From Pigmentiphaga sp. NML080357 (lineage in GTDB: Bacteria; Pseudomonadota; Gammaproteobacteria; Burkholderiales; Burkholderiaceae_B): 64,000 nucleotides of DNA. The stretch is from positions 62,001 through 126,000 of the forward strand of contig NZ_NINW01000049.1 in assembly GCF_002188465.1 (NCBI RefSeq), in the 5' to 3' direction. Shown in pieces: positions 1-64,000 of this stretch. A model generated the notes under the pieces. That model saw only the letters and a program-made list of their open reading frames with translations, made no database searches and was not told where the DNA came from. Position 1 is the stretch's first letter, and each line of letters opens with the position of its first letter. The translations under genes were made by a program, and so were the position numbers.

Positions 1-796
1 CGATGAGGGTGGCGATGCCCTGCGTATTCGGCGGGATCTCGTGCACGTCGACGTCGGCGATGCGCTGGGACAGCGTTCCGCACCACTGCGCCCGGTGCGA
101 GGCCAGGTCGTCCATCGTCATGGCGCCGCCATGCCGCGCGGCGTGCGCAACCAGGGCCTCGCCCAGAGCGCCGCGGTACAACGCCTCGCCTCGGGTGGCG
201 GCGATCGCCTCCAGGGTGGCAGCCAGCGGCGCATTGCGGAAGATCTCGCCAGGCGCGGGCGCGCGCCCGCCTGGCAGGAAGGCTTCGGCAAAACCGGGCT
301 GGTCCGCGTAGTTGGGAGCGATCCGCTGCCACAAGGCCCCGATGATGGGGCTGACGGCGAACCCGTACCGGGCGTAGTCCACGGCGGGTTCGAACAATTG
401 CTCGAATGGAAGCTTGCCGAATCGACGGCACAGCTCAACCCAGGACGAGACCGCGCCGGGAACGGTGACGCTGTCCCAGCCGCGCCGCGGCATGGCCTGC
501 GCACCGGCGAAACGCGCCGGGTCCCACATGGCCGGCGCCCGGCCGCTGGCGTTCAGGCCGTGAAGCCGGGCTCCGTCCCAGACCACGGCAAAGGCATCGC
601 TGCCCACGCCGTTGGCGGTGGGCTCGACCACCGTGGAGGCGATCGCGGCGGCCACCGCGGCATCCACCGCATTGCCTCCTTGCAGCATCATGCGCAGGCC
701 TGCCTGGGCCGCCAACGGCTGCGAGGCGCAGACGACGCGCCGGGCCAGCACCGGCGACCGTTGCGACGGATAGGGCTGGGAGTAATCCATGGCCAT
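1..796 (-). CDS. ggt: Gamma-glutamyltransferase family protein, N-terminal part (cut by window edge)
   Basis: The first 265 residues of a gamma-glutamyltransferase/acylase-type Ntn hydrolase are present. The start reads MAMDYSQPYPSQRSPVLARR, followed by the family's N-terminal pattern of ASQPLAAQAGLRMMLQGGNAVDAAVAAA and a glycine-rich GVGSDAF segment. Members of this family transfer or hydrolyse gamma-glutamyl or related acyl groups after self-cleavage at a threonine. That threonine lies beyond the window, so activity cannot be judged. No signal peptide is visible, which suggests a cytoplasmic form. A second possible start lies six bases in, at 790. The gene begins 14 bases after the aminotransferase stop and is probably co-transcribed with it. 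Confidence 0.85.
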   Translation of the reverse strand, partial: MAMDYSQPYPSQRSPVLARRVVCASQPLAAQAGLRMMLQGGNAVDAAVAAAIASTVVEPTANGVGSDAFAVVWDGARLHGLNASGRAPAMWDPARFAGAQAMPRRGWDSVTVPGAVSSWVELCRRFGKLPFEQLFEPAVDYARYGFAVSPIIGALWQRIAPNYADQPGFAEAFLPGGRAPAPGEIFRNAPLAATLEAIAATRGEALYRGALGEALVAHAARHGGAMTMDDLASHRAQWCGTLSQRIADVDVHEIPPNTQGIATLI

Positions 797-810
797 GGCG
801 GATCCGCGCG

Positions 811-1740
811 TCAGGCCAGGGCTTGCGAAACAGGGGTGACCCAGTGGCCGAAACGTTCGTTGCGGCCGCGGACCGCATCGAAGTAGAGCGATTGCAACTG
901 CCGGGTGAGCGGCCCAGGGGTGCCGCTGCCGATGGGCCGGTCGTCGAGCGCGACGACCGGCGTGACTTCCGCCCCGGTGCCGACGAAGAACGCCTCGTCC
1001 GCGATGTACATGGAATCGCGCGTGAAAAACTCCTCGCGCACCACGAGGCCCTGGCTGCGGGCCAGCTGGATGATGGAATCTCGGGTGATGCCGTCGAGGA
1101 TGTATGTCAGCGGCGGCGTGATCAGCTGGCCGTCGCGCACGATGAAGACGTTCTCCACCGAGCCCTCGGCCACGTGGCCCTGGGCGTCGAGCAACAGCGC
1201 TTCATCGTAGCCTCCGCGCAAGGCATCGGTCCGCGCCATCTGGAACAGCATGTAGTTGCCGCAGGCCTTGGCCTTGGACATGTTCGAATTGACGTGATGC
1301 CGCGTGTAGGACGAGGTCTTGACTCGGGTACCCTGCTCGAGCTTGCCCTGCCCCAGGTACTCGCCCCAGAACCAGACGGCGATGCCCACGTTCACCCGGC
1401 AGCCGCTGTAGTTCAGGCCCATGCCGCCGTAGCCGATGTAGGCGACCGGACGCAGATAGCATTGAGCATGGCCGCTGGCGGCGACGGTTTCGCGGCAGGC
1501 CTCGATGATGGCGTCACGGCTGTAGGGGATGTCCAGCCCGATGATCTTGGCTGAATTGAAGAGTCGGTCTATGTGCGCATGGAGCCGGAAGATCGCCGTC
1601 CCGTGCTCGCCCTCATAGGCGCGTATGCCTTCGAAGACCCCGAAACCGTACTGGAAGCTGTTGCTGACGAAATGGACCGACGCGTCGGCCCAGTCGACCA
1701 GCTTGCCGTCGATCCAGATGGGTGAACCCTGCTCTTCCAT
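811..1740 (-). CDS. ilvE: Branched-chain amino acid aminotransferase
   Basis: This 309-residue protein is a fold-type IV PLP aminotransferase that interconverts valine, leucine or isoleucine with the 2-oxo acids. The N terminus (PIWIDGKLVDWADASVHF, then YGFGVFEGIRAY) is typical of IlvE. Lys158 in the SKAKACGNY segment matches the PLP lysine of IlvE, and EGSVENVF is the conserved cofactor-binding stretch. The start at 1740 was chosen because GGGAGGAGG sits just upstream. An in-frame upstream extension to 1914 has no ribosome site and would overlap the marR gene. It lies between marR and ggt, suggesting amino-group handling in a catabolic set rather than only biosynthesis. Confidence 0.9.
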   Translation of the reverse strand: MEEQGSPIWIDGKLVDWADASVHFVSNSFQYGFGVFEGIRAYEGEHGTAIFRLHAHIDRLFNSAKIIGLDIPYSRDAIIEACRETVAASGHAQCYLRPVAYIGYGGMGLNYSGCRVNVGIAVWFWGEYLGQGKLEQGTRVKTSSYTRHHVNSNMSKAKACGNYMLFQMARTDALRGGYDEALLLDAQGHVAEGSVENVFIVRDGQLITPPLTYILDGITRDSIIQLARSQGLVVREEFFTRDSMYIADEAFFVGTGAEVTPVVALDDRPIGSGTPGPLTRQLQSLYFDAVRGRNERFGHWVTPVSQALA

Positions 1741-1817
1741 GACCGCCTCCTCCCGGAGAACGCCCCACGCGCCTGCGCCGTGCGGCAAACAAGGCCGACC
1801 AAAGGACTGCTCGGAAA

Positions 1818-2336
1818 CTACTTGATGGGCGAAATCTTCAGGTTGCGCAGCATGCGCTGGAGGGTGGTCCGCAGCACCTCCAGGTCGGCGGGCGGAACGT
1901 CGTGGACCGACCATTCGTACTGCGCCGACACCGCCGGCAGCATGGCATCGAGAAGGTCGCGCCCCGCTTCCGTAATGGAGATCATGACGGCCCGGCCGTC
2001 GTCGTCGTCCTGTTCGACCGTGACCAGTCCTTGGGCTTCCATCCGCCCGATGGTGCGGCTGAGGGTGGACGACTCGATCAAGGTCAGTTCGATGAGATCG
2101 CGCATGCGGGCGTGATCGCGACGCGTGAGGGCGATCAGCACACGGTACACGCTGGCCGTCTGATTGAAGGGCCGCAAGGCTTCGGTCAGGCTGATGGCGA
2201 GACGTTCCGACACCTGCCGCAGCAGATAGGCGGTTTTCTTTTCGCTGCGCCGATCGTTGAAGGCGTCGAGTTCGTCTTCTACTGGATCGACCGGTTTCCG
2301 CTTGGGGGAACGCATCGAGCTGGGAGCCATGGCCAT
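1818..2336 (-). CDS. MarR family transcriptional regulator
   Basis: A protein of about 172 residues with a MarR-type winged helix. The recognition region reads MRDLIELTLIESSTLSRTIGRMEAQGLV, followed by an acidic wing (EQDDDDGRAV) and ITEAGRDLL. MarR proteins bind DNA as dimers and are usually released by small ligands. The gene lies 77 bases upstream of ilvE on the same strand, so it probably controls itself and the ilvE-ggt pair. The start is uncertain: ATG at 2336, ATG at 2330 and GTG at 2348 are all in frame and none has a strong ribosome site. Confidence 0.85.
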   Translation of the reverse strand: MAMAPSSMRSPKRKPVDPVEDELDAFNDRRSEKKTAYLLRQVSERLAISLTEALRPFNQTASVYRVLIALTRRDHARMRDLIELTLIESSTLSRTIGRMEAQGLVTVEQDDDDGRAVMISITEAGRDLLDAMLPAVSAQYEWSVHDVPPADLEVLRTTLQRMLRNLKISPIK

Positions 2337-2403
2337 TGATCGCGACACGGTTTCGATGGCGTATTAAGGCACAAATAAATCTGCATGTGCAAGTATTTTT
2401 ACA

Positions 2404-2431
2404 TCTATATTTTATGATTCTTTTGCATCAA
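2404..2431 (-). promoter_or_regulatory. Candidate promoter of marR-ilvE-ggt
   Basis: On the minus strand, TTGATG (2431-2426) and TATAGA (2409-2404) are separated by 16 bases inside an AT-rich stretch that stands out from the GC-rich surroundings. Downstream, at 2382-2391, TGCATGTGCA is a short dyad that could be a MarR site. Neither element has experimental support. Confidence 0.4.
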
Positions 2432-2516
2432 ACTACGGACCAAGGGCGCGGCCGCCGCCCTTGGGCGTGGCCCGCCGCTTTACCGGGATCGGCAGTCAGT
2501 GCATTGCCAAAGAAAG

Positions 2517-3368
2517 CTACTGGCGCGCCGGCGCGGTCGGAACACGGCCGTCCACATCGGTGAACCCGTATTCCTTCGCAAGTTCTGCGACCAGAAGAAG
2601 CTGGCCGCTTTTCTGCATCACGTTCACGTCCGCCGCCAGCGCCGCGACGGCCCTGCCGGCGAACTCCGCCGATTCGCCGTGTTCCAGGATGCGCTTGGCA
2701 AGAGCCTCGGGCACGCGGTCCGGCTGGGCGAGGAACTTCTCGCTCTTGATGAAGCCAGGCCAGATCACCACCGAAGCCACATTGAAGGGCCGCAAGTCAT
2801 GCGCCATGTCGAGCGCCAGCTTGTTCACGCCCGCCTTCTGCACGCCGAAGGGAACGTTGAAGGTGTAGCGCACCGCGCCGCCCGACGAAGTATTCACGAT
2901 GAGGCCTCGTTTCCTGGCGACCATGTGAGGTGCCACCAGGCGGCTCGTCACATAGTGGGAGCGCAGGCCCACGCGCATCAGCATTTCCCAGATATCGTCG
3001 TCGAGTTCCCAGAACGGCTTGTTGACCGGCATCTGGGCAGGAGCGGCGAAGACATTGTTCACGAGCACGTCGATGCGGCCGTCCTGCTCGTCGAGCACGC
3101 GATCGATGGCTTGCTTGACGCTGCCATCGTCCGCGTGGTCGCACACGACACCTATGGCTCGCCCGCCCCGGCGCTCGATCTCGTCGATCGTCTCCTCCAG
3201 CGAACCCGGCCATTGGGAACCGCCGCGCGCGAGGGTACGCCCGGTTACGTAGACGGTGGCCCCGGCTTCGCCAAGCGCGAGGGCGACACCCTTGCCCACG
3301 CCTCGGCTGCCCCCCGTAACCAGCGCAATGGAGCCGTCCAAAGGACGTGGAGTGATCGAGTCGTTCAA
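2517..3368 (-). CDS. SDR family oxidoreductase (DHRS1-like) lacking the catalytic tyrosine
   Basis: This 283-residue short-chain dehydrogenase has a Rossmann nucleotide site (TGGSRGVGKG, residues 18-27) and the NNVF segment. The overall pattern resembles the DHRS1-like branch. At the usual YxxxK active site the sequence is FGVQK (Phe174, Lys178), so the catalytic tyrosine is replaced. TTG at 3368 is taken as start because AGAGGA lies eight bases upstream and it leaves 28 bases to livM. An ATG further upstream, at 3470, would overlap livM. It is the last gene of the liv operon, so it probably acts on the imported compound or a derivative. Confidence 0.85.
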   Translation of the reverse strand: MNDSITPRPLDGSIALVTGGSRGVGKGVALALGEAGATVYVTGRTLARGGSQWPGSLEETIDEIERRGGRAIGVVCDHADDGSVKQAIDRVLDEQDGRIDVLVNNVFAAPAQMPVNKPFWELDDDIWEMLMRVGLRSHYVTSRLVAPHMVARKRGLIVNTSSGGAVRYTFNVPFGVQKAGVNKLALDMAHDLRPFNVASVVIWPGFIKSEKFLAQPDRVPEALAKRILEHGESAEFAGRAVAALAADVNVMQKSGQLLLVAELAKEYGFTDVDGRVPTAPARQ

Positions 3369-3396
3369 TTTGCAGTTCCTCTTGTATTGGATGAGC

Positions 3397-4392
3397 TCAA
3401 ATCTTGCGCCGGGCCATCGTCCTTCGCATGCGTAGCCGGCGAACGCCCGGGGCGATGTACACCGACGCAAGCATCACGGTGCCGTAGATGACGCCGGTCC
3501 ACTCTTGCGAGACTCTTTCCGCCAGGTCGGGCACGAATACGAGGAACGCAGCCGCCACGAAGCTTCCGGACGCGTAGCGGGGGCCGGAAATGGCTACGCC
3601 TACCAGCAGGAAGAGCGAGAGAAAGACATTGAAGCTGTCGGGCGAAACGAAACCGCTGACGGCCGCACTCAAGGCTCCCGCCGCGCCGACCATGGCCGAA
3701 CTGACGGCGAACGCGACAGCCTTCCACTTCGGCACGTCGACGCCCATCGCCGTGGCTGCGGTAGGCTGGTCCCTCAAGGACATCCAGGCCAGGCCGCATG
3801 GGCCTTTCAGCAGCCTGTCGGCCGCCACGAAGATGAGCCCGCACCATAAGGCCGCCAGGAGAAGAAGCCACTGATCCGCCGACATGAAGATCAGCGGGGA
3901 TTCCGCCGGATCCAGGCTCAGGCCGCTCACGCCGCCGGTCCATCCCTCGAACGCGGAATGCTTGAGCAACTGCGGCAAGGCGAGCGCCAGCGCAAAGGTT
4001 GCCAGCGCCAGGTAGGGCCCCGCAAGCCTCACCGCGGGCAGTCCGAACAGGAAGCCGGCGAGTCCGGTAACGAGCGCCGCGACCGGCACGGTCGCCACTC
4101 CCGGCGCCCAGCCATGGGTGCTCAGGACGCCTGCCGTATAGGCGCCGACGGCGAAGAACGCGCCGTGCCCGAGGGAAACCTGTCCGCTGGCCCCGACCAG
4201 GAGCTGCATGCTGCGCACCGCGATCGCGAAGACGAGCAGCGTCGAGACCTTGAATGCCCAGTAGCCGTGCAGCCCCATGGCCGTGATCACAACGGCAATC
4301 ACGAGCAGGGGAACGAGCAGCCGGTCGACCCTGTCCGCCAGAGGGCGTCGGATATGCACGGACGGTCTCGCAAGTGTGTCGATCGTGCTCAT
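3397..4392 (-). CDS. livM: Branched-chain-type ABC transporter permease LivM
   Basis: This 331-residue polytopic inner-membrane protein has the LivM signature VGASGQVSLGHGAFFAVGAYT near residue 65 and about eight to ten hydrophobic segments. It forms the membrane channel with LivH. The start overlaps the livH stop by four bases (ATGA), showing translational coupling. The C terminus ends in a basic cluster (RRLRMRRTMARRKI), as expected for a cytoplasmic tail. LivM/H paralogues transport branched-chain amino acids, amides, urea or aromatic acids, so the substrate cannot be read from the permease alone. Confidence 0.92.
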   Translation of the reverse strand: MSTIDTLARPSVHIRRPLADRVDRLLVPLLVIAVVITAMGLHGYWAFKVSTLLVFAIAVRSMQLLVGASGQVSLGHGAFFAVGAYTAGVLSTHGWAPGVATVPVAALVTGLAGFLFGLPAVRLAGPYLALATFALALALPQLLKHSAFEGWTGGVSGLSLDPAESPLIFMSADQWLLLLAALWCGLIFVAADRLLKGPCGLAWMSLRDQPTAATAMGVDVPKWKAVAFAVSSAMVGAAGALSAAVSGFVSPDSFNVFLSLFLLVGVAISGPRYASGSFVAAAFLVFVPDLAERVSQEWTGVIYGTVMLASVYIAPGVRRLRMRRTMARRKI

Positions 4393-5261
4393 ACGCGTCG
4401 GATGATGCGGCTGCCGAAGAGCCCTTGAGGCCGGAGAACCAGGATGGAGAACATGGCGACCAGTGCGATGGTCAGCTTCAGTTCGTTGCCTGTCACGAAG
4501 GCGCCGAGCAGGTTCTCGCCCACGCCGATCGCCAGGCCCCCGACGATGGCCCCGACGGGACTGTCCACCCCGCCGAGCACCGCCGCGGCAAAGCCGTAGA
4601 TCATGATCCCGCTCATCATGTGGGGTTCCAGAAAGACGATGGGCGCCGCAAGCAGGCCCGCGATGGCGCCGATGACGCCCGCGAGCCCCCAACCCATCAT
4701 CAGGATGCGGCGCACGTTGATGCCGGAGAGCTCGCTAGACAACGGCTGCATGGCCACAGCCCGCATGGCGAGTCCCAGGTTCGTGGTCTTGAAAAACACC
4801 GTCATGCCCGCGAGCACGAGCACCGTCACGGCGATGGTGCCGATGGCGTGCGGCGAGAGGGATCCCTGTCCGAGCCCCTCGAGCACCGCGAACGGGCTCG
4901 GGAAGGTCTCGCTGTGATGGCCGAAGACAAGACCGATGACGGCCGAGATGGTGATCATGAGCGCGATGAAGACCGTCACTACGGCCAGGATGGGTGCATT
5001 GTGCAGAGGCCTGAGCAGTACGCGTTCCACGAGCGCTCCCGAGAGGAACCCGAAGGCGATCGCCGCGAAGGCGGCAACCCAGTACGGCAGTCCGGCGTGG
5101 ATCAGCGCAGCCGCAACATAGGTGGAAAGCAGCGCCATCTCGCCCTGGGCGAAGTTCACGTGATTGGTCGCGCGATAGATCATTACGAGCGCCAGCGCCA
5201 GCATCGCATAAAGACAGCCGTTGACCAGACCCGCGGCCACTTGCTGAGTCAGCTCATTCAT
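4389..5261 (-). CDS. livH: Branched-chain-type ABC transporter permease LivH
   Basis: This 290-residue integral membrane permease opens with MNELTQQVAAGLVNGCLYAM and has the family pattern ATNHVNFAQGEMALL and GFAAAVLGGVDSPVGAIVGGLAIGV. It partners LivM. ATGA overlaps on both sides, with livF upstream and livM downstream, place it firmly within the liv operon. Confidence 0.93.
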   Translation of the reverse strand: MNELTQQVAAGLVNGCLYAMLALALVMIYRATNHVNFAQGEMALLSTYVAAALIHAGLPYWVAAFAAIAFGFLSGALVERVLLRPLHNAPILAVVTVFIALMITISAVIGLVFGHHSETFPSPFAVLEGLGQGSLSPHAIGTIAVTVLVLAGMTVFFKTTNLGLAMRAVAMQPLSSELSGINVRRILMMGWGLAGVIGAIAGLLAAPIVFLEPHMMSGIMIYGFAAAVLGGVDSPVGAIVGGLAIGVGENLLGAFVTGNELKLTIALVAMFSILVLRPQGLFGSRIIRRV

Positions 5262-5989
5262 GTCGACTCCTGCTGAAGTCCAAGGTAGGCGGCGCGAACC
5301 CGGGGGTCGCCCCGCAATGAATTGGCGTCGCCCGCGATCGCTACGCGTCCCACCTCGAGAACGCAGGCCGAATCGGCGATCTCGAGCGCGAGGCGGGCGT
5401 TCTGCTCGACAAGCAGTATGCCGAGCCGGGCCTCCTGCTTGATTTCGCGCAGCATGTCGAAAATCTGCTTCACCACCAGCGGCGCCAGCCCGAACGACGG
5501 CTCGTCCAGCATGAGCAGCCGCGGCCTGAGCATCAGGGCGCGGGCGATGGCGAGCATTTGCTGCTCGCCTCCGCTGAGCAGGCCGGCCATCGACCGCCTG
5601 TATCCGGACAGTTTCGGAAAGAGCTCGTACATGCGGCCCATGTCCTCGCGGACTCCGGTGCGGTCGCGGCGCGAGATGGCGCCCACCATCAGGTTTTCCT
5701 CGACGGTCAGCGCCGGAAAAGTGCCTCGGCCGTCGGGCACATGGGCGACCCCGAGCCGTGCGATGGCATCGGTCGACATGCCGTCGATACGGCGGCCCTC
5801 CAGTTCGATGCTGCCCTTGAAGGTCACCATCGCCCCGCTGATCGCGCGCAGCAATGTGGTCTTGCCTGCGCCATTTGCCCCCAGCAGCGTCGTCACGCCC
5901 CCCATCGGGATCTCGAGCGAGACGTCGTGCAGCACCGCATGCGAGCGATAGGCCGCCCGCAAGCCGGACACCCTGAGCAGCGCGCTCAT
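5258..5989 (-). CDS. livF: ABC transporter ATP-binding protein LivF
   Basis: This 243-residue ATPase has Walker A GANGAGKT, signature LSGGEQQMLAIARAL, Walker B LLMLDEP and the LivF-typical VPDGRGTFPALTVEENL. It supplies energy for import together with LivG at the inner face of the membrane. The ATG at 5989 overlaps the livG stop by four bases; an upstream in-frame extension to 6214 would lie inside livG and was not used. Confidence 0.93.
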   Translation of the reverse strand: MSALLRVSGLRAAYRSHAVLHDVSLEIPMGGVTTLLGANGAGKTTLLRAISGAMVTFKGSIELEGRRIDGMSTDAIARLGVAHVPDGRGTFPALTVEENLMVGAISRRDRTGVREDMGRMYELFPKLSGYRRSMAGLLSGGEQQMLAIARALMLRPRLLMLDEPSFGLAPLVVKQIFDMLREIKQEARLGILLVEQNARLALEIADSACVLEVGRVAIAGDANSLRGDPRVRAAYLGLQQEST

Positions 5990-6786
5990 GAGCCGCTCCC
6001 GAGGTAAGCGCAGATGACGGCCTCGTCGCTGGCGACGAGCTCGGGCGTACCATCCGCGATCTTCTTGCCGAACTCCAGCACCACCACCTGGTCCGAGACG
6101 CGCATCACCAGGTTCATGTGATGCTCGATCAGCAGGACCGACACGCGCATCGCGTCGCGGACCTCGCGGATCCAGCTCGCGAGCTCGACGACTTCCTCGT
6201 GGTTCAGCCCGCAAGCGGGTTCGTCGAGCAGGAGGAGCCGAGGCGACATGGCCAGCGCCCGGGCCAGCTCGACGCGCTTTCTCGTTCCGAAGGGAAGGTC
6301 GGCCACGATCTCGTCGGCAAGGTCCGCGAGACGGGTCTGGGCCATCAGCTCGTCGACACGCCGGCTTACCCGGCGGCGGTCCTCGCGCGCCGCGCGAGTC
6401 ATGAAGATCGAGGAGAGGTAGCGGCCGCCGAAATCGCCGAAGCAGCCCGCCTCGACGTTCTTGCGGACGCTCAGGCGGTCGAAAAGGGCGACGTTCTGGA
6501 ACGTGCGCGCGATGCCAGCCGAACCTACCCGATGCGCGGGCATGCGAGTGATGTCGGCGCCGGCGAAGCGGATGGTGCCTTCGCTGGGCTCGTAGATCCT
6601 GCTGAGACAGTTGAAGAGACTGGTCTTGCCGGCGCCGTTGGGCCCGATGATCCCGCAGATGGAATCCGGGGCGACGTCGAAGGAGACCGAATCGAGCGCC
6701 GTCACGCCGCCGAAGCGCAGGCTCAGGTCGCGTACGGCCAGCAGAGGCTGGCTTGCGCCAGCCTGCGTTGGAGTCTGAGCAGTCAT
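5986..6786 (-). CDS. livG: ABC transporter ATP-binding protein LivG
   Basis: This 266-residue ATPase has Walker A GPNGAGKT, the LivG-type signature LPFGTRKRVELARAL (LPFG in place of LSGG, normal for this family), Walker B LLLLDEPACGLN and a C-terminal DGTPELVASDEAVICAYLG segment. It pairs with LivF. It starts two bases after the livK stop. Confidence 0.93.
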   Translation of the reverse strand: MTAQTPTQAGASQPLLAVRDLSLRFGGVTALDSVSFDVAPDSICGIIGPNGAGKTSLFNCLSRIYEPSEGTIRFAGADITRMPAHRVGSAGIARTFQNVALFDRLSVRKNVEAGCFGDFGGRYLSSIFMTRAAREDRRRVSRRVDELMAQTRLADLADEIVADLPFGTRKRVELARALAMSPRLLLLDEPACGLNHEEVVELASWIREVRDAMRVSVLLIEHHMNLVMRVSDQVVVLEFGKKIADGTPELVASDEAVICAYLGSGS

Positions 6787-6788
6787 AG

Positions 6789-7997
6789 TCAGGCGAGCGG
6801 TACCCAGAGCTTGCCGTCGAAGCGCTGCAGCCGCAACTGGCGAATCGTCTGGTAGTTGGTGGCGGACGTGCTGACCGTGATGCCGGGTATCAGGTGAGGC
6901 AGCGCCACCTCCTGCAGTGACGTGGCCTCTTTCATGATGCGGGCCGATGTCAGATCGTCGCCGCAACGGCGCAGCACTTCGGTCATCAGCACCGCCATGC
7001 TGTAGCCCGCGAAGTTGAGCTGCTCCGTCGTGTCGCCCTCGGGGTAATACTTCTTCATGAAGGCCAGCCACTTCCTGTATTCGGCGTCGTCCTCCCACTC
7101 GGGATCGCCCGCCGTCTTGCTCGGGGTGGAGGAGACGAGGCCGATGCACTTCTCCAGCCCCGCCACGCGCAGGACCGTCGGTATGAAGTTGCTCGCGATG
7201 GGCAGGATGTGCAGCGGCTGCCAGCCCAGGTCGCTTACCTTCCGTATGGCCTGGATGGTGAACTTCGGCGTCGTGACGTTCATGAAGACGTCCGCCTTCG
7301 AAGCCGCTAGGCTGATGACCTGCGATTCGATCGTCGGCGCGGTGACTTCATAGGCTGCGACGGCAGCCACCGCGACCTTGCTGCCGAGTTGCCGGAGACG
7401 CTCTTTGAAGGCGGCAAGATACTCCTTGCCGAAATCGTCGTTCTGGTAGAGCACGGCCACCTTGGCCGCGGGCTTTACCCGGTGGACGTACTCGGCATAG
7501 GCCGAGGCTTCCAGCGAGAAAGTCGGCAGGCCAGGCAGGGTATAGGGGTAGTTCTGCGGATCGGCGAAGCGATCGCTGCCCGCATAGACGAAGAGCTGCG
7601 GGATCTTGCGGCTATTCAGGTACTTCTGAACCGCCGCGTTCTGGGCGGTGCCCATGCTGGAAAACATGGCCAGCACCCGCTCCCGCTCGACGAGGTTGCG
7701 AGTCTGCTCGACAGCCTTGGCGGGATTGTAATTATCGTCCAGCGAAATGAGACGGACGCTGCGGCCATTGACGCCGCCGGCCTCGTTGAGCATCGTGAAG
7801 TAGCGGGACTGCACCTTGCCTACGGGACTGAGCGCGGACAGCGGTCCGCTATAGGGCATGGTCTGCCCCAGCCTGATCTCGCCTTTGAACTGCCGGACGG
7901 CTTGCTGGCCCCATGCGGGCCCGGCACAGACCAGGGGCGCCATTGCGAGTTGAAGCAGCCGGCGACGCTTCGGCGCCGGCGCGAGGATGCTGCCCAT
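6789..7997 (-). CDS. livK: Periplasmic substrate-binding protein of the Liv-type ABC importer
   Basis: This 402-residue protein has a basic N terminus, a hydrophobic core and an Ala-x-Gly-type cleavage region near residue 30 (CAGPAWGQQ), so it is exported. The body is a type I periplasmic binding fold (GQTMPYSGPLSALSPVG, RLISLDDNYNPAKAVEQTRNLVE, VAVLYQNDDFGKEYLAAFKERL). The LNEAGGVNGR segment is typical of LivJ/LivK-like receptors for amides or aromatic acids. AGGAGAC lies six bases before the ATG. It is the first gene of the operon livK-G-F-H-M-SDR, behind a strong promoter at 8052-8080. Confidence 0.9.
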   Translation of the reverse strand: MGSILAPAPKRRRLLQLAMAPLVCAGPAWGQQAVRQFKGEIRLGQTMPYSGPLSALSPVGKVQSRYFTMLNEAGGVNGRSVRLISLDDNYNPAKAVEQTRNLVERERVLAMFSSMGTAQNAAVQKYLNSRKIPQLFVYAGSDRFADPQNYPYTLPGLPTFSLEASAYAEYVHRVKPAAKVAVLYQNDDFGKEYLAAFKERLRQLGSKVAVAAVAAYEVTAPTIESQVISLAASKADVFMNVTTPKFTIQAIRKVSDLGWQPLHILPIASNFIPTVLRVAGLEKCIGLVSSTPSKTAGDPEWEDDAEYRKWLAFMKKYYPEGDTTEQLNFAGYSMAVLMTEVLRRCGDDLTSARIMKEATSLQEVALPHLIPGITVSTSATNYQTIRQLRLQRFDGKLWVPLA

Positions 7998-8051
7998 GCT
8001 TGTCTCCTATACCCGGGCACTCGAAGTTGCCCAACTTTTTTCTTCGAAATA

Positions 8052-8080
8052 ATTATCTTCCTTGAAAGATATATAGTCAA
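8052..8080 (-). promoter_or_regulatory. livK operon promoter with dyad operator in the spacer
   Basis: On the minus strand, TTGACT (8080-8075) and GATAAT (8057-8052) are 17 bases apart, a near-ideal housekeeping promoter about 50 bases before the livK ATG. A dyad, TATCTT-N6-AAGATA, fills 8054-8071, between and partly over the boxes. The promoter facing the Rieske operon has the same arrangement, so both are probably repressed by the same protein, most simply the Arm-MarR regulator encoded between them. Confidence 0.7.
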
Positions 8081-8107
8081 GACAAGGCGAGCGCCGGCGC
8101 CACACGG

Positions 8108-8950
8108 CTACATTTTCGCGATCAATTTGCGAAAGCACGCATCGACCGACTCCAGTTCCTCGCGGGAGACGCCGCTTGCCGCGACGATCTTGGCGAGCGT
8201 GGCGCCTATGCGCGTGATGGCCGCATCGGCGATGCGCCGCCCGGCCGCGGTCAGGCGGACGAGTTCCGAGCGCCGGTCGTCCTCGGCCGCTACCCGCTCG
8301 ATAAGCCCGGCACCCTTCAGCCTGTCCAGCCGCTTCGTAATGGCGCCGGACGTAATCAGCAATTGCCGGAAAAGGTCGGTCGGGCGCATGGCCCTGGCCG
8401 ACCCGTTGCGCCGCAAGGCAAGCAATACGTGGAGCTCGCCGACATTGACTCCTGCCTCCTTTGCTATGGCGCCGACGCGCTGCTCATGCAGGACGTGCGC
8501 ATACTCGATGCGGAGGAAGAAGCCCGCGAGCCAGAAATCGATGTCGGGGCGCTCCACCGCCCAGCTTTCGGAAATGCGATCCAGCCGGCTTGGCCGCAGT
8601 TCTCCCATGCGCCGCTCGCTGGCCGAATGCAGCGCTCCCTCGGCGCCGGGCCGCTGCGAGGCGGGCAGGACGCCCCGGTGCCAGGCGGCCAGCGCCTTGA
8701 GCGCCTGCTCGTAGGTGAGGGAATGAGGCGAGGGCTTGCCCGATTCGTGGCTGCGTCCCAGCCGGGTCTGCTTGTACTTGCCGTTGCCGACGAACTTGCG
8801 CCCATACCACGTCGAACTTCGCGCCCCCTTGTAGTAGCCAAGGTAGACGCCGGGCTCCACGAGTTCCCAATAGGGCTTGGCGCTGGCTCGCAGCGCCGCC
8901 CTCGCGGAAGCCGAGTCGAGCCGGGGAGGGATTTGTTCCGAGGTTTCCAT
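8108..8950 (-). CDS. Fusion regulator: integrase arm-type DNA-binding domain joined to a MarR domain
   Basis: A 280-residue protein with two parts. Residues about 13-92 (ALRASAKPYWELVEPGVYLG, then TWYGRKFVGNGKYKQTRLG and SLTYEQALKALAAWH) resemble the N-terminal arm-site-binding domain of tyrosine recombinases; no catalytic recombinase domain follows. Residues about 125-280 form a MarR winged helix (MRPTDLFRQLLITSGAITKR, wing AAEDDRRSELVRLTAAG). The start at 8950 begins with METSEQ and lacks a clear ribosome site; an earlier ATG at 9007 is possible. The gene sits between the livK promoter and the Rieske promoter and probably represses both until a ligand, perhaps the Liv substrate, binds. The domain assignment is from pattern recognition. 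Confidence 0.8.
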   Translation of the reverse strand: METSEQIPPRLDSASARAALRASAKPYWELVEPGVYLGYYKGARSSTWYGRKFVGNGKYKQTRLGRSHESGKPSPHSLTYEQALKALAAWHRGVLPASQRPGAEGALHSASERRMGELRPSRLDRISESWAVERPDIDFWLAGFFLRIEYAHVLHEQRVGAIAKEAGVNVGELHVLLALRRNGSARAMRPTDLFRQLLITSGAITKRLDRLKGAGLIERVAAEDDRRSELVRLTAAGRRIADAAITRIGATLAKIVAASGVSREELESVDACFRKLIAKM

Positions 8951-8959
8951 GCGGCGAAT

Positions 8960-9045
8960 CTTACCAAACAGACCAAACTTTTCCAAATTCCATCGATGGC
9001 CGCGCAACGCGTTTGTCGAGCACGATTTTTACCTAACTTACCCAA
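8960..9045. repeat. Two pairs of tandem 9-base repeats upstream of the Arm-MarR gene
   Basis: CTTACCAAA (8960-8968) abuts CAGACCAAA (8969-8977), and TTTACCTAA (9028-9036) abuts CTTACCCAA (9037-9045). The consensus is YTTACCNAA. Direct tandem repeats are the kind of site recognised by arm-type domains of recombinases, so they may be where the unusual N-terminal domain binds to regulate its own gene. The binding role is inference. Confidence 0.5.
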
Positions 9046-9085
9046 TAAAAATTTCATGCACTACTTCATTGATTCATGTGCTTCC

Positions 9086-9114
9086 TTGACTTTTTATCTT
9101 CTCTGGAAGATTAT
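9086..9114 (+). promoter_or_regulatory. Rieske operon promoter with dyad operator in the spacer
   Basis: TTGACT (9086-9091) and GATTAT (9109-9114) are 17 bases apart, 40 bases before the oxygenase ATG. The 16-base dyad ATCTTCTCTGGAAGAT (9096-9111) begins four bases after the -35 box. The livK promoter carries its dyad at the identical offset, which argues for one shared regulator. Confidence 0.7.
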
Positions 9115-9153
9115 TTCCGAACTACCGACTACAACTCATTCGTGAGGAGACGT

Positions 9154-10377
9154 ATGACTACTCGAGAAGAAAACGAGTTGCTGACCCGCGTCGAGAACGG
9201 CGCCGCCATGGGCCGCATGCTTCGGCAGCTCTATTGGGTTCCCGCGGTGCTCTCGTCGCGCCTGGAAGCGGACGGCGCGCCCGTGCGCGTGAAGCTGTTC
9301 GGCGACCGCTTCGTCGCCTACCGCTCGACCGACGGCCGCGTTGGCTTTCTCAACGAAGGCTGTCCGCACCGCGGTGTGTCGCTCGCCCTGGCCAGGAACG
9401 AAGACAATGCCCTGCGCTGCATCTTTCACGGATGGAAGATCTCCATTACAGGCGAAGTGCTCGAGGTTCCCAACGAGGTCTCGAACCCCGAATGCTTCAG
9501 GAAAACCGTGCCCGTCAAGCGCTACCCCGCGGTCGAAGGCGCGGGCCTGGTCTGGGTCTGGCTTGGAACCGGGGACGCGCCGCCGGCGCCCAATTTCGAA
9601 TGGATGAACCTGCCGCCGGAACAGGCATACGCATGCGGGCTGGAACTCAATTCGAACTGGGTCCAGGGTGTCGAGGCGACGATCGACTCGTCGCACATCG
9701 CCATCCTGCACCAGAGCCACCTGTCGAACTCGGCATCCGACATGGCGGCCACGCGCATCAACACCGCGGTGCGCTACCAGTTCGAGGATACGTCCTACGG
9801 CTTCCGGGCCGCCGCCCTGCGCGAAGGCGCATCCGGCGAATGCGTGGCGCGGGTGACGGAGTTCATCATGCCCTACTACGGGCTGATCCCGCCCATCAAC
9901 ACCGGCAAGAGCCAGGACCGGACCGTGATCATCGCGGTGCCCGTGGACGATACCCATCTCATCCAGTGGTACATCTTCTACAACACCGAAAGGCCTCTCG
10001 ACTCGATCAAGCGCACGCAACGCGCGGACACCTGGCCCATGGCCGGCGGCATCGTCGATTCGGCCGACCAGATCTGGGGCCAGAACCGCCGCCTGATGAA
10101 GCACGGCAATCACACCGGCTATACCGACATCGTGGTCGAGGACTTCGTCACCCAGGTCAGCATGGGGCCGATCGTGGATCGCTCGGAAGAATACCTGTGC
10201 TCGGCCGACCAGGCCATCGTACGGTTCCGCCGCCAGCTCCTGCAGGCAGTGCGCGCATTCGAGGCGGGCGACATCCCGCGGAGCGCCCGGCCCGAGGCGC
10301 GCGACTATTCGCAGATCACGGCCACCGGCGGCCGCATGGCGTCGATCGACGATGATTGGCGCGTCCTGCCGCGGTGA
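9154..10377 (+). CDS. Rieske non-haem iron oxygenase, alpha subunit
   Basis: This 407-residue protein has a Rieske [2Fe-2S] domain with Cys70-Pro-His72 and Cys89-x2-His92 (CPHRG and CIFHGW). A catalytic domain follows, with the mononuclear iron region EATIDSSHIAILH (Asp178, His181, His186). The layout and length match phthalate-dioxygenase-like single-subunit oxygenases, which hydroxylate or demethylate aromatic and related substrates. GAGGAGA lies just before the ATG. Ferredoxin and reductase genes follow directly, making a three-component system. The substrate is unknown; the co-regulated Liv importer suggests a small polar compound. Confidence 0.9.
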   Translation: MTTREENELLTRVENGAAMGRMLRQLYWVPAVLSSRLEADGAPVRVKLFGDRFVAYRSTDGRVGFLNEGCPHRGVSLALARNEDNALRCIFHGWKISITGEVLEVPNEVSNPECFRKTVPVKRYPAVEGAGLVWVWLGTGDAPPAPNFEWMNLPPEQAYACGLELNSNWVQGVEATIDSSHIAILHQSHLSNSASDMAATRINTAVRYQFEDTSYGFRAAALREGASGECVARVTEFIMPYYGLIPPINTGKSQDRTVIIAVPVDDTHLIQWYIFYNTERPLDSIKRTQRADTWPMAGGIVDSADQIWGQNRRLMKHGNHTGYTDIVVEDFVTQVSMGPIVDRSEEYLCSADQAIVRFRRQLLQAVRAFEAGDIPRSARPEARDYSQITATGGRMASIDDDWRVLPR

Positions 10378-10380
10378 ACC

Positions 10381-10731
10381 ATGAGCACGGTCGACGATTC
10401 CAGTACGTGGGAGACCGCCTGCCCGCTCGACGCGGTGCGCGAGGGAACGCCCAGGGGCCTGAAGCTCAAGGGGATTCCCGTGGCGCTCTACAAGATCGAA
10501 GGCGCGGTATATGCGACACACGACGTCTGCACCCACGCCTATGCGCATCTCTCGGACGGCTACATCGAGGGGCATACGATCGAATGTCCGCTGCACGGCG
10601 CCATCTACGACATCCGCGACGGCAAGTGCCTTGCCGTCGCGGCCAGCGACCTGAAGACCTATCCGGTCAAGATCGAAGGGGACACGGTCAGCGTGCTGCT
10701 GCCGCGGGCCGAGGGAGGCAGCGGTGGATGA
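10381..10731 (+). CDS. Rieske-type ferredoxin of the oxygenase system
   Basis: This 116-residue protein has Cys50-x-His52 and Cys69-x2-His72 (DVCTHAYAH, ECPLHGA), a small soluble Rieske ferredoxin that carries electrons from the reductase to the oxygenase. It starts three bases after the oxygenase stop. The stop overlaps the reductase start by eight bases. Confidence 0.92.
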   Translation: MSTVDDSSTWETACPLDAVREGTPRGLKLKGIPVALYKIEGAVYATHDVCTHAYAHLSDGYIEGHTIECPLHGAIYDIRDGKCLAVAASDLKTYPVKIEGDTVSVLLPRAEGGSGG

Positions 10732-11911
10732 GGCACGCACGACGATAGCCATCCTCGGCGGCGGCCACGCGGGGGCGGCCGCCATGCTTCGGCTGCGGCA
10801 ACTGAACTACCTCGGCAAGATCGTGCTCGTCTCGGACGAAGGGGCTCCACCCTACGACCGCCCCGGCCTTTCCAAGGAGTACCTGCTCGGCGAGGTCGAG
10901 ACGCCCAGGCCGCTGTTCGCGGATACCCTGCCCAACGAGCGCGTGCTCGTGTCGACACGCGCGCTCGGCATCGAACTTGCCGGCCGGGTGGTGCGCACCG
11001 ATAAAGAGGACATTCGCTACGACCGGCTGCTCGTCGCCACCGGCGCCGACGCACGGCGCTTGAACGTTCCCGGCGCGCATCTTCCAGGCATCCACACGCT
11101 GCGCACTTCCGCCGACGCCGCGCGAATAGCCGATAGCCTCGCCCATTGCGTCTCGACACGGCGGCCCTTGCTCATTGTCGGAGGGAGCTGGATCGGGCTG
11201 GAGGTGGCCGCGGCGGCGCGCCGGCGCGGCGTGGATGTCGTGCTGCTGGAACAAGGCGAGCGCCTGTGCCAGCGTACGGTACCCGCATCGGTGGCGGCGC
11301 GCCTTCATGCGATGCACGAAAAGAACGGCGTGCGGCTCAGGATGGCGGCCCAGGTGGCAGCGTTCGAGGGGGCCGCGAGAGTCAGCCATGCACGGTTGGC
11401 CGACGGCACGACGCTCGAGGTCGGGGCGGTCGTCGTGGGCATAGGCGTCCTGCCGAACCTCGGCGTTGCCCGGGAGGCCGGGCTTCATATCCGGCAGGGC
11501 ATCGTCATCGATGCCCTGGGCAGGACTTCGGACCCACATGTCTACGCCGCGGGAGACGTCGCCGAAGTCCCCTGCCGCTGGCAGGCCAGACCCGTCCGCT
11601 ACGAATCATGGTCGGCCGCGAACACCCAGGCCCGCACCGCCGCCGAAAGCATGCTGCACGACCTGGGCCGCGCCGATCTTTCGCCTCTATCCGCGCCCGA
11701 GGTGCCCTGGTTCTGGTCCGACCAGTACGGCAAGACGCTGCGATTGGCGGGCAGCCCGCTTACGTCCACGGAGTCCAAGCTCCTCCGCGACGACGAGGAA
11801 GGCTTCCTCGAGGGCTTCTTCAGCGACGGCCGCCTCGTCGGCATCGCCGCGCTCGGGCATGCGCGCGAGTTCCGAAACCTGCGAAGCGGCATCGAGCCGC
11901 GCGCAAGCTGA
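10724..11911 (+). CDS. FAD-dependent ferredoxin reductase
   Basis: This 395-residue flavoprotein has an FAD site (ILGGGHAGAAAMLRLRQ), an NAD(P)H site (LLIVGGSWIGLEVAAAARRRG), a second FAD motif (DPHVYAAGDVAEVP) and a C-terminal reductase domain after about residue 320. It oxidises NAD(P)H and reduces the neighbouring ferredoxin. The start is GTG at 10724 with GAGGGAGG just upstream. The PPYDRPGLSKEYLLGE stretch is typical of reductases of ring-hydroxylating systems. Confidence 0.92.
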   Translation: MDEARTTIAILGGGHAGAAAMLRLRQLNYLGKIVLVSDEGAPPYDRPGLSKEYLLGEVETPRPLFADTLPNERVLVSTRALGIELAGRVVRTDKEDIRYDRLLVATGADARRLNVPGAHLPGIHTLRTSADAARIADSLAHCVSTRRPLLIVGGSWIGLEVAAAARRRGVDVVLLEQGERLCQRTVPASVAARLHAMHEKNGVRLRMAAQVAAFEGAARVSHARLADGTTLEVGAVVVGIGVLPNLGVAREAGLHIRQGIVIDALGRTSDPHVYAAGDVAEVPCRWQARPVRYESWSAANTQARTAAESMLHDLGRADLSPLSAPEVPWFWSDQYGKTLRLAGSPLTSTESKLLRDDEEGFLEGFFSDGRLVGIAALGHAREFRNLRSGIEPRAS

Positions 11912-11962
11912 CCGTCGCCGCAGGCGACCCACGATCTCCACCACAAACGAGAGGAGCATGAA

Positions 11963-12418
11963 ATGACGTCTTCCACCCTTCCCACCCGCATTCTTGGCTT
12001 CGACACGGCCGCTGTCGATTGGATCGCCCTGGCACCGGGCGCCTGGTATAAGCCCGTGCGCTTCGCGGCCAACGGCGAAGCCTGGGTCAGCCTCGTCAAG
12101 CTCGCCCCGGGCGCCTCGGTTCCGCGCCACCGCCACGTGGGCGCGGTCCAGGGCTTCAACCTGCAAGGACGCGGCAGGTTCGTGGAGGACGGCGTGGTCA
12201 CGACGCCGGGAACCTTCACCTTCGAACCGGCGGGCACGGTCGATACGCTCGTCGCCGAGGGCGATGAAGAACTGGTCATTTTCTTCATCGTCGATGGCCC
12301 TGTGGAATTCCTGTCGGCCGATGGCGACATCGTGCGGCGCGAGACCCAGGCGACGAAGATCCGCAGCTTCGAAGAGAATGTGCAGGCCGCGGAGGAGATC
12401 AACGTGGTTCGCGCCTGA
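11963..12418 (+). CDS. Cupin protein, 2,4'-dihydroxyacetophenone dioxygenase-like
   Basis: This 151-residue single cupin has a likely metal-binding motif 1 (PGASVPRHRHVGAVQGFNLQGRG) and motif 2 (PGTFTFEPAGTVDTLVAEGDEE). Cupins of this branch include iron-dependent C-C bond-cleaving dioxygenases. GAGAGGAGC precedes the ATG. It lies 51 bases after the reductase, so it is probably the last gene of the Rieske operon and could cleave the hydroxylated product. The specific reaction is inference. Confidence 0.75.
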   Translation: MTSSTLPTRILGFDTAAVDWIALAPGAWYKPVRFAANGEAWVSLVKLAPGASVPRHRHVGAVQGFNLQGRGRFVEDGVVTTPGTFTFEPAGTVDTLVAEGDEELVIFFIVDGPVEFLSADGDIVRRETQATKIRSFEENVQAAEEINVVRA

Positions 12419-12431
12419 GTTTCTTCCGCGT

Positions 12432-13397
12432 TCATTCGATCGTAATGTTCGCCGCCTTGATCAGTTTCGCGTACTTGGCGTGCTCGGCGCGCACGTAGGC
12501 GGCGAAGGCCTCGGGCGCCGTTGCCTTGCCCACGAACGATTGTTCGCTCAGCACCTGTTTGACCCGCGGCGAGTCGATCGCCTTGCGCACGGCCTCGTGC
12601 AACGTGCCGACCACGTCGGCCGGCAGTTTCGCAGGACCCCAGAGCCCGTACCACGACACCATCTCGAATCCCGGCAGTCCCGACTCGGCCACCGTGGGCA
12701 CGTCCGGCAGCGCGGGCAGGCGCTGCGCGCTGGTGACGGCCAGCGCCTTGGTGCGGCCGGCCTTGACCGGCGGCAACGATGACGGCACGGCATCGATGAC
12801 GGCGCTGATGTGGCCTCCCATCAGATCGGTCAGCGCCGGCCCGGTCCCCTTGTACAGCACGATGGGAACGTCGGCCTTGGCCTCGTAGCTGATGGCGGCC
12901 TCCGCCAGGTGGCTGGCCGAGCCCGCGGCGGATGCGCCGAAGAAGTGCTTGCCGGGCTGCTGGCGCGCGAGGTCGATGAACTCGCGCAGGTTCCTGGCGG
13001 GCACGGCGGGGTTCGCGGTCACCAGCAGCGGCACTTCGCCCAGGTTGGTGATCGGCGTGAAGTCCTTGTTGATGTCGTAGGGCAGGCTCTTCAGGAGCAG
13101 GGGGCTGGCGGCGAAGGTGGACGCGTTCACCAGCAGCGTGTAGCCGTCGGCCGGCGCGCGGGCGACGGCTTCGCTGCCTATGGAGCCGCTGGCGCCGGCA
13201 CGGTTCTCGACCACGAAGGTCTGGCCGAGCTGCTGCCCGAGGCTGTCCGCGAATACACGCGCGACGGCGTCCACCGTGCCGCCGGGCGGATAGGGAACGA
13301 TGACGCGCACCGGACGATGCGGATAGGATTGCGCGCCGGCGGCCATGGCGGCGGCGCACGCCAGCATGCCGGCAAGGTAGCGAAGAAGGGCTTTCAA
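12432..13397 (-). CDS. Bug/TctC-type periplasmic receptor
   Basis: This 321-residue exported protein has a signal peptide (LAGMLACAAAMAAGAQS) and the Bug pattern YPHRPVRVIVPYPPGGTVDAVAR, ENRAGASGSIGSEAVARAPADGYTLL and DVPTVAESGLPGFE. Bug proteins bind carboxylates or small amides for tripartite tricarboxylate transporters or sensing. The start is TTG, with AGGAGAC seven bases before it. It is the last gene of the hyuA-hyuB-cobW operon and may capture its substrate. No membrane partners are encoded nearby. Confidence 0.9.
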   Translation of the reverse strand: MKALLRYLAGMLACAAAMAAGAQSYPHRPVRVIVPYPPGGTVDAVARVFADSLGQQLGQTFVVENRAGASGSIGSEAVARAPADGYTLLVNASTFAASPLLLKSLPYDINKDFTPITNLGEVPLLVTANPAVPARNLREFIDLARQQPGKHFFGASAAGSASHLAEAAISYEAKADVPIVLYKGTGPALTDLMGGHISAVIDAVPSSLPPVKAGRTKALAVTSAQRLPALPDVPTVAESGLPGFEMVSWYGLWGPAKLPADVVGTLHEAVRKAIDSPRVKQVLSEQSFVGKATAPEAFAAYVRAEHAKYAKLIKAANITIE

Positions 13398-13435
13398 GTC
13401 TGTCTCCTTATCATGTCATTGCGGGGGAAGCGGAA

Positions 13436-14515
13436 CTACCGGTGCTCGAAGATCCGCAGGGTGTCCTCGACCAGGTCGCGTTCGATGTCGCGCGTGATGA
13501 ACACGATGCGGCTGCGGCGGTCGGCGTCGGGCCATGCGGGCAGGAAGGCATGCGGGTGGAAGACGTGCTGCACGCCGTGGATGACGACCGGCGTGCCGGG
13601 ATGCTCGGCCACGTCGAGAATGCCCTTGACGCGCAGCAGGTCGGGGCCGCACAGGCTGGCCAGCATCGCCAGCCAGCGCTGCACGCCGGCCCATGAGACC
13701 GGCGTGTCGCGGGTGACGACGTAGGCGCGGATGTGCTCGCCGTGGCGCGTGCGGTCGTGGCCGTCGTGCTCGTGGGCCGACGCGGCGCTCCCGCCGTGAT
13801 CATCATGCCCATGGGCGTGGTGCGCCTGCCCGCCCGATTCATAGGCCTCGGCACGCAGCCATTGCCGCAGGTCGCGGGCCGGGCCGCCTCGCGTGCCGTC
13901 CACCCATGCGACCGGATCGGCCAGCGCCTGGCTTGCGCGGTCAAGGGCCGCGCCGGGATTCAGGCCCCGCAGGCGCGCAAGCAATGTTTCCGTTGCCCGG
14001 GACGGCACCAGGTCGGTCTTGGTCAGCACCAGCCGGTCCGCGACCGCCACCTGCTTGACCGCTTCGGCGTGGCGATCGAGCGTGCCGCCGCCGTTGCAGG
14101 CATCGACCGTCGTCACCACCTGCGCGAGGCGATAGCGCGCGGTCACCGCCGGCTCGCTCATCAGCGTATGGAGGATGGGCGCGGGATCGGCGAGTCCGGT
14201 GGTCTCGATCACCACGCGGCGCAGCGCCGGCCCGTGGAGCGAAAGGCGCTCGTCCAAGCGGCCGAATGCCTCCACCAGGTCGCCGCGGATGGTGCAGCAG
14301 ATGCAGCCGTTGGCCAGCAGCACCATGTCTTCGCTGCTCTGCTCGAGCAAATGGTGGTCGAGCCCGACCTCGCCGAACTCGTTGACGATGACGGCAGTGT
14401 CCCGCAAGGCGGGCAGCGCCAGCAGTCGATTGAGCAGCGTGGTCTTGCCGCTGCCCAGGAAGCCTGTCAGGACCGTCACCGGCACGCGGCCGTCGTCCTG
14501 GTCCAAAGTGGTCAT
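13436..14515 (-). CDS. CobW/COG0523-family GTPase (metallochaperone type)
   Basis: This 359-residue GTPase has P-loop [12 protein letters not shown], a CxCC metal site ([16 protein letters not shown]), a TKTD guanine-binding motif and a His-rich segment around residues 225-255 ([25 protein letters not shown]), followed by the CobW C-terminal domain. Such proteins insert or buffer metals such as zinc, cobalt or iron. ATGA overlap with the small upstream gene indicates coupling. Its place behind hyuA-hyuB suggests it supplies metal to that hydrolase. Confidence 0.9.
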
Positions 14516-14913
14516 GGCATCGCTCCGGTCTGTGTCGCCCGCGCGCCGCCGTGCAGGCGCGCAAAGGAAGCCAGGGTGCGCGAGAGCCGCGCCAGCAGCC
14601 ATCCGGCGGCGGCGTCCGGCACCGCCGATGCCGGATCGGACAGGACCGCCAGCACGCCCGCCAGCCCGCCGCCAGCCTCGGACGCGGCGTGCCGGTCCAG
14701 CAGCGCCAGCGCCTCGTTCTCCTGCAGCCGGGCGGCCTCGGCGCGCAGGTAGTCGACGATGTCGCGCTCGAAATCCTGCAGCCGGACCACAACGCCGCCG
14801 ATCCCGCAGGAGCAGGCGCCGCCGCCCATGGCGACGTGCTGCAGCGCCAGCTCGTTCCACAGGCGTCCCAGGTCGGCCGCCTGCCGGACAGCCGCTTCAG
14901 CCGGCACGGGCAC
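14512..14913 (-). CDS. Small protein of unknown function between hyuB and cobW
   Basis: This 133-residue protein has no family I recognise. It contains a Gly/Cys segment ([12 protein letters not shown], near residues 29-40) followed by a helical region with [18 protein letters not shown] and an Ala-rich C-terminal half. It probably starts with GTG at 14913, overlapping hyuB by 17 bases, and its stop overlaps the cobW start by four, so it is translated as part of the operon. The CSC pair and the cobW neighbour make a metal-related role plausible. No signal peptide is seen. Confidence 0.7.
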
Positions 14914-16651
14914 GCTCGCGCAGGGCCGCGGTGGCCGCGGCGTCCACCGTGCCGGCGGCGGTCAGCGCCACGCCATACTTGTCGCGCGCCGCCTCGACGC
15001 TTACATAGCCCTCGCGCACGTCATCGGCCACGGCCTCGGGATCGCGCCCGAGCGGATCGCCGAAACCGCCGCCGCCGCCCGACAGCATCTTGTAGGCATC
15101 GCCCCGTTCCAGGCGCACGTTGAAGATCTTGGCGTTGGGCATGCTGTCGTCCCATTCGCCCTGCTTGCGGATGGCGATGCCGTTGCCGGCGGCCTCGTGG
15201 CCGCCTTCCAGCCCCCATGGCTTGCAATGCATGCGATCGATGCGCGTGGTGACGGCGAAGGGCGAGAGGGCCTGCACCACCATCTCGGCGCCCAGTCCGC
15301 CGCGATACGTACCCGCGCCGCCGCTGTCGGTGCGGATGGCGTAGCGTTCGACCAGGACCGGGTACTTCGCCTCCAGTTGCTCGGTGGGGCTGTTGTGCGT
15401 GTCGCCATCGTTGATGCACACCGTGACCGACACGCCGTCCTCGCGCGACTTCGCGCCCCAGCCGCCGCCCAGCGGGCCGATGCCGACGATGAACAGGCGG
15501 CCGTCCTCGGGCGATATGCCGTGGATGTTGGGGAACACCAGGTCGGCGTGATGGCCGGCGATGACCCGGTCCGGAATGGCGGGCGCAAGCGCCTTGAATA
15601 TGGTGTCGATGACGGTCATCGGGAAGGTCATCCAGACCCGCATGGGAAAGGGGCGCTCGGCGCTGATCACGGTGCCCATGGGCATCACGACCTTCAATGG
15701 GCGGAAGCTCCCGTCGTTGACGGGATAGTCGGTGGGCGTGGTCAGGCACTTGAAGGCCACCTGGGCGCAGGCGATGCCCGTGGTGAAGCCCGAGTTGTAG
15801 AACCCGCGCACCTGCCGGCTCACGTCCGAAAGGTCGATGGTCATCTCGTCGCCCCGCTTGATCACCTTGACGCGGATCGGGATGCGCCGGCCCACGTCCA
15901 CGCCGTCGTCGTCCATGTAGGACTCGGCCTCGTAGGTGCCGTCCGGAATGCTGAGCGTGTTCTGGCGCGCGACCGCCTCGGACTGGTCCATGATCCGCGC
16001 GATCGACGCATGCACCGCGTCGACGCCGTAGCGCTGGACCAGCTCCAGGAACCGCCGCTCGCCGGTGGTGATGGCGGTGATCTGGGCGCGCAGGTCGCCC
16101 AGCGCGCGCTCGGGCAGGCGCACGTTCATCGCGATGATGTCGACCAGGTCCTGGTTGACGACGCCCGCGCGGCGGTACTTGACGATCGGGATCTGTATCC
16201 CTTCGGAGAATATGTCGGTCGTGACCTGGCCCAGCGTGCCGCCCACGTCCAGCCAGTGCGCCATGCAGCAGGTGAAGGCGACGATGCGGCCCTCGTGGAA
16301 CACCGGCATCGTGAAGGTGAAGTGATTCAGGTGGCTGCCGGTGACGTAGGCGTCGTTGGTGACGAGGATGTCGCCCGGCTGGATGTTCTCCAGGCCGAAA
16401 TGGCGGATCTTGGCCTTGACGGTCTCGGACATCCCGCGGATGAACATGGGCAGGCCCAGGCCGATCGATACCGTATCGCCCTCGGGCGTGAACAGGCCGA
16501 CGGTGAAATCCAGCGCCTCGTAGATGATGAGGTTGTACGCGGTCCTCATCAGGTTGGTCTTCATTTCTTCGGTGACGGCCAGGAGGCCGTTGCGGATGAT
16601 CTCCACGGTCACCGGATCGACCGTGTCTTGGTTCATGTCTCGCGCGTTCAT
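14897..16651 (-). CDS. hyuB: Hydantoinase/oxoprolinase family protein, subunit B
   Basis: This 584-residue protein has HyuB features: DPVTVEIIRNGLLAVTEEMKTNLMRTAYN at the N terminus, GDILVTNDAYVTGSHLNHFTFTMPVFHEG, and a C-terminal GGGGGFGDPLGRDPEAVADDV. With HyuA it forms an ATP-dependent hydrolase of hydantoins, 5-oxoproline or similar, or an acetone-carboxylase-like enzyme. The start overlaps the hyuA stop by one base (TGATG), so the two are coupled. Confidence 0.92.
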   Translation of the reverse strand: MNARDMNQDTVDPVTVEIIRNGLLAVTEEMKTNLMRTAYNLIIYEALDFTVGLFTPEGDTVSIGLGLPMFIRGMSETVKAKIRHFGLENIQPGDILVTNDAYVTGSHLNHFTFTMPVFHEGRIVAFTCCMAHWLDVGGTLGQVTTDIFSEGIQIPIVKYRRAGVVNQDLVDIIAMNVRLPERALGDLRAQITAITTGERRFLELVQRYGVDAVHASIARIMDQSEAVARQNTLSIPDGTYEAESYMDDDGVDVGRRIPIRVKVIKRGDEMTIDLSDVSRQVRGFYNSGFTTGIACAQVAFKCLTTPTDYPVNDGSFRPLKVVMPMGTVISAERPFPMRVWMTFPMTVIDTIFKALAPAIPDRVIAGHHADLVFPNIHGISPEDGRLFIVGIGPLGGGWGAKSREDGVSVTVCINDGDTHNSPTEQLEAKYPVLVERYAIRTDSGGAGTYRGGLGAEMVVQALSPFAVTTRIDRMHCKPWGLEGGHEAAGNGIAIRKQGEWDDSMPNAKIFNVRLERGDAYKMLSGGGGGFGDPLGRDPEAVADDVREGYVSVEAARDKYGVALTAAGTVDAAATAALRERARAG

Positions 16652-18744
16652 CAGCGTTCGCTCCCGATGGCCACATGCAGGTTGCCGCAGTCGTCCACGG
16701 TCAGTTCGTCGCCCGGCTGCACGACGGTCGTGGACGCATGCTCTTCGATCAATGCCGGACCGGCGATGCGGTTGCCCGCCAGCAGGGCGTCCCGGCGGTA
16801 GACGGGCGTCTGCACCTGGCCGTGGGTGCGGAAATACACCGGCTTGGTCGTGCGCAGCGCGGCCTCGGGCGGGACGTCGCCGCCGGCCGGCACGGCATGG
16901 CGAGGGGGCTTGCGCATCACGCCCATCACAGTCACGCGCAGGCTGACGATGTCGGCCGGCTCGGCCGGCGCGCTGGTGCCGTAGCGGATGGCATGGACGT
17001 CGTCGAAGTGGCGCTTGATGGCGTCGCGGTCGCGGCGCTCGAAGTACGCGCGCGGCAGATCCACGGTCACGGCGTGTTCCTGGCCCACGTAGCGCATATC
17101 GGCCGAGCGCTCGATGACGATATCGTCCGGCCGCACCGCCGAGGCGGCCACCGCGGCCCGCCCCTCTTCCTCCATCGATGCGTACAGCGCCTCGATCTCG
17201 TCGAACGACAAGTCCTCCAGGTGGCGGAACACCGAACGGACGTAGTCGTAGCGCAGGTCGCTGAACAGCATGCCGTAGGCCGAGAAATATCCCGGCGCAT
17301 AGGGAATGAGCACGCGCCGTATGCCCAGCTCGCGCGCGATGGCCGAGGCATGCAGCGGACCGGCCCCGCCATAGACCACCATGGTGAAGCTGCCCGCGTC
17401 CAGGCCGCGTTCGGTCGTGACGGCCTTGACCGCATGGGACATCGCGGTCACCGCGATGCGCAGGATGCCGTCCGCGGCCTCGATCGTCTCCAGCCCCAGC
17501 GGCGCGGCGACGCGATCGCGCATGGCCGTGCGCGCGCCCTCCAGGTCCAGCGGCATCTCGCCGCCCAGGAAATGCTCCGCATCCAGGCGCCCCAGGATGA
17601 GATTCGCGTCGGTCACGGTGGGCTCGGTGCCGCCGCGGCCGTAGCAGACCGGCCCGGGCATCGAGCCCGCGCTTTGAGGGCCGACGCGCAGCGCGTTGCC
17701 CAGTTCGATGCGCGCGATGCTGCCTCCGCCCGTGCCCACTTCGAAAATATCCATCATCGGAATCTGGATGGGCAGGGCCTTTTCGTAGCCGCCGATCAGC
17801 GCGCTGCCGGTGGTGAGTGGCCGGCCTTCGCTGATCACGCCGGCCTTGGCCGTCGTGCCTCCCATGTCGAACGCGATGGCGTCGGGCAGCCCGAGCTGCG
17901 CGCATATCGCCTGGGCGCCGATGACGCCCGCTGCAGGCCCGGACTCCAGCATGCGCACGCATTCGCGGCGCGCATGTTCTAGCGGGAACAGTCCCCCGGT
18001 GGATTGCACCGCATAGAAATCGCCGCCGAAGCCGCGCTCGCCCAGGTGGGTTTCCAGCTGTCCCAGGTAGGCCGACACGCGCGGTCCGACATAGGCGTTG
18101 GCGACGGCGGTCGACACCCGCTCGAACTCGCGGTATTCCTGCGACAGTTCGTGCGAAGCGGTGACGAAGGCGTGCGGCAATTCCTCCAGCAGGATCTCCT
18201 TCACGCGCTTCTCGTGGCCTGGCTGACGATAGGAATGCAGCAGCAGCACCGCGGCCGCCTCCACGCCCTGCGCCTTGAGTTCGCGGGCGACCTCCCGCAC
18301 GAGGGCTTCGTTCAACGGCTTGTGGATGCTGCCGTCGGCGCGCAGCCGTTCCTGCACCTCGTAGCGCAGCGAGCGCTTGACCAGCGGCGTGTGCTTGGCG
18401 AAGAAGAGGTTGTAGGCATCGGGGCGATTCACGCGGCCGATCTCGTAGATGTCGCGAAACCCTTCGGTGATGAGCAGCGCGGTCTTGGCGCCGTTGCGCT
18501 CGAGCAGCGTGTTGATCGCGATGGTCGAGCCATGCAGGAAGAGATAGCCGTTGCGCAGGTCGATGCCGGCGCCGTCCAGCGTGTGCTGGATGCCTTCGAC
18601 CAGGCGGCCGTGCGTGGACAGGGCCTTGCCGAAATGCAGGGTGCCGGCGCTTTCGTCGAACGCGGCCATGTCGGTAAACGTGCCGCCGATATCCACGGCG
18701 ATGCGCAGGGGCGCGGCCTCTGGCGCCAGGTTGGGTTCTGTCAT
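16651..18744 (-). CDS. hyuA: Hydantoinase/oxoprolinase family protein, subunit A
   Basis: This 697-residue ATPase subunit has the actin-like phosphate motif IAVDIGGTFTDMAAFDE, a second motif AIAFDMGGTTAKAGVI, and the HyuA-type VNRPDAYNLFF and GFRDIYEIGR stretches. It couples ATP use to ring opening of hydantoin- or oxoproline-like substrates together with HyuB. It is the first gene of the operon and is divergent from the LysR gene at 18924. An upstream read-through in the hyuB frame is not coding. Confidence 0.92.
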   Translation of the reverse strand: MTEPNLAPEAAPLRIAVDIGGTFTDMAAFDESAGTLHFGKALSTHGRLVEGIQHTLDGAGIDLRNGYLFLHGSTIAINTLLERNGAKTALLITEGFRDIYEIGRVNRPDAYNLFFAKHTPLVKRSLRYEVQERLRADGSIHKPLNEALVREVARELKAQGVEAAAVLLLHSYRQPGHEKRVKEILLEELPHAFVTASHELSQEYREFERVSTAVANAYVGPRVSAYLGQLETHLGERGFGGDFYAVQSTGGLFPLEHARRECVRMLESGPAAGVIGAQAICAQLGLPDAIAFDMGGTTAKAGVISEGRPLTTGSALIGGYEKALPIQIPMMDIFEVGTGGGSIARIELGNALRVGPQSAGSMPGPVCYGRGGTEPTVTDANLILGRLDAEHFLGGEMPLDLEGARTAMRDRVAAPLGLETIEAADGILRIAVTAMSHAVKAVTTERGLDAGSFTMVVYGGAGPLHASAIARELGIRRVLIPYAPGYFSAYGMLFSDLRYDYVRSVFRHLEDLSFDEIEALYASMEEEGRAAVAASAVRPDDIVIERSADMRYVGQEHAVTVDLPRAYFERRDRDAIKRHFDDVHAIRYGTSAPAEPADIVSLRVTVMGVMRKPPRHAVPAGGDVPPEAALRTTKPVYFRTHGQVQTPVYRRDALLAGNRIAGPALIEEHASTTVVQPGDELTVDDCGNLHVAIGSER

Positions 18745-18880
18745 GGTGGTGGACGCAGTTCGGGCGGCCGGGGCGGGCCCGGCGCCGTTGATCGGATGTC
18801 CGTACGGATCGCGCGACGTCGTGACGATTCGCAGTGTAGGAAGGGCGCAGATATCTTCCTAGCCTTGAATCAGAGATTTC

Positions 18881-18904
18881 AGACATGCCAAAATAGAGAT
18901 GTCT
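18881..18904. promoter_or_regulatory. Candidate LysR site between hyuA and lysR
   Basis: AGACAT (18881-18886) and ATGTCT (18899-18904) are perfect inverted 6-mers 12 bases apart, 20 bases before the lysR start in the divergent gap. LysR proteins often bind such spaced dyads to control themselves and the opposite gene. Confidence 0.4.
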
Positions 18905-18923
18905 TTACCGACGCGCCGCTGCC

Positions 18924-19916
18924 ATGAACCAAGCCGACCTGAAGCTGTTCGTCGAAGTCGCCGAGACCGGCAGCTTCACCAAAGTCGCGGCGGCGCGCCA
19001 GACGGTGCAATCGCACATCAGCCGCCAGATCGGCAATCTCGAACGCGAGTGCGGCGGCAGGCTGTTCCGCCGCACCGGCCGCGGCGTGGTCCTCACCGAG
19101 TTGGGCGAGCACATCATCACGCGCGTGCGGAGCTGGCTCGCCGACACCGACCAGTTGTTCCGCGAGATCCGCTCCACTTCTTCGGTCCCCATGGGAGAGG
19201 TCCGGCTGGGCATCCTCCCCTCCGCCGCCCATCCCCTCCTGACCACGCTGTTCGGCCGCCTGCGCGCGCGGTACCCGTTGATCCGACTCAACGTGCGCGA
19301 AGGGCAGGGCGGCGAGCTCGACGCCCTGCTCGACGCCGGGCTGGTCGACATGGCCATCCTGTTCCGTTTCCACAAGCCGGCAAGCTCGGAAGAACGGCTG
19401 CTGGCCACCGGGCACACCTACCTGGTCTCGCGGCCGGGGGACCCGCTCACCCAGGCGCCGACCATCGATTTCGCCCGCCTCCAGGGCCTGCCCCTGGTTT
19501 TGCCGCGGCGCCCGGCGCACTGGCGTTCCATCCTGGACGAGACCGCCCGCAGCAAGGGGTTCGCGCTCAGCGCGGCGATCGAGGCCGATTCGCTCACGGC
19601 GCAAAAGGAGCTCGCCGCGACCCAATCGGTGTACGCCATCCTGGGGCCTTACTCGATCATGCATGAACTCAAACAGGGATCGCTGCAGGCCACGCGCGTC
19701 GTCAACCCGGACCTGCGCCGCTATGTCACGCTCGCCCTGCCGAAATCGGGCATGCTCACCCCCGCCTGCCAGGCGGTCTCCGCCATGCTGCAGGATATCG
19801 TCGACGAGTGGGGCGGAGACCTGTGCCCGCCGCAAGCTTCTCCCGCCGCTCCCCCTTCCCGTCCGAAAAACCGCCTCACCCGGCTACGCCCATCTGTCCG
19901 ATCCCGGATGCCATGA
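18924..19916 (+). CDS. LysR family regulator, divergent from the hyu operon
   Basis: This 330-residue protein has an N-terminal LysR helix-turn-helix (LKLFVEVAETGSFTKVAAARQTVQSHISRQIGNLE) and an effector-binding domain from about residue 90 (PMGEVRLGILPSAAHPLL). A Pro/Arg-rich tail of about 30 residues at the C terminus is unusual. The gene is divergent from hyuA, its likely target. Confidence 0.88.
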   Translation: MNQADLKLFVEVAETGSFTKVAAARQTVQSHISRQIGNLERECGGRLFRRTGRGVVLTELGEHIITRVRSWLADTDQLFREIRSTSSVPMGEVRLGILPSAAHPLLTTLFGRLRARYPLIRLNVREGQGGELDALLDAGLVDMAILFRFHKPASSEERLLATGHTYLVSRPGDPLTQAPTIDFARLQGLPLVLPRRPAHWRSILDETARSKGFALSAAIEADSLTAQKELAATQSVYAILGPYSIMHELKQGSLQATRVVNPDLRRYVTLALPKSGMLTPACQAVSAMLQDIVDEWGGDLCPPQASPAAPPSRPKNRLTRLRPSVRSRMP

Positions 19917-20025
19917 CGATGGGATACACTCAGCGCGACCTTTGCCCCGCCAAGGACCCGCTCCCCAGATGAGGCGTGCAAGCATCATCCGGCGATAGGA
20001 ATCAACACGTCATCGGAACCGCCGG

Positions 20026-21549
20026 ATGAAGAAGTCCATCGAGAAGCCGCGCGTCGATCGCCGGCAGTTGCAGCAGATCATCGCCGGTCTGTCCGAGGGG
20101 GTCGTGCTGATCGACCCCGACGCCTCCATCGTCTGGGCCAACGAGACGGCGCTGGCCATTCACGGCGCGCGCAACCTGGCCAGCCTGGGCAAGACGGCGC
20201 GCGACTACGTTTCGGCGTACGCGCTTAAATACCGCAACAACCACGTGCTCACGCCCGAGCAGTACCCGATCATGCGCGTGCTGGCGGGCGAGTGTTTCAG
20301 CGACGTGGTCGTCGAAGTCACCAAGCCGCGCGACGAATCCTTCCGGCGCATGCACCAGGTGCGGGGCCTCATCCTGACCAACGCCTCGGACGAAGCCGAA
20401 TCCCTGGCATTGGTGATCCAGGACGTCACCGAGCGCTTCGGCGCCGAAGAGCGGTTCGAGCGGACGTTCAACACCAATCCCGCGCCGGCCATCATCTGCC
20501 GTCTCTCCGACCTGCGCTACGTCAAGGTCAACCAGGGGTTCCTGGAAATGACCGGCTTTGCGCGCGAGGAGGTCATCGGCCGCTCGGCCTACGAGCTCGA
20601 TGTCCTGAACGAAGCCGCCAAGCGCGAGGAGGCGATCCGCCACCTGCAGGAAGGCAGGACCATTCCGCAGATGGAGGCCACGCTGCGACTGCACGGCGGC
20701 GAGACCAAGCTCGTGATCGTCGCGGGCCAGCCGATCGAGGTGGGCGAAGAAGCCTGCATGCTCTTCACCTTCATGGACCTGGAGCCGCGCAAGCGGGCCG
20801 AAGACGCGCTGCGCCAGACCGAAGAGCGCTTCTCGAAGGCATTCATGCTGGCGCCGGTGCCGATGACCGTCAGCTCTCTGGAGGGCTTCCTGCTGATGGA
20901 CGTGAACGAGGCGTTCGTCGAGACCACGGGCTACGACGCGGAAGAGATCCTGGCCAAGGATGCGGTGCGACTGAAGCTCTGGGCGGACGAGGCGACCCAG
21001 AGGCGCCTGCGGGCCAAGCTGGAGGTCAGCGGCAGCCTGCGCAACGAGGAGGTCCGCCTGCGCACCCGCGGCGGCGAAGTGCTGGACTGCCTGCTGTCGG
21101 CCGAGACCGTGTCCATCCACGGCCAGCCTTGCGTCCTGACGGCGATCCAGGACATCACCGAACGCAAGCGCAGCGAGGAGGAGCTCGTGGCCGCCATCGA
21201 CGCCGTCATGCAGGATGCGTCGTGGTTCAGCCGCACCGTCATCGAGAAGCTCGCGCAGATCCGGCGGCCGCAGGACGCCCAGGCGGGCTCGCCCCAGCTG
21301 TCGGACCTCACGCCGCGCGAACACGAGGTGCTGGGACTCATGTGCCAGGGGGAAGACAACGAACAGATCGCGAAGACGTTGCAGCTGTCGCCCAACACGG
21401 TACGCAATCACATCGCCACGCTGTACAGCAAGATCGGCGTACACCGCCGCAGCGATGCCATCGTCTGGGCGCGGCAGCGCGGCGTGACGGGCTACGAGAA
21501 ACCGGGCAACGGCACCAAGCGGCATCAGAACGGCAACGGCTCGGGATGA
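20026..21549 (+). CDS. Multi-PAS LuxR-family regulator
   Basis: This 507-residue cytoplasmic protein has three PAS-like units (about residues 12-125, 142-255 and 270-385; ALVIQDVTERF, VNQGFLEMTGFAREEVIG, VNEAFVETTGYDAEEIL, LTAIQDITERKRSEEE). A C-terminal LuxR helix-turn-helix follows (LTPREHEVLGLMCQGEDNEQIAKTLQLSPNTVRNHIATLYSKIG). There is no receiver or kinase domain, so it probably senses a cofactor or ligand through PAS and binds DNA directly. A perfect palindrome lies just past its stop, in front of csbD. Confidence 0.88.
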   Translation: MKKSIEKPRVDRRQLQQIIAGLSEGVVLIDPDASIVWANETALAIHGARNLASLGKTARDYVSAYALKYRNNHVLTPEQYPIMRVLAGECFSDVVVEVTKPRDESFRRMHQVRGLILTNASDEAESLALVIQDVTERFGAEERFERTFNTNPAPAIICRLSDLRYVKVNQGFLEMTGFAREEVIGRSAYELDVLNEAAKREEAIRHLQEGRTIPQMEATLRLHGGETKLVIVAGQPIEVGEEACMLFTFMDLEPRKRAEDALRQTEERFSKAFMLAPVPMTVSSLEGFLLMDVNEAFVETTGYDAEEILAKDAVRLKLWADEATQRRLRAKLEVSGSLRNEEVRLRTRGGEVLDCLLSAETVSIHGQPCVLTAIQDITERKRSEEELVAAIDAVMQDASWFSRTVIEKLAQIRRPQDAQAGSPQLSDLTPREHEVLGLMCQGEDNEQIAKTLQLSPNTVRNHIATLYSKIGVHRRSDAIVWARQRGVTGYEKPGNGTKRHQNGNGSG

Positions 21550-21552
21550 AAA

Positions 21553-21568
21553 TACTAGCGCGCTAGTA
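21553..21568. promoter_or_regulatory. 16-base perfect palindrome upstream of csbD
   Basis: TACTAGCGCGCTAGTA is fully self-complementary. It sits four bases after the PAS-LuxR stop and about 100 bases before the csbD start, a typical place for an activator site. LuxR-type dimers bind palindromes of this size. A related but imperfect site, CCTAGCGCCCTAGG, overlaps the stop of the LysR gene at 27953-27966. Confidence 0.5.
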
Positions 21569-21668
21569 CGCGATCATCTGGCCCGGGCCGGTGCTCGGCG
21601 ATAAAGTCCGTCTAACCCTCCGGGTTCCGGCAAGGGAAGCGCAGGCACCACATCGATGAGGAGCCGTC

Positions 21669-21854
21669 ATGGACAAGGATCGCATCAAGGGCGCGGCCAA
21701 GGAAGTAAAGGGCACCGTCAAGGAAACGGCCGGCAAGCTGACGGGCAACCGGTCCGGCGAGATGGAAGGCAAGATCGAGAAGTCCACGGGTACCGTGCAA
21801 CGCAATTTCGGCCAGGCCAAGGACAGGCTGCGCGACGAAGTGAACAAGAAATAG
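21669..21854 (+). CDS. csbD: CsbD family stress-response protein
   Basis: This 61-residue, highly charged, probably helical or disordered protein has the CsbD pattern (DRIKGAAKEVKGTVKETAGKLTGN, then GKIEKSTGTVQRNFGQAKDRLRDEV). CsbD proteins accumulate under general stress; their molecular role is not known. ATGAGGAG precedes the start. A rho-independent terminator follows at 21916. Confidence 0.92.
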   Translation: MDKDRIKGAAKEVKGTVKETAGKLTGNRSGEMEGKIEKSTGTVQRNFGQAKDRLRDEVNKK

Positions 21855-21915
21855 GCGGGGGCATGAGGACGGTTCGCCACAGACCGGCCCCAGCGAGCCC
21901 GCGTGTCAAACCGCA

Positions 21916-21937
21916 GCCGGCGCGAGCCGGCCTTTTT
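21916..21937 (+). terminator. Rho-independent terminator after csbD
   Basis: GCCGGC-GCGA-GCCGGC forms a tight hairpin (21916-21931) followed by CTTTTT. It ends csbD transcription and lies only eight bases before the start of the next gene, so that gene needs read-through or another start. Confidence 0.8.
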
Positions 21938-21945
21938 GCCACCTT

Positions 21946-22626
21946 ATGAAGACGAGCGTGCCGCCGAAAGACGATTCATCACCCAGCCAGGACACGACCT
22001 CGAGCCCCCATGACGAAGATGACGCCGCTCTCCATTCGATGCGGTTGCGGGAACTCCACCACAGCGTGCACAACGGCCTGAACCTCATCTCCAGCGCCCT
22101 GCAAGTGCAGGCACGTCGGTCCGGCAACGCCGAAGTACGGCGGGAACTCGGTATCGCGGTCAGCCGCATAGAAAGCCTGGTGCGCCTGCACGAACACGCT
22201 TACCAGCATGAACCGGCCCGGGCGCCGAATGCCTCGGAGCACTTCGAGAAACTGGCGCGGCAGCTGCAAGCCGCCCTGGTCGATCCGCGATCCGCGCGGC
22301 TTCTGGCGTTTACCTGCGACGCTGAGTTCCAGCTGGAAGCCGGCATGCTTGTTTCGCTGGGATCGGTGCTGATCGAGCTGGTGACCAATGCCATCAAGTA
22401 CGGCAAGGGCGACGTGCGCATCTCGCTGCATCCGGGTCCCGCCTCGATCACCATGGCGATCGAGGACGACGGCGACGGCTTTCCGGTCCCCTTCGATATC
22501 CCGCGCGACGCCGGCTTCGGCTTGCGGCTGGTCTCGCGCGTATGCGCCAACAGCGGAGGGACGTTGTCCATCGACCGCACGGTTCCGTTCACCCGGGTGG
22601 TTGCCGTCATCGGCCTGCGCGCCTGA
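21946..22626 (+). CDS. Small soluble histidine kinase (HisKA_2/HWE-like)
   Basis: This 226-residue protein has no membrane or sensor domain. Its phospho-acceptor region, RELHHSVHNGLNLISSALQVQ with likely His39, resembles the HisKA_2 box ELHHRVKNNLQ. An ATPase domain follows (N box VLIELVTNAIKYGKGD, G boxes EDDGDGFPVP and GFGLRLVSRVC). HisKA_2 kinases often work in stress or light pathways. No response regulator lies nearby. No ribosome site precedes ATG 21946, which abuts a terminator; ATG 22039 is an alternative that keeps the kinase core. Confidence 0.82.
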   Translation: MKTSVPPKDDSSPSQDTTSSPHDEDDAALHSMRLRELHHSVHNGLNLISSALQVQARRSGNAEVRRELGIAVSRIESLVRLHEHAYQHEPARAPNASEHFEKLARQLQAALVDPRSARLLAFTCDAEFQLEAGMLVSLGSVLIELVTNAIKYGKGDVRISLHPGPASITMAIEDDGDGFPVPFDIPRDAGFGLRLVSRVCANSGGTLSIDRTVPFTRVVAVIGLRA

Positions 22627-22632
22627 GGCCGG

Positions 22633-23553
22633 TCAACGGTCCAGGCGCCAGCGTGCGTCGTCGTCGAATCGCGCCGCTACGAACTCCACGAACTCGCGCA
22701 CCTTGGGCGAGGAATGCCGGGGACGCGGATAGATCGCATAAAGCGTGCGCGAGGCCGGCGTCCAGCGGGGCATGACCGGCACCAGGCGCCCCCGGCGCAA
22801 TTCGTCGGCGATCATGAAGGTGGGCAGCATGCCTACGCCGCAGCCTTCGAGCAAGGCGTCCTTGAGCACTTGGCTGTTGTTGCTGCGGAAGCTTCCGCCG
22901 ACGTGCACCATGCGTTCGGTCTTCGCATCCGAGAAATGCCATTCGTCCGGCGCGGGACCGCGGTCGTAGACCAGGCAGTCGTGCTGCTTGAGCTCCGGCG
23001 GCGATGACGGCTCGCGATGCTCCGACAGATAGGCGGGCGAGGCCGCGAGGGTACGCGTCATGCGGGCGATGGCGCGTGTCGCATGGGTGGGATGGTGGGT
23101 GTATTTCTGGTTGCTCCCCAAGGCCAGCGCCACGTCGAACCCTTCCTCGTCGAGGTCGGCGAAGCGGTCGTTGAGCGTCATTTCCACCTTGACCGCCGGA
23201 AACTGCCGCAGGAACTCCCCCACCATGTGGCCGAAGCCGGCGTAGTCGAGCGAGACCGGGGCGCGCACCTTCAACAGCCCGCGCGGGAGCGTCTGCAGCA
23301 GCGCGGCCGAACGCTCCACCTCATCCAGATCGTCCAGCAACCGCACGCATTCGACGTAGTAGTTGCGCCCGGCTTCGGTCACGTTCAGCCGGCGCGTGGT
23401 GCGCGCCAGCAGCGACGTGCCCAGGTGGACCTCCAGCCACGAGAGATATTTGCTGACCGTGCCGACGGACATGCCCAGCTGGCGCGCGGCCAGCGTGAAG
23501 CTCTCGTGTTCGACGACTTTGCGGAACACCGACATCGCCACGAACCGGTCCAT
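22633..23553 (-). CDS. LysR family regulator
   Basis: This 306-residue protein has an N-terminal helix-turn-helix (FRKVVEHESFTLAARQLGMSVGTVSKYLSWLEVHLGTSLLARTTRRLNVTEAG) and an effector domain with the CrgA-like PRGLLKVRAPVSLDYAGFGHMVGEFLRQFP. It is divergent from the amidohydrolase-Bug chimera at 23722 and probably regulated the original genes there. Confidence 0.9.
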   Translation of the reverse strand: MDRFVAMSVFRKVVEHESFTLAARQLGMSVGTVSKYLSWLEVHLGTSLLARTTRRLNVTEAGRNYYVECVRLLDDLDEVERSAALLQTLPRGLLKVRAPVSLDYAGFGHMVGEFLRQFPAVKVEMTLNDRFADLDEEGFDVALALGSNQKYTHHPTHATRAIARMTRTLAASPAYLSEHREPSSPPELKQHDCLVYDRGPAPDEWHFSDAKTERMVHVGGSFRSNNSQVLKDALLEGCGVGMLPTFMIADELRRGRLVPVMPRWTPASRTLYAIYPRPRHSSPKVREFVEFVAARFDDDARWRLDR

Positions 23554-23721
23554 ATTTTTTCCGGATTGGAAAGCAATTTTTTGATCCGACGATGTTTATC
23601 GCCGATCTCGAAAATGTCAACATTCGTTCACGCAGTCGCGCGCGTCCTGTGCCACAGCCCGGCGGGCCATCACCCCGATGCCGCCGCCGGACGAACCTTG
23701 TCATCCCATTCGAGGGGAAAC

Positions 23722-25677
23722 ATGAGCCGTACGCTGATCAGGAACGCCGCCGTTCTTTCCATGGATCCCGCCGTGGGCGACTTCTCCCGCGCCGACATAC
23801 TCGTCGACGGCGACAAGATCGCCGCCGTGGCACCCGGCCTGGCCGCCCAGGCCGACGACATCGTGGACGGGACGGACCGCATCGTCATGCCGGGCATGGT
23901 GAACGCGCACATCCATACCTGGGAGTACCAGCTGCGCGGCATCGGCGCGGACTGGGTCGGCAGCCGCGATTACCACGCCAACCTGCACAAGAAGCTCGCC
24001 ACGTACTACACCGCGCGCGACGTCTACCTGGGCAACCTGCTCGGCGCCCTGAACCAGTTGCGCAACGGCACCACGACCATCGTCGACTGGTGCCACATCC
24101 TGCGCGACGCCGAAATGACCGACGCCGCCATCGATGCCCTGGAAACCTCGGGAATACGCGCGGTTTTCGCGCGCGGCACGGTCAAGCCCCCCGAGCGCGA
24201 AGGCGCGATCCCCTATTACAAGCTGCCGTTCCCGCGCGAGGAAATCCATCGCCTGCGTACCGGCCGGCTCGCCACGGACGACGGGCTCGTGACACTGGCG
24301 ATGGCGATCCTCGGGCCGGACTGGGGCGAATACGACGTCGCCGTGCACGACATCCGCCTGGCGCGCGAATACGGCCTGATCAACTCCGCGCATACCTATG
24401 GCCGCAAGGGCAAGCGCGTGGTGGAGGACGGCTATCCCAGGCTGGCCAAAGCAGGGCTGCTGGGCCCCGACCACAACATCGGCCACGGCAACTGCTTCGA
24501 CGACGACGAGCTCAAGCTGGTCCTGGAAGCCGGCTGTACCATCACGGCGACCAATCTGACCGAGATGCTCAACTACGAAAAGCCCGCCATGCTCGGGCGG
24601 CTGGTCAAGCATGGCGCCACGCCGTCCCTGGGCACCGATTGCGACCCGTATTTCAACAGCTCCATGCTGTGGGTCATGCGCCACGCCTTCCTGCACCAGC
24701 GCGAACTGGACAACCGCAGCCTCTACGCCGAAGGCAAGTGGCCGGCCAAGACCCAGCATTCCACGCTGACGCGCGACGCCATCCACTGGGCCACCCTGGG
24801 CGGCGCCAAGGCCTTCGGGCTGGACAAGAAGACCGGCTCGATCACCCCGGGCAAGCAGGCCGACCTGGTCATGGTCGACACGCGCGGCATGAACATCTTC
24901 CCGGCCAACGCCGGCGGCACCCTGGGCGCCAGCTTCGTCGCCAAGTCGGCGCCCGACGGCTACACGCTCTTCTTCATGGCCTCGGGCCACTCGGCCGCGC
25001 CGGGGCTGTACAAATCGCTGCCCTTCGATCCGGCCGGCGATTTCACCCTGGTATCCATGGTCACCCGCAGCCCCTTCGTGATCCTGGCCGGTCCCAGCGC
25101 CAAGGCGGCCACCGTGCAGGAACTCGTCGCCCAGGCCAAGGCCCGGCCGCGCAGCATCGACTTCGGCACCGGCGGGGTGGGCACCGGCATGCACCTGGCC
25201 GCGGTCCTGTTCCAGTCGAGCCTGGACCTGCAGCTGACCCACATCCCCTACAAGGGCGGCAACGCGCCCACCATGGCGCTGATGGGTGGCGAAGTGCCCT
25301 ACGTCTTCACCTCGCTCGCGGGCAACGCGATGAACCTGATCCAGGCGGGCTCGGTCAAGCCCATCGCGGTAACGTCGATCGACCGCTACCCGGGCCTGCC
25401 CGACGTGCCCACCGTGGCCGAGACCGTGCTGCCCGGGTTCGACGTCAGCGCCTGGTATGCGCTGGCGGGTCCCAAGGGGCTGCCGCCGACGGTCGTGCGC
25501 AGGCTGAACGAGACGGTGGCGGCGGTACTGCGAGATCCTGAGGCGGTAAGCACCTTGCGCAAGCAGGCGGCCGCGCCATGGCATACGACCCCCGGCCAGG
25601 CCCAGGCCTTCGTCGCGGAGGACATACAGCGCTGGACCAAAGTGATCCGGGAGGAGAACATCGTGCCGGAGAACTGA
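23722..25677 (+). CDS. In-frame chimera: amidohydrolase fused to a Bug receptor fragment
   Basis: A single 651-residue reading frame. Residues 1 to about 394 are a metal-dependent amidohydrolase (cytosine-deaminase/AtzA-like): NAHIHTWEY with His63 and His65, NSAHTYG, GTDCDPYFNSS with Asp306, and ITPGKQADLVMVDTRGMNIFP. The usual C-terminal strands of that family are absent. From about residue 397 (AGGTLGASFVAKSAPDGYTL) the sequence is the C-terminal three quarters of a Bug periplasmic receptor (KSLPFDPAGDFTLVSM, DVPTVAETVLPGFD), without its signal peptide. A deletion joining neighbouring genes is the simplest origin. The metal site survives, but the Bug part cannot reach the periplasm. ATG at 23722 follows GAGGGGAAA. 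Confidence 0.85.
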   Translation: MSRTLIRNAAVLSMDPAVGDFSRADILVDGDKIAAVAPGLAAQADDIVDGTDRIVMPGMVNAHIHTWEYQLRGIGADWVGSRDYHANLHKKLATYYTARDVYLGNLLGALNQLRNGTTTIVDWCHILRDAEMTDAAIDALETSGIRAVFARGTVKPPEREGAIPYYKLPFPREEIHRLRTGRLATDDGLVTLAMAILGPDWGEYDVAVHDIRLAREYGLINSAHTYGRKGKRVVEDGYPRLAKAGLLGPDHNIGHGNCFDDDELKLVLEAGCTITATNLTEMLNYEKPAMLGRLVKHGATPSLGTDCDPYFNSSMLWVMRHAFLHQRELDNRSLYAEGKWPAKTQHSTLTRDAIHWATLGGAKAFGLDKKTGSITPGKQADLVMVDTRGMNIFPANAGGTLGASFVAKSAPDGYTLFFMASGHSAAPGLYKSLPFDPAGDFTLVSMVTRSPFVILAGPSAKAATVQELVAQAKARPRSIDFGTGGVGTGMHLAAVLFQSSLDLQLTHIPYKGGNAPTMALMGGEVPYVFTSLAGNAMNLIQAGSVKPIAVTSIDRYPGLPDVPTVAETVLPGFDVSAWYALAGPKGLPPTVVRRLNETVAAVLRDPEAVSTLRKQAAAPWHTTPGQAQAFVAEDIQRWTKVIREENIVPEN

Positions 25678-25689
25678 CGGGCGGCGGCG

Positions 25690-26898
25690 CTACGCGTCCT
25701 TGCCCATGCGCACCGCCAACGCTCCCAGCGCCCCCGCCGTCGCCAGCACCACCACGCCCATCCAGCCCCAATGCGCGAACGCGAAACTGCCCAGCGCCGC
25801 GCCGGCCGCCATGCCGGCGAACATGCCTGCGACCAGCAGCGCATTCAGGCGGCTGCGTGCCGCGGGTTCCAGGCCGTAGATGGAAGTCTGGCTGGCCACC
25901 AGCGACGCCTGCACGCCGAAGTCGAAGCCGATGGCGCTGGCGACGAGCAGCGCCAGTTGCGCGTGCGGCGGCAGCACGAAAAGCAGGCCTAGACTGGCGA
26001 AAGAGAGCGCGGCCACGGCGGTGCTCAGCCGAGCCACGGCTTGGGGGCCGCGGCGGTCGGCCAGGTGGCCGGCGAAGGGCGCGGCCAGGGCGCCCGCGGC
26101 GCCGGCCAGGCCAAAGGCGCCGGCCGCCGTGCTGCCCAGGTGGAAGTGGTCGCGCAGCATGACGGCCAGCGTCGACCAGAATGCGCTGAAACCGATGGCC
26201 AGCAGGCCTTGCGCATAGACGGCGCGCCGCAGCGAGGCGTGGCGGCGCCACAGCTGCGCCATGGACGCCAGCAGCGCGCGATAGCCGAGCCGGGCGGTCG
26301 CGGCGAAGCGGGGCAGGCCGCGCGCGGCGACCAGGGCCACGGCGACGATGGACAGGGCCGCGCCCAGGTACATGACGCGCCAGCCCGCGTATTCCGCCAC
26401 GAAACCGCTCACCACGCGCGACAGCAGGATGCCCAGCAGCAGGCCGGTCATGACCGTGCCCACGGCTTTGCCGCGCCGGGCGTCGGGCGCCAGCGCGGCG
26501 GCGGCGGGAACGATGTCCTGCGCCACGGTGGCCGCCAATCCCACCGCCAGGCTGCCGGCCAGCAGCCACCCCATGCCCGGGGCCAGCCCGCATAGGAGCA
26601 GGGCCACCGCCAGCACCGTCGACTTGATCAGGATGATGCGGCGCCGATCGTGGCGGTCGCCCAGCGGAGCCAGCAGGAGGATGCCGAGCGCGTAGCCGAG
26701 TTGCGTGAGCGTCGGTATGAACCCCACGGCGCTTTCGCCCGCTTTCATGTCGGCCGCCAACAGGCCGAGCATGGGCTGGCTGTAATAGATGGATGCGACG
26801 CTCAGGCCGGCTCCGGCCGCCAGCAGCAGCACCAGCGAACCGGATAGGCCCGTGGCGTTCTCGCGCTGGTTTGCATGCGTAAGTTGAATGGAAGACAT
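25690..26898 (-). CDS. MFS transporter (drug or metabolite exporter type)
   Basis: This 402-residue protein has about 12 hydrophobic segments, the inter-helix motif PLGDRHDRRRIIL after helix 2 and the related HLADRRGPQAVAR in the second half. The SIYYSQPMLGLLAADM start is typical of the YnfM-like exporters. The ATG at 26898 is preferred; an extension to 26940 is possible. It is divergent from the LysR at 26997, its probable regulator. The substrate is unknown. Confidence 0.88.
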   Translation of the reverse strand: MSSIQLTHANQRENATGLSGSLVLLLAAGAGLSVASIYYSQPMLGLLAADMKAGESAVGFIPTLTQLGYALGILLLAPLGDRHDRRRIILIKSTVLAVALLLCGLAPGMGWLLAGSLAVGLAATVAQDIVPAAAALAPDARRGKAVGTVMTGLLLGILLSRVVSGFVAEYAGWRVMYLGAALSIVAVALVAARGLPRFAATARLGYRALLASMAQLWRRHASLRRAVYAQGLLAIGFSAFWSTLAVMLRDHFHLGSTAAGAFGLAGAAGALAAPFAGHLADRRGPQAVARLSTAVAALSFASLGLLFVLPPHAQLALLVASAIGFDFGVQASLVASQTSIYGLEPAARSRLNALLVAGMFAGMAAGAALGSFAFAHWGWMGVVVLATAGALGALAVRMGKDA

Positions 26899-26983
26899 CA
26901 GTGAAAACCCCAGGTTTCGAGTATGGGATGCATTCTGCATTCGCCAGCCCTCCAGGGGTAGACGTCCAGAGCGTAGATTTGTT

Positions 26984-26998
26984 ATACGCTGTACGTAT
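26984..26998. promoter_or_regulatory. Dyad overlapping the lysR start codon
   Basis: ATACG-CTGTA-CGTAT is a perfect 5-base inverted repeat that runs into the ATG of the LysR gene. Binding there would block the gene's own expression and could also affect the divergent MFS gene. Assignment is by position only. Confidence 0.35.
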
Positions 26999-27965
26999 GA
27001 AAGAAATCGCCCAGGCCACTGATCGCATCGAGCTGATGCAGACCTTCGTGCGCATCGTCGAAGCCGGCAGCCTGTCGGCGGCGGCGGCTCAGCTGGGGAC
27101 CACCCAGCCCACTGTCAGCCGGCGGCTGCAGGCGCTGGAACGCATGCTGGGGCTGCGCCTGCTGCAGCGCTCCACCCATCTCATGAAGCTGACCGGCGAT
27201 GGCGAACGTTGCTATGCCCACGCCAAGGAGCTCACGGAAACCTGGCGCGCCATGGAGGCGGACCTGCGCGGCGCGCAGGACGAACCGCGGGGCGCGCTGC
27301 GCGTGCTGGTGCCGCATGCGTTCGGCCAGGACCAGATGGTGGCGCCCCTGGCCGACTATTTGCGCCGCCACCCGGGCGTCTCGGTGGAGTGGCTGCTGCA
27401 GGACCGGCGCGCCGACTTCATCGCCGAAGGCCTGGACTGCGCCATCCAGGTCGGGGCGGTGGACGACCCCGACGTGGTCGCCATCCTGCTGGCGGAAGTG
27501 CCGCGCATCGTGGTGGCGGCGCCGGCGCTGCTCGGGGACGGCCCGCCGCCGCAGGAAGCCGAGGCCCTGGGCGCGCTGCCCTGGGTGGCGCTGAACATGT
27601 ATTACCGCGACGAGGTCGGCCTGACCCGCATGTCGGACGGCCACGTCCACCGCTTTCCCGTGCGGCCGCGGATCAGCACCGACAGCCTCTACGCCTTGCG
27701 CACCGCGGTGCTGGCCGGCGTAGGCGCGGGCATTTCGTCGGCCTGGGTGGTCGCGGACGACATCCGGGCGGGGCGCCTCGTCCATCTCGCGCCGCAATGG
27801 CAGGCCACGCCGCTGCCGGTATACCTGATCTATCCGTACGCCCGCTTCTATCCGGCCAAGCTGCGCGTCTTCGTCGAGCTGATGCGCACCGCCATGCCCG
27901 CCATGGTCGGCATGGTGCCGCCGGCGAGTTCGACCAGGCGGCCGCCGAAAACCCTAGCGCCCTAG
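26997..27965 (+). CDS. LysR family regulator, divergent from the MFS gene
   Basis: This 322-residue protein has a helix-turn-helix (MQTFVRIVEAGSLSAAAAQLGTTQPTVSRRLQALERMLGLRLLQRSTHLMKLTGDG) and an effector domain (PRGALRVLVPHAFGQDQMVAPLADYL). It is divergent from, and probably controls, the MFS exporter. The stop codon lies inside a CCTAGCGCCCTAGG near-palindrome. Confidence 0.88.
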   Translation: MKEIAQATDRIELMQTFVRIVEAGSLSAAAAQLGTTQPTVSRRLQALERMLGLRLLQRSTHLMKLTGDGERCYAHAKELTETWRAMEADLRGAQDEPRGALRVLVPHAFGQDQMVAPLADYLRRHPGVSVEWLLQDRRADFIAEGLDCAIQVGAVDDPDVVAILLAEVPRIVVAAPALLGDGPPPQEAEALGALPWVALNMYYRDEVGLTRMSDGHVHRFPVRPRISTDSLYALRTAVLAGVGAGISSAWVVADDIRAGRLVHLAPQWQATPLPVYLIYPYARFYPAKLRVFVELMRTAMPAMVGMVPPASSTRRPPKTLAP

Positions 27966-28100
27966 GAAGGTGCGCCCGCTTCGGCTCGCGCACCGCCATG
28001 AGGAACCACGATGGTGCGCCTTCCGCTTGCCAGGCATGCGTCGCCGGCACCGGACCGGGCGCGCTCGCATGCAGCCGGGGCCGCATCGATTCACCCGCAT

Positions 28101-28116
28101 TGGCACGGCTATTGCA
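28101..28116 (+). promoter_or_regulatory. Sigma-54 promoter of the nirC-like gene
   Basis: TGGCACG-GCTA-TTGCA matches the sigma-54 consensus (TGGCACG-N4-TTGCW) at every conserved base. It lies about 130 bases before the channel gene. Sigma-54 control with an enhancer-binding protein such as NtrC is usual for nitrate and nitrite assimilation. GGTGCGC/GCGCACC half-sites at 27969, 27988 and 28013 could be enhancer sites but their spacing is not canonical. Confidence 0.8.
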
Positions 28117-28128
28117 TCGACCAGGGTT

Positions 28129-28212
28129 CCGGACCCGAGTCCGGCAGACAGCGCAATCGAAGGCACAGGCAATGGCGCCCGGACCGCAGAGGTCCAGGGC
28201 GCCTTTTGTTTT
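28129..28212 (+). promoter_or_regulatory. Leader with conditional terminator (attenuator)
   Basis: The first hairpin pairs CCGGAC (28129-28134) with GTCCGG (28139-28144). A strong terminator pairs GGCGCCC (28174-28180) and GGACC (28181-28185) with GGTCC (28191-28195) and GGGCGCC (28197-28203), followed by TTTTGTTTT. The terminator's left arm also contains CCGGAC (28179-28184), which could instead pair with GTCCGG of the first hairpin, giving mutually exclusive folds. This matches the logic of ANTAR (NasR/NasT) antitermination in nitrate operons, though the A-G hexaloop signature was not clearly seen. Confidence 0.7.
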
Positions 28213-28242
28213 GGGCCGGCCCGCAATCCACTGGAACCCATC

Positions 28243-29055
28243 ATGTCTTACATCGTCCCTTCCGAGTTCGTCACCAAGATGGTGGACGCCGGCGAATCGA
28301 AGATCTACATGGCCACCCGCGACGCCCTGATCCGTGCCTACATGGCCGGTGCGATCCTGGCCATCGCCGCGGTGTTCGCGGTCACCATTACCGTCCAGAC
28401 GGGGTCGGCCATCCTGGGCGCGGCGCTCTTTCCGGTCGGCTTCTGCATCCTGTACCTCATGGGCTTCGACCTGCTGACCGGCGTGTTCGTGCTGACCCCG
28501 CTGGCCCTTATCGAGCGGCGTCCGGGCGTGACGCTCGGCGCGGTGCTGAAACACTGGGGCGTCGTGTTCGTCGGCAATTTCCTGGGCGCGCTCACCGTCG
28601 CGCTGCTCATGGCCATCGTCTTCACCTACGGCTTTTCCGTTCCGCCGGGCAAGGTGGGCGAGGTCATTTCGCACATCGGCGAGAACCGCACGCTCGGCTA
28701 CAAGGAATACGGCGCCGCCGGCATGCTGACCATCTTCATCCGCGGCGTGCTGTGCAACTGGATGGTGTCGCTGGGCGTGGTCGGCGCGATGATCTCCACC
28801 TCGGTCAGCGGCAAGGTCATCGCCATGTGGATGCCCATCATGCTGTTCTTCTTCATGGGCTTCGAGCACTCGGTGGTCAACATGTTCCTGTTCCCGTCGG
28901 CGCTCATCATGGGCGGCAACTTCTCGATCATGGACTACCTCATCTGGAACGAGATTCCCGTGGTGCTGGGCAACCTGGTGGGCGGCATCTCGCTGACCGG
29001 CTTGACGCTCTACACCACCCACGTGAAGACCGCGCCCAGGCGCAGTTTCAACTGA
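28243..29055 (+). CDS. nirC: Formate/nitrite transporter family channel (NirC-like)
   Basis: This 270-residue FNT-family inner-membrane protein has six hydrophobic segments. The conserved elements are FPVGFCILYLMGFDLLTGVF, the GVLCNWMVSLGVV segment and FEHSVVNMF with its pore histidine. It moves nitrite or formate. A sigma-54 promoter and a leader terminator upstream favour nitrogen-assimilation control, hence nitrite or nitrate as cargo. A kinase-phosphatase gene follows after 23 bases. No nitrite reductase gene is next to it in the window. Confidence 0.88.
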   Translation: MSYIVPSEFVTKMVDAGESKIYMATRDALIRAYMAGAILAIAAVFAVTITVQTGSAILGAALFPVGFCILYLMGFDLLTGVFVLTPLALIERRPGVTLGAVLKHWGVVFVGNFLGALTVALLMAIVFTYGFSVPPGKVGEVISHIGENRTLGYKEYGAAGMLTIFIRGVLCNWMVSLGVVGAMISTSVSGKVIAMWMPIMLFFFMGFEHSVVNMFLFPSALIMGGNFSIMDYLIWNEIPVVLGNLVGGISLTGLTLYTTHVKTAPRRSFN

Positions 29056-29078
29056 TCCGCCCCGCGGTGGAGGCGTCC

Positions 29079-30815
29079 GTGCAAGGCATGCCGGCCCGCG
29101 TGCTCAGGGTTGCCGTGGGCCAGTACTCGGACCGCGGACGCAAGCAGGCCAACCAGGACTTCCATGGATTGTGCATGCCTGGCGAGCCGCTGCTCGGCGC
29201 CAAGGGCGTCGCCATCGCGATCGCCGACGGCATCAGCAGCAGCCAGGTCAGCCACATTGCCAGCGAAACGGCGGTCGCGGGCTTCCTGGAGGACTACTAC
29301 GCTACGCCCGAGACCTGGTCGGTGAAGAAATCGGCGCAGCGCGTGCTGGGCGCCACGAACGGCTGGCTGCACGCCCAGACGCGGCAGAGCCGGCATCGGC
29401 ACGAGAACGATCAGGGGTACGTGTGCACGATGAGCGTGATGGTCCTGAAATCGACCACCGCGCACATCCTGCACGTGGGCGATACCCGCATCTACCGGGT
29501 GCGCGGCGGCGCCGTGGAACAGCTGACCGACGATCACCGCATCTGGGTGTCGCGCGACAAGAGCTATCTGGGGCGGGCGCTGGGAATCTCCGCGCACCTG
29601 GAGATCGACTACCACACCCAGCGGATCGAGCAGGGCGATACATTCGTGCTGGCGACCGACGGCGTCTACGAACACGTCGGCGCGCGGGAGATCGCCGAGG
29701 CCGCCGCCGCCCATCCGGACGGCCTCGACGCGGCTGCCGCCGCGCTCGCCCGCCGGGCCTACGACCGCGGCAGCGCCGACAACCTCACCGTCCAGATCGT
29801 GCGGGTGGAGTCGCTGCCCTCTCTTGAAGCCGGCGAGATCCGCCAGCATGCGCGCAGCCTTCCCTGCCCGCCGCTGCTGCAGGCCGGCATGGCGTTCGAC
29901 GGCTTTCGCATCGCGGCGCAACTGCATGCCAGCAGCCGCAGCCACGTCTATCTGGCCGAGGACCCGGAAACCGGCGGACGGCTCGTCATCAAGATTCCCT
30001 CGCTGGACTTGCGGCACGACCCGGCCTATCTCGAACGCCTGCTGATGGAGGAGTGGATCGCGCGCCGCATAGACAGCCGCCATGTCGCCAAGGCGTGGCC
30101 GCTCAGGCGCGAACGGCGCTACCTGTACACCGCCAGCGAGTACGTCGACGGCATCACGCTGACACAGTGGATGGCCCGCCATCCCAGGCCTGACCTGGAG
30201 CAGGTGCGCGGCGTCGTCGAGCAGGTGATCAAGGGCCTGCAGGCCTTCCACCGGCTGGAGATCGTCCATCAGGACCTGCGTCCCGACAACATCCTCATCG
30301 ATGCGCACGGCACCGTGAAGATCATTGATTTCGGCTCGACCAAAGTGGCCGGCATCGCGGAAATCGCCCAGGCCGGCGACCCGCTGCAGATACCCGGCGC
30401 CGCGCTGTATGCCGCGCCCGAATATTTCCTGGGCGAAGGCGGATCGACCCGGTCCGACATTTTTTCGCTGGGCGTGATCGCCTACCAGATGCTGGCCGGC
30501 AAGCTGCCGTACGGCGCGGACGTGGCCAAGACCCGGACAAAGGCGGCCCAGCGGCGGCTGGCCTATGTCCCGGTGTTCGACGAGACGCGCACGGTCCCGG
30601 CCTGGATGGACGACGTTCTGGCCAAGGCCGTGCACCCGGACCCCGCGCGGCGCTACCAGGAGCTCTCGGAATTCGCCTATGCGCTGCGCCATCCGGATCC
30701 GGCGGCGCAAGGCCGGCGCAACCTTCCCCTGGCCGAGCGCAATCCGCTGGTTTTCTGGAAACTGCTCTGTCTTGGCCTGGCCGCCGCGGTGCTGGTGCTG
30801 GCCGCAAGGCTCTGA
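29079..30815 (+). CDS. Bifunctional PP2C phosphatase / Ser-Thr protein kinase
   Basis: This 578-residue protein has two domains. Residues about 10-245 are PP2C-like (GQYSDRGRKQANQD, AIADGISSS, LHVGDTRIYR, VLATDGVYEHV, SADNLTV), with the metal-binding aspartates present. Residues about 270-540 are a Hanks-type kinase (VIKIP with Lys305, HQDLRPDNIL with Asp399 and Asn404, DFGS at 417-420). A single C-terminal membrane segment (WKLLCLGLAAAVLVLAARL) anchors it. It starts with GTG, with GGAGG five bases before. Its pairing with an FNT channel suggests that phosphorylation tunes nitrate or nitrite uptake. Confidence 0.88.
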   Translation: MQGMPARVLRVAVGQYSDRGRKQANQDFHGLCMPGEPLLGAKGVAIAIADGISSSQVSHIASETAVAGFLEDYYATPETWSVKKSAQRVLGATNGWLHAQTRQSRHRHENDQGYVCTMSVMVLKSTTAHILHVGDTRIYRVRGGAVEQLTDDHRIWVSRDKSYLGRALGISAHLEIDYHTQRIEQGDTFVLATDGVYEHVGAREIAEAAAAHPDGLDAAAAALARRAYDRGSADNLTVQIVRVESLPSLEAGEIRQHARSLPCPPLLQAGMAFDGFRIAAQLHASSRSHVYLAEDPETGGRLVIKIPSLDLRHDPAYLERLLMEEWIARRIDSRHVAKAWPLRRERRYLYTASEYVDGITLTQWMARHPRPDLEQVRGVVEQVIKGLQAFHRLEIVHQDLRPDNILIDAHGTVKIIDFGSTKVAGIAEIAQAGDPLQIPGAALYAAPEYFLGEGGSTRSDIFSLGVIAYQMLAGKLPYGADVAKTRTKAAQRRLAYVPVFDETRTVPAWMDDVLAKAVHPDPARRYQELSEFAYALRHPDPAAQGRRNLPLAERNPLVFWKLLCLGLAAAVLVLAARL

Positions 30816-30848
30816 GCCCGTCCGGCCAGCAAGGCGCGGCGGGCCCCG

Positions 30849-32276
30849 CTATTGATAGCCCTGGATCCCCTTGATCTCCAGATACTCCTGCAAGCCGAAC
30901 TCGCCCCATTCGCGCCCGTTGCCGGATTGCTTGTATCCGCCGAACGGCGCGCCGCGATCCACGCGCGGGTAGTTGATCTGGACGTTGCCGGCACGCAGCC
31001 GCCGGGCGACCCGGCGCGCGGCCTCGAGGTCCGTCGATTGCACGTAGGCCGCGAGGCCATAGGGCGTATCGTTGGCGATGCGGACCGCGTCGTCCACATC
31101 CTCGTAGCCCAGTATGCACAACACGGGACCGAAGATTTCCTCGCGGGCGATGGACATCTCCGGCGTGACGTCGACGAATACCGTCGGCCGCACGAAGTAG
31201 CCGCGGTCCAGGCCGGGCGGCCGCCCCGGCCCGCCCGCCGCGGCGCGCGCACCTTCGTCCAAGCCTCGCGCGATGTACGACTGCACGCGCTCGAATTGCA
31301 CCCGGTTGGCGACGGGCCCCAGCTCGACGGTTTCGTCGCCGGGATCGCCCACCCGCGTCGCATCGGCCACGCGCGCCGCGATGGCGGCGGTTTGCTCCAC
31401 GCGTTCGCGCGGCACCAGCATGCGCGTGGGCGCCACGCAGGATTGCCCGCTGTTGTTGAAACAGCGCTGCGCGCCGAGCGTCACGGCACGCTCGAAATCG
31501 GCGTCCGGCAATATCAGGTTGGGGGATTTGCCCCCCAGTTCCTGGCCCACCCGCTTGACGGTATCGGCCGCGGCATGCGCCACGGCGATGCCCGCGCGGG
31601 TGGACCCGGTAAAGGACACCATGTCGACGTCCGGATGGGCGGCAATGGCGTGGCCCACCGTGGGCCCGTCGCCGTTGACGAGGTTGAATACCCCGGCGGG
31701 CAGACCGGCGTCATGCAGGATCTCGGCGATGATCAGCGCGCTCAGCGGGGATATCTCGCTGGGCTTGAGCACCATGGTGCAGCCCGCGGCCAGGGCCGGG
31801 GCAACCTTGCACACGACCTGGTTGATGGGAAAGTTCCATGGGGTGATCAGCCCGCACACGCCTATGGCCTCGCGCGCCACCAGCGTCGAACCGCGCAGCT
31901 CGTCGAAATCGAAACGCTCGAGCACCTTGATGGCTTCGCGAAGATGGGCGGGCCCGCTGGGAAAGTGGATGTTGCGGGCCGCCGCGATGGGGACGCCCAT
32001 TTCGCGCGACATGGCCTTGCACAGATCCTCCTTGCGGCGGGCGAAGCCCTCGTCGATGCGTTTCAGGTAGTCGATGCGCTCGCGCACTGCGGACGCGGAC
32101 CAGGCGTCGAACGCCTTGCGCGCGGCCTTCACCGCCCGGTCCACGTCCGCGGCGGTGCCGGCGGCGATGGAGGCGACGACCTGTTCGGTGGCCGGGTCCA
32201 CGACGTCGATGATGCGCTTGCTGGCCGGCGGCTGCCAGGTCCCGTCTATGTAGAACGTTTGCAGATGCATATCCAT
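30849..32276 (-). CDS. NAD(P)-dependent aldehyde dehydrogenase
   Basis: This 475-residue enzyme has the family motifs TPWNFPINQ, VSFTGSTRAGIAVA, catalytic glutamate in GQELGGKSPN, catalytic cysteine in FNNSGQSCVAPTR and EEIFGPVL. It oxidises an aldehyde to the acid; the substrate is unknown. It is the last gene of the LacI-controlled operon, starting four bases after the bug stop, and runs convergent to the kinase gene. Confidence 0.92.
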   Translation of the reverse strand: MDMHLQTFYIDGTWQPPASKRIIDVVDPATEQVVASIAAGTAADVDRAVKAARKAFDAWSASAVRERIDYLKRIDEGFARRKEDLCKAMSREMGVPIAAARNIHFPSGPAHLREAIKVLERFDFDELRGSTLVAREAIGVCGLITPWNFPINQVVCKVAPALAAGCTMVLKPSEISPLSALIIAEILHDAGLPAGVFNLVNGDGPTVGHAIAAHPDVDMVSFTGSTRAGIAVAHAAADTVKRVGQELGGKSPNLILPDADFERAVTLGAQRCFNNSGQSCVAPTRMLVPRERVEQTAAIAARVADATRVGDPGDETVELGPVANRVQFERVQSYIARGLDEGARAAAGGPGRPPGLDRGYFVRPTVFVDVTPEMSIAREEIFGPVLCILGYEDVDDAVRIANDTPYGLAAYVQSTDLEAARRVARRLRAGNVQINYPRVDRGAPFGGYKQSGNGREWGEFGLQEYLEIKGIQGYQ

Positions 32277-32280
32277 GGGT

Positions 32281-33273
32281 TCACTCGATGCTGATGTTCA
32301 GGCTCTTGATCTGGGCGCCGTAGCGCGCGTAGTCGGTACGGATGGCCCGGGCCAGGAATGCGCTGCCGGTGTCTTCGGGCGGGATCGCGCCCGCGGCCAG
32401 GAGCTTGGCGCGGACGTCGGGCTTCTTCAGCGTGGCGGCCAGCGCGGCGTTGAGCTTTTCCACGATTGCAGCCGGGGTGCCCTTGGGCGCGACCACGCCG
32501 TACCAGAGCGCCGGCGCGGCATAGCCGGGAATGCCGGCCGCCGCCGCGGCGTCGGCCAGCGCGGGCACGTCGGCCAGTTCGTCGATGGCCCGGGGCGAGA
32601 CCGCGATGGCGCGCAGCCGGCCGGACTTGATGAAGGGAATGGACGACGCATCGGCCAGCACGGTGGTGAGATTGCCGCTGGCCACGTCCGTGATCGCCGG
32701 CCCGATGCCTTTATAGGGCACGTGCAGCAGCTTGACCTTCGCCTGCTCCTGCAAGGCCTCGCCGGCGATGTGCTGGATGCTGCCCGTGCCCGACGACCCA
32801 TAGGACACCGCATCGGGCGCCGACCTGGCCTTGTCCACCAGTTCCTTGAACGTGCGGATGCCGCTGGCGGGGTTGACCACGAAGATGTTGGAGGTGTTGA
32901 CCACCTGGCCGATGGGCGCGAAGTCCGTGCGCGCGTCGAATTGCACGTTCTTGTACAGGTGGGGGTTGATGGTGAGGATGCTGGCCGTGGGCAGGAGGAG
33001 GGTGTAGCCGTCGGGCGCGGCGCGCGCCACGGCGCCGGCGGCCAGCATGCCGTTGGCGCCCGGCTGGTTGAGCACCACCACGGGCTGGCCCAGCAGCGGG
33101 CCCATGTGCTCGCTGAGCATCAAGGCCACCATGTGGACGAACCCTCCGGAAGCGAAGGGCACCACCAGCGTGATCGGCTTGGCCGGGTAGTCGGCGGCGT
33201 GCGCCGCGGGGCCCAGCAGCAAGGCGCCTGCCGCCGCGAGGCGGGCCGCGAACATCGTGAACGCTTTCATCAT
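32281..33273 (-). CDS. Bug/TctC-type periplasmic receptor
   Basis: This 330-residue protein has a signal peptide ending near AAHAADYPAKPITLVVPFASGGFVHMVA, the Bug QPGANGMLAAGAVARAAPDGYTLL region and the ligand-loop pattern LLHVPYKGIGPAITDVASGNLTT. It captures a carboxylate-like solute in the periplasm. Its place between a dipeptidase gene and an aldehyde dehydrogenase gene suggests it serves the same pathway. Confidence 0.9.
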   Translation of the reverse strand: MMKAFTMFAARLAAAGALLLGPAAHAADYPAKPITLVVPFASGGFVHMVALMLSEHMGPLLGQPVVVLNQPGANGMLAAGAVARAAPDGYTLLLPTASILTINPHLYKNVQFDARTDFAPIGQVVNTSNIFVVNPASGIRTFKELVDKARSAPDAVSYGSSGTGSIQHIAGEALQEQAKVKLLHVPYKGIGPAITDVASGNLTTVLADASSIPFIKSGRLRAIAVSPRAIDELADVPALADAAAAAGIPGYAAPALWYGVVAPKGTPAAIVEKLNAALAATLKKPDVRAKLLAAGAIPPEDTGSAFLARAIRTDYARYGAQIKSLNISIE

Positions 33274-33322
33274 GCTTTCCTCCGGTGAGGATGGACATTC
33301 CCGGCGAGAGGCCCGCCGGACG

Positions 33323-34375
33323 CTACGACGAGGCGGAACGGGGCGGGAAGGTCTGGCCGAACAGGCGCAGCCAGTTGCCGCCCATCATCCGGGCCACCTC
33401 GTCGGGAGAAAAACCGTGCCGCAACAGTCCGGGTATGAGGTTGGGCAGGCCGGCCGGCGTCTTTACCCATTCCGACCAGCCCTCGTGCGGCGCGATCTGC
33501 ATCTCCTCGGCGGGCGCGCTCTGGCGCGACCACCGGGCGTAGCGCCACCACGTCCGGACCGAGCGGGGATGACCCGGGCAGTAGTCGGTACCGATGGCCA
33601 CGGCATCCACGCCGATCAGGTCGACCGTCCAGGCCACCATGTCGACGAATTGCTCCAGCGTCGTGGCCGCGCCGTGGCGGGTCATGTTGCGGTTGGGCGT
33701 CAGGCCGATCACGCCGCCGCGCCGGGCCAGCGTGCGCAGCGCCTCGGTCTGCTTCAGGCGGCCGATGCCGTAGACCGGCTTGCCCACGTACTCGCGCGGG
33801 TTGGCATGGGTGATGGCCACCGGCGCGGCGGACAGCTCGATGGCTTCGATCGTGGTCCGCTCGCCGCAATGGGACAGGTCGATGAGTATGCCGACCTTGT
33901 TCATTTCCTCGATGGCCAGGCGTCCGAAGCGCGACGAGATGCCGGTGTCCTTTTCCTCCCAGTAGCCGCAGCCGATGTAGTTCTGCAGGTTGTAGGTGAG
34001 CTGCATGATGCAGACACCGAGATCCCGGAACGTGCCGAACAGGTCGAGGTTGTGTTCCACCGGCGCGGTGTTCTGGAAGCCGAAGACGATGGCGGTGCGC
34101 CCCGACTTGCGTATCGCTTCGATGTCCTCGACGCACGTCGCCTGCGCGACCAGGTCACTGTTGTCGGCGAGCACCTGGCGCCACTTGCCCAGGAGGCCCA
34201 GGGTTTCGCTGGCGTTTTCCCAGACCGCGATGGTGGTGTTGACGCACCCTATGCCGCCCGCGCGCCATTCCTCGAACCACTTGCGCTCCGGCGTCGGCAT
34301 CGACAAGCCATCCACGATGGCGTAGGAACGTCCTTGGCATTCCGCGCCTTCGGGCCGGACGATGAAATCGGTCAT
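33323..34375 (-). CDS. Membrane dipeptidase (M19) family protein
   Basis: This 350-residue TIM-barrel metallohydrolase has DLSHCGERTTIEAI, ITHANPREY and GTDYCPGHPRSV, which match the zinc-binding pattern of renal-dipeptidase-like enzymes. The usual N-terminal HxD zinc pair is not obvious (the start reads FIVRPEGAECQGRSYAIVDGLSMP), as in a divergent branch often seen in betaproteobacteria. Substrates may be other amides rather than dipeptides. AAGGAGAGACGTC precedes the ATG. It starts 11 bases after the upstream gene. Confidence 0.85.
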   Translation of the reverse strand: MTDFIVRPEGAECQGRSYAIVDGLSMPTPERKWFEEWRAGGIGCVNTTIAVWENASETLGLLGKWRQVLADNSDLVAQATCVEDIEAIRKSGRTAIVFGFQNTAPVEHNLDLFGTFRDLGVCIMQLTYNLQNYIGCGYWEEKDTGISSRFGRLAIEEMNKVGILIDLSHCGERTTIEAIELSAAPVAITHANPREYVGKPVYGIGRLKQTEALRTLARRGGVIGLTPNRNMTRHGAATTLEQFVDMVAWTVDLIGVDAVAIGTDYCPGHPRSVRTWWRYARWSRQSAPAEEMQIAPHEGWSEWVKTPAGLPNLIPGLLRHGFSPDEVARMMGGNWLRLFGQTFPPRSASS

Positions 34376-34386
34376 GACGTCTCTCC

Positions 34387-37143
34387 TTAGAATGTCCTGA
34401 GAGGGTCGGCGCCCTCGGGCAAAAGGCGATGCTCTTCCTCTTTCGGCACTAGCAGCGCACCGCCGGCGCGGGCAAGGGCGTCGAATTCGCGGCGGGTCAG
34501 CGCCACGCCCCGCCTGGGCCATTGATCGCGCAGGCGCTGGAGCTCCTCGCCGCGCCGATCGACGGCCCAGCCCCCGGCCGCGGCGTCGAACACCAGGCCG
34601 GGAATGCCGGCATCGGCCGGCCGCAGATAGGCCAGCACGAAACCCGGCCCCGAGACGGGCGGATCCGATGCGGGCGCCAGGGCGGCGGCGATTGCCTCGG
34701 CCTGCCGGCCACGATCCGCCATGTCGGTCAGGAAGGCGACCGCATCGGCGCCTCCCAGCAATTGCCGATACAGGCGGCTCGCGGCGCGCCGCGGCCGCCA
34801 TGCGAAGCGCGCGCAAGATGCGTCGGGACACGCCAGCGCGTCGCCCCCGGCGGCGCAGGACGTGCCGGCGCCGTGCCATGACAAGAGGCCGACCAGGCCA
34901 TGCCTGGCGGCGCGCAACACCAATTCCTTCAGCAGCTCGGCGCCGGGCGACCCGCGCACCGCGGCCAGTCCTACCCCACAGGCGAGGGCCTGGGCCAGCG
35001 CCAGGTCGTGCGCCTGCGGCGCGCAGGCGAGGGCCGCCGCGCCTTCGGCCTCGATGCAGTGCCAGGGACGCTCGGCCGAAGGCATTTGCGCCAGCCGGAT
35101 GCGGCGTACGGCGGCGGGCGCGATGCTTGCCCCCGCCAAGGCGTCCAGCAAGGCGTCGACCGCCGGCTCGCCGCATGCTTGCGCAAAGGCCACCAGCCCC
35201 GCCGCGTCCTCGGCCACGCCCAGCGGGACGCCGTGTCCTTGCAGCGCCACCTGCGCCATTCTCGCCAGTTCGGCAGGGGCGATGCGCAAGAGATCGTCCG
35301 GCGAAGCAGGCGGGGCCGCCAGCCTGCCCGGATCGGGAGCGGTACTGGCAGGCAAGGGGGCCAGCTCGTCCATGCCGGCGGCTTCGTCGCGCGGCATGAG
35401 CGGAAAAGGCCAGTCGCCGTCCCTGCCGCGCGCCACGTCTTCCGCAATGGGTGCGCCCTGCATGAAGGTGCCGCGCACCGACTTGGGGTAGGCGGCCTCG
35501 AATTTCTCCATGCCATAGAAGGTCAACGGCAGCCGGATCGACGCGAAGGGCGAGAAATCCTCGGCCAGCCACTGGTGCCGGATCTCGGCATAGCAGCGCC
35601 CCGCCAGCGATTGCACGCGGGCGACGACGTGGCGCAGGTCGGGACGCTCGCACAGCATGCGCGCCACCGTCAGCTCGGGCGGCAACGTTCGCAAGTGGTC
35701 GTGCAGGCGCCGCACCAGCAGGACGGTATCCATGGCCGTCTCGGCTTCGTATTCCGGCGCGCGGCCGCGCAGTCCGCGCCGCACGTCGCGCGCAGCGGCG
35801 CTCGAGCGATACCAGAAATACGGCGCCGCCGCGGCATCGGCCGGCAGGGCCAGCGCCCAGGCATCGTCGCGCTCCACCAGGCTGCGCAACTGCGCGGCCG
35901 ACATCGCGGGGTCGATCTCGAAGCGTTCATCGGCCTCGAAGCAGCCGGCATGTTCGTCGATGATGTCCGGATACAGCTCGAGCACCAGGGCGTGCGTCAC
36001 CTCGCACGCTTCGGCGCCCAGGTGGCGCGAGGACCAGTCGCACAATGCCAGCCAAGGCGTGCGCGTGGCCCTGCCCGCTATCGTTCCGCGCGACCGGAAT
36101 TCTTCCAAGGGGCCATCCAGGCGCGCGAGATCGGCCGCGAGATCCTGCGGAGGCGGAAAGACGCCGTCGCCGTCTTTCTCTCCTTCCCGGTAATAGCGCC
36201 GGGCCTTGTCCAGCAGCCCGGCGAAGTTGGCGACGGCCGCATCGCCGGGGCGGACGGGCCTTGCCTTGGCCACGGCCAGGGCATGTTCGACCGCCCAGTT
36301 CCACTGGTGCATGAAATGCGGATGATTGGCCGCGAACGCAGCCAGGCCGGTGGCCGCCGAGTTGCCCAGGCCGATGTAACGGCGCATGGACGGCGCCAGC
36401 CGGACGGCGGCGGCATTCCGGGCGCGGGCCATGTGATCGACCAGGTCGAACACATACTCGCGCAGCACGAACGCCGAAAAGAACTGGGCGTGATAGGGGC
36501 GCCGCAGCGGATGGCCCGGTTCGAATCCTGCCAGCGGCCGCGTGCCGAGCTGGCCGTTGCCGATGAAGGCGGTGGTCCGCAGGATGTAGCCCACCGGGGC
36601 CAGGATCCGGGGATCGGGCTGCCGCCCGGCCGCCAGGCTGTCCACCACGTGATCGAATACCCGGCCGCTGCGGTTGCCGCGTGCATACATCAAGGTGTCG
36701 TAGTCGGCGAACCCCGCGCGCTGGCGCGGCACTTCCCGCCGCAGCAACGCCTCGCGCGCGGCGGTCCACTCGCCCTGGCACAACACGCCCATCGCATCCC
36801 AGCTCTGGGCGAAATTGCGGTCGGTCTTGGCCTTCTCGGGCAGCAAATCGGAAATCAGGAAGAAGTGGAATGTCCATCCGGCGCCGGCGATGCGGTACAG
36901 CACTTCGCCCCGCCCCTGGGCATCCAGTTCGAAGCGCAGCTTTTCGATGCGATAGCGATCGCGCACCACGTCGCGCATCGTCGCGCGCGGAAAGCTGAGC
37001 GCGTTCGGCACGCTGGCGGCAGCCCGCCGCGGACTCATGACGAAATCGGGCGAACGCAGCGCGGCCGGTTCTACCGCGTCGGCCGGGCCGGACAACGCGG
37101 CCGGGGCCGTTCGTGAAGCAGGAGCGATGGCATGACCCGGCAT
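34387..37143 (-). CDS. Large protein of unknown function with a degenerate Ldh2-like C-terminal region
   Basis: This 918-residue protein has no signal peptide or membrane segments. Residues 1 to about 620 match nothing I recognise; they are Ala/Arg-rich and helical, with aromatic patches such as HFMHQWNWAVEHALAVA. Residues about 640-915 resemble malate/lactate/ureidoglycolate (Ldh2) dehydrogenases (LLRIAPAELARMAQVALQGHGVPLGVAEDAAGLV, CGVGLAAVRGSPGAELLKELVLRAARHGLVGLL) but the family's SHG and usual NAD-site residues are missing. AGGAGCC precedes the ATG at 37143. It lies 26 bases after lacI in a five-gene operon. Confidence 0.75.
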   Translation of the reverse strand: MPGHAIAPASRTAPAALSGPADAVEPAALRSPDFVMSPRRAAASVPNALSFPRATMRDVVRDRYRIEKLRFELDAQGRGEVLYRIAGAGWTFHFFLISDLLPEKAKTDRNFAQSWDAMGVLCQGEWTAAREALLRREVPRQRAGFADYDTLMYARGNRSGRVFDHVVDSLAAGRQPDPRILAPVGYILRTTAFIGNGQLGTRPLAGFEPGHPLRRPYHAQFFSAFVLREYVFDLVDHMARARNAAAVRLAPSMRRYIGLGNSAATGLAAFAANHPHFMHQWNWAVEHALAVAKARPVRPGDAAVANFAGLLDKARRYYREGEKDGDGVFPPPQDLAADLARLDGPLEEFRSRGTIAGRATRTPWLALCDWSSRHLGAEACEVTHALVLELYPDIIDEHAGCFEADERFEIDPAMSAAQLRSLVERDDAWALALPADAAAAPYFWYRSSAAARDVRRGLRGRAPEYEAETAMDTVLLVRRLHDHLRTLPPELTVARMLCERPDLRHVVARVQSLAGRCYAEIRHQWLAEDFSPFASIRLPLTFYGMEKFEAAYPKSVRGTFMQGAPIAEDVARGRDGDWPFPLMPRDEAAGMDELAPLPASTAPDPGRLAAPPASPDDLLRIAPAELARMAQVALQGHGVPLGVAEDAAGLVAFAQACGEPAVDALLDALAGASIAPAAVRRIRLAQMPSAERPWHCIEAEGAAALACAPQAHDLALAQALACGVGLAAVRGSPGAELLKELVLRAARHGLVGLLSWHGAGTSCAAGGDALACPDASCARFAWRPRRAASRLYRQLLGGADAVAFLTDMADRGRQAEAIAAALAPASDPPVSGPGFVLAYLRPADAGIPGLVFDAAAGGWAVDRRGEELQRLRDQWPRRGVALTRREFDALARAGGALLVPKEEEHRLLPEGADPLRTF

Positions 37144-37169
37144 AGGAAGGCTCCTTTCATGGCCGGAGA

Positions 37170-38156
37170 TTAGGCGGAGTCGCGCTCCACCAGCGTGCGC
37201 TGCATCAACCTCAGTTCGACCGGGGGGTCGTCGCCGGCGAAGAATTCGCAAAGATGGCGCGCAGCCACGTCGGGGTGCGAGCTCAAGGTGGTCAAGGCCG
37301 GACGCAGATAGGCGCCCATTTCGATGTCGCCGAAACCCACCACCGCCACGTCCTGCGGCACGGCAAGGCCCCGGTCGCGCAGCGCGGCCATCGCGCCCAT
37401 GGCGATTTCGTCGCTGCCCGCCTGGATGCCGGTGAACGAGATGCCACGGTCCAGCGCCCGCAGGACCGCGTCCCTGCCGGCGGCATAGCGGTAGGTCATG
37501 TCCCAGACGAGGGTCTCGTCGTAGGCGTCGGCCGCACGCAAGGCCGCCTGGTAGCCGCGGAACCGTTCGGTGCCGATGGCCGAGTTCCTGATGTTGCCGA
37601 TATACGCGATACGGCGGCGGCCTTGTTCGATGAGATAGGTCACGGCACGCTGTGCGGCCGCGCGTTCGTCGTGGGCGATGGATGCGATGCCGTGCCGGGT
37701 GAGGTCCTGCCCGATCGACACGACCGTCAGGCCGAGTTCGCGCAAGGCGGCCAATGCGCCCAGCACATCGCGATGGATCTTGTCGGAGACGGCCAGCACC
37801 ACGCCCCGCAGTTTCATGCTGGGCGCGCGGCAGACGAACTCGGTAAGGCGATCCGGGCTATGCCCGAGGTTGAACAACTGCAGGTCGACGTCGATCGCTT
37901 CCAGCGCGGACTGCACGTGCAGGGTCAGTTCGGCGAAGTGCCGCTGCGCGATATCGCCCACCAGCAGCGCCACCGTATTGCTCTGGCCCTTGCGCAGGCC
38001 CTGGGCCATGGGATTGGGCCGATAGCCGAGCTGGCGCGCGCATTCGAGCACCTTTTCCCGCATGTCGACGGAGACCGCGGTATTGCCGTTCAGCACCCGC
38101 GACACGGTAGCCGGCGATACGCCGGCCTGCCGGGCGACGTCCAGCACCGTAGTCAT
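37170..38156 (-). CDS. LacI family transcriptional regulator
   Basis: This 328-residue repressor has a LacI helix-turn-helix and hinge (TTVLDVARQAGVSPATVSRVLNGNTAVSVDMREKVLECARQLGYRPNPMAQGLRKG) and a periplasmic-binding-protein-like sensor domain. It is the first gene of the operon running to the aldehyde dehydrogenase. A LacI-type operator lies directly upstream, so it most likely represses the operon and itself until the pathway substrate is present. Confidence 0.92.
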   Translation of the reverse strand: MTTVLDVARQAGVSPATVSRVLNGNTAVSVDMREKVLECARQLGYRPNPMAQGLRKGQSNTVALLVGDIAQRHFAELTLHVQSALEAIDVDLQLFNLGHSPDRLTEFVCRAPSMKLRGVVLAVSDKIHRDVLGALAALRELGLTVVSIGQDLTRHGIASIAHDERAAAQRAVTYLIEQGRRRIAYIGNIRNSAIGTERFRGYQAALRAADAYDETLVWDMTYRYAAGRDAVLRALDRGISFTGIQAGSDEIAMGAMAALRDRGLAVPQDVAVVGFGDIEMGAYLRPALTTLSSHPDVAARHLCEFFAGDDPPVELRLMQRTLVERDSA

Positions 38157-38194
38157 GGCGTCTCCACAAGAAATTGCCGCGGGGTAGAGGGGAT

Positions 38195-38229
38195 AAATCG
38201 TTTTCTCAAAATCGTGAAAACGATTTCAC
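38195..38229. promoter_or_regulatory. LacI-type operator upstream of the lacI operon
   Basis: GTGAAAACGATTTCAC (38214-38229) is a near-perfect 16-base LacI-family operator with a central CG. A wider perfect inverted repeat pairs AAATCGTTTTC (38195-38205) with GAAAACGATTT (38216-38226), giving two overlapping half-site sets. It is about 40-75 bases before the lacI start in an AT-rich stretch. Confidence 0.7.
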
Positions 38230-38272
38230 AAACAATTTAAGACGGCTGCGCCGGCTTGTCAACGGCTGGCGC

Positions 38273-39223
38273 CTACGGCCGGTCCAGCCGGCACTCGTCG
38301 TCGGCAAAGGCGCGGATCAGGTGGTAGGCAATGGCAAAAGGCTTGGGCGTGGAAAGACCGTCGGGATGCGTGCCGTCGAGCATGAGCCGCACTTCCTCGC
38401 GGCTGAACCAGCGCGCATCCTCGAGTTCGTTCCGGTCGACCACGACCGTGGTGGCGCAAGCCCGGGCGAAGCAGCCGATCATCAGCGACGCCGGGAACGG
38501 CCACGGTTGCGAAGCGAAGTACGTCACCTCGGCGCAGGGCACGCCGGCTTCTTCCCGGATCTCGCGCCGCACGGCGTCTTCGATGGTCTCGCCGGGTTCG
38601 AGGAATCCCGCCAGCGCCGAATACATCCCGGGCGCGAAGCGGGCCTGCCGCCCCAGCAGGCAACGGTCGCCGTCGACCGCTAGCATGATCACCACGGGAT
38701 CGACGCGCGGGAAGTGCTGCGCCCCGCAGGCATCGCAATCGCGGCGCCACCCTGCAGACGACATCCGGCTGAGCGCGCCGCAATTGGCGCAATGCCGGTG
38801 CCGCTCGTGCCAGCTCAGGATGGCCTTGGCGGCCCCGAGTTCGCCGAGCACGTCGGCCGGGAACAGGCCGCGCGTGGCAATGGTGCGCAGGTCCACCAGT
38901 TCGAGTCCCGGCTGCGCGCCGGCCGTTTCCGCCAGCGCGGCGTCGAGCGAAACGGCGAACAGCGCCATGCCGTTCTCGTCCTGGCCCATGAAGATCTCGT
39001 GCCGGGCGGGGCCCAGCCCGTCCCAGGCCTCGGCCGGGAACAGGGGACACGGCTGCGCGCCACGGACGTCGAGCAGCGGCACGTCGCCGAGGAAGATCAT
39101 GAACCGGGTGGCGGGATCGTCCCGGCGGGCCTGGATGAACAAGAGATCGCCGCGCGATTCGGACAGGCGGTCCAGCGGATTGAAGCCGAAGCCGACGGCG
39201 GCGGAACGATCGAAATTATGCAT
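38273..39223 (-). CDS. nudC: NAD(+) diphosphatase (Nudix)
   Basis: This 316-residue protein has a zinc ribbon (HCANCGALSRM and CDACGAQHFPR, about residues 144-170). The Nudix box is GFLEPGETIEDAVRREIREEAGV, followed by SQPWPFPASLMIGCFA, the NudC-specific SQPWPFPxS stretch. It hydrolyses NAD(H) to NMN(H) and AMP and can remove NAD caps from RNA. Confidence 0.93.
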   Translation of the reverse strand: MHNFDRSAAVGFGFNPLDRLSESRGDLLFIQARRDDPATRFMIFLGDVPLLDVRGAQPCPLFPAEAWDGLGPARHEIFMGQDENGMALFAVSLDAALAETAGAQPGLELVDLRTIATRGLFPADVLGELGAAKAILSWHERHRHCANCGALSRMSSAGWRRDCDACGAQHFPRVDPVVIMLAVDGDRCLLGRQARFAPGMYSALAGFLEPGETIEDAVRREIREEAGVPCAEVTYFASQPWPFPASLMIGCFARACATTVVVDRNELEDARWFSREEVRLMLDGTHPDGLSTPKPFAIAYHLIRAFADDECRLDRP

Positions 39224-39319
39224 GAAGGGTGGAAGGCAAGCGGCGCAGGACGAACCCGCCGCGGGTTCGTCGACGATCGATTCTACCCCTCATCGCCCTC
39301 TTGCCCCGCGCGTGCCCGA

Positions 39320-40105
39320 TCAGCGCGCAGGCAGCTGTTCGTTCAGGAGATGCCGAAGCTGGCGCCGCATCGGCGTGTCGGCGGGCGTCTCGTCGCCCAG
39401 GGCGCGGCGGGCGAAATCCCGGCTGTTGCCGTCGCGCAGGTCCACCTCCCGCACGATCTGCCCATCCTGGTAGACGAAGGCGACCTCGGCCAGCTCGATC
39501 ACGTCGTCGATGTCGTGGGTGATCATCAACACCGGGATCTTCCATTGCCGCGCGACCTCGGCCAGCTCCTTGCGCAGCGCGCCGCGCAGCATGGGATTCA
39601 ACGCGGCGAAGGGTTCGTCCAGCAACAGTGCGCGTGGTTCGCAGGCCAGGGCGCGGGCCAGGGCCACGCGCTGCTGCTGCCCGCCGGAGAGCGCGGCGGG
39701 CCGGCTGTCGGCCAGGGCCGCCAGGCCGAAGCGGTCCATCAAGTCCCGCACGCGCTGTTCGTCGGCGGGTGCGAGGCGCCGGCGCCATGAGCTCAGGCCA
39801 AAGCCGATGTTCTGCCGCACCGACAAGTGCGGGAATAGCGCATAGTGCTGGAACAGATAGCCGATATGGCGGCGCGGCGGCGGCACGTCGATACCGCGCG
39901 CGGCATCGAACAAGGTGCGTCCGTCGAGCCTGACGTGCCCGGCCGCGGGCGCGAGCAGGCCGGCCATGGCTTGCAGCGTGAGCGACTTGCCCGAGCCCGA
40001 CGGTCCGTACAGCGCGGCGAAAGGCGCGTCGGTGGCAAAGCGGGCGGCGAGGTCGAAGCGCCTTGCGCCGTCGCGTACCGTCAGCGTTATGTCGACGTCG
40101 ATCAC
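39320..40105 (-). CDS. modC: Molybdate ABC transporter ATP-binding protein
   Basis: This 261-residue ATPase has Walker A GPSGSGKSLTL, signature LSGGQQQRVALARAL and Walker B LLLDEPFAAL. The C-terminal molybdate-binding (MOP) domain of many ModC proteins is absent, so it is a short form. The GTG start at 40105 overlaps the modA stop by four bases (GTGA). It energises molybdate uptake with ModB. Confidence 0.88.
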   Translation of the reverse strand: MIDVDITLTVRDGARRFDLAARFATDAPFAALYGPSGSGKSLTLQAMAGLLAPAAGHVRLDGRTLFDAARGIDVPPPRRHIGYLFQHYALFPHLSVRQNIGFGLSSWRRRLAPADEQRVRDLMDRFGLAALADSRPAALSGGQQQRVALARALACEPRALLLDEPFAALNPMLRGALRKELAEVARQWKIPVLMITHDIDDVIELAEVAFVYQDGQIVREVDLRDGNSRDFARRALGDETPADTPMRRQLRHLLNEQLPAR

Positions 40106-40851
40106 GGCTTGCCGAATCCGTAGCGGCCCAGCACTTCCTGGCCGGGCGCCGACAACAGGAACTCGACGAACGACTTCGCCAGCGCCTGGTGCTTGCTCGC
40201 CGCCAGCACGGCGACCGGATAGGACACCGGCGTGTGGCCGCCCGCCGTCAGCGCGATCCGCACCTTGTCCTGCATGATGGCCGCATCCGTGCGGTAGACG
40301 AAGCCGGCATCGACCTCGCCCCGGCTGACGTAGTCCAGCACCTGGCGCACGCTGTCCGCCTGGATGAGCTTGGGTTCGAGCTGCGCCCACAACCGCGCGG
40401 CGTCGAGCGCCTGCCGGGTGTAGTTGCCCACCGGCACGGTCGCCGGCTTGCCGATGGCGATACGCCTGACCACGCCGGTGGCCAGGTCCTGGAGCGAGGC
40501 AATGGCGGGACCGCCCTGGAGCGGCGTGACCAGGACCAGGCTGTTGGCGGCGAAGTCGCGCCGCGTCGCGGCGTCGATCAGCTTCTGCGACGCGGCGCGG
40601 TCCATGGTGGCCTGGTCGGCGCTGGCGAAGACGTCCACCGGCGCGCCCTGGCTCATCTGCTGGAGCAGGATGCCGGATGCGGCGAAGTTGAGCCGCACGG
40701 TCGTGCCGGGATGGCGTTGCTCGAACGACCGGCCGAGGTCCTTGAACGCGTTGGTGAGGCTCGCCGCCGCCGACACGGTGAGTTCCTCGGCAAGGGCCGG
40801 CAGCGGCAAGGACAGGGCCAGCAGCAGGGCGACAAGACGGGCGCGGCGCAT
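40102..40851 (-). CDS. modA: Periplasmic molybdate-binding protein
   Basis: This 249-residue protein has a signal peptide (LVALLLALSLPLPALAEE) and the ModA pattern ELTVSAAASLTNAF, NFAASGILLQQMSQGAPVDVFASADQATMD and DAGFVYRTDA. It binds molybdate or tungstate for the ModBC importer. It starts nine bases after modB. The order B-A-C differs from the common A-B-C. Confidence 0.92.
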   Translation of the reverse strand: MRRARLVALLLALSLPLPALAEELTVSAAASLTNAFKDLGRSFEQRHPGTTVRLNFAASGILLQQMSQGAPVDVFASADQATMDRAASQKLIDAATRRDFAANSLVLVTPLQGGPAIASLQDLATGVVRRIAIGKPATVPVGNYTRQALDAARLWAQLEPKLIQADSVRQVLDYVSRGEVDAGFVYRTDAAIMQDKVRIALTAGGHTPVSYPVAVLAASKHQALAKSFVEFLLSAPGQEVLGRYGFGKP

Positions 40852-40860
40852 GGGGCTCCT

Positions 40861-41538
40861 TCAGCGTAGCGAGAGATAGCGGTTGCAGGCCACGAGGATG
40901 GCGATGGAAATCACCGAAGTGATGAGCACCAGCAGCAGGGCGAGATCGTCCTGCCCCGCCTGGGTGGCATCGTAGATGGCCATGGAAAGCGTTTGCGTGC
41001 GATGGGGGATGGAACCCGCCACCATGAGCGAGGCGCCGAATTCGCCCATGGCGCGCGCGAAGGCGAGCAAGGTGCCGGCGAGGATGCCGGGCCAGGCCAG
41101 GGGCAGCGTCACGCGCAGGAACACCGACCAGCGCGACTGGCCGAGTGTGCTGGCGGCGGCTTCGAGCGTGCGGTCGATGCCGGCGAACGCGGCGCTGGCC
41201 GATTTCAGGACTAGCGGCAGGGCCACCACCGCCGAAGCGACGACGGCCCCGTGCCAGCTGAAGATGATGGTGTAGTCGAAGTTCTCGTACAGCCACCGGC
41301 CCAGCGGACTGCGCCGCCCGGCGGCCAGCAGGATGGCGTAGCCGATGACGGTGGGGGGCAGCACCAGCGGCAGCATGAACAGCGCTTCTGCAACGGCGCT
41401 GCCGGGAAACCGCCTGCGCGCGAACAGCCATCCGAGCCCGACGCCGGCAACCAGGGCCAGCAGCGTGGCCAGGGCCGCGACCTTCAGGGACAGGATCAGC
41501 GGAAACGCGTCGAACGTCTCGAACAGCGATGTCGTCAT
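40861..41538 (-). CDS. modB: Molybdate ABC transporter permease
   Basis: This 225-residue permease has five or six hydrophobic segments and the ModB loop pattern ASTLGQSRWSVFLRVTLPLAWPGILAGTLLAFARAMGEFGASLMVAG. It forms the molybdate channel. A ModE-like box overlaps its start codon, so it is probably the first gene of the modB-A-C transcript. Confidence 0.92.
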   Translation of the reverse strand: MTTSLFETFDAFPLILSLKVAALATLLALVAGVGLGWLFARRRFPGSAVAEALFMLPLVLPPTVIGYAILLAAGRRSPLGRWLYENFDYTIIFSWHGAVVASAVVALPLVLKSASAAFAGIDRTLEAAASTLGQSRWSVFLRVTLPLAWPGILAGTLLAFARAMGEFGASLMVAGSIPHRTQTLSMAIYDATQAGQDDLALLLVLITSVISIAILVACNRYLSLR

Positions 41539-41558
41539 ATCCGGAAGAATACAGCGAA
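41531..41558 (-). promoter_or_regulatory. ModE-like box over the modB start
   Basis: On the minus strand, TTCGCTGTATT and GATATGACGAC are separated by six bases. Each half matches the ModE consensus halves (ATCGNTATATA and TATATAACGAT) at about eight of 11 positions. The right half covers the modB ATG, so bound ModE would block translation start and transcription. The match was made by eye. Confidence 0.5.
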
Positions 41559-41608
41559 ACCGGAAGCTGCGGTAGCGCCATTGCGCGCTCGCTCGATGCG
41601 GCGCGGTA

Positions 41609-41998
41609 TCAGGGCGCCAGCATCCGGGTCATGGCTTCGATATCTTCCGCGGCGGCCGCCTGCGCGGTGGCCTCGATGGAGCGGTAGCGCCGGATGATTT
41701 CCTTGCCCGCCTCGGTCACCATCGTTCCGCCGCCGCGCGCGCCGCCCACGGCGCTCTCGACCGCGGGCTCGCGCAGCGAGCGGTTCAGCTCGTCCACCAG
41801 CAGCCAGGCGCGCCGATAGGACATGCCCATCTGCTGCGCGGCGGCCGTAATCGAGCCGGTCTGCAGGATGGCTTCCAGCAGCGCGATCTTTCCCGGGCCG
41901 ATGGCAATGGCGGCATCGCGGTAGACGCGCAGCCGGAACTGGAATCGGGGCTTGGTCGAGGTGGCCATGGAGGGCTTGGAAGAGCGGGCGACGGACAT
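41609..41998 (-). CDS. modE: ModE-type regulator, DNA-binding domain only
   Basis: This 129-residue protein has the ModE winged helix (GPGKIALLEAILQTGSITAAAQQMGMSYRRAWLLVDELN, then GGARGGGTMVTEAGKEII). The C-terminal TOBE (molybdate-binding) domains of the classic 260-residue ModE are missing, so molybdate cannot be sensed in the usual way. It lies just upstream of modB-A-C on the same strand. Confidence 0.88.
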   Translation of the reverse strand: MSVARSSKPSMATSTKPRFQFRLRVYRDAAIAIGPGKIALLEAILQTGSITAAAQQMGMSYRRAWLLVDELNRSLREPAVESAVGGARGGGTMVTEAGKEIIRRYRSIEATAQAAAAEDIEAMTRMLAP

Positions 41999-42080
41999 GC
42001 CGGGATTGTAGGCTCCGCAGAACGCGGGTCCAGCCTTTCGTCACGGCCGGTTTCACAGCGCCTGGGGCAGGCCGCCCGGC

Positions 42081-43565
42081 TCAGGCGGAAACCGCGGAGG
42101 AAGAGGCCGCGGCCAGGCAGAAGCGGAACACGGTTCCAGGTTCGCCCTCGTCTACCAGACGGATCTCGCTTCCGTGCAGCTTCAGAATGCGCTGCACGAT
42201 GATGAGTCCAAGGCCGCCGCCCGCCTGTGCGGTGCGCCCCAACGCCGGGATCCGCTTGAATAGCCGGGGCCGCAATGCTTCCGGGATGCCGGTTCCGGTG
42301 TCATGGACGTCTACGCGCAACCCGTCCGGCGCGCCCGCCAGGCGTACCGTGATGCGCGTGCCGGGCGGGTTGTGGCGGATCGCGTTGTCCAGCAGATTGG
42401 TCAGCACCCGATCGATCATGGCCAGATCGGCATGGACCAGCGGCAATGCCGGCGGCATCTCGATAAGCAATTGCTGGCGTCGCGCCTCCGCGGCGAGCTC
42501 GAATTTCTGCACGACATCCTGCACCAGATCGGGCAGGGCAAAGGCTTCCCGCTCGGGTTGCACCAGGCCGGATTCCAGCCGGGCCAGCTCGAACAATTCC
42601 TGCGCCAGCGCGCCGACCTTTCGACTCTGGTCCAGCGCGATATCCAGGTAGCGATGGCGCTCGGCCGGGCTCAGCAGGTCGTCCTTGATGCGCAGCGTCT
42701 CGAGATAGCCGTGCAGCGAAGTCAGGGGCGTACGCAAGTCGTGCGATATGTTGGCGATCAGGTCGCGCCGCTGCTGGTCCTGCCGGGTCAACTCCCGCCA
42801 TTGTTCGGCGATACGGCGGCCCATCTGGACGAATGCGGCGCGCAGGGTGGCGATCTCGTCGCCACGGTCGTCCGCCGCGGACGCGGTCATCAGCGTTGCG
42901 GGGACTTCCCCCGTTCCATCGAAGTTGCGCACAGCGCCGGCCAGCGCGCGCAGCGGCCGCGTGATGAGCCGGAAGGCGATCAGCCCCATGACCAGGCCGA
43001 GCAAAGCGACCAGCCCAACGATCCACGCCGTCATGCGCCAGGCGGAATGGCGAGCCAGGCCGGCGGCGACCGCGTCATGGGCTTCGCCTTGCAGGATGAC
43101 ATAGACGAAGCCCGCTTCCTTGCCGCCGACATGCACCGGCGCCGCGCTGAAGACCTTCCGGATATCGGCGCTGCGCGGATCGTCGCCAAGAATGGGCAGG
43201 CGTCCGCCGGCAACCAGCCGGCGGACAGGCTCGAGATCGACGCGATCGCGCTTCAGGCGGCCAGGCGGCGCGGCATGCCCGACGATGCGTCCGCCGGTAT
43301 CGAGGAGATAGACCTCGACCGAGGGGTTCACCGCCATGAGCTTGTCAAACAGATCGTGCACGGCATCGGGCCGCCAGCCGCTTGCATCCATGAGTTGCGC
43401 CGTGGCGGCGATATGGCTCGCCAGGCCGTTCGACAACTGCTGCACGACCTCCTGCTCGTGGCGGGCGCTGGCATGGATCTGGACCAGCAGGGAAATGCCG
43501 CTGCAGGCAAGCAGCAACACGGCGAATACCGCCGACAGGCGCTGGGTCAGCGTCAGCCGCTTCAT
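42081..43565 (-). CDS. Sensor histidine kinase of a two-component system
   Basis: This 494-residue membrane kinase has an N-terminal membrane segment (LSAVFAVLLLACSGISLLV), a periplasmic sensor of about 150 residues (with VEVYLLDTGGRIVGHAAPPG), a second membrane segment (WIVGLVALLGLVMGLIAF), HAMP, phospho-acceptor box ANISHDLRTPLTSLHGYLETL and ATPase motifs (NLLDNAIRHNPPG, GTGIP, GGGLGL). It overlaps the response regulator gene by ATGA. The pair is divergent from the cytochrome b561-molybdoenzyme genes and probably controls them. Confidence 0.92.
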   Translation of the reverse strand: MKRLTLTQRLSAVFAVLLLACSGISLLVQIHASARHEQEVVQQLSNGLASHIAATAQLMDASGWRPDAVHDLFDKLMAVNPSVEVYLLDTGGRIVGHAAPPGRLKRDRVDLEPVRRLVAGGRLPILGDDPRSADIRKVFSAAPVHVGGKEAGFVYVILQGEAHDAVAAGLARHSAWRMTAWIVGLVALLGLVMGLIAFRLITRPLRALAGAVRNFDGTGEVPATLMTASAADDRGDEIATLRAAFVQMGRRIAEQWRELTRQDQQRRDLIANISHDLRTPLTSLHGYLETLRIKDDLLSPAERHRYLDIALDQSRKVGALAQELFELARLESGLVQPEREAFALPDLVQDVVQKFELAAEARRQQLLIEMPPALPLVHADLAMIDRVLTNLLDNAIRHNPPGTRITVRLAGAPDGLRVDVHDTGTGIPEALRPRLFKRIPALGRTAQAGGGLGLIIVQRILKLHGSEIRLVDEGEPGTVFRFCLAAASSSAVSA

Positions 43566-44290
43566 GGCTGCGCCGGCTCCGCGGGCGAACCGGACGCGAA
43601 TTTGTAGCCGCGCCCCCACACGGTGAGGATGCGCCGGGGATCGGAGGGGTTCTCCTCGATCTTCGTGCGCAGCCGATTGATGTGGGTGTTGACGGTATGC
43701 TCGTAGCCGTCATGCTGGTAGCCCCACACTTCGTTGAGCAGGTCCATCCGGGAAAAGACTTTGTCGGGATGGCGGATGAAGAAGGCCAGCAGATCGAACT
43801 CGCGGGGCGTCAGGTCGAGGGGCTTGTCGCCAAGGGTGGCCGCGCGCGCCACCGGGTCGACCGAGAGCCCGTGCAGCAACAGCACGCCGGCCTCGATGCG
43901 GGCGTTGCGCGCCAGTGCATCGACGCGGCGCAAGAGCGCCTTGACGCGCGCCACCAGCTCCAGCATCGAAAATGGCTTGGCAAGATAGTCGTCGGCGCCC
44001 AGCTCCAACCCGACGATGCGATGTACTTCGCTGGAGCGCGCGCTGGTGATGATGATGGGGGTATATCGCGCCATGGCTCGCGCGCGCCGGCATATTTCCA
44101 GCCCGTCCACCCCCGGCAGCATCAGGTCCAGCACCAGGGCGTCCCAGGATTCTTCCGCCAGCATGCGCATGCCCTGGTCGCCATCCGCCGCGTGTTCCAC
44201 GGCGTAGCCTTCGTCGCGCAGATGCATGCGAAGCAGATCGGCGATGTGGGCGTCGTCTTCGACGATCAGGACGCGCTTGGCCTGTTCCAT
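43562..44290 (-). CDS. OmpR-family response regulator
   Basis: This 242-residue protein has a receiver domain (LIVEDDAHIADLLRMHL, phospho-acceptor Asp in LVLDLMLPGVDGLE, conserved Lys in YLAKPFSMLEL) and a winged-helix output domain (LTPREFDLLAFFIRHPDKVFSRMDLLNEVWGY, INRLRTKIEENP, VWGRGYKF). It is coupled to the kinase gene downstream and divergent from the cytochrome b561 gene. Confidence 0.93.
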   Translation of the reverse strand: MEQAKRVLIVEDDAHIADLLRMHLRDEGYAVEHAADGDQGMRMLAEESWDALVLDLMLPGVDGLEICRRARAMARYTPIIITSARSSEVHRIVGLELGADDYLAKPFSMLELVARVKALLRRVDALARNARIEAGVLLLHGLSVDPVARAATLGDKPLDLTPREFDLLAFFIRHPDKVFSRMDLLNEVWGYQHDGYEHTVNTHINRLRTKIEENPSDPRRILTVWGRGYKFASGSPAEPAQP

Positions 44291-44428
44291 TGAGCCTGCC
44301 TTGAAAAACCGGTGACGCGATTGTCGCCAAACGCGGCGCCGGCAGTTATCACATTTATTTTAAGTTTGCGTGAGGACTCCGGTACGGCTCGCGGCCAACA
44401 ATACCGCCAATCCTGCCACGGAGTCCCC

Positions 44429-45040
44429 ATGACTGCCGCAACCCGCTCGGCGCGCGCACCGTCCGTCCATCCTTCCTGGCTGCGCATCACGCATTGGCTG
44501 AACGCGCTCGCGGTCCTGGTCATGGCCACGAGCGGCTGGCGCATCTACAACGCTTCGCCCTTGTTCGATTTCGAGTTCCCGGATGCCGTTACGCTGGGTG
44601 GCTGGCTGGCCGGCGCGCTGCAATGGCATTTCGCCGGCATGTGGCTCCTGGCGCTCAATGGCGCAGTCTACCTGGTACTGAACCTCGCCACCGGCCGAAT
44701 GAGGCGCCGCTTCTTTCCGCTCTCCCCGGGCGGCGTGCTGCGCGACGCCGCGGCGGCCCTGCGCGGCCGGCTGACCCATGACGATCCGCACCGCTACAAC
44801 GAGGTACAGCGCCTGGCCTATCTGTTCGTAGTGCTGGACATCGCGCTGCTGGTGCTATCGGGCCTGGCCCTGTGGAAGCCGGTGCAGTTCGGCATGCTTC
44901 GCGAACTGATGGGCGGCTACGAGACGGCACGCCGGGTGCATTTCGCGGCCATGGCGGCACTGCTGGCATTCGTGGCCGTGCACCTGGCCATGGTCGCCCT
45001 GGTCCCGGGCACGCTGCGCGCCATGATCCGCGGCCGCTAG
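44429..45040 (+). CDS. Cytochrome b561-type membrane electron carrier
   Basis: This 203-residue protein has four hydrophobic helices and the histidine pattern of bacterial b561 or b/b6 proteins (SWLRITHWLNALAVLVMATSGWRIY, WHFAGMWLLALNGAVYLVLN, RRVHFAAMAALLAFVAVHLAMVAL). It probably passes electrons from the quinone pool to the molybdoenzyme encoded nine bases downstream, a role filled by MsrQ in the MsrPQ system. Confidence 0.88.
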   Translation: MTAATRSARAPSVHPSWLRITHWLNALAVLVMATSGWRIYNASPLFDFEFPDAVTLGGWLAGALQWHFAGMWLLALNGAVYLVLNLATGRMRRRFFPLSPGGVLRDAAAALRGRLTHDDPHRYNEVQRLAYLFVVLDIALLVLSGLALWKPVQFGMLRELMGGYETARRVHFAAMAALLAFVAVHLAMVALVPGTLRAMIRGR

Positions 45041-45049
45041 GAGAATTCC

Positions 45050-45835
45050 ATGGAGAACCGCTCTCGCCTTTCTCGGCAGGACGCCGGCCTGGTCCTGAAG
45101 GAAGCCCGCAAACTGCTGTCGGCTCGTGTCGAACACCCCGGGAGGCGCGCCTTCCTGACGCGGACGCTGACCCTGGGCGGCGTGGCCATGCTTTCCGGCT
45201 GCGACGTGACGAACAACGCCGGAATCGAACGGGCGCTGTCGGCCATTTCCCGCTTCAACGACGAAGTGCAGGCGCGGATCTTCGACCCGCACGCCTTGGC
45301 GCCGACCTATCCGGCCTCCATGATCACGCGGCCCTTTCCTTTCAATGCCTACTACGGCATCACCGAGGCGCCTGCGATCGATGAGTCGGGGTACCGGTTG
45401 GAAATCGGCGGGCAGGCAGCGGACAGGCGGCCGTGGCGCTTGCCGGAGCTGCGGGCGCTGGCACAGACCGAACAGATCACGCGGCACATCTGCGTGGAAG
45501 GATGGAGCGCCATCGGACGCTGGGGCGGCGTGCGGTTTTCCGATTTCCTGGCCCGCATCGGCGCAGACACGACCGCCAGATTCGTGGGCTTCAAGTGCTC
45601 GGACGACTACTACACCAGCATCGACATGCGGACGGCCTTGCATCCCCAGACGCTGCTGGCGCTGACCTACGACGGACGCACGCTGCCGCGCGAGTATGGC
45701 TTCCCGATGAAGCTGCGCATGCCGACCAAGCTTGGCTACAAGAATCCCAAGCACATCCGGGCAATCTTCATCACCAATACCTATCCCGGAGGGTATTGGG
45801 AGGACCAGGGCTACAACTGGTTCGGCGGCAGCTGA
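45050..45835 (+). CDS. YedY/MsrP-like molybdopterin oxidoreductase, Tat lipoprotein
   Basis: This 261-residue enzyme of the sulfite-oxidase/MsrP fold opens with a twin-arginine signal (PGRRAFLTRTLTLGGVAML, Arg32-Arg33) followed by a lipobox (LSGC, Cys51), so it is exported folded and lipid-anchored. Cys148 in RHICVEGW is the likely molybdenum ligand. MsrP reduces methionine sulfoxide in periplasmic proteins; this shorter relative may do the same, using the b561 partner upstream and the methionine-rich protein downstream. Confidence 0.85.
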   Translation: MENRSRLSRQDAGLVLKEARKLLSARVEHPGRRAFLTRTLTLGGVAMLSGCDVTNNAGIERALSAISRFNDEVQARIFDPHALAPTYPASMITRPFPFNAYYGITEAPAIDESGYRLEIGGQAADRRPWRLPELRALAQTEQITRHICVEGWSAIGRWGGVRFSDFLARIGADTTARFVGFKCSDDYYTSIDMRTALHPQTLLALTYDGRTLPREYGFPMKLRMPTKLGYKNPKHIRAIFITNTYPGGYWEDQGYNWFGGS

Positions 45836-45900
45836 CCAACCGCTTTCCGGCGCGGGATGTCCCGCACCTTTTCCACCACCGCTTCAAGGAGCGACTCAAG

Positions 45901-46167
45901 ATGAAACTGACCGCAATCGTTCTTTCCCTGGGCATGGCCTGCGGCGCGGCCGCCGTTCACGCCGCCGACTCCATGGGCAAGGATGCCATGGCCAAAGACG
46001 GCATGGCCAAGGCTTCGGCGCCCAAGGACGCGATGAAGCACGACGGCATGAAGAAGGACGCCATGGGTGCAGAGGGCATGAAACACGATGCCATGAAGAA
46101 AGGGGATGGCATGACCAAGGACGCCATGTCGAAGGACGGCATGGCCAAGGATGCCATGAAGAAATAG
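45901..46167 (+). CDS. Methionine-rich pentapeptide (MXKDX) repeat protein
   Basis: This 88-residue protein has a signal peptide cleaved near AAVHA-ADSM. The mature part of about 67 residues is built of M-x-K-D-x repeats and holds 12 methionines (about 18%), many lysines and aspartates, and no cysteine. AAGGAGCGACTC precedes the ATG. It follows the molybdoenzyme by 65 bases. Methionine-rich periplasmic peptides can soak up hypochlorite and be recycled by MsrP; this function is inferred here from context. Confidence 0.88.
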   Translation: MKLTAIVLSLGMACGAAAVHAADSMGKDAMAKDGMAKASAPKDAMKHDGMKKDAMGAEGMKHDAMKKGDGMTKDAMSKDGMAKDAMKK

Positions 46168-46180
46168 CCCTTGGCAGGAC

Positions 46181-46202
46181 GGCGGCCGGCTATCGGGCCG
46201 CC
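46181..46202. terminator. Hairpin between convergent genes
   Basis: GGCGGCC (46181-46187) pairs with GGCCGCC (46196-46202) across an eight-base loop, between the methionine-rich protein and the convergent aconitase-family gene. No T run follows on either strand, so termination would be weak or Rho-assisted. Confidence 0.3.
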
Positions 46203-46209
46203 GCAGGCA

Positions 46210-48138
46210 CTAGCCTTTCAACTGCCCGAAATCGACGATCCGGCCGGCCAGCGCGCTGGCGGCGACGGTATACGGGCTTGCCAGCCACACGCTGCCCGGA
46301 CCCGACCGCCCGGGGAAATTGCGGTTGATCGCGCTGATGGTCACCTCCGAGGCGGAGGTGGACTGTCCGGGCCCGCAATTGGCGCACGATCCGCAGCCCG
46401 GCATGATCAGGCTCACGCCGGCCTGCTCGAAAACGGAAAGGTATCCCCGCTCTTCGCAATAACGCTTGACCTCCATCGTGCCGAACTGCAGGAAGAAACG
46501 GGTATGCGGCGGGATGCGCAAGCCCTGCGCCAGGCCCCACTTCAGCACTTCATGGTAGCTATCGAAATCGGCCTGCTTGCCGCCGGTACAGGAGCCGCCA
46601 TAGGCGATGTCCACCTGGACCGCTTCGGCCAGCTCGTCGATCGCCATGCCGTTGCCCGGATCGCCGGGCCTGGCCACCATGGGCCGCACGCTCGCGCCGT
46701 CGATGTGGATCACGCGCCGGTACGCCGCATCCGGATCGCTCTTCATCCAGTCTTGCAGTTCGAACGCGATGCCCCGACGCTCCCGCAGGAAAGCGACCGT
46801 TTGCTCGTCCGGCTCAACGATGCCGGTGAACCCGCCGAGTTCGGCCACCATGTTGGTCAGGGTGGCGCGCTCGTCCACCGACATGGCGCGCACCGCCTCG
46901 CCCCCGTACTCGAACACCGCGCCGATGGCCTCGCCATTGCGCACCGCTTCCGAGCGCAACAGCACGAGCACGATGTCCTTGGCGGTCACGCCGGGCGCGA
47001 GCGTGCCCGAGACTTCCACCCGCAGGGTCTCGGGGATCTTGCAGCGCACGTAGCCGGTGGTCCAGCTATTGGCCATGTCGGTCGAGCCGACGCCGAACGC
47101 CAGACAGCCGAGCGCCCCGGCATGCGGCGTGTGCGAATCGGTCCCGGCCACGACGTGGCCGGGCAGGGCATAGCGCTCGGTCATGAGCGCGTGGCATATG
47201 CCTTCCGATCCGCTGCCGTCCGGCAACTGGCCGTGATGGCGGACCGGGTAATCCATCACGAAATCGTGATGGCCCTGGACCAGCGTCGCCACGCGCGGCA
47301 GCAATCCGCCCTTCACGTGCGGCACGCTCTGCGGCGCCAGCACCAGGTGGTCGTGGAATGCGACGATGCGGTCCGGGTCGCGCAGCGGCGCCGGCTTGCC
47401 GTAGGCGCGATGCATCAGGTGGGCGCTCATGCCCGTGAAGTAATCGTGGCTGAAGCGCCAGTCGGCCTTGACGAAGACCCCGCTGCCGCGCTCGGCCTGC
47501 GCCGCGTCCGGATGCAGATGGCGGCGGATGATCTTCTCCACCAGCGTCAGGCCCTTGCCGCCGGATACGGCCGCCGGCTCGGTATCGGCGCGCAGCACCT
47601 GCCGGCTGTATGCCATCAACCCGCCGCTGCGGATGATGGCCTGCGTCAGCGCATCGCGCCCCTTCAGGAAGTGCTCGATGGGAATGGACTCGCCCGCCTG
47701 GATCCGGCGCAGCACGTCGAAGTCGGTCGTGGTCAGGATCCCGATGTTGTCGCAGTTCTGTTGGTAGATGCGCTCGAAGCTCTCGGCCACGATCAGCCGG
47801 ATGCCGGCCGACAGCTCGGCCAGCGGGCTGTGCTCGCGCGAGGATCCTTTGCCGTAGCGCTTGCCGGCCACGGTGATTTCGAACCCGCCCTGCCGCACGG
47901 CATCCTCGCCTATGGGAAGTTCGTCGCCGGCCTTCAGCCCGACGTAGGGATAGCGGCCCAGCCGCTCGTCGTAGACCAGCATGGTCGTGACCGGCGTGAT
48001 TTCATCGGTCGATACGTCGTCGCGCAGCGGTGCGGCATCGGCGAGCGGGACTGCCTCGCCGGCAAGCTGGCGGCGTATGCACGCGGGATCGCGCGACAAG
48101 TACAAGATGCGGCCGGTGAAACGAATGGCGTCTTCCAT
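46210..48138 (-). CDS. Aconitase-family hydratase with swapped domain order
   Basis: A 642-residue enzyme. The LeuD-like swivel domain comes first (residues about 10-170; GKRYGKGSSREHSPLAE), and the LeuC-like iron-sulfur domain follows (GTDSHTPHAGALGCLAFGVGSTDMA, YGGSCTGGKQADFDS, MPGCGSCANCGPG with the cluster cysteines). Classic aconitase A and IPM isomerase have the swivel domain last or separate. It should isomerise or hydrate a di- or tricarboxylic acid; the substrate is unknown. It lies near leuC-leuD but on the opposite strand. Confidence 0.85.
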   Translation of the reverse strand: MEDAIRFTGRILYLSRDPACIRRQLAGEAVPLADAAPLRDDVSTDEITPVTTMLVYDERLGRYPYVGLKAGDELPIGEDAVRQGGFEITVAGKRYGKGSSREHSPLAELSAGIRLIVAESFERIYQQNCDNIGILTTTDFDVLRRIQAGESIPIEHFLKGRDALTQAIIRSGGLMAYSRQVLRADTEPAAVSGGKGLTLVEKIIRRHLHPDAAQAERGSGVFVKADWRFSHDYFTGMSAHLMHRAYGKPAPLRDPDRIVAFHDHLVLAPQSVPHVKGGLLPRVATLVQGHHDFVMDYPVRHHGQLPDGSGSEGICHALMTERYALPGHVVAGTDSHTPHAGALGCLAFGVGSTDMANSWTTGYVRCKIPETLRVEVSGTLAPGVTAKDIVLVLLRSEAVRNGEAIGAVFEYGGEAVRAMSVDERATLTNMVAELGGFTGIVEPDEQTVAFLRERRGIAFELQDWMKSDPDAAYRRVIHIDGASVRPMVARPGDPGNGMAIDELAEAVQVDIAYGGSCTGGKQADFDSYHEVLKWGLAQGLRIPPHTRFFLQFGTMEVKRYCEERGYLSVFEQAGVSLIMPGCGSCANCGPGQSTSASEVTISAINRNFPGRSGPGSVWLASPYTVAASALAGRIVDFGQLKG

Positions 48139-48246
48139 GCAAAGGCTCCTTTTGCCGCACTTTAGGAGGAACCCGTAGTCGCATAAAGCGCCATTTGGGC
48201 AAGGCAGGCATCTCGGTCGGCGAATCCTGCCTTGCTCCGCCGATGC

Positions 48247-48477
48247 CTATTCCTGCCGGAACAGGTGGACCACGCCCAGGGCTTCTTCGGCCGGCACCAT
48301 AAAGCGGCCGGGTCCGTCCACGACGGTGAAACCGGCGCCGGCGACGTGCTTTCTCGCGGCGGCGAGATCACGCACGCCGAACGTGGCGGCCACGATGGCG
48401 GGCGCCGGCGCCATCAGCGTGCCCGGCAGGTGGACCAGGAAGGAGCCGTCGGCGTCCCGCGCGCCCACGGGCTGTTG
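48247..48477 (-). pseudogene. 3' remnant of a VOC/glyoxalase-fold gene
   Basis: About 76 residues remain, ending ATFGVRDLAAARKHVAGAGFTVVDGPGRFMVPAEEALGVVHLFRQE and TAG. This matches the last half of a vicinal-oxygen-chelate protein. The N-terminal part is missing: the frame runs straight into the remnant of an AraC gene on the other strand, with no start codon or ribosome site. Confidence 0.65.
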
Positions 48478-48627
48478 CTCGATCCGCGCTTCGATCATTT
48501 GTCCATCACCGAAATCGCGCTGCGCCAGGGCTTCAACGACATTCCGCACTTCAGCCGCCAGTTCCGGGCGCGCTACGGCTATCCGCCGCGAATGGCGCGC
48601 ACCGATTCCATCCGCACGACGCAATAG
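48478..48627 (+). pseudogene. 3' remnant of an AraC-family regulator
   Basis: About 49 residues remain (LDPRFDHLSITEIALRQGFND, then IPHFSRQFRARYGYPPRMAR), the second helix-turn-helix of an AraC protein, ending at TAG. The sensor domain and first helix-turn-helix are absent, and no start is present. It faces the truncated VOC gene back to back. Confidence 0.7.
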
Positions 48628-48697
48628 CGGCGCCCCCAACGGCGAGGGCAGCCATCTCGAATCGTCATCCCACGCGCGGCGGACCGCTCCTATCATG

Positions 48698-48721
48698 AAA
48701 AACCGGCCCGAAGCGGGCCGG
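48698..48721 (-). terminator. Orphan rho-independent terminator pointing left
   Basis: CCGGCCCG-CTT-CGGGCCGG followed by TTTTT reads on the minus strand. No minus-strand gene ends just upstream of it; leuC begins on the plus strand 48 bases to the right. It may be left from a gene lost in the nearby rearrangement. Confidence 0.6.
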
Positions 48722-48768
48722 ACGGCTTGCCGCGCGCAAGCCCATCGACACGACGGATGGTTCACCGC

Positions 48769-50169
48769 ATGCCACGCACACTCTACGACAAGCTCTGGGA
48801 CACGCACGCCTTCGCCGCCGAACCGGATGGCACCAGCCTGCTCTATATCGACCGCCACCTGATCAACGAAGTCTCGAGCCCGCAGGCCTTCGAGGGTTTG
48901 CGGCTGGCCGGCCGATCGCCGTGGCGCGCCGACTCCTGTCTGGCGATCGCCGACCACAATGTGCCCACTACCGACAGGCGGCACGGCATCGACGATCCCT
49001 TCTCGCGCATCCAGGTATCGGCGCTGGAAGACAACGCCCGGACCTACGGCGTGACCTTCTTCGGCATGCAGGACCGGCGGCAGGGCATCGAACATGTGGT
49101 GGGCCCGGAGCAAGGCGCGACGTTGCCCGGCATGACCGTGGTATGCGGCGATTCGCATACCAGCACGCACGGCGCCTTCGCCTGCCTGGCGCACGGCATC
49201 GGCACCTCGGAGGTCGAGCATGTCCTGGCCACCCAGACGCTCATCGCCCGCAAGATGAAGTCCATGCTGGTGCGCGTGGAAGGCCGGCTCCAGCCCGGCG
49301 TGGTCGCCAAGGACATCGTGCTGGCGCTGATCGGCAGGATAGGGACCGCGGGCGCGACCGGCCATGCCATCGAGTATGCGGGATCCGCCATACGCGCGCT
49401 GTCGATGGAAGGGCGCATGACCGTCTGCAATATGTCCATCGAGGCCGGCGCGCGCGCCGGCATGATCGCCGTGGACGACACCACCATCGAATACCTGCGC
49501 GGCCGCCCTTTCGCGCCGTCGGGAGCGCTGTGGGACCAGGCGGTTTCCTACTGGCGCACCCTGCGCTCGGACGACGGCGCGGTATTCGACACGGTGGTGG
49601 AGATCGACGCCTCGGCCATCGTGCCGCAAGTCACGTGGGGAACCTCGCCCGAGATGGTGGTGCCTGTGGACGGCAAGGTGCCGGACCCGGAGGCCGAGTC
49701 CGATCCGGTCAGGCGCGAAGGCATGCGCAAGGCTCTGGCCTACATGGGGCTCGCCGCCGGCACGCCCATCGCCGACATCGAGCTCGACAAAGTCTTCATC
49801 GGGTCGTGCACCAATTCGCGCATCGAAGATCTGCGCGCCGCCGCGGCCGTGGTCAAGGGGCGGCGCAAGGCGCAGAACATCCGCCTGGCCATGGTGGTGC
49901 CAGGCTCGGGCCTGGTCAAGGCGCAGGCCGAAGAGGAAGGACTGGACCGGATCTTCCTCGATGCGGGCTTCGAATGGCGCGAATCGGGCTGCTCGATGTG
50001 CATGGCGATGAATGCCGACCGGCTTGCGCCGGGCGAACGCTGCGCCTCCACCTCCAATCGCAACTTCGAAGGCAGGCAGGGAGCCGGCGGACGCACGCAC
50101 CTGGTGAGCCCCGCCATGGCGGCCGCCGCCGCGATCGCCGGACGCTTCGTCGACGTGCGTTCCCTGTAA
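48769..50169 (+). CDS. leuC: 3-isopropylmalate dehydratase-type large subunit
   Basis: This 466-residue protein has the LeuC start [58 protein letters not shown] and [13 protein letters not shown], which hold the [4Fe-4S] cysteines. With LeuD it isomerises 2- and 3-isopropylmalate, or a related hydroxy-diacid such as citramalate. ATG at 48769 gives the standard length; another lies at 48757. The absence of leuB after leuD and the following LysR suggest a second copy used in a catabolic setting. Confidence 0.9.
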
Positions 50170-50180
50170 GGATCCCCAGC

Positions 50181-50837
50181 ATGGAAAAATTCGATCTTCT
50201 GGAAGGCATCGTCGCGCCGCTCGACCGCAGCAACGTCGATACGGATGCCATCATCCCCAAGCAGTTCCTCAAGTCCATACGGCGCACGGGCTTCGGACCC
50301 AACCTGTTCGACGAGTGGCGCTACCTCGACCGGGGCGAACCTGGGCAGGAATGCGCCAACCGGCCGCTTAACCCGGACTTCGTGCTCAACCAGCCGCGAT
50401 ACCAGGGCGCCACGATATTGCTGGCACGCGCCAACTTCGGCTGCGGCTCCTCGCGCGAGCATGCGCCCTGGGCCATGCAGCAATACGGCTTTCGCGCCGT
50501 GATCGCGCCCAGCTTCGGCGACATCTTCTACAACAACGCGCTGCAGAACGGGCTGCTGCCCGTGGTGCTTGCCGAAGCCGAGGTGGACGCGCTCTTCGCG
50601 CGGGCGACGGGAGACGAGCCCTTGCGCCTGGCGATCGATCTCGAGGCGCAGCGCGTGACGACTGCGGACGGCGCCCTGGCGCTGCACTTCGACATCGCGC
50701 CCTTCCGCAAGTACTGTCTGCTGAACGGCCTGGACGACATCGCATTGACGCTGCGCAAGGCCGACCAGATCCGCGCGTTCGAAAGCGCGCATCTGCGGGC
50801 GTTTCCCTGGCTCTCGCAGGCACGCCCGGCAAGCTGA
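50181..50837 (+). CDS. leuD: 3-isopropylmalate dehydratase-type small subunit
   Basis: This 218-residue protein has the swivel-domain pattern [70 protein letters not shown]. It is the partner of LeuC and starts 11 bases after its stop, with GTAAGGAT upstream. Confidence 0.92.
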
Positions 50838-50965
50838 GCAGGCACGGCCCGGCGCGTTGCCGCGGCCGTGCCAGCGTGCAACAATCCGGCTTTCCGGCCG
50901 TGCGCCGTCCGCCGCCTTCGCGCGGCCCGCGCGGCCTTCGTCCATTGCGAACGCCGGCCGCCAGC

Positions 50966-51865
50966 ATGAGCAATCTCGTCAGAAAACTCGACCTGACTTC
51001 GCTGCGCCTGTTCGTCGCGGTCTGCCAGGAACGCAACATCGCGCGTGCCGCCGAGCGCGAGGCCATCGCGCCTTCGGCCGTCAGCCGCCGCATCGCGGAA
51101 ATCGAAAGCGTGGTCGGCCAGCCGCTCATTCACCGCGAGTCGCGCGGCATCTCGGTCACGCCCATCGGCGAAGCGGTCCTGCGCCACGCCAGGGAAGTCC
51201 TGGCCGACATCGAGCGCCTGGAAGCCGAACTCTCGCAATACGCCACCGGCGCCAAGGGCACGATACGCATCGTCGGCAACATGTCCTCCATCGTGCAATT
51301 CCTGCCCGAGGACATCGCCGCCTTCAAGCGCGTCTTTCCGGACGTGGACATCCACATCGACGAGCAGACCAGCAGCCAGGTGCTGCGCAGCCTGACGGAA
51401 AGCGATTTCGACCTGGGCTTTTGCAACAAGGTGCCCGGCATCGAGCAGCTCGAGCACCTGCCTTACCGCAGCGACCGCCTGTACCTCGCCGTGCCGCGCC
51501 GACACCGCCTGGCCAAGGCGCCGGTCGTGCGCCTGCGCGACTTCATGGAGGAGAACATCGTCGGCATGGGGCAGGGCACGTCGCTGACCCGGTTGCTGGT
51601 CAAGGAAGCGAGCCGCCTGGGCGCGCCGCTGAACGTCAAGATCAGCGTCAGCAGCCTGGACGCCCTGTGCCGCATGGTGCACGTGGGCCTGGGCGTCGCG
51701 GTGGTGCCGCAGCACAGCGGCGAACTCTACGTGGACACGCTGGACCTGGCGCTGATCCCCATCGAGGAATCCTGGGCCGCACGCGAACTCTTCGTGGTCT
51801 TCAGGCAGCGCGAGGGCCTCTCGGCCCCCGCCGCAGCGCTGGTCAACTTTTTGACGAACCGCTAA
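50966..51865 (+). CDS. LysR family regulator after leuCD
   Basis: This 299-residue protein has a helix-turn-helix (LRLFVAVCQERNIARAAEREAIAPSAVSRRIAEIESVVGQPLIHRESRGISVTPIGE) and an effector domain (GAKGTIRIVGNMSSIVQFLPEDIAAFKRVFP). It lies 128 bases after leuD on the same strand and may regulate leuCD; convergent with mmsA. Confidence 0.88.
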   Translation: MSNLVRKLDLTSLRLFVAVCQERNIARAAEREAIAPSAVSRRIAEIESVVGQPLIHRESRGISVTPIGEAVLRHAREVLADIERLEAELSQYATGAKGTIRIVGNMSSIVQFLPEDIAAFKRVFPDVDIHIDEQTSSQVLRSLTESDFDLGFCNKVPGIEQLEHLPYRSDRLYLAVPRRHRLAKAPVVRLRDFMEENIVGMGQGTSLTRLLVKEASRLGAPLNVKISVSSLDALCRMVHVGLGVAVVPQHSGELYVDTLDLALIPIEESWAARELFVVFRQREGLSAPAAALVNFLTNR

Positions 51866-51880
51866 AGGCTTTGCTGCGAA

Positions 51881-53419
<1,539 letters not shown>

Positions 53420-53503
53420 GGCGAAGAATCCTGGAGTGAACGGCGAGGATCCCAGTCTAGGCCGCCCCGGCGGCTTGGATAAGCCGGCCAAATCCAATTA
53501 AAG

Positions 53504-53521
53504 TGTTCATTATTTTGAACA
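53504..53521. promoter_or_regulatory. LysR-type dyad between mmsA and lysR
   Basis: TGTTCATTATTTTGAACA is a perfect 6-base inverted repeat with a six-base AT spacer and fits the T-N11-A rule of LysR sites. It lies 16 bases before the lysR ATG, in the divergent gap with mmsA. Confidence 0.5.
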
Positions 53522-53537
53522 ATGCGGGTGAGAAACC

Positions 53538-54470
53538 ATGGCATCCGACGTGATCGCTCCCTGGGTGGCCGACATCCACTTGCTGACCGTATTGGCCGAG
53601 ACGCGCAGCTTCACCCAGACCGCGCGCCGGCTCGGCCTCTCCAAGGCCTCGGTGAGCATGCGCATCGGCGCGCTGGAACGCGCGGCCGGCGTGCCGCTGG
53701 TCCAGCGCACCACGCGCTCGGTGGGGCTTACCGAAGCCGGACGCCAGCTGGTGGCCGACGCGGCGCCGGCGTTCGAACGCATCGACGCCGGCTTCATCGC
53801 GGTCAAGGATCTCTCCGGCACGCCGCGCGGCACGGTCCGGGTCACGGCCCCGGTGGCGCTGGGCCGGCAGCACGTCGCGCCGCAACTGGCGCCGTTCATC
53901 CGCCGCTATCCCGACGTGCGCATCCACCTGGACCTGACCGACCGTTTCGTGAACCTGGCCCAGGAGGGCTACGACCTGGCCATCCGCCACACCGGCGCGG
54001 CGCCGGAAAGCTACGTGGCCTGGCCATTGTGCGAGACGCGCTCGCTGCTGGTGGCGAGCCCCGCCTACCTGCGCCGGCGCGGGACGCCCCGGCACCCGCG
54101 CGACCTGGCGACGCACGATTGCCTGCTGTACCTGGGCACCGGCGCGGATACCTGGACCTTCGTTCCCGCCGGTGGCGCGGACGCCGATCCTTTGTCCGTG
54201 CCGGTGCAAGGCCCCTTCAAGGCCAACAACAGCGAGGTCCTGCGCGACGCCGTCCTGGACGGACTGGGCATCGGCCTGCTGCCCGACTTCAGCGCCGCAC
54301 CCGCCATGCGCCGGCTCAAGCCGGTGCTGCCGGACTGGCGCGTACACGGTTTTTTCGGCAACCGGCTGTACGCCCTGCGCCCCTGGGCGCCGCAGGTGCC
54401 GCGCGCGGTGCAGTGCTTCGTGCAGCATCTGCGCGAATCGCTGGCGCCGGGCTTTCCGCTGCCGGAGTAG
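53538..54470 (+). CDS. LysR family regulator, divergent from mmsA
   Basis: This 310-residue protein has a helix-turn-helix (LLTVLAETRSFTQTARRLGLSKASVSMRIGALERAAGVPLVQRTTRSVGLTEAG) and an effector domain (PRGTVRVTAPVALGRQHVAPQLAPFIRRYPDV) of the CrgA-like type. It most likely controls mmsA and itself through the dyad at 53504. Confidence 0.9.
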   Translation: MASDVIAPWVADIHLLTVLAETRSFTQTARRLGLSKASVSMRIGALERAAGVPLVQRTTRSVGLTEAGRQLVADAAPAFERIDAGFIAVKDLSGTPRGTVRVTAPVALGRQHVAPQLAPFIRRYPDVRIHLDLTDRFVNLAQEGYDLAIRHTGAAPESYVAWPLCETRSLLVASPAYLRRRGTPRHPRDLATHDCLLYLGTGADTWTFVPAGGADADPLSVPVQGPFKANNSEVLRDAVLDGLGIGLLPDFSAAPAMRRLKPVLPDWRVHGFFGNRLYALRPWAPQVPRAVQCFVQHLRESLAPGFPLPE

Positions 54471-54507
54471 GCGCGGCGCCACCGCGTGGTGGGGTTGTCT
54501 CCCGGCG

Positions 54508-55341
54508 TCAGGCCGCCGCGCGGTCCTCGAGCATGAAGGCCAGCGCCTGGGCGCATGGCTGCGCCACCTTCAGGGACAACAGATCGTCGGCGCGGGTACG
54601 GCCCACGTTGACCGCGGCCACGGGCAAGCCCGCCGCGGCGCCGGCGCGTACATAGCGATAGCCGGAATGCACCATCAGCGAGGACCCCACCACCAGGATG
54701 GCATCGGCCGCCTCCAGCGCGCGCAGCACCGTCGCCACCCTGGTGGCGGGCACCTGCTCGCCGAAGAACACCACGTCCGGCTTCAGGATGCCGCCACAGG
54801 CGGGACAGGGCGGCACCGCGAAGCGCGAGAAATCCGCAACCTCCAGATCGGCGTCGCCATCGGGCGCATCCGCCGCCTCCAGCGCCACCCAACCCGGGTT
54901 CATCGCCTCCATGCGCTGCTGGAACCCCGCGCGCGCTTCACGATGCGCACACTCCATGCAACGGACTTCGTCCAACCGCCCGTGCAGGTCGACCACCGCG
55001 CGGCTGCCGGCGGCCTGGTGCAGGCCATCGACATTCTGGGTGACCAGCAGCCCCACCTTCCCCGCCGCCTCGAGCCGCGCCAGGGCCCGGTGCGCATCAT
55101 TCGGCCCCGCCTTGCCAAAGCGCCGCCATCCCACCATGCTGCGCGCCCAGTAACGCGACCGAGCGAGCCCGCTGCCCATGAACGCCTGGAAATCGATAGG
55201 CGGCGTCCGCTTCCACCGGCCATCGGCATCCCGGTAATCGGGAATCCCCGAATCCGTGCTGCATCCGGCCCCCGTCAGCACGAACAACCGCTCATGGCGG
55301 GCAACGAACTCGGCAAGCGCGGAAACGGAAGATGCATCCAT
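54508..55341 (-). CDS. NAD-dependent protein deacetylase (sirtuin)
   Basis: This 277-residue Sir2-family protein has GAGCSTDSGIPDYRDADGRW, the catalytic histidine in VDLHGRLDEVRCMEC, TQNVDGLHQAAG, GGILKPDVVFFGE and VVGSSLMVHSGYRYV. Two cysteine pairs (CMEC, CPAC) form the zinc site. It removes acyl groups from lysines using NAD. An upstream in-frame extension to 55476 has no ribosome site. It faces away from the candidate origin. Confidence 0.9.
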   Translation of the reverse strand: MDASSVSALAEFVARHERLFVLTGAGCSTDSGIPDYRDADGRWKRTPPIDFQAFMGSGLARSRYWARSMVGWRRFGKAGPNDAHRALARLEAAGKVGLLVTQNVDGLHQAAGSRAVVDLHGRLDEVRCMECAHREARAGFQQRMEAMNPGWVALEAADAPDGDADLEVADFSRFAVPPCPACGGILKPDVVFFGEQVPATRVATVLRALEAADAILVVGSSLMVHSGYRYVRAGAAAGLPVAAVNVGRTRADDLLSLKVAQPCAQALAFMLEDRAAA

Positions 55342-55479
55342 ACAAGACCCCACAGGCAGGAACCAAGCATACCCCCCAATCCTCCTTCCCACTCCAAGCC
55401 CGCAGACATGACAGCGAAAATCAAAACCAATCCAAAAGAACGCTACCCCCACCAGCCTGGTAGTACCGCAGGGCACAGC

Positions 55480-55545
55480 GGATCCGGCTCCGCCGGTCCG
55501 TAAGTAGAGCCCCCTGGGGGGCGCGCGTCAGCGCGTAGGGGGGGC
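55480..55545. repeat. Dispersed GC-rich repeat element
   Basis: GGATCCGGCTCCGCCGGTCC (55480-55499) is a near-palindrome, followed by CCCCCTGGGGGG and GCGCG-TCA-GCGCG stems. A shorter relative occurs at 58046-58069. Similar strings recur between genes in Bordetella and Achromobacter to my knowledge, where they act as extragenic palindromes. Confidence 0.55.
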
Positions 55546-55800
55546 TGTGGATAACCTCTAGGAAGCACCGTTGTGCACAATCTGTTGGCCCTTTCTGGAT
55601 AACTCCGCTTTTTCTCCGGACCGAAAAACTTGTTCGACTTGGGGGTACACCATGTGGGCAAGGTTATCCACATGCCTAAAAAGTAGGCAAGGCATTGAAT
55701 CGAAAAGGAATTTTCCGCGAGGAAAAGTTATCCACAGGCTCCTATTACCTACTACGAGTGGGATAGATAGTTTTAGGTTAAAGCCCAAAACATTTTTCTT
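55546..55800. other. Candidate replication origin (DnaA-box cluster)
   Basis: Three perfect DnaA boxes (TTATCCACA) lie at 55664-55672 and 55728-55736 on the plus strand and 55546-55554 on the minus strand. Near matches are TTGTGCACA at 55571-55579 and TTATCCAGA (minus) at 55594-55602. Five bases after the last box, CTATTACCTACTAC (55742-55755) resembles the DnaA-trio element of known bacterial origins, followed by an AT-rich stretch (about 55761-55800). The 55342-55925 gap has no gene. Neither dnaA nor mnmG is in the window, so a DnaA-titration site is the alternative. Confidence 0.6.
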
Positions 55801-55925
55801 CCTACCACGACGACGGACCGCCAGCGGTCCCTTCGGGTCCTCCGCGGTCCGGTTGACCCTGCCGGGGCGAACACCTAGCATCCCATTCGCTTCCATGCCT
55901 CTATATCTATATAAACAAGCCCGCC

Positions 55926-56594
55926 ATGCGCATCCTGTTGGTTGAAGACGAACCCGAACTCGCCCGGTGGCTGTCCGGCACCCTGGCCAGGCACGCCGGA
56001 TTCGTCGTGGAATGGGCGAACGACGGGGTCATTGCGGAAAAACGGCTGCAAATGGAGGATTTCGACGCGATCGTCCTGGACCTGGGCTTGCCGGGCCTGG
56101 ATGGCCATGGCCTGCTCGCCAAGCTGCGAGCCCGTGACGACCGTACGCCCGTACTGATATTGACCGCGCGCGATTCGCTGACTGAGCGGGTAAGTACCCT
56201 GCACGAGGGCGCCGACGACTTCCTTCCGAAGCCCTTCAACGTCGCGGAACTGGAGGCAAGGCTGGTGGCCTTGATCCGCCGCAGCCGCGGACGGGAACAC
56301 CCCCGCCTGGCCTGCGGTCCGCTGACTTTCGATGCCGCCGCGCAAAAATTCCTGCTCGGCAGCCAGGTGCTGGCCCTTTCCCCGCGCGAACACGCGGTAT
56401 TGCGGGCGCTGATCCAGCGCAGCGGCGAGCCCGTGACCAAGCAGCAGATCCTGGACCGGGTGTTCAGCGATGACCAGGACGTCGGCCCCGACGCGATCGA
56501 AGTGCTCATCCACCGGCTGCGCAAGCGTCTGGGAGACACCGGCGTGCAGATCGTGACGCTGCGCGGCCTGGGTTATTGCCTGGAGCCGGCATGA
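55926..56594 (+). CDS. tctD: OmpR-family response regulator TctD
   Basis: This 222-residue protein has a receiver domain (ILLVEDEPELARWLSGTL, Asp in IVLDLGLPGLDGHG, Lys in FLPKPFNVAEL) and a winged-helix domain (LSPREHAVLRALIQRSGEPVTKQQILDRVF, IEVLIHRLRKRLGD, LRGLGYCLEP). It overlaps the kinase gene by four bases. With TctE it senses tricarboxylates and activates tctCBA; a direct repeat at 58091 is its likely target. Confidence 0.9.
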   Translation: MRILLVEDEPELARWLSGTLARHAGFVVEWANDGVIAEKRLQMEDFDAIVLDLGLPGLDGHGLLAKLRARDDRTPVLILTARDSLTERVSTLHEGADDFLPKPFNVAELEARLVALIRRSRGREHPRLACGPLTFDAAAQKFLLGSQVLALSPREHAVLRALIQRSGEPVTKQQILDRVFSDDQDVGPDAIEVLIHRLRKRLGDTGVQIVTLRGLGYCLEPA

Positions 56595-58015
56595 CGAACC
56601 CCGGCGGCGGCCGGACCAAACGCCGCAGCCTGAAATCGACGCTGCTCTGGTGGATGCTGCCCGCCCTGGCCATGGTGGCGGGCGGCGGCCTGTGGCTGTC
56701 CGTGCGCCTGCTCGACGACCTGGCCAACGCCGCCTACGACCGGTCGCTGGCGGGCGCGCTGCGCGCCATCGACCTGAACATCTCCACCGAAAGCGGCGGG
56801 CTGGCCGTTGAACTGCCTTACCGGCTGCTGCAATTTTTCGAGCTGACCGCCAGCGGCAACGTCTATTTCCGGGTGGCGACGGAAGACAACCTGACCGAGA
56901 TCGGCAATCCGGAACTGCCTCTGCCCGAACATCCGCTGCGTTCGGGCAAGGCGGAGTTCTTCAATGCGCGGTACTTCGGCGAACCGGTGCGGGTCGGCGT
57001 GCTGGCGCGCCGGCTGGATCCGCCGCTGTACGGCGCCAAGGAAGGGCAGCGCGTGATCATCCAGGTTGCCGAGAGCATCGACTCGCGCGCGGGCTTTACC
57101 CGCACGGTGCTGATGCGGGCGATCGAGCGGGATACGCTGCAGATCCTGTTGAGCGCCCTGCTGCTCACGGCCGGCGTCATCATTGCGCTGCGGCCCCTGG
57201 TACGCCTGAGCGAAGAGATCGATGCGCGCGGTCCCGACGACCTGCGGCCAGTGGACGACAGCCAGGTCCCCTCGGAGGTGCAGCCCCTGGTGGCCGCCAT
57301 CAACCGGCACATCGCCCGTCACGAAGCCCAGGCGCGGGCCCAGCGCCAGTTCCTCGACGATGCCTCGCACCAGTTGCGCACGCCCTTGACGGTACTGAAG
57401 ACCCAGGTGGATTTCGCGCTGCGCGAGAACGACCCGCAGGCCGTACGGCAGGTGCTGCAGGCCATGCATGGTGGCATCGACCGGTCCATACGGATGGCCA
57501 ACCAGATGCTGGCACTGGCAAGGGTGCACGATGCCTCGCTGGCCGAAGGCAGCGTGCCGTTCGCCCGGGTAGACCTGGTCGAGCTGGCAGGCGAGTGCGC
57601 GCGCAGCCTGCTGCCGGCTGCGCGCGCCAAGCAGCTCGATTACGGTTTCGACGCCCAGGAGGAGACCCTGCCGTTCTTCGGTTCGGCGCTGCTGCTGCGC
57701 GAAGCGCTGGTCAATCTGCTGGACAACGCCATTCGCTACAGCCCCGAGGCGGGCATGGTGACCTTGTCGGTCGCGCGCGAGGGCGAGCAAGTGGTGATCC
57801 GCGTGGAAGATGGCGGGCCGGGCATGTCGGCGGCGGACATCGAGCGGGCCGGCGTGCGTTTCAGGCGAGGCGAGTCCGGCAAGGGCAAACCCGGTGCCGG
57901 GCTGGGGCTGGCCATCGCGCAGCGCATCGCCAGGCTTCACAAGGGCAGCCTCGTGCTCGAGAACCGCGTACCCGGGCCCGGCCTGAGGGTGTCCCTGGTT
58001 TTCCCCGCGGCATGA
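56591..58015 (+). CDS. tctE: Sensor histidine kinase TctE
   Basis: This 474-residue kinase has two membrane segments (STLLWWMLPALAMVAGGGLWLSV and LQILLSALLLTAGVIIAL) that bracket a periplasmic sensor of about 130 residues. HAMP, a phospho-acceptor box (DASHQLRTPLTVLKTQVDFAL) and an ATPase domain (NLLDNAIRYSPEAG, DGGPGM, GAGLGLAIAQRI) follow. TctE-type sensors respond to citrate-like acids. The downstream tctCBA genes agree. Confidence 0.92.
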   Translation: MTNPGGGRTKRRSLKSTLLWWMLPALAMVAGGGLWLSVRLLDDLANAAYDRSLAGALRAIDLNISTESGGLAVELPYRLLQFFELTASGNVYFRVATEDNLTEIGNPELPLPEHPLRSGKAEFFNARYFGEPVRVGVLARRLDPPLYGAKEGQRVIIQVAESIDSRAGFTRTVLMRAIERDTLQILLSALLLTAGVIIALRPLVRLSEEIDARGPDDLRPVDDSQVPSEVQPLVAAINRHIARHEAQARAQRQFLDDASHQLRTPLTVLKTQVDFALRENDPQAVRQVLQAMHGGIDRSIRMANQMLALARVHDASLAEGSVPFARVDLVELAGECARSLLPAARAKQLDYGFDAQEETLPFFGSALLLREALVNLLDNAIRYSPEAGMVTLSVAREGEQVVIRVEDGGPGMSAADIERAGVRFRRGESGKGKPGAGLGLAIAQRIARLHKGSLVLENRVPGPGLRVSLVFPAA

Positions 58016-58045
58016 AGAAAACCGCGACGCCCTGACCGGGGCGCC

Positions 58046-58069
58046 GTGGATCCGGCTTTGCCGGTCCAC
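58046..58069. terminator. Hairpin after tctE, related to the dispersed repeat
   Basis: GTGGATCCGGC-TT-TGCCGGTCCAC folds into a long stem with a small loop, 31 bases after the tctE stop. It shares its core with the repeat at 55480. No T run follows, so it may be an extragenic repeat rather than a classic terminator. Confidence 0.45.
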
Positions 58070-58090
58070 CAGCGGCGAAAAAGGGCCCCG

Positions 58091-58111
58091 ATTGAAAGCC
58101 TATTGAAAGCC
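58091..58111 (+). promoter_or_regulatory. Direct repeat, likely TctD binding site
   Basis: ATTGAAAGCC occurs twice (58091-58100 and 58102-58111), an 11-base period that fits tandem binding of an OmpR-type regulator on one DNA face. It is 70-90 bases before tctC and downstream of tctDE. Confidence 0.6.
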
Positions 58112-58181
58112 GGGAATTCGTACAGTCGCCCTCGTACGGCAGGCTAGCCGTCATATCGACAACAATGAATGGAGGTGACTG

Positions 58182-59177
58182 ATGAACCCCACAGTCCGTC
58201 TGCGGGCTGCGGCATGTGCCGCGGCATTGCTGCTTGCGGGATTGGCCGCGCAACCCGTCGCCGCCGCGCCCGAGCGGCCCGAATGCATCGCGCCGGCCAA
58301 GCCCGGCGGCGGTTTCGACCTGACCTGCAAGCTGGCCCAGACCGGGTTGCAGGAAGGCAAATTCCTGGCTTCGCCCATGCGCTCGGTGTACATGCCCGGC
58401 GGCATCGGCGCCGTGGCCTATAACACCATCATTGCGCAGCGCCCGGCCGAAGCCGGCACCATCGTCGCGTTCTCCGGCGGTTCGCTGCTCAACATCGCCC
58501 AGGGCAAGTTCGGCCGGTACACGGAATCGGACGTGCGCTGGGTGGCCGGCATCGGCACCGACTATGGCGCCGTCGTGGTGCGCAAGGATTCCCCCTGGAA
58601 GGACTTGAAGAGCCTGATGGCCGCCATCAAGGCCGATCCCACCAAGGTGGTGTTCGGCGCGGGCGGCACCATCGGCAGCCAGGACTGGATGAAGGCCGCG
58701 CTGACCGCGCGGGCCGCCGGCATCGATTACAAGACCATGCGCTTCGTGGCCTTCGAAGGCGGCGGCGAGTCGCTCACCGCCCTGCAGGGCGGTCACGTGC
58801 AGGTGTATTCGGGCGACGCGGGGGAGGTGGCCGCCATCCTCGACGCCGGGGTGCCCATTCGCATTCTGGCGGTGTTCTCCGAGCAGCGGCTGCCCGGCAA
58901 GCTGGCCGACGTTCCCACCGCCAAGGAGCAGGGTTTCGACATCCAGTGGCCCATCATCCGCGGCTTCTACGTCGGACCCAAGGTATCGGACGCCGACTAC
59001 CAGTGGTGGGTCGCCACCTTCGACAAGATGATGGCCACGCCGGAATTCGCCAAGCTGCGTGAAGAGCGGGGCCTGTTCCCGTTCAACCTCACCGGCAAGG
59101 CGGTGGACGACTACGTCAAGAAACAAGTGGCCGAATACCGCAAGCTGGCCGACGAATTCGGATTGGTGCGCAAATGA
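58182..59177 (+). CDS. tctC: Tricarboxylate receptor TctC
   Basis: This 331-residue protein has a signal peptide (RAAACAAALLLAGLAAQPVAAAP) and the TctC branch pattern ECIAPAKPGGGFDLTCKLAQTGLQ, MRSVYMPGGIGAVAYN and GGGESLTALQGGHVQV. It delivers citrate-like acids to TctAB. A GGAGGTGACTG ribosome site precedes the ATG. The stop overlaps the tctB start by four bases. Confidence 0.93.
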   Translation: MNPTVRLRAAACAAALLLAGLAAQPVAAAPERPECIAPAKPGGGFDLTCKLAQTGLQEGKFLASPMRSVYMPGGIGAVAYNTIIAQRPAEAGTIVAFSGGSLLNIAQGKFGRYTESDVRWVAGIGTDYGAVVVRKDSPWKDLKSLMAAIKADPTKVVFGAGGTIGSQDWMKAALTARAAGIDYKTMRFVAFEGGGESLTALQGGHVQVYSGDAGEVAAILDAGVPIRILAVFSEQRLPGKLADVPTAKEQGFDIQWPIIRGFYVGPKVSDADYQWWVATFDKMMATPEFAKLREERGLFPFNLTGKAVDDYVKKQVAEYRKLADEFGLVRK

Positions 59178-59632
59178 CGGGCAGCCGCGTCGTATTGAAC
59201 GACCGGCTGCTGGGCACGGCGGCGCTCGCATTCGCCGCCGTGATGGCGTGGCAGGGCTACGGCCTCGAGGCGCCTTTCGCCTACGAGCCGGTCGGCCCGC
59301 GCGCCTTTCCCATGCTGCTGTCGCTGATCATCGGCCTGTGCGGGCTGTGGCTGGCGGTCAAGGGCGGCAATCCGGTGGAGCCCGCCGCCCCGGGTGTGAA
59401 GGGGCGCGTCTTCGCCGTGGCCGCGGCGCTGGCGGTCTATGCCTTCCTGTTTCAATGGCTGGGCGTGGTCTTCGCCACCTTCCTGATGAGCCTGCCCGTG
59501 GGCCGCGCCTTCGGCGGATCGTGGTTCAAGTCGGGCGCCGCCGGGCTGGTCCTGGGCGTGGCCGTTTTCCTGCTGTTCGACAAGGTGCTCGACGTCGTGC
59601 TGCCCACTGGTCTGCTGGGAGGCCTCCTGTGA
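59174..59632 (+). CDS. tctB: Tricarboxylate transporter small membrane subunit TctB
   Basis: This 152-residue protein has four hydrophobic segments (LLGTAALAFAAVMAWQGY, AFPMLLSLIIGLCGLWLAV and two C-terminal ones). It is the small membrane subunit of the tripartite tricarboxylate transporter. Four-base overlaps join it to tctC and tctA. Confidence 0.92.
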   Translation: MTGSRVVLNDRLLGTAALAFAAVMAWQGYGLEAPFAYEPVGPRAFPMLLSLIIGLCGLWLAVKGGNPVEPAAPGVKGRVFAVAAALAVYAFLFQWLGVVFATFLMSLPVGRAFGGSWFKSGAAGLVLGVAVFLLFDKVLDVVLPTGLLGGLL

Positions 59633-61167
59633 ACGAGATCTTCGGCCACCTGGCCACCGGTTTTTCGGTCGCGCTGACGCCGCTCAATCTGCTGATCGCG
59701 GCCATCGGGGCTTTCATCGGCACCATCGTCGGCGTGCTGCCGGGACTCGGACCCATCAACGGCGTGGCGATCCTGATGCCTCTGGCATTCGCGATGCAAC
59801 TGCCGCCGGAGAGTTCGCTCATCCTGCTGGCTGCGGTCTATATCGGTTGCGAATATGGCGGCCGCATCAGTTCCATCCTGATCAACGTGCCGGGCGAAGC
59901 CTCGGCCATCATGACGGCGCTCGACGGCTACCCGATGGCGCGGCAAGGCAAGGCCGGCGTGGCCTTGTCCATTTCTGCGTGGAGCTCGTTCGTCGGTTCC
60001 GCCGTGGCCACCGTCGGCATCGCAATCGCGGCGCCGCTGCTTGCCAGGTGGGCGCTCGCCTTCGGGCCCGCCGAATACTTCGCGCTGATGGTGTTCGCTT
60101 TCTGCTGTCTGGCGGGACTGATGGGCGAGCAACCCGTCAAGGCACTGCTGGCCGCCGCCGTCGGGCTGGCCCTGTCCACCGTGGGCATCGACGAGAACTC
60201 GGGAATCTACCGCTACACCTTCGATTCGCTGCACTTGAGCGATGGCATCCAGTTCGTGGTGGTGGTGATCGGCTTGTTCTCGGTCAGCGAAATGCTGTTG
60301 CTGCTCGAGCAATCGGTAACGGGCACTGCCGCGGTTAAGCCCACCGGCCGTACCTTGTTCAACCTGCGCGAAATGGCGCAGACCTGGTGGGGCACGGTGC
60401 GCGGTTCGCTGATCGGATTCGTGGTAGGCGTGCTGCCGGGCGCGGGCGCGACCGTCGCGTCGGCAATGGCCTATTCGACCGAAAAGCGCCTGGTGGAGCA
60501 GTCCGACCCGGAAGGCGCGCATTTCGGCAAGGGCGACATCCGCGGACTGGCCTCGCCGGAGGCGGCCAACAATGCCTCGGCCACGGGGTCCTTCGTGCCC
60601 ATGCTCACCCTGGGCGTGCCGGGGTCGGGAACCACCGCGGTGATGATGGGCGTGCTGGCGCTCTACAACATCACGCCGGGCCCCGCGCTGTTCGACCAGC
60701 GTCCGGAAATCGTATGGGGCCTGATCGCGTCGCTGTTCATCGGCAATTTCATGCTGCTGGCGATGAACATCCCGATGGTGGGCCTGTTCGCGCGCATGCT
60801 GTCGGTGCCGACCTGGGCCCTGGTGCCGTTCATCGTCACGGTCAGCGCCATCGGCGTGTATTCGGTGCATGCCACCACCTTCGACCTCGTCATGATGGTG
60901 GCGCTGGGCGTGGTGGGGTATTTGCTGCGCAAGATGTCGGTGCCGATGGCGCCGCTCATCCTGGGGCTGGTGCTGGGCAACATGATGGAGCAGAACCTGC
61001 GCCGGGCCCTGTCCATCACCAACGGCGACACCGCCATCCTGTGGGAAAGCCCGGTCAGCATCGGCCTGTGGGCATGCGCCGCGGCCGTGCTGGTGGTGCC
61101 CGTCACGCTGCGCGCACTGGCGCGCCGGCGCGGCGGGGCGGCCGTATCCTCCGCGCCCTCGGCGTGA
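59629..61167 (+). CDS. tctA: Tricarboxylate transporter large membrane subunit TctA
   Basis: This 512-residue protein has about 11-12 membrane segments and the TctA signatures [62 protein letters not shown] and [33 protein letters not shown]. It starts with GTG overlapping tctB. It drives sodium- or proton-coupled uptake of the ligand brought by TctC. Confidence 0.95.
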
Positions 61168-61191
61168 CGGGTGGCCCCTCCGGTGGAGGGG

Positions 61192-62358
61192 TCAGACGCT
61201 CCGGAGCCGCTCCAGCGCCGCGTCCAGGGTGGTGTCCTTCTTGGCGAAGCAGAACCGCGCCAGCTGCCGGTTCGAGGCCGGCGCGTCCGGATCGGCATGG
61301 AAGGCCGCGATGGGAATCACGGCCACGCCATGTTCGATGGTCAGCCAGCGCGCGAATTCGCTTTCGGGAGCATCCGAGATCGCGCTGTAGTCGGCGAGCA
61401 GGAAATACGTGCCGGGGCACGGCAGCGGCTTGAAGCGGGTCTGCCGCAGGCCGGCTTCAAGCCGGTCGCGCTTGGCCTGGTAGAAGGCAGGGAGCTCGAG
61501 ATAGTGGCGAGGGTCTTCGAGGAAGGCGGCCAGCGCGTACTGCATGGGCGTGGATACCGCGAACACCATGAACTGGTGGATCTTGCGGAATTCCAGCGAC
61601 AGCGCCGCCGGCGCGCAGCAATAGCCGATCTTCCAGCCGGTGGTGTGGAAGGTCTTGCCGAACGAGGAAACGAGGAAGCTGCGCGCCGCCAGCGCCGGCC
61701 TGCGGGCGATGGAGGCATGGCGGCGGCCGTCGAAGACGATGTGTTCGTACACCTCGTCGGAGATGAGCAGGATGCCCGTGTCGGCCAGGATGCGCTCGAG
61801 CTCGTCCAGGTCGGCGTCGGCCAGCACCGCGCCGGTGGGGTTGTGCGGGAAATTGATCATCAGGGCCCGGGTGCGCGGCGTGATCGCGCGCCGCACCGCT
61901 TCCCAGTCGGGCCGGTAGCAGGGCGACTGCGGCGTCGGCGCGAGCAGCTGCACCGCGACCGGCGTCGCGCCGGCGAGCTTGATGGCGGGCACGTAAGAAT
62001 CGTAGGTGGGTTCCAGCACGATGACTTCGTCGCCCGCGCCGGCCACTGCCAGAATGGCCGTCATCAGCGCCTGGGTGGCGCCGCTCGTTACGGTGACCTC
62101 GGTTTCCGGATCGTAGGCCATGCCGTACAGGGCCCGCGTCTTGGCCGCGATGGCCGTGCGCAGCGCCGGGATGCCGGCCATCGGGGCGTACTGGTTATGG
62201 CCGGCCGCCATGGCGGCCTCGACCTTGGCCAGCAGTCCGGCATCGGGATCGAAATCGGGAAAGCCCTGGCCCAGGTTGATGGCCCGGGTCTCGGTTGCCA
62301 GCCGGCTCATGACCGTGAAGATGGTGACGCCGACGTCAGGCAGTTTGGAGTTAATCAT
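61192..62358 (-). CDS. ybdL: Methionine-type aminotransferase (class I/II)
   Basis: This 388-residue PLP enzyme resembles YbdL/kynurenine aminotransferase. Key features are INLGQGFPDFD, NQYAPMAGIPALR, the NFPHNPTGAVL loop, DEVYEHIVFDG and the PLP lysine in SSFGKTFHTTGWKIGY. It transaminates methionine and aromatic amino acids with 2-oxo acids. It runs convergent to tctA. Confidence 0.88.
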   Translation of the reverse strand: MINSKLPDVGVTIFTVMSRLATETRAINLGQGFPDFDPDAGLLAKVEAAMAAGHNQYAPMAGIPALRTAIAAKTRALYGMAYDPETEVTVTSGATQALMTAILAVAGAGDEVIVLEPTYDSYVPAIKLAGATPVAVQLLAPTPQSPCYRPDWEAVRRAITPRTRALMINFPHNPTGAVLADADLDELERILADTGILLISDEVYEHIVFDGRRHASIARRPALAARSFLVSSFGKTFHTTGWKIGYCCAPAALSLEFRKIHQFMVFAVSTPMQYALAAFLEDPRHYLELPAFYQAKRDRLEAGLRQTRFKPLPCPGTYFLLADYSAISDAPESEFARWLTIEHGVAVIPIAAFHADPDAPASNRQLARFCFAKKDTTLDAALERLRSV

Positions 62359-62453
62359 CAGCTTGCTCGTACCTTGGATGTACCATTGGCCCTCATTGGA
62401 TCAGTCTACCCCCGCGCGTTTTCCGGCGGACATGCCGGTTTCCTCCCTTGCCC

Positions 62454-63491
62454 ATGCCCGTCCGCCTGCTTCTAGGTTTTTCCATCGCGCTCTGCGGTTC
62501 GCTGATCGCCGTGTCGCTGCATACGCCGCTGCCCTGGATGCTGGGCGCGCTGGTGGCCACGGCGGCCACCAAGATCGCCGGCGTGCGGTCCGAGAGCCGT
62601 TCGGCGCTGCGCTGCGCGGGCCAATGGGTGATCGGCGTGGGCCTGGGACTGTATTTCACGCCCGCGGTGATCGAAGAGATCGTACGCAATCTCCTGCCGC
62701 TCGTCGTCGGTGCCGTGTTCGCGGTCGTCGTGGGCCTGGGCGGCGCATGGTTCCTCCGGCGGGCGGCCGGGGTCGAGTTCAGCACGGCGTTTTTTTCGTC
62801 CACCATCGGGGGCGCCGCCGAAATGGCGAACCTGTCGGACCGCTACGGGGGAAGGGTCTCGCTCGTCGCCTCGGCCCACAGCCTGCGCATTTTACTGGTA
62901 GTCGTGCTGGTGCCCCTGGGGTTCCGGCTCTCGGGCGTGACCGGAATCGGCCTTTTCGCTCCGGCCACGCAGGTGATCGATCCCGCCGGGCTGGCCATCC
63001 TGTTCGCCCTGGGCGGCTGCGGCGCGCTGCTCGCCCGGCGCAGCCAGATCCCGAACGCCTGGGTATTGGGGCCCATGGCCGTCACCATCTTCCTGACTTC
63101 CCAGGACATGGCGCTGTCGGCCATGCCGTCCTTCCTGCTGAACGGCGCGCAATTGCTGATCGGGTGGTCGCTGGGGGACCGCTATACGCCTGATTTCTTC
63201 CGCACCGCGCCGCGGTTCATGGCGCTGATCCTGGTGTATACCCTGATAGCGATCGCCCTGTCGGTCGGACTCAGTATGGCGCTGGCGCCGGCCACCGGCA
63301 TTTCCTCGCCCACGCTGATCCTGGGGCTGGCTCCCGGCGGCGTCGCCGAGATGTGCATTACCGCCAAGGTTCTGCAATTGGGCGTCCCGCTGGTCACCGC
63401 TTTCCAGGTGTTCCGCCTGGCCGCCGTACTGCTTGTCAGCGCGCCGCTCTACCGTGTCTTGCTCAAGCGTTTCCCGGCGCTGCGCGAGTAA
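62454..63491 (+). CDS. AbrB-family membrane protein
   Basis: This 345-residue protein has about ten hydrophobic segments in two similar halves, each with a GGxAEM motif (STIGGAAEMANLS and LAPGGVAEMCITAK). This is the AbrB/ammonia-monooxygenase-regulator-like family (PF05145), whose transport function is poorly known. ATG at 62454 is chosen; TTG two codons earlier is possible. It is divergent from ybdL. Confidence 0.85.
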   Translation: MPVRLLLGFSIALCGSLIAVSLHTPLPWMLGALVATAATKIAGVRSESRSALRCAGQWVIGVGLGLYFTPAVIEEIVRNLLPLVVGAVFAVVVGLGGAWFLRRAAGVEFSTAFFSSTIGGAAEMANLSDRYGGRVSLVASAHSLRILLVVVLVPLGFRLSGVTGIGLFAPATQVIDPAGLAILFALGGCGALLARRSQIPNAWVLGPMAVTIFLTSQDMALSAMPSFLLNGAQLLIGWSLGDRYTPDFFRTAPRFMALILVYTLIAIALSVGLSMALAPATGISSPTLILGLAPGGVAEMCITAKVLQLGVPLVTAFQVFRLAAVLLVSAPLYRVLLKRFPALRE

Positions 63492-63730
63492 GTTTCCGCC
63501 CTCGCCGAAGTCCGTTTTCCCCTGTTGCGCGAAGCGTACGCGTCATTTGCGATACGCCCGCTAAATGTTATTGATTCGCAAAGTGCGCGCGGGTATGCTG
63601 CCATTCGCAGTTGAATTCAAGCAGCACGCAAGTCCCGTCTGCCATTTGCGGATGTCCGCCATTACCGCATTTCAGTTCGTGTCGGCGTTCTTGGTTCTAT
63701 TGCATTGTTTATTATTAGAGGACGCCGCAC

Positions 63731-63937
63731 ATGGCACAGAAGGGCAAGGTCAAATGGTTTAACGCGGACAAGGGATACGGCTTCATCACGCCGGAGTCCG
63801 GTGGTCCGGATGTGTTCGCTCACTTTTCCGCCATCGTCGGCCGCGGCTATCGCAGCCTGACCGAAGGCCAGGAAGTCGAATACGAAGTGAAGGATGGTCC
63901 CAAGGGCCCCCAGGCCGCGGACATCAAACCGCTGTAA
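63731..63937 (+). CDS. Cold-shock protein (CspA family)
   Basis: This 68-residue protein has the RNA-binding motifs KGYGFI and DVFAHF and the start [19 protein letters not shown]. It acts as an RNA chaperone. AGAGGAC precedes the ATG. The 239 bases after the AbrB-family gene are gene-free and AT-richer near the start, consistent with a long 5' leader, as in other csp genes. Confidence 0.95.
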
Positions 63938-63956
63938 CCACAGAAGTTTCTTATCC

Positions 63957-63976
63957 CGCGGCGCACGTGCGCCGCG
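63957..63976. repeat. Perfect 20-base palindrome after the cold-shock gene
   Basis: CGCGGCGCACGTGCGCCGCG is fully self-complementary, 19 bases after the stop. It could form a stable hairpin that ends or protects the mRNA, but no T run follows. Confidence 0.45.
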
Positions 63977-64000
63977 CCTCCTACCCCGCCGTGCGGGCGG

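Follow-up and report, generated by a model that had tools for sequence, protein, structure and literature searches.

Repressors of the MarR family (PF12802/PF01047) are built on a winged helix, dimerize via their N- and C-terminal helices, bind palindromic operators at the promoters under their control and are released by small-molecule ligands; their genes lie divergent from the operons they control. Tyrosine integrases carry, at the N-terminus, an arm-binding (AB) domain (Arm-DNA-bind, DUF4102, lambda Int, Tn916 Int). According to PMC8138268, the AB domain, exemplified by Tn916 Int, is made up of three beta-strands plus one helix, and its presence in a tyrosine recombinase strongly predicts a mobile-element function. 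IntS, the integrase of the KplE1 prophage, represses its own promoter by binding directly in the vicinity of the -10 box, a region that contains an arm-type site (PMC2951348), and lambda Int is a heterobivalent DNA-binding protein that bridges two kinds of sites via a flexible linker (PMC4880445).

Here we analyze a gene that joins the two kinds of proteins, located in a 64,000-nucleotide stretch of the genome of Pigmentiphaga sp. NML080357 (hereafter, the window). The encoded protein, hereafter the fusion, is a member of the MarR family, and what is new is its second head. It differs from MarR-family repressors in an N-terminal extension of about 110 residues that includes an integrase arm domain, and in having direct repeats as a putative second kind of DNA site; its 16-bp palindrome is of a type that also precedes many of its closest arm-less relatives. 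With the AB domain of tyrosine integrases, it shares the sequence profile, the N-terminal position and direct repeats before the gene, but it has neither a core-binding nor a catalytic domain, and its partner is a MarR repressor. The proposed likeness to KplE1 IntS is that of an arm-domain protein acting at its own promoter, which in KplE1 overlaps an attachment site with arm-type sites (PMC2951348). IntS, however, is a functional recombinase, whereas the fusion carries a separate repressor head and no recombinase core. In the AP2/ERF factors, a three-stranded DNA-binding fold that has been likened to integrase and endonuclease domains is used in transcription factors; these are, however, eukaryotic, belong to another sequence family and have no MarR partner. 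PheR, which is of the IclR type, was dropped as a comparison. A preliminary description of this DNA, made from the sequence, knew of no characterized regulator of such design, and none is found among the literature matches listed, mostly, from outside subscription journals.

The fusion gene (8108..8950, minus strand; ATG at 8950, stop at 8108) encodes 280 amino acids. The AB domain (residues ~11-92; 8675..8920, minus strand), delineated from integrase N-terminus profile matches, the arm tree and a weak structural model, is followed by a variable linker of about 26 residues (~93-118) and by the MarR winged-helix domain (residues ~119-280; 8111..8596, minus strand). The MarR half exceeds the Pfam cut-offs for both MarR_2 (40.1 bits, cut-off 27) and MarR (36.9 bits, cut-off 24.6), and by reading contains DDRRS in the wing of the winged helix. 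Searches of Pfam, NCBIfam and PHROGs with the 280-aa protein produced no match to recombinase families including Phage_integrase. The claim of the preliminary description that a complete MarR winged helix stands in place of the recombinase core is thus borne out.

The two-part architecture proposed there is kept in three genomes. Full-length orthologues are present in a Burkholderiales MAG (L004; 79% identical) and on the megaplasmid of Variovorax paradoxus VAI-C (L035; 55-57% identity), where the record annotates the long form; these three, two of them close, are the known members of the fusion, and none contains stops or frameshifts in the fusion frame. The dN/dS values for the arm, linker and MarR parts, respectively, are 0.113, 0.385 and 0.054 between the window and L004, and 0.419, 0.746 and 0.197 between the window and Variovorax, all of them rough at dS of 1.0 to 1.8. 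The arm half is under purifying selection. Because the full-length orthologues are conserved and the arm dN/dS is low, chance is further excluded.

Among 200 relatives, a full-length match came from the window's own genome only; the other 45 genomes match over the MarR half, with the earliest matches starting at residue 68 (G054, in a frame with two stops) and at residue 91. No further fusions were seen in the genomes covered by the profile searches described below (order, phylum and further families). Of 72,556 plasmid records, 3 yielded an N-domain match, namely, the Variovorax fusion and two integrases, and a scan of 84,980 species genomes by short exact peptides found one fusion, that of the 79% identical Burkholderiales MAG; all of these counts are limited by sampling and sensitivity. 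Three further matches were rejected: a Cupriavidus match, for which the protein was read through and the arm domain is absent, and the Azospirillum and SRS16 matches, for which the proteins as annotated, with 174 and 197 residues according to their coordinates, could not accommodate the two domains.

At E<=5, a search with residues 1-102 on their own gave no hit in Pfam or PHROGs, profile searches of the window N-domain against solved structures yielded chance-level matches only, phage records gave nothing for the arm domain, and two viral scans gave no relatives. The profile of the N-domains of the three orthologous fusions (A2) was matched in 10/399 genomes of the order at E<=0.001 and in 13/398 genomes of the phylum at E<=0.01 (the window's own genome counted in both), in 1/399 genomes of another family of the order at E<=1e-6, in 10/249 genomes of another family of the phylum at E<=1e-5 (two loci shared with the phylum search) and in 1/3 genomes of a third family of the phylum at E<=1e-5; the 249-genome and 3-genome searches together repeat three loci of the phylum search, and all the counts are lower bounds, with 12 to 19 first-look candidates scored in most genomes. 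The best match outside the window is to an integrase ORF, with an E-value of 1.6e-15, and, with the window, L062 and L063 set apart, the matched frames look on reading like tyrosine integrases or parts of them (in L105-L113, frames of 414-466 aa except for L110, the reading covered the first 110 residues; L110, L064 and the remaining frames were read whole). Phage_integrase (Pfam) was detected in all seven proteins run, that is, five A2-matched frames and two plasmid integrases, and the N-domain is present in 26 of 40 viral loci fetched via an integrase alignment. The profile of the three orthologues thus finds integrase N-termini, in agreement with the earlier proposal that residues 1-90 resemble the arm domain of tyrosine recombinases.

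Two phylum matches, L062 and L063, do not read as integrases and were set aside, as were weak N-domain matches in the window's own genome (E 0.14 and 0.26); at L003, one of these, the listed ORFs are not integrase-like and one reads as a methionine aminopeptidase. The 156-aa frame of L110 contains the arm domain and an apparent start of the integrase core and ends early; it reads as a truncated integrase or a gene fragment.

Among 25 arm sequences, 5 weakly match Pfam Arm-DNA-bind_3 (PF13356; best 2e-4) and one matches Arm-DNA-bind_1 (0.16); the window domain itself matches none. The weak Arm-DNA-bind_3 matches apparently tie the group to known arm domains. Residues common to the integrase arms, L20, G38, W48, R51 and A83, are kept in the fusion. 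A single-sequence structural model of low confidence (mean pLDDT 47) places helices at residues 13-23 and 80-94 and strands at 36-41, 48-55 and 58-65; disorder or a different fold of residues 1-95 was not what this model gave, and its order of three strands and a helix is the one described for AB domains. In a tree that also includes 46 arms from integrases, the arms of the three fusions group into a single clade (support 100/96), in line with a single origin of the fusion. Altogether, at the level of sequence, the window ORF is confirmed as an integrase-type AB domain joined to a MarR repressor, with no recombinase core.

The fusion gene lies in a similar setting in the three genomes. Divergent from it, the window contains a predicted target operon that, by Pfam, encodes a LigXa-like Rieske oxygenase, a Rieske ferredoxin, an FAD reductase and a ChrR-like cupin (9154..12418, plus strand). 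Downstream, on the same strand as the fusion gene, lies a second predicted target operon, with a Peripla_BP_6 substrate-binding protein, branched-chain-type ABC transporter genes and a short-chain dehydrogenase (2517..7997, minus strand; assigned by Pfam for 6789-7997 and 2517-3470, and by reading and L035 synteny for the transporter genes between them). In the annotated Variovorax cluster, these types of genes follow one another as they do in the window. In L004, the oxygenase, ferredoxin and cupin are readable, with no reductase between ferredoxin and cupin; the opposite flank is similar to the beginning of the substrate-binding gene, a short distance from the end of the contig. Consensus matching alone predicts a sigma-70 promoter for the Rieske operon (TTGACT-17-GATTAT; 9086..9114, plus strand) and one for the ABC operon (TTGACT-17-GATAAT; 8052..8080, minus strand). 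Elsewhere in the window, a 176-aa ORF (1818-2348, minus strand) looks by eye like an ordinary MarR regulator, and its end overlaps the 5' part of a branched-chain-aminotransferase-like ORF, also assigned by eye (811-1914, minus strand).

When the intergenic DNA of the three genomes is aligned, a conserved 16-bp inverted repeat of the ATCTT-N6-AAGAT type is apparent before both operons. In the window, these predicted MarR operators are ATCTTCCAGAGAAGAT (9096..9111), over the spacer and the first -10 bases of the Rieske promoter, and ATCTTTCAAGGAAGAT (8055..8070), in the same position over the ABC promoter; across the three genomes, the palindrome overlaps the spacer and first -10 bases of a promoter-like hexamer pair in 6 of 6 places. 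The extended form ATCTTNNNNNGAAGATAA occurs in exactly two exact copies in the 5.73-Mb genome, both beside the fusion gene (control, 0), and the single further match with one mismatch is the opposite strand of the same site. The arm-less MarR relatives (L006-L034, L036-L038) carry the same layout before their genes: ATCTT-N5/6-AAGA[TC] precedes 15 of 32, against a shuffle mean of 0.01 (the start was guessed for L017, L018, L020, L022 and L037, which have no methionine in range). Therefore, the palindrome goes with the MarR domain. Among the 15 palindrome-bearing relatives, 5 have two copies, and many read ATCTTGA-NN-TCAAGAT.

Between the palindrome and the start codon of the fusion gene, each of the three genomes contains two arrays of TTDGGYAAR-like units in 9-bp steps. 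In the window, array 1 (TTGGGTAAG TTAGGTAAA; 9028..9045, minus strand) contains the sole exact TTRGGYAARTTRGGYAAR of the genome, and array 2 (TTGGAAAAG TTTGGTCTG TTTGGTAAG, the first two units degenerate; 8960..8986, minus strand) ends 9 bp before the start codon; both have a 9-bp period. For TTRGGYAARTTRGGYAAR, only the exact match counts because, at up to 3 mismatches, the genome yields 39 matches vs 44 for the reversed control. The exact motif, which was defined at the fusion locus by inspection, is found 3 times in the window, 2 times in L004 and 5 times in L035 on one strand and 0 times on the other, numbers reached by 0/2000 shuffles; Variovorax has one extra copy beyond the palindrome. 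In the 7360 bp before the 32 arm-less relatives, it occurs once. A motif-free count of direct 9-mer pairs finds the window unremarkable (reached by 27/200 shuffles), with 1/200 for L004 and 0/200 for L035, and the best self-match at 9-bp spacing is 7/9 in the window, 6/9 in L004 and 9/9 in L035. Array 2 also overlaps a weak promoter-like match towards the fusion gene (TTGGAA-17-TAAGAT; 8/12), present in L004 as well; with a promoter this close to the start codon, the transcript could have almost no leader.

A link between the repeats and the arm domain predicts direct repeats in arm-bearing integrases as well, and we tested this prediction by searching the 150 bp before integrase start codons for tandem repeats with 8/9 identical positions or better. 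In a first set of 20 leaders (L060, with no visible start codon, and L062 and L063 left out), 12 contain an 11-bp tandem (shuffle expectation, 0.22), 3 a 10-bp tandem and 14 either. In a second set of 23, to which the 40 viral loci contributed 14 (chosen for having both an arm match and upstream sequence, with the copies L082 and L085 excluded), the numbers are 12, 8 and 15, respectively, against about 5% per spacing in random windows of the same loci; L113 and L081 were omitted for near-identical leaders, and L083 and L084 are close relatives and not independent. The 11-bp repeats begin 25-86 bp upstream of the integrase start codon. Neither a 10-bp nor an 11-bp tandem was detected in 6/20 and 8/23 leaders, among them that of L052, the best-scoring arm, which also matches the fusion repeats poorly. 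The same test at 9-11 bp is passed by one of the three fusion leaders (L035; the window and L004 fail) and by 2 of the 32 arm-less leaders. Repeat-bearing integrases are L043-L051, L053, L058, L059, L061, L064, L066, L071, L077 and L079, as well as L083, L084, L086-L088, L094, L104-L107 and L109; the L086 leader has four copies of AACGGGACA, arranged as two pairs with 10-bp spacing immediately upstream of the start codon. The repeat sequences vary from integrase to integrase, as expected for element-specific arm sites, and tandem repeats of 10-11 bp before the start codon may help to find the arm sites of this integrase group.

We further scored integrase leaders with a matrix of the fusion repeats (46 leaders, reduced to 43 by dropping three that are near-identical). 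The top three, L111 (TTGGGTAAG at -26), L105 (TTGGGGAAA at -41) and L058 (TTGGGGAAG at -27), are three of the five integrases with a GYY[KR]G arm (GYYKG in the fusion; Mann-Whitney p=0.002, for a grouping chosen after L111 was seen). The arm score correlates with the leader score (Spearman 0.37, p=0.015; reverse strand -0.21, p=0.17), and overall the coding-strand scores of the 43 leaders are not significantly above the reverse-strand scores (p=0.15). The spacing differs, with a period of 9 bp in the fusion vs 10-11 bp in the integrase leaders. The case for the repeats is carried by their recurrence in three diverged genomes together with the comparison of integrase leaders.

The two motifs sort with the two domains. 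The simplest mechanism would be a bivalent repressor. We consider it probable that the fusion is a dedicated local heterobivalent repressor, with the MarR head on the palindromes and the integrase-derived arm head on the repeats. A dimer of the MarR half would occupy the 16-bp palindrome at the core promoter of each flanking operon and block both operons until released by a ligand, probably an aromatic compound that the ABC system imports and the Rieske oxygenase attacks. The arm half, on its variable linker of about 26 residues, presumably binds the direct repeats before its own gene, which would provide for autoregulation and tether the repressor near the Rieske promoter, possibly, with looping of the 50 or 109 bp between the palindrome and the arrays. 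Each element of such a mechanism has a precedent, given the autorepression by IntS and the bridging by lambda Int. The suggestion of the preliminary description that the arm domain was recruited as a second DNA-binding head gains support from this pattern, with the repeats tracking the arm domain and the palindrome tracking MarR.

The arm domain would derive from a tyrosine integrase of a mobile element, possibly, along with the leader and arm-type repeats of that integrase. The similar placement of the repeats before the start codon suggests a joint acquisition of arm domain and leader repeats from an int gene; the repeats could also have originated separately, considering the difference in spacing. 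Only tentatively, and with odds that we put somewhat below even, do we propose that a single step linked a MarR gene to the 5' end of an int gene, comprising both the leader repeats and the arm domain, giving a heterobivalent repressor that bridges palindrome and arm repeats, in a regulatory parallel to the way integrases bridge arm and core sites during recombination.

Other readings deserve less credence. The arm could be a conserved passenger that lacks specific DNA binding and serves as a dimerization or solubility module or as a protein-contact surface, leaving regulation to the MarR half via the palindromes, which on their own account for control of both operons; the faster evolution of the arm compared with the MarR half (dN/dS 0.42 vs 0.20 against Variovorax) would fit. 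We nevertheless find this unlikely because one repeat motif is kept in the three genomes and nearly absent before the arm-less relatives, leaders of integrases whose arm motif is similar contain sequences like the fusion repeats, and the characteristic integrase-arm residues are retained. About equally unlikely is the explanation under which the direct repeats serve another regulator or are promoter or leader elements that resemble integrase arm sites by chance. The overlap of array 2 with the promoter-like match in the window and L004, the definition of the motif after inspection of the fusion locus, and the unremarkable window repeats once the motif is disregarded speak for it, but the motif recurs on one strand of three diverged intergenic regions, the exact tandem is unique in the genome, and arm and leader scores correlate on the coding strand and not on the reverse strand. 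Finally, most of the arm-less relatives start shortly before the MarR domain, but an annotation artefact, with a plain MarR protein starting inside the ORF and the N-domain an untranslated relic, is highly improbable in view of the three uninterrupted frames, the low arm dN/dS between the window and L004 and the long form annotated in Variovorax.

If the fusion indeed is a heterobivalent repressor, the AB domain would be reusable outside recombination as a transcription-factor module, one that may bring its own DNA sites. With three natural versions and a clear split into two domains, this locus makes bivalent repression directly testable.
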